Below, piece by piece: positions 1 through 39,582 of a stretch of DNA of 39,582 bases. The notes below the pieces were generated by a model that was not told the DNA's origin, did no database searches, and saw only the letters and a list, made by a program, of their open reading frames with translations. Every line of letters starts with the position of its first letter. Within the stretch, counting starts at the first letter, position 1. The stretch lies in contig JAAZVU010000003.1 of the NCBI GenBank assembly GCA_018623275.1, forward strand, positions 1 through 39,582, in the 5' to 3' direction. Source of the DNA: Flavobacteriales bacterium. Lineage in GTDB: Bacteria; Bacteroidota; Bacteroidia; Flavobacteriales; Schleiferiaceae. Position numbers and translations under genes: made by a program.

Positions 1-1
1 A

Positions 2-1390
2 AAACAATTGGCAATCGCACTTACGGTAGTAGGTGCTATCCTTTGGGTCGTTGGATTTGCCCTAAATGGTTCGTCATCTCACGATGCGGGACACGGTCAC
101 GATGCGCATGCTACTGAAGTGCATGCCGATGCTGGTCATGATACACACGTTGAAGCAGCGCATGCTGACCACGGTCACGACGCACATGCTGAAGCAGCGC
201 ACGACGATCACGGTCACGAGGCACATGCTGAAGAGGCTCACGGTGATCATGATGCGCATGCAGCACATGATGCACACGCTGAGCACGCGGCACACCAAAT
301 TGCAAATCGTCCATGGTCGGCATTGTACGTAGCAGCAATCTTCTTCCTAGGTCTGGGCTTAGGGCAGTTGTTCTTCCTAGGTATTCAATACGTTGCACAA
401 GCTGGTTGGTCAGCGGGCCTATTGAGATTGATGGAAGCACAATCGTTTGCTATCGTAGCACCTTTAATCGTAATTGCAATCATTACATTCCTAGGTTTTG
501 GCCATGTACACCACATGTTCCACTGGATGGTTGAGGGAATTAATGTCCCTGGTCATGAGAACTATGATGCAATTATCGCTGGTAAGCGTGGTTTCCTGAA
601 TCCAATTTTCTTCACTCTTCGTATCCTCATCTACATTGGTGGTTGGATTTGGGCAGCGAAGCTTCTTCGTAAGAATTCATTGCTTTCAGACAACGGCGAT
701 GGTGTAGCGATGTGGAACAAGAACCGTGGAATTGCAGCAGCATTTACAGTATTTTATGCAGTGACATCTTCAACAAGTGCTTGGGATCTTATCATGTCTA
801 TTGACACGCACTGGTTCTCAACGCTATTTGGATGGTACACCTTTGCAGGTATGTTCGTGAGCTCTTTCGCAGCATTGATCTTGTTGACACTTTACTTGAA
901 AGGTCAGGGTCACTTGGAGTGGGTAAACGAAAACCACTTGCACGATTTGGGTAAGTTCATGTTCGCATTCTCAGTATTCTGGACCTACCTATGGTTCTCT
1001 CAGTTCGTACTTATCTGGTACGCAAACATCCCTGAAGAGGTAACTTATTACATGCAGCGTTTTGAGCAATATAAAGTGCCGTTCTTCACTATGTTGGTAT
1101 TGAACTTCATCCTTCCTGTATTGGCTGTTTTAAGCCGACCAGCGAAGCGTGTTCCAGGTACCGTAGTTATGGCTGCTGTATTTGTCCTAGTGGGTCACTA
1201 CATGGACCACTACGTTATGATTATGCCGGGTACGGTAGGTGATCACTATGGCTTTGGTTTGGTAGAATTGGGTCCAATTCTATTCTTCGCCGGATTGTAC
1301 ATCTACGTAGTTCTTTCAGCAGTAGCTAAGGCTCCACTGTTGCACAAGAACCACCCAATGCTAACGGAGTCTAAAAACTTCCATCAATAA
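2..1390 (+). CDS. actF: Alternative complex III quinol:cytochrome c oxidoreductase subunit, ActF-like (5' truncated by window edge)
   Basis: Polytopic membrane protein with ActF-like stretches (GHVHHMFHWMVEGINVPGHENYDAIIAGKRGFLNPIFF), directly upstream of coxB/coxA as in Bacteroidota ACIII-oxidase operons. The track's start at 8 is a TTG in the middle of a TM segment; the frame is open to base 2 (K-Q-L-A-I-A...), so the gene begins upstream of the window. Confidence 0.8.
   Translation, partial: KQLAIALTVVGAILWVVGFALNGSSSHDAGHGHDAHATEVHADAGHDTHVEAAHADHGHDAHAEAAHDDHGHEAHAEEAHGDHDAHAAHDAHAEHAAHQIANRPWSALYVAAIFFLGLGLGQLFFLGIQYVAQAGWSAGLLRLMEAQSFAIVAPLIVIAIITFLGFGHVHHMFHWMVEGINVPGHENYDAIIAGKRGFLNPIFFTLRILIYIGGWIWAAKLLRKNSLLSDNGDGVAMWNKNRGIAAAFTVFYAVTSSTSAWDLIMSIDTHWFSTLFGWYTFAGMFVSSFAALILLTLYLKGQGHLEWVNENHLHDLGKFMFAFSVFWTYLWFSQFVLIWYANIPEEVTYYMQRFEQYKVPFFTMLVLNFILPVLAVLSRPAKRVPGTVVMAAVFVLVGHYMDHYVMIMPGTVGDHYGFGLVELGPILFFAGLYIYVVLSAVAKAPLLHKNHPMLTESKNFHQ
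80..298 (+). other. His-rich low-complexity segment of the ActF-like protein (about 73 aa, 22 His)
   Basis: Read directly: HDAGHGHDAHATEVHADAGHDTHVEAAHADHGHDAHAEAAHDDHGHEAHAEEAHGDHDAHAAHDAHAEHAAHQ. Confidence 0.9.
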
Positions 1391-1409
1391 TTAGAAAAGA
1401 CACTAAATA

Positions 1410-2435
1410 ATGAGTGCAGTTTCAATCATAGTATTAGTTGTTCTAGTCATTCTCACCTTAGTACAGGTGATGAGAATCTCTGAGATTTCTTCTGAAATTC
1501 AGAAAGGTAAAGACAACGATGTAAGTCCAAAAGACAATGACACCCAAGGGCGTCTAATGTTATTGGTAGGCTTCGGTTTCATCATCAGTGTTGTAGTCAT
1601 GTACATCGCTTGGGGAAGACACAGCCTTCCAGAACCATCTTCAGCACATGGTGCAGAGATTGATAGTTTATGGAATCTAAGTATGTTGATCATCAACATC
1701 GTTTTCTTTATTGTACAGCCTATCCTGTTCTACTTCGCGTACAAGTACAGAGGTAAGAAAGGAACCAAAGCTACCTATTATGAGCACAACAACCGTCTGG
1801 AGCTATTCTGGACTATGGTTCCTGCGCTTGCATTGGCAGTATTGATCATTTGGGGTCTGAACGTATGGAGTACCTTAATGATGCCTGAAAATGAGGAAGA
1901 ACCTATTCTTGTTGAAGTATACGCTCAGCAGTTTAATTGGACAGTTCGTTACAGCGGTGGCGATAACGAATTGGGTTATGCTACTGTACATGAAATCGCA
2001 GGTGCGAATATCTTGGGTGTAGATACACAAGACCCTGCTTCTGCAGATGATATCGTAACCAAGGAGCTTCATTTACCTGTAGGAAAGCCCATCCAGTTCG
2101 CATTCCGTTCGCAGGATGTGATTCACTCAGCTTATTTCCCGCACTTCCGTGCACAGATGAACTGTGTTCCTGGTTCGGTGACCAACTTCCAGTTTACTCC
2201 AACTGTTACAACAGCCGAAATTCGTCAGAACAAAGACGTAAAGGCACACGTTGAAGAAGTAAACGAGATTAGAAAGGCCAAGGGCGAAGACGTTTGGGAT
2301 TTCAACTACGTACTCCTTTGTAATAAGATTTGTGGTGCTGCACACTACAACATGCAAATGGACATCATCGTTGAAACTCAAGATGAGTTTGATGCTTGGT
2401 TAAAAGAACAAAAAACCGTCGCTGAGACACTGTAA
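1410..2435 (+). CDS. coxB: Cytochrome c oxidase subunit II
   Basis: Two N-terminal TMs, CuA motif CNKICGAAHYNM, upstream of coxA. Confidence 0.95.
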   Translation: MSAVSIIVLVVLVILTLVQVMRISEISSEIQKGKDNDVSPKDNDTQGRLMLLVGFGFIISVVVMYIAWGRHSLPEPSSAHGAEIDSLWNLSMLIINIVFFIVQPILFYFAYKYRGKKGTKATYYEHNNRLELFWTMVPALALAVLIIWGLNVWSTLMMPENEEEPILVEVYAQQFNWTVRYSGGDNELGYATVHEIAGANILGVDTQDPASADDIVTKELHLPVGKPIQFAFRSQDVIHSAYFPHFRAQMNCVPGSVTNFQFTPTVTTAEIRQNKDVKAHVEEVNEIRKAKGEDVWDFNYVLLCNKICGAAHYNMQMDIIVETQDEFDAWLKEQKTVAETL

Positions 2436-2458
2436 ATAGAAGTAATAAACATTTAGCT

Positions 2459-4261
2459 ATGTCAACTACAACGACAACTGAAAAAAACAATCACTTCCAA
2501 GACCACTTGATGGAGCACCACCACGAGGAGAACTTCTTCACGAAGTACCTCTTCACAATGGACCACAAGATGATTGGTAAGCAGTTTTTGATTACTGGTA
2601 TGTTCATGGGAATCATTGGTGTGATGATGTCAATGCTTTTCCGTTTGGAAATTGCATACCCAGAGCAAAGCTTCCCAATCCTTGAGTTCTTCTTGGGCAA
2701 ATGGGCACCTGACGGTGTGATGGATCCAAACATCTATTTGGCTCTGGTAACTATTCACGGTACCATTATGGTATTCTTCGTATTGACTGCGGGTTTATCA
2801 GGTACATTCTCGAACCTACTTATTCCATTGCAGATCGGTGCCCGTGATATGGCTTCAGGCTTCATGAATGCACTATCCTACTGGTTCTTCTTTGCTAGTT
2901 CTGTGGTAATGGTAACCTCGCTTTTTGTAGAATCAGGTCCTGCGGCTGCGGGTTGGACAGTATACCCACCTCTGTCTGCGCTTCCACAAGCAATGCCGGG
3001 TTCAGGCGCTGGTATGACGCTATGGTTGATTTCAATGACATTGTTCATTGTTTCATCTCTACTTGGTTCATTGAACTATATCGTTACTGTATTGAACATG
3101 CGTACAAAAGGGATGAGCATGACGCGTCTACCATTGACGATCTGGGCATTCTTTGTAACGGCAGTTCTAGGGGTACTTTCATTCCCTGTACTACTTAGTG
3201 CAGCATTGCTTTTGATGTTTGACCGTATGTTGGGTACATCATTCTACTTAAGTGATATCTTCATGGGTGGTGAGGTATTAAGCTACAGCGGTGGTTCTCC
3301 GGTATTGTACCAGCACTTATTCTGGTTCTTGGGACACCCTGAAGTATACATTATCCTACTACCTGCCTTAGGTATCTCATCAGAGGTAATTGCAACGAAC
3401 TCACGCAAGCCGATCTTCGGTTACCGCGCGATGGTAGGTTCAATTTTGGCTATTGCATTCTTGAGCTTCATCGTATGGGGTCACCACATGTTCGTTACTG
3501 GTATGAACCCGTTCCTAGGTTCTGTATTTACCTTTACAACTCTATTGATTGCGATTCCATCAGCAGTTAAGGCGTTCAACTACATCACAACACTATGGAA
3601 AGGGAACATCCAATTCACACCAGCGATGCTTTTCTCTATTGCATTGGTTAGTACGTTCGTTACTGGTGGTTTGACAGGTGTTATTCTTGGTGATAGTGCT
3701 TTGGATATCAACGTTCACGATACCTACTTCGTGGTTGCTCACTTCCACATTGTAATGGGTCTTAGTGCAATCTACGGTATGTTCGCAGGAGTATACCACT
3801 GGTTCCCGAAGATGTACGGCCGTATGATGAACAAATCAATGGGCTATGCACACTTCTGGTTGACCTTCATCACTGCTTACGGTGTGTTCTTCCCAATGCA
3901 CTTCTTAGGTATGGCAGGTCTACCACGTCGTTACTACAGCAACACGGCATTCCCAATGTTCGATAATTTGGCGGACATCAATGTATTGATTACCTACTTT
4001 GCTATCATCGGTGGTGCTGCTCAGCTTATCTTCATCTTTAACTTCTTCTACAGCATTTGGAGAGGTCCTAAGGCGAAGCAGAATCCATGGAGAGGTAACT
4101 CTCTAGAGTGGACAACTCCTGTAGAGCACATCCACGGTAACTGGCCAGGTGATGTACCTGTTGTATACCGTTGGGCATATGATTATTCGAAGCCGGGTGC
4201 AGAAGAGGATTTCGTTCCTCAAAATGTGCCATTGGCAGAAGGAGAGGAGAGCGGTCACTAG
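2459..4261 (+). CDS. coxA: Cytochrome c oxidase subunit I (A1-type, GHPEVY)
   Basis: GHPEVYIILLPALGISSEV, WGHHMFVTGM, HDTYFVVAHFHIVM motifs. Confidence 0.97.
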   Translation: MSTTTTTEKNNHFQDHLMEHHHEENFFTKYLFTMDHKMIGKQFLITGMFMGIIGVMMSMLFRLEIAYPEQSFPILEFFLGKWAPDGVMDPNIYLALVTIHGTIMVFFVLTAGLSGTFSNLLIPLQIGARDMASGFMNALSYWFFFASSVVMVTSLFVESGPAAAGWTVYPPLSALPQAMPGSGAGMTLWLISMTLFIVSSLLGSLNYIVTVLNMRTKGMSMTRLPLTIWAFFVTAVLGVLSFPVLLSAALLLMFDRMLGTSFYLSDIFMGGEVLSYSGGSPVLYQHLFWFLGHPEVYIILLPALGISSEVIATNSRKPIFGYRAMVGSILAIAFLSFIVWGHHMFVTGMNPFLGSVFTFTTLLIAIPSAVKAFNYITTLWKGNIQFTPAMLFSIALVSTFVTGGLTGVILGDSALDINVHDTYFVVAHFHIVMGLSAIYGMFAGVYHWFPKMYGRMMNKSMGYAHFWLTFITAYGVFFPMHFLGMAGLPRRYYSNTAFPMFDNLADINVLITYFAIIGGAAQLIFIFNFFYSIWRGPKAKQNPWRGNSLEWTTPVEHIHGNWPGDVPVVYRWAYDYSKPGAEEDFVPQNVPLAEGEESGH

Positions 4262-4288
4262 ACCCCGTCTCACTTTAAAATATTAGGT

Positions 4289-4317
4289 CCCCTTACCGCG
4301 AGGTAAGGGGATTTTTT
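4289..4317 (+). terminator. Rho-independent terminator after coxA
   Basis: CCCCTTACC-GCGA-GGTAAGGGG followed by ATTTTTT; perfect 9-bp stem. Confidence 0.9.
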
Positions 4318-4335
4318 GTGGTAATTTGTAACCCT

Positions 4336-5364
4336 ATGAACGAACACTTAGATCCTACAGGAGGAAACTTCACGAATACGGAACGTGAGATCGAAAAGAA
4401 GTTGAGGCCATTGAGCTTCGATGACTTTACGGGTCAGGCTGCCGTATTGGAGAACCTTAAGATCTTTGTTGAAGCTGCCAAGATGCGCGACGAAGCGATG
4501 GATCATGTCTTGTTGCACGGTCCGCCGGGATTGGGTAAGACGACCTTAAGTCATATCCTCGCTAACGAGCTCGGTGTTGGAATTAAAGTCACTTCAGGCC
4601 CTGTATTGGATAAGCCTTCTGATCTTGCGGGTCTACTCACGAATCTTGAGCCGAATGATGTGCTATTTATAGATGAGATTCATCGGCTATCTCCCGTGAT
4701 AGAAGAGTACCTATACAGTGCGATGGAGGACTTCAAGATTGATATCATGATCGATTCTGGTCCTAGCGCGAGAAGTGTACAGATCAGTTTGAACCCATTT
4801 ACCCTCATCGGAGCGACTACGCGTTCAGGGCTTTTGACAGCACCGCTGCGTGCACGCTTTGGTATAAATGCAAGGTTGGAATATTACGATGTCGAACTCT
4901 TGAGCACCATCGTTGAGCGCAGTGCAGAAATTCTTGAAGTTCCTGCCGAATATGAAGCCTGTATTCGCGTAGCTTCTCGATCTCGCGGAACACCTCGTAT
5001 AGCTAATGCGCTTCTAAGAAGGGTGCGGGATTTTGCCATGGTCAAAGGGAACGGAACCATTGATGTGGAAATAGCCGAATTTGGCTTGAATGCCTTGAAC
5101 GTGGACAGCAAAGGACTGGATGAGATGGATAATAAAATCCTTACCGTATTGGTCGATAATTTTGCTGGAGGACCCGTTGGGCTCAATACATTGAGCACGG
5201 CCATAGGGGAGCAGGCAGAGACGATTGAAGAGGTATACGAACCGTATTTGATCAAGGAAGGATTCTTACTCAGAACGCCGCGCGGTAGAATGGTTACGGA
5301 AAAGGCCTACAGTCATTTGGGTTTGAATCGTCCACAAAAGGGCAGTACGGGCTCCCTATTCTGA
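4336..5364 (+). CDS. ruvB: Holliday junction branch migration DNA helicase RuvB
   Basis: [29 protein letters not shown] (Walker A), LFIDEIHRL (Walker B), [23 protein letters not shown] at 4336 preferred over the GTG at 4318, which sits against the terminator. Confidence 0.97.
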
Positions 5365-6290
5365 TGACGCGGACTGAGGCATCTCAGATTGTAAAACGCC
5401 TTGCCAAGGAGCAAGGCTTTGACGCGTGTGGTATTTCTGCTGCAGGTTTTCTAGAAGAAGAAGCTACAGGATTGGAGAATTGGCTCAAGGCCGGATACCA
5501 CGGTACGATGCGTTGGATGGAGAATCATTTCGATGCTCGTTTGGATCCACGGAAGCTTGTACCAGGTGCGAAATCTGTCATCAGCGTAACGCTGAACTAT
5601 TTCCCAGAAGAAACTCAGGGAAAAGGTACGCCCAAGATTTCTAAATATGCCTACGGCCGCGATTATCACAAGGTGGTTCGTGGTAAGCTCAAGCGTATGT
5701 TGCAAGGCATACAGGCTGAAATAGGTGAGGTAGAAGGTAGAGGATTTGTGGATAGTGCTCCAGTGATGGACCGGGCATGGGCGCGTAAAAGTGGCTTGGG
5801 CTGGATAGGGAAACACAGTCTGTTGCTCAGTAAGGGGGCAGGGAGCTTTTTCTTTATTGGTGCATTGATTGTGGATCTAGAATTGGAACCAGATGGTCCA
5901 ACAACCGATCATTGTGGCACGTGTACTGCATGTATCGATGCTTGTCCAACCGAGGCTATTATCGCACCGACGGTTGTCGATAGTAATAAGTGCATCAGCT
6001 ACTTGACTATAGAATACAAAGAGGCACTTCCAACGGAATATCAGGGGAAAATGGAGGATTGGGTATACGGTTGTGATATCTGCCAGGATGTTTGTCCTTG
6101 GAATCGATTCTCTACGCCCCACCAAGAAAAGGATTTTGACCTACGAACGCCCATTAAAGAGAACGATTGGGAAGCGTGGGAGGAAATCACTCATGAGCTC
6201 TGGGACGAGATCATGAAAGGCTCGGCCATCCGAAGAACGGGCTTCGAAGGATTCAAGAGAAACCTGAGTTTTGCGAAAAAGTCTAGTTGA
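5364..6290 (+). CDS. queG: Epoxyqueuosine reductase QueG
   Basis: CGTCTACIDACPTEAI and CDICQDVCPWN 4Fe-4S motifs; TGATG overlap with ruvB. Confidence 0.95.
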   Translation: MTRTEASQIVKRLAKEQGFDACGISAAGFLEEEATGLENWLKAGYHGTMRWMENHFDARLDPRKLVPGAKSVISVTLNYFPEETQGKGTPKISKYAYGRDYHKVVRGKLKRMLQGIQAEIGEVEGRGFVDSAPVMDRAWARKSGLGWIGKHSLLLSKGAGSFFFIGALIVDLELEPDGPTTDHCGTCTACIDACPTEAIIAPTVVDSNKCISYLTIEYKEALPTEYQGKMEDWVYGCDICQDVCPWNRFSTPHQEKDFDLRTPIKENDWEAWEEITHELWDEIMKGSAIRRTGFEGFKRNLSFAKKSS

Positions 6291-7125
6291 TCGGAGCTTC
6301 CACCACCTGCAGAATGCGGTAGTTATCTGGATTGAATACGTAAACCACAACAGCACTATTGGCCTGAACCCAATCCGTGTTCCAGGCAATGCTGTGTGAC
6401 GAAGTCAACTCATCTCCCGGTACCATAGGACTCACTCCAATTTCTTCGCCCCACGTTGGGGTTACAAAATCGCGAAGAACATTATTGTGGACATATTCAG
6501 CATCGCGAGTGTCATCAGGCATGAGCTGTGGGCTTACAATACCGCTCTCTTTCACCATTACTACGACGTCAAGGTCGTGTAAAATACCTACTTGAGGTAG
6601 TGCGCTAACATCAACATTGAGAGTACCGCTGCTCACTGCCGCCTCGACTTGAAGTTCGACGCGTAAGGTGCTGTCCATGGCCTCAGCGCTTAGTGTAGGC
6701 CAGTTGGAGTAGCTCGACCAGTGCGAGTTGCCTGAAGAAGTCCAATTCTCACGGTTCACCATGCCTACGGGCAGGAAGTTCGTACCAAAGAAATTTTGAA
6801 TATCCTTTCCCTCTTGTGTGGTGAAATCTGTCGGGTAATCTGCATTGGTACCTGTAAAGTTACCGGGACCTGCATGGATGGCAAGACCAATAATTCTGTC
6901 CGCCCCAAAGGCGTCGACCAACGCTTCTATTTCTTTCGAGGCTTTTGGACAGTTTTTACAACGGTGACCGGTGAAGTCCTCAATGAGCACATTTCTGAGC
7001 TGGGCGGTGGATGTGGTGTCCTGTGGACCACCGTTTTTAAACGGCTGGTCGATCACATCACACTGTGTGGTCATGAGGCTTAAAAGAAGCGAAGCAAAAA
7101 GGAATTGGACCGTCTTTCTCATCAT
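6283..7125 (-). CDS. Omp28-related lipoprotein with thioredoxin-like CxxC
   Basis: Signal peptide/lipobox LLLSLMTTQC; DFTGHRCKNCPKASKEIEALVDAFG. ATG at 7125 (MMRKTV) or 7122 preferred over the track start at 7182; its start overlaps the upstream stop. Confidence 0.75.
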   Translation of the reverse strand: MMRKTVQFLFASLLLSLMTTQCDVIDQPFKNGGPQDTTSTAQLRNVLIEDFTGHRCKNCPKASKEIEALVDAFGADRIIGLAIHAGPGNFTGTNADYPTDFTTQEGKDIQNFFGTNFLPVGMVNRENWTSSGNSHWSSYSNWPTLSAEAMDSTLRVELQVEAAVSSGTLNVDVSALPQVGILHDLDVVVMVKESGIVSPQLMPDDTRDAEYVHNNVLRDFVTPTWGEEIGVSPMVPGDELTSSHSIAWNTDWVQANSAVVVYVFNPDNYRILQVVEAPIN

Positions 7126-8813
7126 TAAAAGCTTGTAGTTAGGGAGAAGCTCACACCGTTTGATGGAGGCACAACACGACATACACCACCTACACAGAAG
7201 ATACCGCGCTGTTGGCGCCCATACGAGAGCTGGAAGCGACTAGTGCCTGCGGTATAGACTACAGAAGCCAATGGATAGTGCAGTCTCTGTGCCTCGTCCG
7301 GGTTGCCGTAGTTGTAAATGTCTTGTACACTGAAGAACCAGTGCGGGGCAATGCTGTACTCCGCTAATGCCATAGCCATAGAGCCACGATCGTCTTTGGT
7401 ACTCAGGTGTTGAAATTCCGTGCGTAGGTAATGCTTACGCTTCACCTTGTAGAGGCTTTCCAAAATGAAAATATCCCCGCTCATCAGTTTCTGACCGTCT
7501 GGGTTTAGCAAGATGCTTTCATCGCCCAAACCGTCTTCCAACACGCTTCGGTTGTAAAACAGATTGAGGTACATAGCATTCACTTTGAGTTTCTTATTGA
7601 TCTTCTTGCTCAGGGTCACATTGAAGTCGTGGAAATAGGGAATGTCTCCGCGCATCAAAGGATCGCTGTAGTAGCCTTGAAGTGTTCTCAGGGTATCCAA
7701 AGTAGGATCTACATAATCCTTATCGATGCTTTGTACAACGCTGTAGTTTACACTGAGTAGCGTACCGTATTTACCGCCTAAGGCAGTGTTGCGTTTGAAT
7801 TTGTAGTTCGCCTCTAGTTGAATGCCTTCTTCCCCATTAATCTGCGTAGCATATTGATACAATGCAGGTAGGGCATAGGTGTGTACTTGAGCAGTAGGGC
7901 TTAAGTAGTTTACCAGCATATCTATGGTAGAACCGTTTCGGTCCGTTCTAAAAGACATGTTGTCGATGCGCTTCACGCCGGCAATAATTCCAAGACCGTT
8001 CTTGCTGTAACTCACATTTGCAAGAATACCGTTCCCGTCTTTATAGATGTAGCCGTTATCGGCAGAAGGATCATTAGCCTTGTAGGCATATTCTACTTGC
8101 ATCGCCCAAGGGCCCTTTGAAATTTGCGTTCTAACACCGCCTGCGGCAACGTTCTCGGGCAGCACTAAAAAAGGATCGTTGGCGCGTTGGTATTTACTCA
8201 TATAGCTACCGCCGACAGTCCATCGTAGACCTGCTGAATCTAGTTTAGGGAACAGTTCTTTACTCAGGTTGTACTCTGCATCAATTCCTCTAAGGAGTCC
8301 CGGACTTTTCTCAAAGTAAAAACGCTGACGCCCCATCACTGCTTTCAAGCTTAAGCCGCTTACTGGATTGACTTTAATTCGTACGCCGTCCATAGCGTTA
8401 TCATAGCCTAGGCCACGTTCTTCGTAGGAGCGGAAGACCATACCTGTTCCGAACTGCTCGTAGAAATTCCCGACCGTAACGTCCAATCCATCTTGTTTGA
8501 ATTGTAAGTAGCGGTAGGTGATGCCTTCGCCACGGTACCCCTCAGGAAAACCGAGCATTACATTCTGGTAGTTTTCATAACGTAAGCCCGAAGAAAAGTT
8601 ACCATCGGTGTAGACGAAATTCGCATAACCTTGACCTAGGAATCGTTCGTCTGGATAAAACTCACCAGTAGGGTCAATGCTCTCGTCGCGGAGATATAAC
8701 TGACCGTCCAGCTGGAAGTTTCCGTGAAGTTGGCCGCCAAAAGTGTTTTGATCTTGTGCCAATGCTGGAACAGCGCTTAATGCGAGTGCCCCTAGTACGA
8801 CTAGTTTCTTCAT
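7125..8813 (-). CDS. DUF6029-type outer-membrane beta-barrel protein
   Basis: Signal peptide MKKLVVLGALALSAVPALAQ; alternating aromatic/hydrophobic strands, C-terminal VSFSLTTSF; resembles the Bacteroidota DUF6029 family. Confidence 0.65.
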   Translation of the reverse strand: MKKLVVLGALALSAVPALAQDQNTFGGQLHGNFQLDGQLYLRDESIDPTGEFYPDERFLGQGYANFVYTDGNFSSGLRYENYQNVMLGFPEGYRGEGITYRYLQFKQDGLDVTVGNFYEQFGTGMVFRSYEERGLGYDNAMDGVRIKVNPVSGLSLKAVMGRQRFYFEKSPGLLRGIDAEYNLSKELFPKLDSAGLRWTVGGSYMSKYQRANDPFLVLPENVAAGGVRTQISKGPWAMQVEYAYKANDPSADNGYIYKDGNGILANVSYSKNGLGIIAGVKRIDNMSFRTDRNGSTIDMLVNYLSPTAQVHTYALPALYQYATQINGEEGIQLEANYKFKRNTALGGKYGTLLSVNYSVVQSIDKDYVDPTLDTLRTLQGYYSDPLMRGDIPYFHDFNVTLSKKINKKLKVNAMYLNLFYNRSVLEDGLGDESILLNPDGQKLMSGDIFILESLYKVKRKHYLRTEFQHLSTKDDRGSMAMALAEYSIAPHWFFSVQDIYNYGNPDEAQRLHYPLASVVYTAGTSRFQLSYGRQQRGIFCVGGVCRVVPPSNGVSFSLTTSF

Positions 8814-8816
8814 GAA

Positions 8817-9317
8817 TTAGTGGCTTGGATCGTGACCTGCTGCAACTTCCTCAACAACTTCAGCAAGTTCTTCTTCATCACCAGGAGAGTACCCGCTGTG
8901 TTTCCAAACTACCTCACCTTCTTTGTTTAAAACGAGTGTGAAGGGCACATTGACTATACCAAGGTTACGCTTTAAATCTTGGTTTTCATCTAAGAGTACA
9001 GTGTACTCCCAACCTTGTCCCTGTACCATAGGTGCAACTCGCGCTGAATTACGAGAATCGTCAATACTTACTGCAAGCACTTTGGCGCCTACCTCATCTT
9101 CCAGGTCAATGGCGTAATCCATAAAGGCAGTCAATTCTTTGATGCATGGTTTACACCATGTCGCCCAAAAACTAATAACGGTTGGTCCATCTTCACTAAT
9201 GGCATCTTTGATATCAATGCTTTGACCATCCAAGGTCTTTAGTGTTGTGCTCGGTAGTTCTTGTGCGCTAAGCTGGAATAGACCGAAAAAGGCGATTGCG
9301 GTAAGAAGTTGTTTCAT
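8817..9317 (-). CDS. TlpA-family thioredoxin-like protein
   Basis: Signal peptide, SFWATWCKPCIKEL active site, VPFTLVLNKEG cis-Pro region. Confidence 0.92.
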   Translation of the reverse strand: MKQLLTAIAFFGLFQLSAQELPSTTLKTLDGQSIDIKDAISEDGPTVISFWATWCKPCIKELTAFMDYAIDLEDEVGAKVLAVSIDDSRNSARVAPMVQGQGWEYTVLLDENQDLKRNLGIVNVPFTLVLNKEGEVVWKHSGYSPGDEEELAEVVEEVAAGHDPSH

Positions 9318-9334
9318 GTTCTCTAGGGTATATC

Positions 9335-9365
9335 AAAAAAAACGGGGAGCCTTCCGGCCCCCCGT
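9335..9365 (-). terminator. Minus-strand intrinsic terminator after the Omp28/T9SS gene
   Basis: On the minus strand: ACGGGGGGCC-GGAA-GGCTCCCCGT followed by T8; 10-bp stem with one G-T wobble. Confidence 0.85.
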
Positions 9366-9385
9366 AAAAATAACATATTTAATGC

Positions 9386-11266
9386 TTAGTGAGCAACGTT
9401 CAAACGCAAGGTCTTGCTTACGCCGTTTACGTTAACATTCACAAAGTAAAGACCAGCGCTCAAAGCGCTTGTTGGTAGCTCAACTTTCTGAGTACCTGCG
9501 TCCATTGTAGATGCGTCAGTGTATACTGTTTGACCCATAGCATTTACTACGTTTAACGTAACATCTGAACGGTCAATCAAATCAATCTCAACACCTGCAA
9601 ATTCGTTTGCTGGATTTGGGTATACTGCGATGTAACGCGCCATGTCGTCCATCTCATTTACACCTGAAGTAGTGTATGCAGCATACGCACTTTGAAGAAC
9701 CTCACCAGTTGTGTTGTCTTGCAACCAAACGATGATGTCCATGTTCGAAGTTCCTACCCAGAAATCGTAAGAACCTTGCGCTGGCGCAGAGTTCACAGAA
9801 ATCGTAGAGTTTGCGTAGTGTGTGTAAGTGTTACCTGCCATCATGTTTGCCATGCTGTGGCCGCCAGATCCGTCCATGAACTTGCGGAATACGTGGTAGA
9901 ATGTAGTCTCACCATTGGTTTGAACGTTGTGAGAAATTTCTTTCTCGATCATCGCCATGTGCAAAACAACATTTGAACCAAGGTCAGCCAATGCATCAAC
10001 TGTAGCATCACACTGAATATAGTTACCAGTAGCACTCCATTCTGCTTCTAATTCAACTACAGAAGGGATATTCTTAACGATATCGATATTGCCTTGAGAA
10101 GTTGGGATATTTGAACCGGAGTACACTACATCAGGCACACCGCTGATACCATAAGCAACACGACGGTCAGCAGCTTCTTGGTTGTACGCAGGATCATTAC
10201 CTGGTGCAGGCCAGTTCATTTGGTACTTCACGGAAGTTACACGACCTGTAGATGTGTTTGCATCGTTATCGTCCAAAAGATCTTTATAACCAGGGTTAAA
10301 AGAAGCACAAGGTCCACAAGTTGAAGAAGTGAACTCTTCCGCCAATACTACGCGATCAGCTGTTGCTGTCAGTACTTCGATCGCAGCGCTCAACGTATCG
10401 TTTGAAGTATTCTGGTCAAACGTACCATTAACCGGCGAAGCGTAAATGTCTACTGTGTAACTGCCCGTTGAGCTTGGCGTCCAATTTGTTGTGTGTGTCC
10501 AGTTGTAAGTATCGTAAGCACCGATGCTCAATCCTGTCAAGTTTGCAGTAACTGCGGTACCACCGTTAACAGAGTAATTGATGGTTGCAGAAGTGATGGT
10601 AGAACCACCGTAGTTTTTCAAAGTACCCTCTAGAGTGAAAGGTGCGTTGTTCAATCCAATAGTAGCTGGCATGTCCAAAGACTCAACCGCTACATCAAAG
10701 TTATAAGGTGCGAATACTGCGAAGTCATCGATACCCAAACCGTACAACCAGCCACCACCGTCTTGGTAGTTGAATGCGAACTGTACGTTTGCGTTACCAC
10801 ATGCAGCACTTACATCAATCCACTGGCTCGTCCAATCACCAGCTGGATTAAGAGTAGCGAGTGTAGTCCAGTTAGTACCGCCGTCCGTCGTGTACAAGAA
10901 TTCAGCTACTTCAGTTGCGCCACTGTAAGTTGCGCCATAGTAAAACGATTTGAACGTAGCGTGCATTACTGAGTAATTGCTGAGGTCGATAGTATCAGTG
11001 ATTAAGTACTCGTCTGCTTTGTTACAGTTACAAGCATCATCGTTTGTTGCAACGAAGTTTGAACCTGGATCTGTGATCGTGAAGTAACTTGAGCTCAAAG
11101 TAGAAGCTGAACCACCCAAGAAACCACCATCGGTTGCCTGAGTTGATTGCGTCCATCCTGTTGGGATACCGCTGTTGAAGTCAGCAGAATAGATAACGCT
11201 CTGTCCTTGCGCCATCGCTGCTGTTGCAGTACATACTGCAAATAGGGATAGTAAAAGTTTTTTCAT
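9386..11266 (-). CDS. Omp28-related protein with T9SS type A sorting domain
   Basis: EEFTSSTCGPCASFNPGYKDLLDDN; C-terminal IAVYPNPANEFAGVEI...LSAGLYFVNVNVNGVSKTLRLNV. Confidence 0.88.
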   Translation of the reverse strand: MKKLLLSLFAVCTATAAMAQGQSVIYSADFNSGIPTGWTQSTQATDGGFLGGSASTLSSSYFTITDPGSNFVATNDDACNCNKADEYLITDTIDLSNYSVMHATFKSFYYGATYSGATEVAEFLYTTDGGTNWTTLATLNPAGDWTSQWIDVSAACGNANVQFAFNYQDGGGWLYGLGIDDFAVFAPYNFDVAVESLDMPATIGLNNAPFTLEGTLKNYGGSTITSATINYSVNGGTAVTANLTGLSIGAYDTYNWTHTTNWTPSSTGSYTVDIYASPVNGTFDQNTSNDTLSAAIEVLTATADRVVLAEEFTSSTCGPCASFNPGYKDLLDDNDANTSTGRVTSVKYQMNWPAPGNDPAYNQEAADRRVAYGISGVPDVVYSGSNIPTSQGNIDIVKNIPSVVELEAEWSATGNYIQCDATVDALADLGSNVVLHMAMIEKEISHNVQTNGETTFYHVFRKFMDGSGGHSMANMMAGNTYTHYANSTISVNSAPAQGSYDFWVGTSNMDIIVWLQDNTTGEVLQSAYAAYTTSGVNEMDDMARYIAVYPNPANEFAGVEIDLIDRSDVTLNVVNAMGQTVYTDASTMDAGTQKVELPTSALSAGLYFVNVNVNGVSKTLRLNVAH

Positions 11267-11341
11267 GCATTTGAAATTTGAATGCGGGAATTTAGCAAAA
11301 AAGAGCCGAAAAACAGCATGCTCAGGTTGGATAACATTGGT

Positions 11342-11349
11342 TATCTTTG
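11342..11349 (+). promoter_or_regulatory. Bacteroidota-type -7 box TATCTTTG upstream of the 11369 gene
   Basis: Matches TAnnTTTG, 19 nt before the ATG; no well-spaced -33 TTG. Confidence 0.45.
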
Positions 11350-11368
11350 AGACACAAAATTTGTTGAC

Positions 11369-12046
11369 ATGAAAAGAATCCTACTACTCCTAGTTTTCGG
11401 TTTGACTACGATGAACCTGAATGCTCAATCACTTGCAGTTCATGAAATGGATACCGTGCTAGAGGTGAATTCAACGGCAACTGCTGATTATGGTTTTTCG
11501 ATCGATATCAAAAACGTAAGTTCCACGGATGTCGACGTTTATGTCCGCCGTGCCTACCACGCAATGGATTGTGCTTATGATAGCGGCTATTTTTGTTGGG
11601 ATTACTGTTACGATAATGTAACTACGAATTCCATTGGATACGTGAATATCCAGCCAGGGGTTGTGAAAGGAGATTTCTCAGGTCACGTTTTTTCCCCGTC
11701 GACGGGTGCGACGTGTATAGATAGTACGCGTTATGTATTCTACAACGGAAAGGATAACAGCGATTCACTAAGTGTTTGGGTAACCATTTCTGCTGGACCA
11801 ACTGTGGGTACAGTTGAATTAACAGTAAGTGAAAGTAAAGTCTACCCGAACCCAGCCGTTAATGTCTTGAATATCGAAACTCAAAAGGAAGGTGTATTTA
11901 GACTTTTCAATACTTTGGGAGAGGAAGTAAAACGAGCAAATCTGATTCCTGGTCAAAACGCAGTATCAGTGGCCGATTTTGCCAATGGTATTTACCTCTA
12001 CAGCATTGACGGTTCCACCTTCAAAAGGGTGGTTATTAGTCACTAA
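11369..12046 (+). CDS. Small secreted protein with T9SS type A sorting domain, Cys-containing N-terminal domain
   Basis: Signal peptide; CAYDSGYFCWDYCYD; C-terminal VYPNPAVNVLNIET...ANGIYLYSIDGSTFKRVVI. Confidence 0.8.
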   Translation: MKRILLLLVFGLTTMNLNAQSLAVHEMDTVLEVNSTATADYGFSIDIKNVSSTDVDVYVRRAYHAMDCAYDSGYFCWDYCYDNVTTNSIGYVNIQPGVVKGDFSGHVFSPSTGATCIDSTRYVFYNGKDNSDSLSVWVTISAGPTVGTVELTVSESKVYPNPAVNVLNIETQKEGVFRLFNTLGEEVKRANLIPGQNAVSVADFANGIYLYSIDGSTFKRVVISH

Positions 12047-12068
12047 AAGATATGCCCACTAGTATCAT

Positions 12069-12092
12069 GCCGCGCTCTTTGCGCGGCTTTTT
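12069..12092 (+). terminator. Rho-independent terminator
   Basis: GCCGCGC-TCTTT-GCGCGGC-TTTTT. Confidence 0.9.
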
Positions 12093-12150
12093 CATTTAAG
12101 GCGTACGAAAGACCGATTTACGACGTTTTCTTAAGATTGAAACACCAACT

Positions 12151-12735
12151 ATGATTTACTACGTTAAAGGCAATTTTGTTGAGAAGACCGCAACCAATGT
12201 GATTGTGGACTGCGCCGGAATTGGTTATGACGTTCAGATCTCTCTGAATACTTACGCAGATATCGAACCATTGGCTGAAGGTATGCTCTTCACTTATCAT
12301 TTGGTTCGTGAGGATGCCGAAATGCTCTTCGGATTTTCTTCAAAACGAGAAAAGGCGCTTTTTGAACTGCTCATTTCAGTAAGTGGTGTAGGTGCGAATA
12401 CGGCCAGAGTCATTTTGAGCTCACTATCCCCTGTTGAAGTAGAGCAGGCTATTATGTCTGAAGATGCTGCCACATTGCAAGGGGTGAAGGGAATTGGAGC
12501 AAAAACAGCACAGCGTATTGTCATAGATCTTCGCGATAAAGTTGCCAAAGTTGCGGCCTCGGGTGATTCACCTATGCTCGCAAGATCGGGTGGTGCCCGT
12601 GCAGAAGCGCATGCAGCATTAACAACCCTTGGTATTTCCGCCAAACAAGCTGAAGGCGCCTTGAATAAATTACTCAAGCAAGATCCAGCCATGAGCACTG
12701 AGGAATTAGTAAGAAAAGCTTTGCAACTGCTGTAA
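12151..12735 (+). CDS. ruvA: Holliday junction branch migration protein RuvA
   Basis: MIYYVKGNFVEKTATNVIVDCAGIGYDVQIS; helix-hairpin-helix regions ISVSGVGANTARVILS and VKGIGAKTAQRIVIDLRDK. Confidence 0.96.
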   Translation: MIYYVKGNFVEKTATNVIVDCAGIGYDVQISLNTYADIEPLAEGMLFTYHLVREDAEMLFGFSSKREKALFELLISVSGVGANTARVILSSLSPVEVEQAIMSEDAATLQGVKGIGAKTAQRIVIDLRDKVAKVAASGDSPMLARSGGARAEAHAALTTLGISAKQAEGALNKLLKQDPAMSTEELVRKALQLL

Positions 12736-15700
12736 ATGCTAAGTAATTGGAAGAAATATTTAAGTAGAACGATTTTCGCTCTGCTGTTTATTCCAGTATT
12801 GAGCTACGGACAGAATAGCTCTGACTCTACCGGAACCGGTAGTGTGGATATTTCTTTGCCTGAACCTTCGAACTACGCCAAAGAAATCATTTACGACCCG
12901 ACTTCAGGTAACTACTTGGTGTACAGAAAAATTGGTGACATCCGCCTGCCCATTCCTGAGGTTTGGACGGTAGATCAGTACCGCCAATACATGTACGATC
13001 GAGCAGAGGAAGATTACATGGCTGATAAAGCCTCTATGTACAATCCTACCGGGGATAATCCTAGAGATAGTGAAGGACTGGTGCCACAGATTCAAACGGG
13101 AAACGAGGCGCTCGGAAAAGTATTTGGCAGCGATTTAGTTGAAATTCGCCCTCAGGGTATGGCGGAAATCAGGTTCGGGGGCCGCTACCAGTATGTTGAG
13201 AATCCTGGAATTCCTGTACGTAACCAAAAGACCTTTGCTTTTGATTTTGGTCAACGCATCCAGATGAACGTAAAGGGTAAGATTGGCGACCGCTTGGAGC
13301 TCGGTGTGAACTACGATACCGAGGCATCATTTGCGTTTGACAATCAAATGAAGCTGGATTTTGAGGGCGAAGAAGACGACATTATTAAGCGTCTTGAGAT
13401 GGGTAATATCAATATGCCGCTCAATAGCTCCTTGATTACGGGCGCCCAAAGCCTTTTTGGTTTAAAGGGCCAATTCCAATTTGGAAATACCACCGTTACC
13501 ACGGTCTTCTCAGAACAACGCTCACAAAGCCAAAGCATCAATGTACAGGGTGGGGGGACCACCACTGAGTTCTACATCCAAGGCGACCAATATGAGGCGA
13601 ATCGCCATTACTTCTTGGCGCAATTTTTCCGCGAGCATTACGAGGAATATTTAGAGAACATGCCGCTGGTTACTTCGCCCGTCCAGATTACTAAGGTGGA
13701 GGTATGGGTGACCAACGAACGAAGCTCGACTCAGAATTTGCGCAACATCGTTGCTTTTATGGATTTAGGTTCGGACGATAAGTATGCCTACCGTAACTCC
13801 AATGCGAATTTGCCAGGGGTGAGCATCTTCCCGGGTTCGAACGTCAATATCGAAGGATATCCAAACAACGCCAACAACCAATTGGACCCGCTTACTCTAG
13901 AAGCCAACATTCCTGGAGTCCGAGATATAGCCACGGCAAATCAAGATTTGAGTACTTCAGGTTTTGCCGAAGCGAGAGAATATGTTGAGCTCGCCAATGC
14001 TCGGAAATTGGACCAAAACCAATACAAATTTCACCCGCAGCTCGGTTATATCACCTTGAATCAAGCCTTGAATCAAGATGAGGTACTTGCAGTAGCTTTC
14101 CAATATACTGCTGGAGGTCGTACCTACCAGGTTGGGGAATTTTCAAACGATGGTGTTACTCCGCCAAAGACCTTAATCCTCAAACTTCTGAAGAGTACAG
14201 TGCTTGATGTACGCATGCCAACTTGGGATTTGATGATGAAAAACATCTATGCCTTGAATGCCTTCCAGTTGGACCGTGAAGACTTCTACATGGACGTGTT
14301 GTACATGAATGATGAGACGGGAGTTCCTATTCCGTTCCTTCCGGATGGAAATTTGAGCGACACATTGCTCGTCGGTGTAATGGAGTTGGACCGATTGAAC
14401 AACAACAATGACCCATTCCCAGATGGGATTTTTGACTTTGTCCCTGGGGTGACCATCGACCAGCAGCGCGGCCGAATCATTTTTCCGGTCATTGAGCCAT
14501 TTGGTTCGAACCTCGAAGAAAAATTGGACACCGAACAGGCAAGAAATAAGTACGTCTACAACGCGCTATACGACAGTACCCGTTTCAGAGCTCAAGAGCA
14601 AACTCAAAAGAACAAATTCATTCTCCGCGGCCAGTACAAGAGCGCCTCGGGGTCAGAAATTTCCCTCGGTGCCTTTAACATCCCACGAGGCTCGGTTACA
14701 GTGACAGCTGGCGGTCGAACTTTGACCGAAAATCAGGACTACACGGTAGATTATTCTTTGGGCCGGGTGCGCATCATCAACGAAGGGGTAATGAATTCCG
14801 GTTCTCCGATTAAGGTGAACTTTGAAAACAACACCTTATTTAATGTTCAGACCAAGACGTTCTACGGAACGAATATCGACCACAAAGTCAACGACCATTT
14901 GAATGTGGGCGGGACTTGGTTGCATTTGACCGAACGTCCACTGACCCAAAAGGTAAACATCGGTGACGAACCTATTTCGAATACGATATGGGGGATGAAC
15001 ACCAACTACAGCAACGAGGCACCGTATTTGACGCGATTGATGGATGCACTGCCGTTCATCGAAACTAAGGAGAAGAGTAACCTCCAATTCCGCGGTGAAT
15101 TCGCCCACCTCATTCCGGGATCGCCTCGCGGTATTCGAATCACTGGGTCCGAGACGACCTATTTGGACGACTTTGAGAGTTCACAGACGACCATTGATTT
15201 ACGCAGTTTGAATGCTTGGAACCTTGCTTCGACCCCGGGTAATCAAGACGATTTGTTCCCCGAAAGTTCTTTGAATAACGATTTGGCTTACGGGTACAAC
15301 AGGGCAAAATTGGCATGGTACATCATTGATCCATCCTTATACACAGGAGGTAGTGCTGTTCCTGAAAATATTCGCAACGATCCTGAAATCACTTCTGATC
15401 AACGCATGCGTGAGGTCTTGGTTAAGGAGGTCTTCCCGAACTACTCTTTAGCTCAAAACGAAGCGCGCAATTTGGCGATGTTCGACCTCGCGTACTATCC
15501 AAATGAACCGGGCCCGTACAATTTTGATGTAGAAGGTGAGCCTGGCATTAGTGCGGGTTTAAGTGCAGATGGGGAGCTTGTGGACCCTTCGTCGCGTTGG
15601 GCGGGTATTATGCGTCCGTTGCAGATCAACAACTTTGAGGAGCAGAATATTGAGTTCATTCAGTTCTGGGTGATGGACCCGTTCTATGAAAACGATAACG

Positions 15701-18700
15701 CTCCGGACGGTGGAGATTTGTATTTCAACCTTGGTAGCGTTAGTGAAGACATTTTGAAAGACGGCCGACAAAGTTTTGAAAACGGCATTCCTGCCAACGG
15801 TGATAAAAGCCAAATGGACAGCACGCGCTGGGGCTACCTCAGTGAGATTCAACCCATCACAGAATTCTTTGATAATGCGGCAGGTGCGCGCGAAGTACAA
15901 GATGTCGGATTTGATGCTTTATTGGATAGCGAAGAGCGCACTTGGGCGCCGAGCGGTTCCTCGAGCTATTTGAACAGAATTATCAATGCCTACGGTACGG
16001 GGTCGGTGGCTTATCAAAGCGCTTACCCAGATCCATCCCGCGACAACTTCCATTTTTACCGCAGCGATAGTTTGGATGCTGAGAGTGCCGATATCATGGA
16101 GCGCTACAAGGCTTTTAATGGTACCCAAGGAAACAGTGCTACGGTAACAGTCAATGGTGCTCCTGCCTCTGCGACTAACGTTCCAGATAAGGAGGATGCT
16201 AACCGCGATCAGACGTTGAGTAAAACGGAGAGCTACTTCCAATACCGCGTCTCTATGCGTCCTGAGGATTTGGTCGTTGGTCAGAACTACATCACGGATA
16301 TTTACGAAACCAATAGTCATGATCTTCCGAACGGTATGTCTCGACCAACTCGCTGGATACAGTTCAAGATTCCAGTTTTTGAACCAGAGAAGAAGGTAGG
16401 TGGTATCACGGATTTCCGTTCCATCCGATTCTTAAGAATGTTCCTTCGTGAATTCGACGACCCTATTGTTATGCGTTTTGCGCGTTTTGAATTGGTTCGT
16501 GGAGAATGGAGGCGATTCCCATTCTCATTAGACGATGTGCGTGATAACGTGCCTATCGATGAGGACGATGAAACTTCATTTAACGTCAATGCAGTAAACC
16601 TCGAGGAAAACGGCGGACGTACACCTATTCCTTATGTCTTGCCTCCAGATATTGAGCGTCAATTGGTTTATGGAGGAACGCAGATCATTCAGCAGAATGA
16701 GCAGAGTATGTCCCTTGAAATTTGTGGGATTGAAGACGGCGATGCTCGTGCAGTATTCCGCAACTTCAACTTTGACATGCGTATGTACAAACGTCTGCGC
16801 ATGTTTGTGCACGCAGAAGCAGCGGGTGAATTCGAAGATTTGAACGATGGCGATTTGAGCATTTTTGTTCGTTTAGGTTCCGATTACAATGGCAACTATT
16901 ACGAATACGAGGTCCCGCTGAAAGTCACACCTTGGGGTGAATTATTACCTGAGGATATATGGCCGACTGATAACAATATAGATGTCGTCTTTGAAGATTT
17001 GAAAACCTTGAAGCTGACAAGGAATGCAGCGATGGAAAGTGACCCAACGCTCAGTTTGGTCAACAAATACACGGTTACAACACCTGAGGGACACAAGCTG
17101 TCTGTTGTAGGTGCGCCGAACCTAGGGAACATTCGAACCTTGCTTATTGGTATACGTAATCCGAAAAAACGCTCAGCGACCGATGGCGACGACGGCCAGG
17201 CGAAGTGTGCGGAAATTTGGGTCAACGAATTGCGCTTGAGCGATTTTGACAACAGAGGAGGTTGGGCCGCTACGGCAACAGCGAGTGCGAAGCTTGCTGA
17301 TGTTGCAAACGTAAACCTGACGGGTACGATGAGTACTATTGGATTTGGTTCTATTGATCAAACGGTAAACGAGAGAAACAAGTTTGCGGAGCGCTCCTAC
17401 GGTGTGCAAACCAATGTAAATCTTGACAAATTCTTGCCGCAAGAGGCGGGCATTAAATTCCCGATGTTCTTTAGTTTCAACGAGAGCTTCAAGAATCCTC
17501 AATTCAATCCTTTGGATCCTGATATCGACTTCAAGGAATCCTTAGCAGCTGTTGATACCCAAGAGGAGCGAGACAGTCTTAGGTTTGCAGGACAAGAGTA
17601 CCAGATGCGCAAGAGCATCAACTTTACCAACGTTCGCAAGGAGAAAGGTTCTGGTGGCGGTGGCCGTCCTGCTGGGCCTAAAGCAGCTCCCAAAGGCGGA
17701 AGTAAGGGAGGCGGAGTAACCACCAAAGGCATCAATTGGGCCAACTCACCATTTGCCATTAGCAACTTCAATACTTCTTATGCCTTCACGGAAAGTGACC
17801 GTAGAAACATCAATATTGTCCAGGATCACCGAGTGATGCATACGGCGTCGTTGAACTACAATTACCAAACGCGTCCTAAGAACATTGCACCGTTCAAGAA
17901 TAAGATTAAGAACAAGCAATTGGCGCTCATTAGAGATTTCAATTTCTACTATCTACCATCGAAGGTGAGCATGCGTACGGAGCTTAGACGTCAACTAGCG
18001 ACGATGCAAATGCGCAACACTTTCGATCCGGCTATTTCATTGCCTGTTACCTACAATAAAGCCCTCACTTCGAAGCGCATGTACGATGTGGCGTACGATT
18101 TGTCTAAGGGCTTGAAATTGGATTACAATGCAACTGCTCAGAGTAGGGTAGATGAGCTTCCAGGTGATCCAAAGACGCAGGCGAACAGAGATACAATTAT
18201 TGCGGGTTTATCGAGCCTAGGTCGACCAACACAATTCCACCAGACGCTAAATGTGAATTGGCAGATACCAATTAATAAGTTCCCATTCATGGATTGGACC
18301 TCGGCAAGTGTTCGTTACTCCGGGAATTACGATTGGCAAACAAATTCCACGGCTGCTTTGAATCCTCAGGCAAAACCTGAACTTTACTTTGGTAACAGGG
18401 CGCAGAACTCCAACAATATTCAGCTCACGGCCAATGCAAACTTTATCAACTTCTACAATCAGATACCTTTCTTACGTAAGGCAAATCAAGGCGGTAGACC
18501 ACAACCAGTAGCTCGTCGTGGTGCGCCACAACGTCGCGGAGCGCCGAAGAAAGAGGGTAAGGAAGAGGAAGAAAAGGAAAAGAAGGATAGCAAGATTCTG
18601 TTGGGTGCAGCACGCGTTGCCATGATGGTTCGCTCGGTATCTTTGACCTACTCTCAGACCAACGGTACTTTGCTTCCCGGGCTCATTACCAACCCAACGT

Positions 18701-20034
18701 ACTTTGGTTTGGATCCAAGTGCGCTGATGTCCCCAGGGCTAGATTTTGTGTTCGGTCGCCAGAGCGATATTAAGGCGCTTGCCGCTGCTAATGGTTGGTT
18801 GACTCAGAATACCAAGCAGCCGAATCAATTCCAAAAGACCTTTACTGAGAATTTGAATTTCCGTGCGACAGTTGAGCCTTGGCAAGATTTGAGATTGCAG
18901 ATCACAGCTACCAAAGTGGCTGGTTTGAACAGTTCATCCATCTTTAGGTACCACGATCCACTGATCGATACTACCCTAGGTTTACCGGCAGGGTTCTACA
19001 ATTTTAATCCAATGGATAACGGGAATTATTCCATTAGTTTCTTGTCCATAGGTAGTGCTTTTGAGCCAATTGATTCATCCAATTCTCCGGTTTACAATCT
19101 CTTCCTAGCAAACAGAAATATTATCTCGCAACGCTTAAGGGACAACAAGGCTTCTAACGATCCTACCTACATCGGTAATTTCATCACGGCCGCGGACGAT
19201 AGTACCGGTACTCGAGAAGGGTACGACGGGTACAGCTACAACAGTGCTGAGGTGTTAGTGCCAGCGTTTTTAGCGGCCTATGGCGGCATGGACCCGAACG
19301 AAGTGGTGTTGAATGGACGACCGAATTTGCCAATGCCGAATTGGAACCTAAACTTCAACGGACTGATGAAAATTCCATGGTTCAAGAAGAATTTCCAATC
19401 ATTTACATTGACGCATACTTACAAGAGTTTGTACACGATGAATTCGTACCAGAGCAACATGCTTCTGCAGCAGCGTATTCAGAACGGGGAACCGGCAAAT
19501 AATATTCGAAATACCAACGGTGATTTCTTGCCAATTGAGCAAATTTCACAAGTGAGCATTGCTGAGAACTTTGGACCTTTCGTTGGTCTGAACATGCGTA
19601 TGAAGAATCAAGCGAGTTTACGCTTAGATATCAAGCGCAACCGTCAAATGAATCTATCTCTGGTGAACAATCAATTGAGTGATACCAGAGGAATGGAAGT
19701 AGTAATCGGTACCGGATACATCATAAAGGATGTAAGCTTTAACATCGTGAGCGATGGCCGTCCACAGAAGATAACTTCGAATTTGGATTTGAAATTGGAC
19801 TTTAGTTTGCGCGACAACCAAACCGTAATTCGTCGCATACAAGAAGGTGTGGATCAAGTTACCGCGGGACAACGCATCTGGTCGTTGAAGGCAAGTGCAG
19901 ATTATATGCTGTCTTCAAAATTGACCGCTCGACTCTATTACGATCAAACGGTAAGTAAGTTTAAGACCTCTAATGCGTTCCCAACCTTGAATACAAATGC
20001 TGGTATTGCGTTTAGATTTAATCTTGCACAATAG
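12736..20034 (+). CDS. sprA: Cell-surface/T9SS translocon protein SprA
   Basis: 2432 aa with signal peptide; repeated SprA-type segments (VEIRPQGMAEIRFGGRYQ...KIGDRLELGVNYDTEASF); ruvA-sprA-gcvH gene order. Confidence 0.95.
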   Translation: MLSNWKKYLSRTIFALLFIPVLSYGQNSSDSTGTGSVDISLPEPSNYAKEIIYDPTSGNYLVYRKIGDIRLPIPEVWTVDQYRQYMYDRAEEDYMADKASMYNPTGDNPRDSEGLVPQIQTGNEALGKVFGSDLVEIRPQGMAEIRFGGRYQYVENPGIPVRNQKTFAFDFGQRIQMNVKGKIGDRLELGVNYDTEASFAFDNQMKLDFEGEEDDIIKRLEMGNINMPLNSSLITGAQSLFGLKGQFQFGNTTVTTVFSEQRSQSQSINVQGGGTTTEFYIQGDQYEANRHYFLAQFFREHYEEYLENMPLVTSPVQITKVEVWVTNERSSTQNLRNIVAFMDLGSDDKYAYRNSNANLPGVSIFPGSNVNIEGYPNNANNQLDPLTLEANIPGVRDIATANQDLSTSGFAEAREYVELANARKLDQNQYKFHPQLGYITLNQALNQDEVLAVAFQYTAGGRTYQVGEFSNDGVTPPKTLILKLLKSTVLDVRMPTWDLMMKNIYALNAFQLDREDFYMDVLYMNDETGVPIPFLPDGNLSDTLLVGVMELDRLNNNNDPFPDGIFDFVPGVTIDQQRGRIIFPVIEPFGSNLEEKLDTEQARNKYVYNALYDSTRFRAQEQTQKNKFILRGQYKSASGSEISLGAFNIPRGSVTVTAGGRTLTENQDYTVDYSLGRVRIINEGVMNSGSPIKVNFENNTLFNVQTKTFYGTNIDHKVNDHLNVGGTWLHLTERPLTQKVNIGDEPISNTIWGMNTNYSNEAPYLTRLMDALPFIETKEKSNLQFRGEFAHLIPGSPRGIRITGSETTYLDDFESSQTTIDLRSLNAWNLASTPGNQDDLFPESSLNNDLAYGYNRAKLAWYIIDPSLYTGGSAVPENIRNDPEITSDQRMREVLVKEVFPNYSLAQNEARNLAMFDLAYYPNEPGPYNFDVEGEPGISAGLSADGELVDPSSRWAGIMRPLQINNFEEQNIEFIQFWVMDPFYENDNAPDGGDLYFNLGSVSEDILKDGRQSFENGIPANGDKSQMDSTRWGYLSEIQPITEFFDNAAGAREVQDVGFDALLDSEERTWAPSGSSSYLNRIINAYGTGSVAYQSAYPDPSRDNFHFYRSDSLDAESADIMERYKAFNGTQGNSATVTVNGAPASATNVPDKEDANRDQTLSKTESYFQYRVSMRPEDLVVGQNYITDIYETNSHDLPNGMSRPTRWIQFKIPVFEPEKKVGGITDFRSIRFLRMFLREFDDPIVMRFARFELVRGEWRRFPFSLDDVRDNVPIDEDDETSFNVNAVNLEENGGRTPIPYVLPPDIERQLVYGGTQIIQQNEQSMSLEICGIEDGDARAVFRNFNFDMRMYKRLRMFVHAEAAGEFEDLNDGDLSIFVRLGSDYNGNYYEYEVPLKVTPWGELLPEDIWPTDNNIDVVFEDLKTLKLTRNAAMESDPTLSLVNKYTVTTPEGHKLSVVGAPNLGNIRTLLIGIRNPKKRSATDGDDGQAKCAEIWVNELRLSDFDNRGGWAATATASAKLADVANVNLTGTMSTIGFGSIDQTVNERNKFAERSYGVQTNVNLDKFLPQEAGIKFPMFFSFNESFKNPQFNPLDPDIDFKESLAAVDTQEERDSLRFAGQEYQMRKSINFTNVRKEKGSGGGGRPAGPKAAPKGGSKGGGVTTKGINWANSPFAISNFNTSYAFTESDRRNINIVQDHRVMHTASLNYNYQTRPKNIAPFKNKIKNKQLALIRDFNFYYLPSKVSMRTELRRQLATMQMRNTFDPAISLPVTYNKALTSKRMYDVAYDLSKGLKLDYNATAQSRVDELPGDPKTQANRDTIIAGLSSLGRPTQFHQTLNVNWQIPINKFPFMDWTSASVRYSGNYDWQTNSTAALNPQAKPELYFGNRAQNSNNIQLTANANFINFYNQIPFLRKANQGGRPQPVARRGAPQRRGAPKKEGKEEEEKEKKDSKILLGAARVAMMVRSVSLTYSQTNGTLLPGLITNPTYFGLDPSALMSPGLDFVFGRQSDIKALAAANGWLTQNTKQPNQFQKTFTENLNFRATVEPWQDLRLQITATKVAGLNSSSIFRYHDPLIDTTLGLPAGFYNFNPMDNGNYSISFLSIGSAFEPIDSSNSPVYNLFLANRNIISQRLRDNKASNDPTYIGNFITAADDSTGTREGYDGYSYNSAEVLVPAFLAAYGGMDPNEVVLNGRPNLPMPNWNLNFNGLMKIPWFKKNFQSFTLTHTYKSLYTMNSYQSNMLLQQRIQNGEPANNIRNTNGDFLPIEQISQVSIAENFGPFVGLNMRMKNQASLRLDIKRNRQMNLSLVNNQLSDTRGMEVVIGTGYIIKDVSFNIVSDGRPQKITSNLDLKLDFSLRDNQTVIRRIQEGVDQVTAGQRIWSLKASADYMLSSKLTARLYYDQTVSKFKTSNAFPTLNTNAGIAFRFNLAQ

Positions 20035-20058
20035 CGCCTGCGGAAATAAAAATCATTT

Positions 20059-20066
20059 TACATTTG
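20059..20066 (+). promoter_or_regulatory. Candidate -7 box TACATTTG upstream of gcvH
   Basis: Matches TAnnTTTG, 16 nt before the ATG. Confidence 0.45.
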
Positions 20067-20082
20067 TCAAAAACATACCCGG

Positions 20083-20460
20083 ATGAACTACCCAGATAAT
20101 TTAAAGTACTCAAAGGATCACGAATGGATCCGCGTTGAAGGTGATGAAGCCTTTGTTGGTATTACAGCATTTGCAGCTAGCGAATTAGGTGATATCGTAT
20201 TTGTTGATGTCGATACAGAAGGTGAATCTTTAGATCAAGACGAGGTTTTCGGTAGTGTTGAGGCTGTGAAAACTGTGAGTGATTTGTTCTTGCCTGTTGC
20301 AGGTGAGGTACTTGAGTTCAATGAAGGACTAGAAGATGCTCCGGAGGCGGTAAACGACGACCCATACGGTGAAGGCTGGATGGTTAAAATTAAGATTAGC
20401 GATGCGTCTCAATTGGACGGATTGATGGATTCAGCAGCGTATCAAGCAATGCTTGGATAA
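20083..20460 (+). CDS. gcvH: Glycine cleavage system H protein
   Basis: [36 protein letters not shown]; lipoyl-lysine region [12 protein letters not shown]. Confidence 0.97.
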
Positions 20461-20463
20461 GCC

Positions 20464-20841
20464 ATGCAAAATCCTTGGATATATAGAGCCCCTGCCATTG
20501 GTTGGGGCTTTTTAATTTTCTACGCCTGTCTTGCTCCAGTGAGTGATCTCGATCCTGGATGGGAGATTGAGATTAGCGATAAACTCGTTCATTTCATCCT
20601 TTATTTCTCTTGGACTAATTTTCTCTACTTCGCTTCTTCACGAGGCTATCGCAGACCAATTAAAAAACGAAAGGCACTCATTTATTGGCTCATTGCAGTG
20701 CTAATTGGCGGACTCATTGAGCTGCTTCAAAGTTGGATGGGGCTGGGTCGTTCAGCAGATCTTCTGGATGCCATAGCAAACAGTGCCGGTGCTGTTGCTG
20801 GTATGGTCGTCTCAAGAGTAATTCATAGAATCTTGGCATAG
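20464..20841 (+). CDS. VanZ-family membrane protein
   Basis: Four hydrophobic segments, DKLVHFILYFSWT and ELLQSWMGLGRSADLLDAIANSAGA motifs; follows gcvH. Confidence 0.85.
   Translation: MQNPWIYRAPAIGWGFLIFYACLAPVSDLDPGWEIEISDKLVHFILYFSWTNFLYFASSRGYRRPIKKRKALIYWLIAVLIGGLIELLQSWMGLGRSADLLDAIANSAGAVAGMVVSRVIHRILA
20487..20518 (+). terminator. Intrinsic-terminator-like hairpin inside the 5' end of the vanZ ORF (27 nt after the gcvH stop)
   Basis: AGCCCC-T-GCC-ATT-GGT-T-GGGGCT followed by TTTTAATTTT; 9 pairs with one internal T/T mismatch. Confidence 0.65.
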
Positions 20842-20884
20842 TTTTTTGGCTTTAATTCTCATAACCCCTAAAAATGAGAAGTTT

Positions 20885-21613
20885 ATGAGCCTAAAAGTCA
20901 GAAAAACTGCTAAAGCAGATTTAGAGAACAAACGTCCCTTGTTTTTGATCCTAGGACTGGTATTGTCCTTAGGCGCTGCCTACACCGCACTAGAGTGGAG
21001 TGTTGTTGAGCGCCCACTAATGGTTGTCAATAATAGCGAGGGTGCTTTCATAGATGAAGAGGACTGGGTTGTGCCCATCACCCAAAGATCTATGCCGGCC
21101 AAGCCTTTGGCATCAACTGCTCCGAAAATTGACCCGAACATTATAAAGATTGTTCCTAATACTGCGGTTCTTCCAGCAATAGATCCGAATTTGTTTTCAG
21201 GTGTCATTGACGATGGTATCGTTGAAATTATTGATCCAGACCCAGTAGACAATGATATTTACAAGTTCACGGCAGTGGAGTCTAGACCCATTTTTAAAGG
21301 CTGTGAAGGATTGGCAACTGATGATGATCGTTTCGCCTGTTTCCAAAAGGAGCTCTTAGGTTTCGTAGCCAAAAATTTTGAGGTTACTGAAGAGATGATG
21401 ATGTTCTCTTCTGGCGAAAAGGTATTTGTGGAATTCATTATTGAAAAAGATGGAACTGTTCGCAGAGCAAAGGTCGTACGTGGTGAAGATGAGCTTATTT
21501 CCAACGAGGCTGTGCGTATGGTGAAGAGTTTGCCTCAATTTGTACCAGCAAAGATCAATGGTAAGCCCGTTAGAATGTCGTACATTCTGCCGGTAAACGT
21601 AAAGCTCCAATAA
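20885..21613 (+). CDS. Divergent energy transducer TonB-like protein
   Basis: N-terminal TM (RPLFLILGLVLSLGAAYTAL) and C-terminal TonB domain (VFVEFIIEKDGTVRRAKVVRG...AVRMVKSLPQFVPAKINGKPVRMSYILPV). ATG at 20885 preferred over the track's TTG at 20846. Confidence 0.82.
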   Translation: MSLKVRKTAKADLENKRPLFLILGLVLSLGAAYTALEWSVVERPLMVVNNSEGAFIDEEDWVVPITQRSMPAKPLASTAPKIDPNIIKIVPNTAVLPAIDPNLFSGVIDDGIVEIIDPDPVDNDIYKFTAVESRPIFKGCEGLATDDDRFACFQKELLGFVAKNFEVTEEMMMFSSGEKVFVEFIIEKDGTVRRAKVVRGEDELISNEAVRMVKSLPQFVPAKINGKPVRMSYILPVNVKLQ

Positions 21614-21614
21614 G

Positions 21615-22004
21615 ATGAAAAAGCATCTAATTTTTGTATTAGCTACATTTTTAAGCATTCCGGCATTTGCCCAAGAGCAAGTAGCGCCCACTTTTGAAAA
21701 TTGCCAGCACATAGAGGCTAACGGTGATATGCAAGTGTGTTTTAACAGAACGCTTATGGAGCATGTGATGACTTCATTGAAATATCCCAAAGGATTGGAA
21801 GAGGAAGGGCGTGTTTTTGTAGAAATCACGTTTGACGAAAATGGCCAATTACAGGAGCCTCAAGTCATGAAAAGTTTTTCGGAATTGGCCTCAAATGAAG
21901 CAGTTAAGGTGATGAAGTCTTTGCCGCAGGTTGTAATGCCGGCCACAGAAAATGGGAAGCCCGTTGCAATCACCTACACCATTCCGGTACAATTCAAAAA
22001 ATAA
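21615..22004 (+). CDS. Secreted, TM-less TonB C-terminal-domain protein
   Basis: Signal peptide MKKHLIFVLATFLSIPAFAQEQ then CQHIEANGDMQVCFNRTLMEHV...VFVEITFDENGQLQEPQVMKS...VMKSLPQVVMPATENGKPVAITYTIPV. Confidence 0.78.
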   Translation: MKKHLIFVLATFLSIPAFAQEQVAPTFENCQHIEANGDMQVCFNRTLMEHVMTSLKYPKGLEEEGRVFVEITFDENGQLQEPQVMKSFSELASNEAVKVMKSLPQVVMPATENGKPVAITYTIPVQFKK

Positions 22005-22019
22005 CTAATAAAAACTCAT

Positions 22020-22052
22020 TTGTGCTAACGGTAGATTTGGCTATTTTAGCAC
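22020..22052 (+). promoter_or_regulatory. Candidate promoter/operator region of the third TonB gene
   Basis: TAGATTTG (22032-22039) matches TAnnTTTG; alternatively TTG (22020-22022)-N19-TATTTTAG (22042-22049); flanked by inverted repeat GTGCTAA (22022-22028)/TTAGCAC (22046-22052). Confidence 0.4.
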
Positions 22053-22070
22053 CTCAATTAGTTCTAACGC

Positions 22071-22778
22071 ATGAAGAATAGAAAATCCTACAATGCAGAT
22101 GCAGAGAATAAGAAGAATCTCTTCTTGTTGATCGGTCTTACGTTGTCATTGGCGCTGACTCTCTTCACATTGGAATACAGATCTTACGAATCAGGTCCTG
22201 GTGAGCTGGGTAAGATGAGTTATGAAGATGAAGACGAGATTGCGATTATCACAAACAGAACTCCGCCGCCGCCACCTCCACCACCACCACCTGCACCGCC
22301 AGAGGTTATCCAGATTGTAGAGAACGATTTGGAGATTGAAGAGGTTGAATTTGAATCTACAGAAACTGACGAGAGCGAAGAAATCGAAATCGTTGAAGAA
22401 GTAGAGGAAGAAGAAGACGAGATTTTCAACTTTGCAGTTGTAGAGAACAAGCCAGTATTCCCTGGTTGTGAAAAGAAAGCTACTGAAGATCAGAAGTTCT
22501 TGTGTTTCAATAAGGAGATTATGAAGCACATTGGTAAAAACTTTGAATTCCCAGAATTGGCGCGCCAGATGGGTATTCAGGGTAAGGTATACGTGAATTT
22601 CGTAATCGAGAAAAACGGTAAAGTAAGTTCAGTTACTATCGCTCGTGGAGTGGATAAGTTGATTGATGATGAAGCTATTCGTGTAATCAAGAAGCTTCCA
22701 ACGTTTATTCCTGCAAAGCAACGTGGTAAACCTGTACGTATGCAATACACAGTGCCAATTAATGCAAGATTGCAGTAA
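22071..22778 (+). CDS. tonB: Energy transducer TonB
   Basis: N-terminal TM, PPPPPPPPPPAPPEV followed by an acidic linker, C-terminal TonB domain FPELARQMGIQGKVYVNFVIEKNGKVSSVTIARGVDK...FIPAKQRGKPVRMQYTVPI. Confidence 0.93.
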   Translation: MKNRKSYNADAENKKNLFLLIGLTLSLALTLFTLEYRSYESGPGELGKMSYEDEDEIAIITNRTPPPPPPPPPPAPPEVIQIVENDLEIEEVEFESTETDESEEIEIVEEVEEEEDEIFNFAVVENKPVFPGCEKKATEDQKFLCFNKEIMKHIGKNFEFPELARQMGIQGKVYVNFVIEKNGKVSSVTIARGVDKLIDDEAIRVIKKLPTFIPAKQRGKPVRMQYTVPINARLQ

Positions 22779-22802
22779 TTCGGTAATTGATATTTCAAAA
22801 AA

Positions 22803-22826
22803 GCCCGGGCCTTGGTCCGGGCTTTT
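22803..22826 (+). terminator. Rho-independent terminator after tonB
   Basis: GCCCGGGCC..GGTCCGGGC then TTTT. Confidence 0.85.
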
Positions 22827-22855
22827 CTATTTTTACGCCTTCAAACAATAACTCT

Positions 22856-23656
22856 ATGACCAACCAAGAAAAAGATAAACTGGTACTCATCGCTGCTCAA
22901 GCTGCGCTTAACGGTGGAGTGGAAATTCTAGAAGTATATAATAACGAGGAAACCGAGGTTGAGGTGAAAGGAGACGATAGTCCACTGACTCAAGCTGATA
23001 CTCGTGCGCACATGGCCATCATGAAGTTGCTCGAGCCTACAGGTATTCCAGTTTTAAGTGAAGAGGGTAAGCATTTGCCTTTTGAGCAGAGATCTTCATG
23101 GGGACAATTATGGATTGTTGATCCGTTAGACGGTACCAAGGAATTTATCAAGCGCAATGGTGAATTCACCGTGAACATTGCCTTGGTAGAAAATGGTGCG
23201 CCTGTTATGGGGGTCGTATATGTTCCAGTTACAGGCGAGTTATATGTTGGTGTGGGTGCTTATGGTTCGTTGAAATTGACTATTGATGCCAATTCCACTA
23301 TTTCTGGAGATGATTTAGGCAAGGGAGTACAATTGCCAATCAAGGTTGATCGTCCATTTACAGCTGTAGGTTCGCGCAGCCATATGAATGAAGAGACCGA
23401 AGAATTCTTAAAAGGATACAGAGAGGAGCACGGAGAGGTGGCTATACTTTCGAAGGGTTCATCTCTAAAGATGTGCATGGTTGCTGAAGGCTTAGCGGAT
23501 GTATATCCACGTTTCGCACCAACAATGGAATGGGATACCGCAGCTGGGCAAGCGGTAGTTGAAGCGGCTGGTTTTAAGATGGTAGAAAAGGAAAGCAGAG
23601 CTCCTTTGCGTTACAATAAAGAAGACTTATTAAATCCACACTTTATTGTGCTATAA
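22856..23656 (+). CDS. cysQ: 3'(2'),5'-bisphosphate nucleotidase CysQ
   Basis: VDPLDGTKEFIKRNGEFTVNIALVE (inositol monophosphatase-family motif), EWDTAAGQAVVEAAG. ATG at 22856 preferred; the track start at 22787 runs through the terminator. Confidence 0.93.
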   Translation: MTNQEKDKLVLIAAQAALNGGVEILEVYNNEETEVEVKGDDSPLTQADTRAHMAIMKLLEPTGIPVLSEEGKHLPFEQRSSWGQLWIVDPLDGTKEFIKRNGEFTVNIALVENGAPVMGVVYVPVTGELYVGVGAYGSLKLTIDANSTISGDDLGKGVQLPIKVDRPFTAVGSRSHMNEETEEFLKGYREEHGEVAILSKGSSLKMCMVAEGLADVYPRFAPTMEWDTAAGQAVVEAAGFKMVEKESRAPLRYNKEDLLNPHFIVL

Positions 23657-23683
23657 GTCTCAGTAAATCACAACGCTGTATCT

Positions 23684-23691
23684 TATCTTTG
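23684..23691 (+). promoter_or_regulatory. Candidate -7 box TATCTTTG upstream of cyoE
   Basis: Matches TAnnTTTG, 20 nt before the GTG start. Confidence 0.45.
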
Positions 23692-23711
23692 CACCTTGTA
23701 AAATTCACCAG

Positions 23712-24590
23712 GTGTCTGAAGTAAAGAAACCAACACTTTTCAAGGAGATAGTAAGACTGGGAAAGCTCCGTCTTGGCATGTCGGTTGTCTTCAGCTCTGT
23801 CGCCGGATACCTTCTCGGATATCAGGAGTTTTCATGGTTTGATCTTATCATGCTCTCTGCTGGTGGGGTGCTTGTCGTGGCGGCGTCAAATGCATTCAAT
23901 CAGATTTATGAGGTGGAACAAGATTCCCTGATGAATCGCACAAAGAACAGGCCTTTACCGGCTGGTACTCTGACTGTTGCACAAGCCTACACTGCGGCAA
24001 TCTCTGCTTTGTTAATTGGTTTGTTCATGCTGTACAGCATAAATGTCCTATCAGCATTTTTTGGTGGGATAAGTGCATTGCTCTACGCAGCGGTTTACAC
24101 CCCCTTGAAAGCACGTACTTCATTGGCTGTATTCGTAGGAGCCTTTCCTGGTGCCATTCCTTACATGCTCGGTTGGGTCGCTGCAAGAAATGATTTCGAT
24201 ATTGAGACGGGTACTTTATTTGCTCAACAGTTTTTCTGGCAATTTCCTCACTTCTGGGCGATTGCATGGTTCTCATTTGAAGATTACAAGAAAGCAGGAT
24301 ATAATCTTCTGCCATCAGGTGCAAAGGATAGGTCGACTCAGTTGTACATCATTGTTTACACTGTTTGGATGATAGCTGTAGGCATACTTCCAGCCTTTGG
24401 TATTACAGGGGACCTCACTCTGAGTTACATGGGAGCAGCTTTTGTACTCTTGTTAGGACTTTGGGTTTTAGCAAATGGAGTTCGATTGTTGAAAAGTGGA
24501 GATGATAAAGCCGCTAGAAAACTAATGCTCAGTAGTATTGGTTATCTCACAGGAATGCAGATTATATACGTCATTGATAGATTTATCTAG
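23712..24590 (+). CDS. cyoE: Protoheme IX farnesyltransferase (heme O synthase)
   Basis: NAFNQIYEVEQDSLMNRTKNRPLPAG (UbiA-type N-x-x-x-D-x-x-x-D motif), second Asp-rich loop FEDYKKAGYN. Confidence 0.95.
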   Translation: MSEVKKPTLFKEIVRLGKLRLGMSVVFSSVAGYLLGYQEFSWFDLIMLSAGGVLVVAASNAFNQIYEVEQDSLMNRTKNRPLPAGTLTVAQAYTAAISALLIGLFMLYSINVLSAFFGGISALLYAAVYTPLKARTSLAVFVGAFPGAIPYMLGWVAARNDFDIETGTLFAQQFFWQFPHFWAIAWFSFEDYKKAGYNLLPSGAKDRSTQLYIIVYTVWMIAVGILPAFGITGDLTLSYMGAAFVLLLGLWVLANGVRLLKSGDDKAARKLMLSSIGYLTGMQIIYVIDRFI

Positions 24591-24592
24591 GT

Positions 24593-25171
24593 ATGGAAAC
24601 ATTAGCACAACAACGAAGAAAAGCATCAAAACCACTCCTATGGATAGGTATTGGGTCAATTATTATGGCCTTCGCTGGTTTGACATCAGGGTATGTGGTT
24701 AGCCGAACCACATTAGTAGAATCTGGAAATTGGCTGGTATTTGAATTGCCTTCAGCTTTTAACTATAGTACTATAGCAATTATAGGTTCTTCGTTAACGC
24801 TGTGGTTGGGTAAAAAAGCGATTTCAAATGGTGAGGAGGGACGCTTAAGATTGTTCTTATGGTTGACAATTGTCCTTGGTATCATCTTCTCGGTACTTCA
24901 GGTAAGAGGTTGGGGAGAGTTGATTAAAGAGCAAGTTTTCTTTACCGGGCCGGGTTCTAACCCAGCAGGGTCTTGGGTTTACGCCATTTCTCTCTTTCAT
25001 CTCGCTCACCTAGGTGGTGGTATTATTTCACTTCTTTACACTACGGTAAGGGCGTATGGTGGAAAGTATTCTCAGGAAGACCATCACGGTGTTCAGTTGG
25101 CTTCAATCTACTGGCATTTTGTGGACCTTTTGTGGATATATTTATTCATCTTTTTGACTCTTATTCGTTAG
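24593..25171 (+). CDS. Cytochrome c oxidase subunit III family protein (short, 192 aa)
   Basis: SLFHLAHLGGGIISLLY, HHGVQLASIYWHFVDLLWIYLFIFLTL. Confidence 0.9.
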   Translation: METLAQQRRKASKPLLWIGIGSIIMAFAGLTSGYVVSRTTLVESGNWLVFELPSAFNYSTIAIIGSSLTLWLGKKAISNGEEGRLRLFLWLTIVLGIIFSVLQVRGWGELIKEQVFFTGPGSNPAGSWVYAISLFHLAHLGGGIISLLYTTVRAYGGKYSQEDHHGVQLASIYWHFVDLLWIYLFIFLTLIR

Positions 25172-25203
25172 ATTTGCACGAATCATAATTCAAAACACTC
25201 GTT

Positions 25204-26124
25204 ATGTCTTCTAATGCTGATTTAATTCAAGACACAAACCATTGGGGTGGCGGTTCGAGACCATTAGGTGCTCGTTACGGTAAACTCATGATGTGGTTTT
25301 TCTTGTTATCAGATGCATTGACCTTCTCGGGCTTCCTAACCGCCTATGGTTTAATGCGCTTCAAGTATGAAAGCACTTGGCCAATTGCTGAAAACGTTTT
25401 TACTCACTTTCCAGGCTTAGAGGGCGACCAGCCATTGCTCTACGTTGCCTTGATGACGTTTATTCTGATCATGTCTTCAGTGACTATGGTATTGGCAGTA
25501 AATGCCGGTGAAAAAATGAACAGAGGTGCTGTTACTAACTGGATGCTATGGACCATCGTTGGTGGTTTCATCTTCGTAGGTTCTCAGGCATGGGAGTGGT
25601 ACCACTTCATTATCGGTGATAGCGGTGCAGTTGAAACAGCGCGTCAAGAAATCCTGCACGTTTACAACGCAGAAGGTGAGCGTTTGAGCTTCAGCCAGGT
25701 TGTACATGGCATGGAAGAAGGTCACGCGAGTAACCACGGCGAAACATTTACCAAGGCAGAAGTTCTGTCTTCAATGAAAGGCGATGCTTCTCTATACTTG
25801 AAAGAACCAGGCAAAGCTGGACGTGCTTTTACGCATGCAGAAAGCGTTGCTTTCTTGGAAGCAGGGGATGTCGTTCAAGGAGCGAACATGATCCACAACG
25901 AATACGGAAGAAAACAGTTTGCAAACTTCTTCTTCTTCATTACTGGTTTCCACGGATTCCACGTATTTTCAGGTGTAGTGATCAACTTCGTTATCTTCTA
26001 CAATGTTCTTCTTGGAACTTATGAAAGACGCGGACATTACCGCATGGTTGAAAAGGTTGGTTTGTACTGGCACTTTGTAGACCTTGTTTGGGTATTCGTA
26101 TTTACATTCTTCTACCTCGTATAA
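25204..26124 (+). CDS. Cytochrome c oxidase subunit III (long form with hydrophilic insertion)
   Basis: FFFFITGFHGFHVFSGVVINFVIF, RRGHYRMVEKVGLYWHFVDLVWVFVFTFFYLV. Confidence 0.92.
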   Translation: MSSNADLIQDTNHWGGGSRPLGARYGKLMMWFFLLSDALTFSGFLTAYGLMRFKYESTWPIAENVFTHFPGLEGDQPLLYVALMTFILIMSSVTMVLAVNAGEKMNRGAVTNWMLWTIVGGFIFVGSQAWEWYHFIIGDSGAVETARQEILHVYNAEGERLSFSQVVHGMEEGHASNHGETFTKAEVLSSMKGDASLYLKEPGKAGRAFTHAESVAFLEAGDVVQGANMIHNEYGRKQFANFFFFITGFHGFHVFSGVVINFVIFYNVLLGTYERRGHYRMVEKVGLYWHFVDLVWVFVFTFFYLV

Positions 26125-26134
26125 AAAAGAAATC

Positions 26135-26443
26135 ATGGCAGAACACAATGGAACATGGTGGATTTGGAAAGTATTCTGGATCCTATTAGTGATCACCGGA
26201 GTCGAGGTGGTTCTCGGTATTATTAAGCCTGAGTTTTTGTTAACTCAAGTAATTGGAACGTCAATTTTGAATATTGTATTCATCCTATTGACGCTTGTTA
26301 AGGCAGCATATATCGTGCAAATTTTCATGCACGTTAAGTATGAGAAGAAAGCGATGAAGTATGCTTTGTACCTTCCTAGTTTGATTCTTATTCCTTATTT
26401 GACTTTTATCTTATTGACAGAAGGTTCATACCTCTTTAGTTAA
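26135..26443 (+). CDS. Cytochrome c oxidase subunit IV-like protein (prokaryotic COX4 type)
   Basis: About 100-aa three-TM protein after subunit III; VKAAYIVQIFMHVKYEKKAMKYALYLPSLILIPYL. ATG at 26135 (MAEHNGTWW) preferred over the track's 26084. Confidence 0.85.
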   Translation: MAEHNGTWWIWKVFWILLVITGVEVVLGIIKPEFLLTQVIGTSILNIVFILLTLVKAAYIVQIFMHVKYEKKAMKYALYLPSLILIPYLTFILLTEGSYLFS

Positions 26444-27156
26444 TGAAAGCAATAACAGTATTTCAACGGGTAGCACTAATAGCAGTATTAGTGCTACCCG
26501 CTTTAGTTTACATCATCTTTGTTTACGGACAGAATGAGGTGTTTTTTCAAACCTTGGATTATGTAGGTGAGAAGACCTATGATGAAGCCTTAGGGGATAC
26601 TGTTTACTACGAAATCCCTGAATTCAATCTCGTTAGCGCTCAAGGCGAAGAAATCAATAAAGAGGTAATGGATTCTACCATCTATGTGGTGAGCTTCTTC
26701 TTTGCGACTTGTCCGACAATATGTCCGGCGATGAATTTCCATCTCAATGATATCGAGAGCAGATTCAAGGGGTATCCAGATTTTAAGCTATTGAGTATTA
26801 CCGTAGACCCAGAGAAGGATTCAGTAGAGGCGCTAGCAGTTTATCAAAAGGAGCGCAATTACAGAGAGGGTAAATGGATTTTTACCACAGGTGATAAAAC
26901 ACACATCTACTCCTTGGCAAAGAGCCTATTTTTGAATGCTTTCGAGGATCAAACGGCTGAAGGAGGCTTCTTACACAGTACCAATGCCATAATTGTGGAT
27001 TGGAACGGACATATTAGAAGTAGAAAAGACGATTTAGGAAACATTGTGGGCTCTTACGACGTTTTAGATGTAACACAATTGAACGACCTAGAATCGGACA
27101 TTAAAGTATTAATTGCGGAATACGAACGCGACAAACACAATCTGTTAGATGACTGA
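26443..27156 (+). CDS. SCO1/SenC-family copper chaperone
   Basis: FFFATCPTICPAMNFHLNDI CxxxC motif, LLSITVDPEKDS, distal His in GGFLHSTNAIIVDWNG. Confidence 0.93.
   Translation: MKAITVFQRVALIAVLVLPALVYIIFVYGQNEVFFQTLDYVGEKTYDEALGDTVYYEIPEFNLVSAQGEEINKEVMDSTIYVVSFFFATCPTICPAMNFHLNDIESRFKGYPDFKLLSITVDPEKDSVEALAVYQKERNYREGKWIFTTGDKTHIYSLAKSLFLNAFEDQTAEGGFLHSTNAIIVDWNGHIRSRKDDLGNIVGSYDVLDVTQLNDLESDIKVLIAEYERDKHNLLDD
26467..26500. repeat. Perfect 15-bp inverted repeat with 4-nt loop inside SCO1
   Basis: CGGGTAGCACTAATA-GCAG-TATTAGTGCTACCCG. Confidence 0.97.
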
Positions 27157-27697
27157 TATTGCAGAGGACAAGAAAGTCCTAAATTTTATATACATCGTTA
27201 GTGCGGTTATTCCTGTGGCAGTAGGTCTATTAATGATCATGCCGTCAGAGTGGAAGGTGAATTTGGGGATGACTGAGAATGCCTCTGTAAGCAGTCTGCC
27301 ACTGATCCATGCAGTGCTCAACGGTTTGACATTTGTTTTCCTTTTATTGGCTTTGTTTGCGATTAAGAATAAGAAAATCGCTATTCACAGGACCTTCATG
27401 ATTACTGCATTGGTGTTGTCTTCAATTTTCTTGATCTCCTATGTGATTTATCATACCACTCACCCAAGTGCGAAATTCTTAGGCGAGGGTAGCGTTCGAT
27501 ATGTGTACTTTTTTATTCTTATTTCTCATATCATCCTTAGTATTCCAGTCATTCCTTTGGCATTACTCAGTATTTGGAGAGGATGGACAAACGATATTGA
27601 AAAGCACAAAAGGATTACAAAATTCTCTTTCCCAATCTGGCTATATGTGAGCCTTACAGGGGTGTTGGTGTATATCTTCATGCAGCCTTACTACTAA
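27149..27697 (+). CDS. DUF420 domain membrane protein
   Basis: LPLIHAVLNGLTFVFLLLALFAIKNKKIAIHRTFMITALVLSSIFLISYVIYH, four to five TMs, downstream of SCO. Confidence 0.88.
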   Translation: MTDIAEDKKVLNFIYIVSAVIPVAVGLLMIMPSEWKVNLGMTENASVSSLPLIHAVLNGLTFVFLLLALFAIKNKKIAIHRTFMITALVLSSIFLISYVIYHTTHPSAKFLGEGSVRYVYFFILISHIILSIPVIPLALLSIWRGWTNDIEKHKRITKFSFPIWLYVSLTGVLVYIFMQPYY

Positions 27698-27906
27698 TGA
27701 GAAAGTTTGCAGTAGTCTTATTATTATTGATTTCACCCCTTCTGAGCGTGGCGCAGTGCAGTATGTGTAAGGCTGTTGCTGAAAGCGCTGATGGCGGCGG
27801 TTTTGGCGCAGGGCTGAACTATGGTATTTTGTATCTAATGATATTTCCCTACCTCATAATTGGAGGTATTGCATATCGCTTATATAGGGCTAAAAAAGCC
27901 AACTAA
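27697..27906 (+). CDS. Small membrane protein with N-terminal CxxC (69 aa)
   Basis: ATG abuts/overlaps the DUF420 stop (TAATG); signal peptide ending in VAQ then CSMCKAVAES, one C-terminal TM. Confidence 0.75.
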   Translation: MRKFAVVLLLLISPLLSVAQCSMCKAVAESADGGGFGAGLNYGILYLMIFPYLIIGGIAYRLYRAKKAN

Positions 27907-27948
27907 TTCAACTATCTTCGGTGTACCACTAAACCTACAGTAGTACCG

Positions 27949-29385
27949 ATGAAGAAATTTCTTTTTGTTTTATCCCTCTTTACTTGTTTGGGCACGACTT
28001 TATATGCTCAAGAGCGCTGGACGCTTAATAAGTGTATTGAGCATGCGCGTGAGCATAGTATAGATATTCAGCGCGGTCAAAATGCGCTTGCCAATGCAGA
28101 ATTGGCTGAGATGCAAAGTAAGCTGGCCTTCCTGCCGACTGCGAACATTAATGGAGGATATTATTGGAACTTTGGTCTAACCATTGATCCTATTACCAAT
28201 ACACGTCAGCCAGGTTCGCGTCAGACGTTAAGTACAACTGCTTCTGGGAATTGGACGCTGCTTTCGGGAGGACGTAATTTATACCTGTTGCAACAGGCAA
28301 GAATGTCGAGTGTCGCAGCGCTTTATCAGTTGGAAGAAGTCAAGAATAACACCTTCTTGAACATTGCCTCAGCATATCTACAGATCATCGTCAATATGCA
28401 ACTCGAGGCTGTAGCTGATGGCCAACTCAAGACTTCGCTTCAGTCTTTGGAAAGAACGCAACTGTTGTTCGACAATGGCGCTATTTCAAAAGACAATTAC
28501 CTGCAGAGTGTGGCCCAGACTAAAAACGATGAAGGTAACTTGACTAGTGCTCGTAATGCGGTGCTTTTGAGTAAGCTTCAATTGTTTCAGCTGTTGCAAT
28601 TGGAAAGTGATTTTGAAGGCTTTGAGATCGAAATGCCCGAGGTGAATCTGGCCGAATTGAGTTTGAATGACTACGGTAGAACTGACCTTAAAGAGGAAGC
28701 AGTTCGTAAGCAACCTTCAGTAAGAGCTGCCGAGGCGTCGTTGGAGAGTGCGCAATACGGAATTAAGCTTGCAAATGCCGCGAGGTACCCTAGTTTGTTC
28801 TTCTTGGCGCAGTTGAATTCAAATTACGTGCAGGGACTACCTTATTTTACCGATTTTGTAGAGTTGACTACTTACACCCTCGTGGAAAACCCAATTACTG
28901 GAAATATCGAGCAAGTTCCGCAAGTGGTGAATGTTCCTGATCCAAATTCGCAGATTGAATATACAATAGGAAATCAATTGGCAGATAATTGGAACCAGTT
29001 CATTGGTTTTGGATTCCAAGTGCCGCTATTCAATGGTGGTCAGACTCATGCTGCGGTCCAAAGAGCGAAGATTCAAGAGAATAATGCTGCCTTAGATAAA
29101 AAGGCTAGTGAGCTTGCAGTGCGTCAAACTATTGAACGAGCATTAGTAGATGCGAAGAATTCGCTGGCGCTATACAATGCTGCGAATGCGTCTTCGGAAG
29201 CGGCGGAATTGGCATTAAATAATGCACAGCTGAATTATGATCAAGGTGTTATCAGTGCCTTTGATTTAGGTTTGTCCAAGAATCAGTTTTTGGCGGCTAA
29301 AAGCCAAGAAATTCAGACCAAGTTCGACTACCTCTTCAAGGTGAAAGTCCTTGAGTTTTACTTATTCAACCAAATCACCCTTTAA
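27949..29385 (+). CDS. TolC-family outer membrane efflux protein
   Basis: Signal peptide; paired OEP repeats (ANAELAEMQSKLAFLPTANINGGYYWNFG; ALNNAQLNYDQGVISAFDLGLSKNQFLAAKSQEIQTKFDYLFKVKVLEFY). Confidence 0.93.
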   Translation: MKKFLFVLSLFTCLGTTLYAQERWTLNKCIEHAREHSIDIQRGQNALANAELAEMQSKLAFLPTANINGGYYWNFGLTIDPITNTRQPGSRQTLSTTASGNWTLLSGGRNLYLLQQARMSSVAALYQLEEVKNNTFLNIASAYLQIIVNMQLEAVADGQLKTSLQSLERTQLLFDNGAISKDNYLQSVAQTKNDEGNLTSARNAVLLSKLQLFQLLQLESDFEGFEIEMPEVNLAELSLNDYGRTDLKEEAVRKQPSVRAAEASLESAQYGIKLANAARYPSLFFLAQLNSNYVQGLPYFTDFVELTTYTLVENPITGNIEQVPQVVNVPDPNSQIEYTIGNQLADNWNQFIGFGFQVPLFNGGQTHAAVQRAKIQENNAALDKKASELAVRQTIERALVDAKNSLALYNAANASSEAAELALNNAQLNYDQGVISAFDLGLSKNQFLAAKSQEIQTKFDYLFKVKVLEFYLFNQITL

Positions 29386-29397
29386 CCACACAGTCCC

Positions 29398-30642
29398 ATG
29401 AAATTGAATTTTAAAATAATCGTTCCGGTTGTACTATTGGTCGTTCTTGCCATTGTAGCAAAAAAACAAGGCTGGATAGGCTCTAATACGGATGCAATAG
29501 AAGTTGAGATTGGTTACGTTCACAAGCGTACGGTTGTTGAATCTGTAACTGCTAGCGGTAAGATTCAGCCAGAGGTGGAGGTTAAAATGAGTCCAGAAGT
29601 CAGTGGTGAGATTATCGAAGTAAATGTTGTAGACGGTCAGTATGTGGAAGAGGGAACCTTGCTTGTTAAGATTAACCCTGACCTGTATGAAAGTGCTATC
29701 ACACGTTCTAGAGCGGCGGTAAACAGTGCTAAAGCGGGATTAGCACAGAGTAAGGCAAGTTTGATCGAAGCGAACAAGCTTTGGGATAGAAACAAAGTAC
29801 TTTTTGAGAAAGGCGCCATCTCACAGCAAGAGTTCGATGCTGCACAGCGCGCAATTACCGTGGCAGAATTACAGCAGGAGAGCGCACAGTACAACCTCCA
29901 AAGCGCCGAGGCAAACCTCGATGAAGCCTACAAAAATTTGAAGCGTACTTCTATTGTAGCACCCATCTCAGGAACTGTGACACAATTAAATGTCGAGCTC
30001 GGTGAAAGAGTAGTGGGAACAGCGACTATGACCGGTACCGAGATGTTGCGTATTGCAGAGTTGGACACAATGGAAGTGTTGGTCGAAGTCAATGAAAATG
30101 ATATTGTAAAACTTGTTGTTGGTGATACTGCGCTGATTGAACTAGATGCGTTCTTGGGAGAAAAGTTCGAAGGCGTGGTTAGTGAGATTGCCAACAGTGC
30201 CAATCTAGCTTTGGGTGCATCTGCAGATCAGGTGACCAATTTCGAAGTCAAGATTCGAATTCTTAACAGCAGTTATACGCATTTGAAGGACACCTATGGC
30301 GCTAATCCGTTCCGCCCCGGTATGACGGCCACGGTAGAGATAATCACCAACAAGGTGAAAGGAGCTATTGTTGCGCCTATACAAGCAGTATCAGTTCGTA
30401 AAGACACCACTGCTTCAGCAAAACGATATGGATCTGATAGCGAAAGCGATGAAAGCTACGAGGTGGTATTCTTGCCAACAGGGTCAAAAGTAGATCTTAA
30501 GGTTGTGACATCTGGTATTCAAGATGACGAGTACATCATACTTGAAGGTATTGAGGATAGTACTGAGATTGTTGTGGGTCCTTACAGCGCCGTTTCGCGT
30601 GAATTAAAGAAAGGGGCTGCTATAAAAACTAAAGAAGATTAA
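29398..30642 (+). CDS. HlyD/MacA-type periplasmic adaptor (membrane fusion) protein
   Basis: ASGKIQPEVEVKMSPEVSGEIIEVNVVDGQYVEEGTLLVKI; coiled coil; TSIVAPISGTVTQLNVELGERVVG. Confidence 0.93.
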   Translation: MKLNFKIIVPVVLLVVLAIVAKKQGWIGSNTDAIEVEIGYVHKRTVVESVTASGKIQPEVEVKMSPEVSGEIIEVNVVDGQYVEEGTLLVKINPDLYESAITRSRAAVNSAKAGLAQSKASLIEANKLWDRNKVLFEKGAISQQEFDAAQRAITVAELQQESAQYNLQSAEANLDEAYKNLKRTSIVAPISGTVTQLNVELGERVVGTATMTGTEMLRIAELDTMEVLVEVNENDIVKLVVGDTALIELDAFLGEKFEGVVSEIANSANLALGASADQVTNFEVKIRILNSSYTHLKDTYGANPFRPGMTATVEIITNKVKGAIVAPIQAVSVRKDTTASAKRYGSDSESDESYEVVFLPTGSKVDLKVVTSGIQDDEYIILEGIEDSTEIVVGPYSAVSRELKKGAAIKTKED

Positions 30643-31313
30643 TGATCCTTTGCCTAGAGACAGCAACTAAGAATTGCAGCGTCGCTCTAGTATCTGAAGG
30701 CGCCGTAGTTCACTCTAGAAGCGAACATGCTGATAAGTTTGTCCATGGCGAGCGCTTGCACCTCCTGATCAGGGAATGTATGGACGAGGCAGGAATTACT
30801 TTTGAAGAGCTTGAGGCTGTTTGCGTTGGTAAAGGGCCGGGTTCTTATACAGGTCTGCGTATTGGTGTGAGTGCGGCAAAAGGTATTTGTTATGCTTCTA
30901 GATTGCCTTTATTTAGCCTTCCTACTTTGGGTTGTTTCGATTTTGATAAGGTAGAAGAGGACTTGGTGATTACCGTTATTGATGCCCGTCGCGATGAGGT
31001 TTTTGCACAAAAATGGCTGCGCGAGGGAAATGTGTTTAAGGCATATGGTGAAGTAGAAGCTGTCGTAGTCACTACCCAATCCTGGTCAGAATGGAACACA
31101 GAAAAAGTGCACGTGATGGGTGATGCTGCGGAAAAAGTCAGTGAGTTGCATGGGAATACCTCATGGGACTACAGCAGAGATGAATTCCCGAGCGCGCTTC
31201 ATATGCCACGATTCTTAGATACTACCGAGATGGTCCGTGAGGATGTAGCTTATTTTGAGCCGTTTTATCTGAAAGATTTCGTCGCATTGAAATCTTCTAA
31301 AAAACTACTCTAG
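30642..31313 (+). CDS. tsaB: tRNA t6A biosynthesis protein TsaB
   Basis: ILCLETATKNCSVAL, VGKGPGSYTGLRIGVSAAKGICYA. Confidence 0.95.
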   Translation: MILCLETATKNCSVALVSEGAVVHSRSEHADKFVHGERLHLLIRECMDEAGITFEELEAVCVGKGPGSYTGLRIGVSAAKGICYASRLPLFSLPTLGCFDFDKVEEDLVITVIDARRDEVFAQKWLREGNVFKAYGEVEAVVVTTQSWSEWNTEKVHVMGDAAEKVSELHGNTSWDYSRDEFPSALHMPRFLDTTEMVREDVAYFEPFYLKDFVALKSSKKLL

Positions 31314-31880
31314 ACAAGCAGCGTAGGCAGGGCAAGAAACCAGGTGGTCGTTGACCATGCCGCAAGCTTGCATGTGGGCGTACATGGTAGTAGGACCAAT
31401 AAATTTGAAGCCCATCTGTTTTAAATCCTTCGAGATTTTGGTAGCCAATTCTGTCACCGCGGGTACCTCAGCCATTGCTCTCCTTTGGTTGTCTACAGGT
31501 GTTCCATCTACATAGCTCCATAGAATATCGACGAGTCTTTTGCCTTCAGAGTGAAGCTCCTTTACGACTCTTGCATTGCCTATGGCAGCTTCAACCTTTT
31601 GTCTGTTGCGAATGATGCCTTTGTTCTGTAGGAGTTCTTCTACATCTAGTTCATCCATGGAGGCTACTTTTTCTATATCGAAATTGTGGAATGCAGCGCG
31701 AAAATGCTCCCTCTTATTCAAGATAGTGATCCAGCTTAACCCTGCTTGAAAAGTCTCGAGGATAAGAAATTCAAACATCTTTTGTTCCTCCCTTACTGGT
31801 CGACCCCATTCGTTGTCGTGGTAATCCTTATAGAGCTGTGAACTGAGGCACCAAGGGCAGCGATTATCTATTCCATCCAT
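31305..31880 (-). CDS. tag: DNA-3-methyladenine glycosylase I
   Basis: CPWCLSSQLYKDYHDNEWGRPV, ETFQAGLSWITILNKRE, GFKFIGPTTMYAHMQACGMVNDH. Confidence 0.95.
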   Translation of the reverse strand: MDGIDNRCPWCLSSQLYKDYHDNEWGRPVREEQKMFEFLILETFQAGLSWITILNKREHFRAAFHNFDIEKVASMDELDVEELLQNKGIIRNRQKVEAAIGNARVVKELHSEGKRLVDILWSYVDGTPVDNQRRAMAEVPAVTELATKISKDLKQMGFKFIGPTTMYAHMQACGMVNDHLVSCPAYAACLE

Positions 31881-33883
31881 AGCTGAGTGGCGGTTTTTAC
31901 ATCCTCTGTTGGCAGATTACAAGCACCGTGCTTACAGATGAAGTATTGTGTTTTATCATTTGGGCGTCCGCGTGTTAAAGGGAGTTCGCCAGCTTTTTTA
32001 CTGGAGAGATACAGCGTGTTTGGGCGGTAATTATTTGCTGCGATTGCACCCAGCGCTGTATTTGCATTATGACCAATGGTAACGACCTCTTTTGCGCCAA
32101 AAGTGTGGGATAAGGCCAAATCAAGCCAATGCGAAAAGTTCTGACCGTGTTTGAAGACCTTACCATGGATGCTCTCTACCATGATCTTACTTTTTTCAAG
32201 CCAATTCATCTGCCCAGCATAGGTGCCTAGTTCATGGAAGAAGTGCGCGACAAAGGAATTGGCACTGGGTATGACATTGTCTTCAACTTCCAATACTTCT
32301 TTCCAATCTTCGCTTTTTAAGCGATTGTATCGGTAGAATGGACTTTCAGGTTGCGCAAAGTCTTGGTCAATAACATGGGCTATTTCTAAAGCTTTGGTAC
32401 AATATGATTCATCCCCGGTCAATGCATATCCTCGGAGCAGTGCCAATCCGATGGTTGCATAATCGTCTAGATAGCCCTCCAGGCCGTTAATTTCGTGCAA
32501 GACTGATTTTCCTTGGAGTAGGTGAGTACTCATTGAGGCAATTAAGGCAAGAGCTTTTTCATCAAAGCCTCCTTTAGGATCTGCGAGGTGTGCATCGTGC
32601 CAACCTAGAACCAACAGAGCATTCCAAGTACAAAGTGCTTTTGGATCTCGCACAGGTTTGGGATGAGTTGGTATTCTTTCGGTAGATTTTGATTGTAATT
32701 CACGCTTCCAGTTTTGTTCTAAGGAACGGGCTTCATCAATACTCATTTCCCAAATATCGGCCCATTTTTCAAGAGGCTCGGTCCGGTGAAGAATGTATTT
32801 GCCCTCCCAAGCGGAATAAGGAGTAATGTCAAAGTAATCGTTGAATTTTGACCGCTCTTGGATATTAGCAAATTCGAGTTCCTTTGTACTCCAGGTATAG
32901 TAGCCACCTTCTTCTCTCGGCGATTCTGGGGTAGGGGAATCTGCATCTAGAGCGCTCGCAAAAAGACCGCTATCAAGTTTCATTTCTCCTTCGAGAAACT
33001 CAGAGATAGATCTCGCCGTTTGAATAAATAACGGATTTTGAGAATAGCGAAATGCTCTTGCATAGAGCCCCATCATTTGGGCGTTGTCATAGAGCATTTT
33101 TTCAAAATGCGGCACTTTCCAAAATCTGTCAGTGCTATACCTAGTGATACCTCCGCGGAGCCAATCGTAAATGCCACCAAGGGCCATTTTCTCTAAACTT
33201 AGCAGCGCGTAATCAAGTACTTTCTGATCGTCTTTAGATATGGCGTAATCTAGGAGAAAGCTGAAATTCGAAGGCAACGGAAATTTTGGTGCTCCATTGG
33301 GTCCTCCGTGAACAGGGTCGATGGTTCTCATCCAAAATGCTACTACATCGTCGAAATCCTCAGTTTTAAAAGTATTCTGCTTTGTATTTAAACTGACCTT
33401 GAGCATGTCTTTTAACCCATTGCGCATTTGCTCGCCATAGTCCAAGACTTGTTGGGGTTGATTTTCCCAGAGTTGCGCTACTTGCTGAAGTGCTAATATC
33501 CAATCCTTCTTAGAGAAATAGGTGCCTCCGTAGACTGGAGTGCCGTCTGGTAGGGCAATGATGTTCAGCGGCCATCCGCCCGTTCCTGTCATGAGCTGGA
33601 GTGCATTCATATAACGCGCATCTATATCAGGACGGGTTTCTCGATCCACTTTGATGGAGACGAAGTGCTCATTCATTAGGTCGGCCACCTCATGGTCTTC
33701 AAAACTTTCCTCCTCCATTACGTGACACCAATGGCAAGATGAATAGCCAATAGATATGATACGAAGCTTTTCGCCCGGCGTATTTGTTTGCATCAATTCC
33801 TCATTCCACATTTGCCAATGTACAGGATTGCCTGCATGCTGCTGGAGATAAAGGCTCGTGGATTCGTGTAAGTTATTCGACAT
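31868..33883 (-). CDS. DUF255/YyaL-like thioredoxin-domain protein
   Basis: SSCHWCHVMEEESFEDHEVADLMNEHFVSIKVDRETRPDID, TGTGGWPLNI, six-hairpin-type C-terminal region. Confidence 0.92.
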   Translation of the reverse strand: MSNNLHESTSLYLQQHAGNPVHWQMWNEELMQTNTPGEKLRIISIGYSSCHWCHVMEEESFEDHEVADLMNEHFVSIKVDRETRPDIDARYMNALQLMTGTGGWPLNIIALPDGTPVYGGTYFSKKDWILALQQVAQLWENQPQQVLDYGEQMRNGLKDMLKVSLNTKQNTFKTEDFDDVVAFWMRTIDPVHGGPNGAPKFPLPSNFSFLLDYAISKDDQKVLDYALLSLEKMALGGIYDWLRGGITRYSTDRFWKVPHFEKMLYDNAQMMGLYARAFRYSQNPLFIQTARSISEFLEGEMKLDSGLFASALDADSPTPESPREEGGYYTWSTKELEFANIQERSKFNDYFDITPYSAWEGKYILHRTEPLEKWADIWEMSIDEARSLEQNWKRELQSKSTERIPTHPKPVRDPKALCTWNALLVLGWHDAHLADPKGGFDEKALALIASMSTHLLQGKSVLHEINGLEGYLDDYATIGLALLRGYALTGDESYCTKALEIAHVIDQDFAQPESPFYRYNRLKSEDWKEVLEVEDNVIPSANSFVAHFFHELGTYAGQMNWLEKSKIMVESIHGKVFKHGQNFSHWLDLALSHTFGAKEVVTIGHNANTALGAIAANNYRPNTLYLSSKKAGELPLTRGRPNDKTQYFICKHGACNLPTEDVKTATQLWME

Positions 33884-33936
33884 TTGATGATATTTTGGGA
33901 AAGGGCTGGTCTTTCAAATTTAACCTTAAGTTCGCT

Positions 33937-33964
33937 TTGGGCGTGAACGATTGCGCTATTTTAG
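33937..33964 (+). promoter_or_regulatory. Candidate promoter of the PiT gene
   Basis: TTG (33937-33939)-N17-TATTTTAG (33957-33964), 22 nt before ATG 33987; the -7 deviates from TAnnTTTG. Confidence 0.3.
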
Positions 33965-33986
33965 CCGACTAAATTGGCCTCGAGAT

Positions 33987-36215
33987 ATGTGGTATGAAAT
34001 TCTAGTCTTTGTACTTTTTTGTTTAGCAATCATTGACCTCACTGTAGGGGTGAGTAATGATGCGGCGAACTTCTTGAATTCGGCTATCGGTTCTAAGGTC
34101 GCTTCTTTTAACACCATCTTGATCATTGCGTCGATAGGTGTACTGGCAGGGGCGGTTTCTTCTGAGGGAATGATGGAGGTAGCACGAAAGGGCATTTTTG
34201 TCCCGAGCTTCTTCACTTTCGATAATATCATGCTCGTCTTTGTAGCAGTGATGTTGACAGACATTATCCTGCTAGATTTTTACAATAGTATCGGGTTGCC
34301 AACGTCGACTACAGTAAGTATTGTTTTTGAACTACTTGGGGCCGGATTTATCATTGGTCTTTTATACAGTTACCAGCAAGGAATGGAGGTGGAGTTCGCT
34401 GAATTCATCAATTTCTCCACGGCAACTAAGATCATCTCAGGTATTTTCTTGAGTGTCCTCGTCGCTTTTTCTTCAGGGGCACTGGTCCAATTCATCACCC
34501 GTCTTCTATTCACGTTTAACCTAAAAGAAGGTCTTCGTCGCTACGGCGCGGCATTCGGTGGTATAGCTATTACAGCTATTACCTACTTCTTAGTGATCAA
34601 AGGACTTAAAGGTGCGAGCTTTATTGGCAGCGATACAAGGGATTATATTGGTGAGCATACTTGGACCATTTTAGGTGTGAGCGCCGTGGCTTGGACCGTC
34701 ATCACTTTCATTATGCAGCGCTTTTTAGCGTTGAATCCGCTGAAGTTCATTGTTCTTGCTGGAACCTTCTCTTTGGCAATGGCCTTCGCCGGCAACGATT
34801 TGGTGAATTTTATTGGTGTTACCGTGGCCGGTTGGCAGTCTTTGGAAGCCTGGTCGGCATCGGGAATGGCACCGGATTTATTCTTCATGGACATCCTTGG
34901 GGATAAAGCCAAAGCTCCATTATTTATGCTTCTAGGAGCTGGAGCGATCATGGTGGCAACGCTGTGGACCTCGAAAAAGGCGCGTAATGTGAGTCAAACC
35001 GAGGTGAAGCTTGCACGTCAAGGAGACGGTGATGAGCGATTTAACTCCAATGCCTTATCACGAGGAATCGTGGGCGGATTTGTATCCTTCGGAAAAGTTT
35101 TAGGTTCAATTATCGGCCAAAATGCGGTCAATAGCATCAACGCTCGGTTTACCCACGATAGGGCGGAGATGGAGGATAGCACAGCGAGTTTTGATTTGCT
35201 TCGTGCTTCTGTGAATTTGATGACGGCTTCTATCTTGATTTCCTATGCTACGTCCTTGAAGCTCCCATTGTCTACAACCTATGTAAGTTTCATGGTTGCC
35301 ATGGGTACCTCTTTGGCGGATCGTGCTTGGGGTATGGACAGTGCGGTATATCGCGTTGCTGGAGTATTACAAGTTGTAGGTGGTTGGATCATGACAGCTG
35401 TGATTGCTTTTGTTGCATCAGCGTCTTTTGGTCTTATCATGTTCTATGGCGGAAAGGTAGGGGTCATTATCATAGTGGTCTTTGCGGCAATAGCGCTAGT
35501 TCGCTCTCACTTGAATTTTAAGAATTCAGATAAGATTGAGTTGGATGTTGAAGCCATTGAGGTGAAGCCAGAACTAAGCGAGCAGTTTGAAGTTCATAAA
35601 AGCGGGGTGGCAGATGATTTGCGTAACCTCGATAAAATGGTGACGCTGTCTTTGCGCTCCTTGGTAGGCTCCAACAAAGACATCTTATTCGAGTGTAACA
35701 AGAGATTAGAATCGGACGCGAAAAAGCTATCTAAAAATTTCAAGAAGGCCTTCGCTTCGAATGATGCCTTTAATAGAGAGGACCAATTATTATATACAGA
35801 GCTCCACATCCATGCGCATCACAATATGGTCGAGCTTTACCGTGTGGCGGCGAAGCTCAGTGAGAATTGCTTGAATCACATTACCAATTTCGGTGGTGTT
35901 CCACGCAGCGAATATTTGGATCTAATCATCGACGCCGAAGATGAGATTAAGCGCTATATCGATGATGTTCGCCGTCAAATTTTAAGCGGTCGCGATGAGG
36001 ACAGTGGACAGCTGGGTGAAAAGGCTAAGAAAGTGACTGCCAAGCTGAATAAGGCCCTGAACAATGAGTTGGCTTTCTACTCAACGAATAAGGTGAGTAA
36101 TCGATTGGTAAAGCTCCAAGTGAACATCATCTTAGATTTGATCGAGCTCGTGAAGCATGCCGAGAGTATTTACCAAATTCACAATTCGTTCAATAAAGAG
36201 GCCCTGCAGGGGTAG
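33987..36215 (+). CDS. Inorganic phosphate transporter (PiT family) with PhoU-like C-terminal region
   Basis: GVSNDAANFLNSAIGSKVAS and FAGNDLVNFIGV PiT signatures; C-terminal helical soluble domain. ATG at 33987 (MWYEILVF) preferred over the track's TTG at 33951. Confidence 0.92.
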   Translation: MWYEILVFVLFCLAIIDLTVGVSNDAANFLNSAIGSKVASFNTILIIASIGVLAGAVSSEGMMEVARKGIFVPSFFTFDNIMLVFVAVMLTDIILLDFYNSIGLPTSTTVSIVFELLGAGFIIGLLYSYQQGMEVEFAEFINFSTATKIISGIFLSVLVAFSSGALVQFITRLLFTFNLKEGLRRYGAAFGGIAITAITYFLVIKGLKGASFIGSDTRDYIGEHTWTILGVSAVAWTVITFIMQRFLALNPLKFIVLAGTFSLAMAFAGNDLVNFIGVTVAGWQSLEAWSASGMAPDLFFMDILGDKAKAPLFMLLGAGAIMVATLWTSKKARNVSQTEVKLARQGDGDERFNSNALSRGIVGGFVSFGKVLGSIIGQNAVNSINARFTHDRAEMEDSTASFDLLRASVNLMTASILISYATSLKLPLSTTYVSFMVAMGTSLADRAWGMDSAVYRVAGVLQVVGGWIMTAVIAFVASASFGLIMFYGGKVGVIIIVVFAAIALVRSHLNFKNSDKIELDVEAIEVKPELSEQFEVHKSGVADDLRNLDKMVTLSLRSLVGSNKDILFECNKRLESDAKKLSKNFKKAFASNDAFNREDQLLYTELHIHAHHNMVELYRVAAKLSENCLNHITNFGGVPRSEYLDLIIDAEDEIKRYIDDVRRQILSGRDEDSGQLGEKAKKVTAKLNKALNNELAFYSTNKVSNRLVKLQVNIILDLIELVKHAESIYQIHNSFNKEALQG

Positions 36216-36231
36216 AGGAAGAATAAGACAC

Positions 36232-36262
36232 AAAAAAACCAGCCCGCAGGGCTGGTTTTTTT
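36232..36262. terminator. Bidirectional intrinsic terminator between convergent genes
   Basis: AAAAAAA-CCAGCCC-GCA-GGGCTGG-TTTTTTT. Confidence 0.93.
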
Positions 36263-36280
36263 ATGCTTGAAAACTACGAT

Positions 36281-37663
36281 TTACTTCATCTCAGCGTAGT
36301 ACTTGTAGAAATACGGGATGGTCTCAATTCCCTTGAAGTAATTGAAGACACCGTAGTGCTCGTTTGGACTGTGGATGGCATCAGAATCTAGCCCGAATCC
36401 CATTAAGATACTCTTAGCGCCTAATACTTGTTCGAATAGGGCAACAATTGGAATTGATCCACCAGAACGAACAGGAAGAGCAGGCACACCAAATGTGGTC
36501 TCATAAGCCTTCGAAGCACTTTGATAAGCAGGATCTGAAGTATGAGTCACATAAGGCAATCCTCCGTGATGAGGTGTGATTTTTACGCTAACGCTTTCAG
36601 GAGCGATATTGGTAAAGTGAGCTATGAACTTTTCAGTGATTGTATCTGGGTCTTGACCAGGAACTAGGCGCATGCTAATTTTTGCGTATGCCTTTGAAGG
36701 AATTACGGTCTTTGCGCCTTCGCCGATATATCCTCCCCACATTCCGTTGACATCAAGTGTTGGACGAATAGAAGTGCGTTCAGGCGTTGTATATCCCTTT
36801 TCTCCTTGTCCTGCAGGAATGTCAATAGAGGCATTAAAGGCATCTTGGCTAAACGGCGCTTTCGCCATTAGGGTACGCTCTTCATCGCTTACGATTTCAA
36901 CACCATCGTAGAACCCTTCAACAGTAATGACTCCATTTTCGTCGTGCAACGAACCAATCATTTGAGCTAAAATGTTTAGAGGATTGGCCACAGCACCCCC
37001 GTAAAGACCAGAGTGCAGATCTCGGTTCGGTCCTGTAACTTCTACTTCTACATAGCTCAATCCACGCAATCCGGTGGTGATCGAAGGAACGTCATTTGCA
37101 ATCATTCCGGTATCAGAAATGAGAATGACATCACAGGCCAATTTTTCTTTGTGCTCCTTGATAAAAGGCTCAAGATTCATTGATCCTACTTCTTCCTCGC
37201 CTTCAATCATGAATTTGATATTACAAGGCACAGTACCTTCTGATTTCAAAATTTCAAATGCCTTGAGGTGCATGAACATTTGACCTTTGTCGTCACAAGC
37301 TCCGCGCGCAAAAATGGCACCTTCAGGGTGTATGTCTGTTTTCTTAATTACTGGCTCGAATGGATCAGCATCCCATAGCTCAATTGGATCAGCAGGTTGA
37401 ACATCGTAGTGACCATAGACCAACACCGTAGGTAGCGTGGGGTCCACCAGGCACTCTCCGTAAACGATAGGGTGACCGGCGGTAGGGAAAATTTCTACAT
37501 TCTCTAAACCGAGCGCATTCATATGCCCTTCTATGGCTGTGGCACATTTCGCGACATCCTCATTAAATGCCGGATCGGCAGAAATTGAAGGGATTCTGAG
37601 CAATTCGAAAAGCTCGTTCAACAGGCGGTCTTTATGGTTTTCAATAAAGGATTTAGGATCCAT
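36281..37663 (-). CDS. M20-family dipeptidase/peptidase
   Basis: VLVYGHYDVQPADP, GACDDKGQMFMHLKAFEIL, IEGEEEVGS, HSPNEHYGV. ATG at 37663 preferred; the track start (TTG at 37693) falls on a candidate -7 box. Confidence 0.93.
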   Translation of the reverse strand: MDPKSFIENHKDRLLNELFELLRIPSISADPAFNEDVAKCATAIEGHMNALGLENVEIFPTAGHPIVYGECLVDPTLPTVLVYGHYDVQPADPIELWDADPFEPVIKKTDIHPEGAIFARGACDDKGQMFMHLKAFEILKSEGTVPCNIKFMIEGEEEVGSMNLEPFIKEHKEKLACDVILISDTGMIANDVPSITTGLRGLSYVEVEVTGPNRDLHSGLYGGAVANPLNILAQMIGSLHDENGVITVEGFYDGVEIVSDEERTLMAKAPFSQDAFNASIDIPAGQGEKGYTTPERTSIRPTLDVNGMWGGYIGEGAKTVIPSKAYAKISMRLVPGQDPDTITEKFIAHFTNIAPESVSVKITPHHGGLPYVTHTSDPAYQSASKAYETTFGVPALPVRSGGSIPIVALFEQVLGAKSILMGFGLDSDAIHSPNEHYGVFNYFKGIETIPYFYKYYAEMK

Positions 37664-37690
37664 AGGTTGTGATATGAGTTGATTGTCTGT

Positions 37691-37698
37691 CAAAGTTA
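37691..37698 (-). promoter_or_regulatory. Candidate -7 box TAACTTTG (minus strand) for the dipeptidase gene
   Basis: Plus strand CAAAGTTA; matches TAnnTTTG, 27 nt before the ATG at 37663. Confidence 0.45.
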
Positions 37699-37750
37699 AT
37701 CGTGTGATCGTAACAACACCTGATGACGTAGCTTTTTTCTATATTCGGGC

Positions 37751-39582
37751 ATGCGCAAGTTGTACGTCATCCTTTTTTTGTTTTTGGGTCAATTTTTATT
37801 CGCCCAGACCCCAAGTATGACCGTAAGCTCAGCGGGGAATTACAACAAGCCGTACTGGATGGCTTCCAATATTCTTGTTGATTCGACGCTTTCTATTTAC
37901 AACTCTGGGCAAAATGGACTGCCTTTAACTCAAGCAGCAACCAATCAGATTGGCTATTTCCAAGCAAACGATACTGCATTTCCTATTCAAAGTGGGATCG
38001 TCATGGTAGCGGCTCAAAATGCAAGTGATGTTATTGCTAATCCGCATGGCGTAGGGAATAACGTGACCTTTACGGACAGTGAATTAGCTGGGGTGTTATC
38101 TCAGCTGGGAACCTCAGTTACTACATACCCTTTAAAGGATATGGTCGAGATTGAATTTAGTTTCATCGCGCAATCTGATAGTATTTCTTTTAACTATTGC
38201 TTCGGTTCACACGAATACGATGGTTTTACCTGTTCTAACTTTAACGATGTCTTTGGCTTCTTTTTGGAAGGTTCATACATTAATGGTACAACAGCACCGA
38301 CCGGTCAAACTATTGTAAGGAACATCGCAACCATTCCGGGGACGACTATCCCTATTGCTGTAAACACGATCAACTCTGGTAGCCCATCGGGTTCATATCC
38401 ATCATCAAATTGTACCTCGGCCAATCCTAATTACGTTGCTCATAGTGCTTATTATAATGCCTCTAGCGGATCTATCACCACTCTGGATGGGTACACTGAT
38501 AAGTTTACCGCCACTGCAGAAGTAGAATGTGGTGGTTGGTATACTATACGACTAAAGCTCGCGAATGTGAGTGATAACGCATTTAGCTCAGCGGTATTTC
38601 TAGAAGAGAATTCATTGAAAGGTCCTGTTATTACGGTGACCGATTCAACGAACTATGGTAACTCTTTCAACGATTCGCTGCTCGTTGAAGGTTGTAATGA
38701 AAACCAGATCATCTTTTCTAGGTCAGCGAACTTAGGCATCGAGATGAAGATTCCAATTAAAGTGGACACAGTTTTAAGTACAGCTATTGAGGGTGTAGAC
38801 TTCTCTACATTGCCGGATACTATTACGCTTTCACCTGGTGAAACTTCCGATACCTTAAGTTTTTGGATTTATGATGATAACGTGGTCGAAGGCATTGACA
38901 CACTCGTTATAATTCAAGACTATGTCTACACAGATTGCTACAATTATCCGGTACGAAGATTTCCGTATTACATCAGAGATAAAGACACCTTATTGGGTGA
39001 ATTAATCTTACCGGGCGCTACTGATAGTGTAGCTTGCCCCGGTGATAGTGTCGAACTGTCGATACTGCTCAACTCCTACGAGGGCGATTACTATGGCTAC
39101 TGGCACGGCGATTCGTCCATTGCGTTTACTCGTTATGTAGAGGTCAATCAAGACACCACTGTGTTCTTCACGCTTTGGGACGAGTGTGGTGATACTATGG
39201 TTTTTGAGCAAGATTTATATGTGAAGCCGTACGAACCAATGGTGTATGAGCGCGATACTGTCCGTGTTTGCCCGGGTGATTCTGCAATGCTGGTGCCGTT
39301 CTATTTGGGCGGTGAAGAGCCTGTTGTTTTTACATGGTTAGATAACTTGACAAACAACATCCCAAGAACGGTATTACCGTTTGCCGATTCTTCTTACTAT
39401 ACATTCTCGCTTTTAGACGGTTGTGGCGAGCTACTTCTCGATAGTGCCATTGCCATCAACATGCCTCAACCTAGTGCAGGCTTTCAGTATTTGAACGATC
39501 CGTATGTTCCGCTCAGGGTGTTGTTTAATGAGAAGGCCCAGAATGAAGTGAGCTGGACCTGGTACATAGATACCGTTGTATT
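37751..39582 (+). CDS. Choice-of-anchor-L domain surface protein (3' truncated; not in the supplied ORF track)
   Basis: Hand translation from ATG 37751: MRKLYVILFLFLGQFLFAQTPSMTVSSAGNY...NPHGVGNNVTFTDSELAGVLSQLG...FNYCFGSHEYDGFTCSNFNDVFGFFLEG...IPGTTIPIAVNTIN...; open to the window end, with Calx-beta-like and Ig/PKD-like segments. Confidence 0.85.
   Translation, partial: MRKLYVILFLFLGQFLFAQTPSMTVSSAGNYNKPYWMASNILVDSTLSIYNSGQNGLPLTQAATNQIGYFQANDTAFPIQSGIVMVAAQNASDVIANPHGVGNNVTFTDSELAGVLSQLGTSVTTYPLKDMVEIEFSFIAQSDSISFNYCFGSHEYDGFTCSNFNDVFGFFLEGSYINGTTAPTGQTIVRNIATIPGTTIPIAVNTINSGSPSGSYPSSNCTSANPNYVAHSAYYNASSGSITTLDGYTDKFTATAEVECGGWYTIRLKLANVSDNAFSSAVFLEENSLKGPVITVTDSTNYGNSFNDSLLVEGCNENQIIFSRSANLGIEMKIPIKVDTVLSTAIEGVDFSTLPDTITLSPGETSDTLSFWIYDDNVVEGIDTLVIIQDYVYTDCYNYPVRRFPYYIRDKDTLLGELILPGATDSVACPGDSVELSILLNSYEGDYYGYWHGDSSIAFTRYVEVNQDTTVFFTLWDECGDTMVFEQDLYVKPYEPMVYERDTVRVCPGDSAMLVPFYLGGEEPVVFTWLDNLTNNIPRTVLPFADSSYYTFSLLDGCGELLLDSAIAINMPQPSAGFQYLNDPYVPLRVLFNEKAQNEVSWTWYIDTVV

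Follow-up and report, generated by a model that had tools for sequence, protein, structure and literature searches.

A conserved hairpin within the opening codons of SCO1 in cytochrome oxidase operons of Flavobacteriales

Position of the hairpin in the oxidase operon

The window (the whole 39,582-nucleotide stretch of Flavobacteriales DNA analysed here) contains a cytochrome oxidase operon in which the first codons of SCO1 also form a long perfect inverted repeat. Do these codons carry a message besides the peptide, is it read in DNA or in RNA, and what might it do? The preliminary description reported a perfect 15-bp inverted repeat with a 4-nt loop, starting 24 nt past the SCO1 ATG in a gene pair that overlaps by TAATG. 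Sequence, coordinates, arm length and loop proved exact (CGGGTAGCACTAATA-GCAG-TATTAGTGCTACCCG, 26467-26500), as did the distance, counted from the A of the ATG at 26443, and the overlap, in which the COX4 stop (TAA, 26441-26443) shares one base with the start codon (26443-26445). The stem is held by SCO1 codons 9-20, encoding RVALIAVLVLP plus the first base of A20. Among the perfect hairpins of the 39.6-kb window it is the longest, and its pattern occurs once in the assembly (74.8% complete, 182 contigs). In the family alignment the G-C-rich stem base, GGG/CCC, is near-invariant, and the loop widens in effect to 6 nt wherever a species has the top A-U pair unpaired. Rfam covariance models gave no match at E<=1 in 26000-27200, and a literature search on SCO1/oxidase hairpins in Bacteroidetes found nothing relevant.

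Table 1. Features of the oxidase gene run and of the SCO1 hairpin (window coordinates)
Feature	Position	Strand	Remarks
UbiA-family prenyltransferase	23712..24590	+	Pfam PF01040; upstream; probably heme O synthase ctaB, assigned from context
Second COX3-family subunit	24593..25171	+	Pfam PF00510; upstream
COX3-family subunit	25204..26124	+	Pfam PF00510; upstream, same gene run
COX4, prokaryotic cytochrome oxidase subunit IV, 102 aa	26135..26443	+	Pfam PF03626; stop overlaps SCO1 start
SCO1/SenC copper chaperone, 237 aa	26443..27156	+	Pfam PF02630, E=2.9e-20; hairpin host
5' arm, CGGGTAGCACTAATA	26467..26481	+	SCO1 codons 9-13; pairs conserved with covariation
Loop, GCAG, 4 nt	26482..26485	+	Loop sequence not conserved
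3' arm, TATTAGTGCTACCCG	26486..26500	+	SCO1 codon 15 second base to codon 20 first base; covarying
U-rich tail, CTTTAGTTTACA	26501..26512	+	After stem; terminator-like; synonymous sites partly constrained in relatives
DUF420 membrane protein	27149..27697	+	Pfam PF04238; downstream of SCO1

The gene order COX3, COX3, COX4, SCO1 and usually DUF420 was found in nearly all of the 80 named relatives with contigs reaching far enough. The nearest of these are marine Cryomorphaceae/Schleiferiaceae metagenome assemblies, with 99% identity to JAAXJR010000033.1; the relatives sampled were mostly MAGs. Individual loci vary around the junction: L142 has about 220 extra bases between COX4 and SCO1 and still keeps the hairpin, and L172 has a second hairpin (-75 to -33) ahead of SCO1. 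Elsewhere in the window, strong intergenic hairpins followed by T-runs at 36229-36265 and 4288-4311 look like ordinary intrinsic terminators, and an open reading frame of 2432 aa occupies 12736-20034.

Chance, covariation and wobble asymmetry

The preliminary description considered a chance origin of such a stem very improbable (order 10^-3 or less under a uniform model). Our estimate, an expectation of 2e-4 with loops of 3-8, agrees. When the peptide was recoded synonymously 20,000 times at local codon frequencies, no recoding gave more than 12 Watson-Crick pairs, compared to the 15 observed. The folding-energy control that had been proposed pointed the same way, with 5,000 recodings averaging -5.1 and reaching -17.0 kcal/mol at best, compared to -24.5 kcal/mol for the native sequence; these codon-usage nulls were built from short loci. 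With its flanks the hairpin folds at -25.6 kcal/mol (z = -7.4). Because the uniform-model expectation is so low and the recodings fall short, the stem is neither a product of chance nor a by-product of the peptide.

Codon choice over the stem is restricted. Within the genus, codon diversity is 0.36 in the hairpin codons compared to 0.74 elsewhere. This conservation of wobble positions over the structure, found together with the covariation described below, is a property of ORF-embedded 3' protective hairpins as well. The third position of codon 9 is G in 49 of 50 carriers, the codon being CGG, AGG, AAG, GGG or TGG as the residue varies, while usage predicts a G-ending codon there at a frequency of 0.10-0.47 in all carrier genera save the tryptophan-bearing g6.

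An alignment of SCO1 5' ends from relatives, which the preliminary description had proposed as a check, revealed abundant compensatory change both in the same genus and in the family. The stem is kept in the 23 same-genus sequences long enough to test while the DNA varies, the sole weakened example (L012) retaining 12/15 pairs. Differences within the genus are wobble pairs, changes on both sides of a pair, or changes in the loop-adjacent pair. The clearest compensation accompanies the replacement of RVALI by RAVLI, where GTA-GCA in the 5' arm becomes GCA-GTR while in the 3' arm CTA becomes CTG and GTG often becomes GTA. Since second codon positions pair with third positions on the opposite arm, Watson-Crick or wobble pairing survives these amino-acid changes.

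Of 18 further genera sampled in the family, about 12 have a stem in the equivalent position, with both the bases and the encoded residues changed (L041 has AAAAGGGTAGTACTGATAAGTTTATTGGTACTACCCTTTT, for instance, and L064 GGGCAGTGCTGGTACTACTACTAGCACTGCCC). The isolate Phaeocystidibacter luteus carries a 14-bp stem. Covariation was scored on 43 distinct family sequences, in which 92.7% of cells pair and 9 of the 15 pairs have changed on both sides. Both-side-changed cells numbered 82, compared to 33 in shuffles, and the covariation score was 0.473, compared to 0.301 for shuffled and at most 0.184 for slid controls; the shuffles ignore relatedness and the slid controls retain it.

The kinds of mismatch that are tolerated bear on whether DNA or RNA is the selected object. 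The raw count of G-U versus A-C is biased by the genetic code, and a conditional test of second against third positions was used, with carrier sets (here and for the tail below) that were selected on pairing. Among carriers, a second-position C lies opposite a third-position G 67 times and opposite A once, while a second-position T lies opposite A 203 times and opposite G 61 times (Fisher p 6e-6 over all rows; 0.001 with each genus, pair and state counted once). As G-U is tolerated and A-C is not, the selected object is the sense-strand RNA and not a DNA operator; a DNA palindrome or templated repair is disfavoured because either would treat both mismatches alike.

This asymmetry weighs on two readings that need no RNA structure. 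The preliminary description had allowed for a DNA operator, a palindrome bound by a dimeric regulator, and the dyad is indeed perfect in the window genome. Its mismatches, however, are strand-specific and RNA-like rather than strand-independent, its sequence drifts widely among genera and it occurs only once in an assembly that is 74.8% complete, and we consider an operator very improbable. Template switching could keep the repeat perfect without selection, quasi-palindrome correction being known to perfect imperfect inverted repeats. Such correction would erase G-U and A-C alike, yet G-U persists and A-C does not; it also leaves aside the conserved position of the hairpin across families and the constraint on the third position of codon 9 and on the tail. 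A mutational by-product was accordingly rejected, with the same very small likelihood as the operator. The pattern of substitutions instead makes it almost certain that the hairpin is a sense-RNA structure under selection.

Distribution within and beyond the family

On the SCO1 protein tree the hairpin requires 5 changes, compared to 25 when the trait is shuffled. Two loci scored as lacking it reflect a cut contig (L145) and a weakened stem (L138), and one gain within the family followed by a few losses can therefore reasonably be proposed. The principal loss concerns a small-genome clade that includes BACL7- and TMED14-type assemblies. Within about 9 kb surrounding SCO1, examined at 48 loci, the SCO1 hairpin was the only strong intragenic hairpin to recur; the second recurrent hairpin lies between genes, some 3.6 kb upstream of SCO1, and is a terminator. 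The recurrent terminators in relatives have a counterpart in the window at 22799-22826, a terminator-like hairpin (AAAAGCCCGGGCC/GGTCCGGGCTTTT) that falls inside a TTG-started ORF (22787-23656), and the start of this inositol monophosphatase gene therefore probably lies further downstream.

A covariance model made from the hairpin (R1) was used to search other families. R1 also matches ordinary intergenic terminators in several families, and matches outside SCO genes were therefore not counted as the SCO1 element. In SCO-type genes it found the hairpin in two genera of family f13 and in one genus of family f15 (g55), more weakly in f8; two genera of f48, a family from a different order of the class, have the hairpin too. 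The gene that immediately follows COX4 in f13 and g55 has lost CxxxC and keeps the anchor and the hairpin, while an SCO gene lies further downstream (CxxxC-less SCO homologues after COX4 in L109-L112 of g55 and in L117 and L118 of f13). The hairpin thus outlives the thiol/copper motif of its host. No Pfam match was obtained for the CxxxC-less hosts tested, L109 and L118; such a gene is possibly an SCO-derived oxidase-associated protein without the copper motif. In another genus of f15 (g44), a Cys-less SCO-like gene between COX4 and the SCO gene (L234:255-956) has no strong hairpin at its start and offers a natural case to compare for loss of the element.

Most of the remaining Bacteroidia sampled yielded no such hairpin, which makes it a lineage trait that was either lost or gained several times. 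In relatives such as genus g17, and in the majority of other Bacteroidia, the operon is retained and the hairpin is absent, and the element is therefore not indispensable. SCO1 genes elsewhere have hairpins of their own: L288 (f25) has another perfect 11-bp hairpin, AAGGTGAGCAAAATTTTGCTCACCTT, at a different position (about +91 to +116), and some flavobacterial SCO1 genes (L236-L241, L248; family f3) have a weaker one at about +40, at the VFGI..PK codons (for example TTTTTGGAATTTTAGTTATTCCAAAAA in L238), which is possibly due to chance.

Possible roles of the hairpin and its tail

The stem is usually followed by a U-rich tail. The tract reads CCCTTTTT in many genera and CTTTAGTTTA or CTTTGCTTTA in the window genus; several genera read AAAAGGG...CCCTTTTTAG, by eye indistinguishable from an intrinsic terminator, and a terminator scan flags the SCO1 hairpin. 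Where A-tracts are present upstream of the stem, they pair with the tail. The 12 nt that follow the stem contain more U than synonymous codon choice predicts in 12 of the 13 carrier genera (mean tail score 3.35 compared to a null of 2.22; combined p ~2e-5, taking genera as independent), while non-carrier genera gave p ~0.2 (0.22). The excess resides in the four codons past the stem and is absent from the next three. Since the codons P+3 and P+4 are T-rich in non-carriers as well, the tail is only moderate evidence. Genus g7 has no immediate U-tract, and the tract is weak in the window genus and in other families.

The preliminary description suggested that the hairpin sets structural-subunit versus chaperone stoichiometry. 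This is still the best functional reading, with the U-rich tail supporting its partial-termination form, and we propose it from the sequence evidence. Ribosome pausing and RNA processing, which the preliminary description also named, are further possibilities. The hairpin would be an ORF-embedded 3'-end-forming element just after the COX4 stop, a partial intrinsic terminator and/or a barrier to 3'-5' exonucleases that forms or guards the 3' end of the upstream cox mRNA. A ctaB-COX3-COX3-COX4 message would then outnumber a SCO1-DUF420 message, and the DUF420 gene is expected to share the reduced output of SCO1. Because COX4 and SCO1 nearly abut in carriers, such an element has to lie inside SCO1, where hydrophobic-anchor codons with free third positions could accommodate it. 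Termination and an exonuclease barrier predict the same 3' end and could be told apart by decay rates and by whether the tail is required.

We give a 3'-end-forming or stoichiometric function about an even chance. Against it, ribosomes passing through SCO1 would unfold the stem, the U-tract is missing in g7 and weak in the window genus, and operons exist without the hairpin. The stem might instead act on translation, since it lies 15-31 nt after the ATG in carriers (mostly 18-27), near the expected edge of an initiating ribosome, and the COX4 stop overlaps the ATG; placed just past the footprint of a ribosome starting or restarting there, it could tune initiation, coupling or early elongation. 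That distance, however, largely reflects how short the N-terminal tail ahead of the membrane anchor is, the overlap is found only in some carriers (the gap reaches about 40 nt in others) and a U-rich tail would not be expected, and we regard translational control as unlikely. The conservation of a long, near-perfect stem in copper-dependent oxidase operons would also suit a site where a trans-acting factor binds or cleaves the cox mRNA, either an RNase III-type double-strand nuclease or a copper- or oxygen-responsive RNA-binding protein. We find this less likely still, as the loop sequence is not conserved, the stem sequence follows the codons except for GG/CC near the base, and no factor was identified. 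A stimulator of -1 frameshifting was rejected: no slippery heptamer is conserved at the required 5-9 nt ahead of the stem.

A 3'-end-forming element of this kind would have counterparts in known systems. In E. coli operons that decay differentially with a stabilised upstream gene, a hairpin ends the stable part in most; it lies within the downstream ORF in 17 of 26 cases, where wobble positions are more conserved, and these hairpins lie at a mean distance of 107 +/- 56 nt inside the ORF, with no U-tract behind them (Dar and Sorek 2018, PMC5927463). The SCO1 element resembles them in being embedded in codons of a downstream ORF (which in E. coli follows the more stable segment) with conserved wobble positions. 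Unlike them, it lies 15-31 nt into the ORF, usually has a U-rich tail, is conserved across families with amino-acid covariation and has outlasted the degeneration of its host gene. In ABC transporter operons of cellulolytic Clostridia, gene ratios are set by long-stemmed internal terminators whose U-tracts are weak (Wu et al. 2022, PMC9045158). With these the element shares a long stem, a U-tract that is weaker than canonical and pairs with upstream A's, and a place between genes needed in unequal amounts, but those terminators are intergenic while it lies wholly within codons. It is also like the segmental-stability hairpins of malE-malF and puf (discussed in PMC5927463) in lying, within one operon, where genes with abundant products give way to genes with scarce ones. 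The E. coli and clostridial classes have been described experimentally, and malE-malF, whose structure is intergenic, and puf are experimentally established in Proteobacteria; the Flavobacteriales element is coding, and differential decay or termination at it is a prediction. If the proposed function holds, it would work like the Dar-Sorek and/or Wu systems, an analogy that makes no claim to class membership.

Taken together, these results make a strong case for a codon-embedded RNA structure kept across families through changes that alter the protein, one that a comparison of peptides alone would miss. The SCO1 mRNA carries a second, structural message, which probably sets the amount of chaperone relative to the upstream respiratory subunits and yields a testable proposal for the balance that marine Flavobacteriales strike between oxidase subunits and their copper chaperone. 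A bolder and unlikely proposal is that the hairpin acts in cis as a regulated element in the assembly of cytochrome oxidase, under such constraint that it helps dictate the anchor residues and outlives the SCO function of its host, and that it switches from termination to read-through and back as oxidase demand changes (through copper, oxygen or SCO1 translation itself).

Similar elements may be worth seeking at other near-abutting gene junctions in these streamlined genomes. One lead to ORF-embedded elements elsewhere is an R1 match (E=2e-5) in L250, from another family, at about 580-690 on the minus strand, to a hairpin lying within the first transmembrane codons of another small membrane protein (MKTIQKALLTLLLAVPFLLLLLPGN...).
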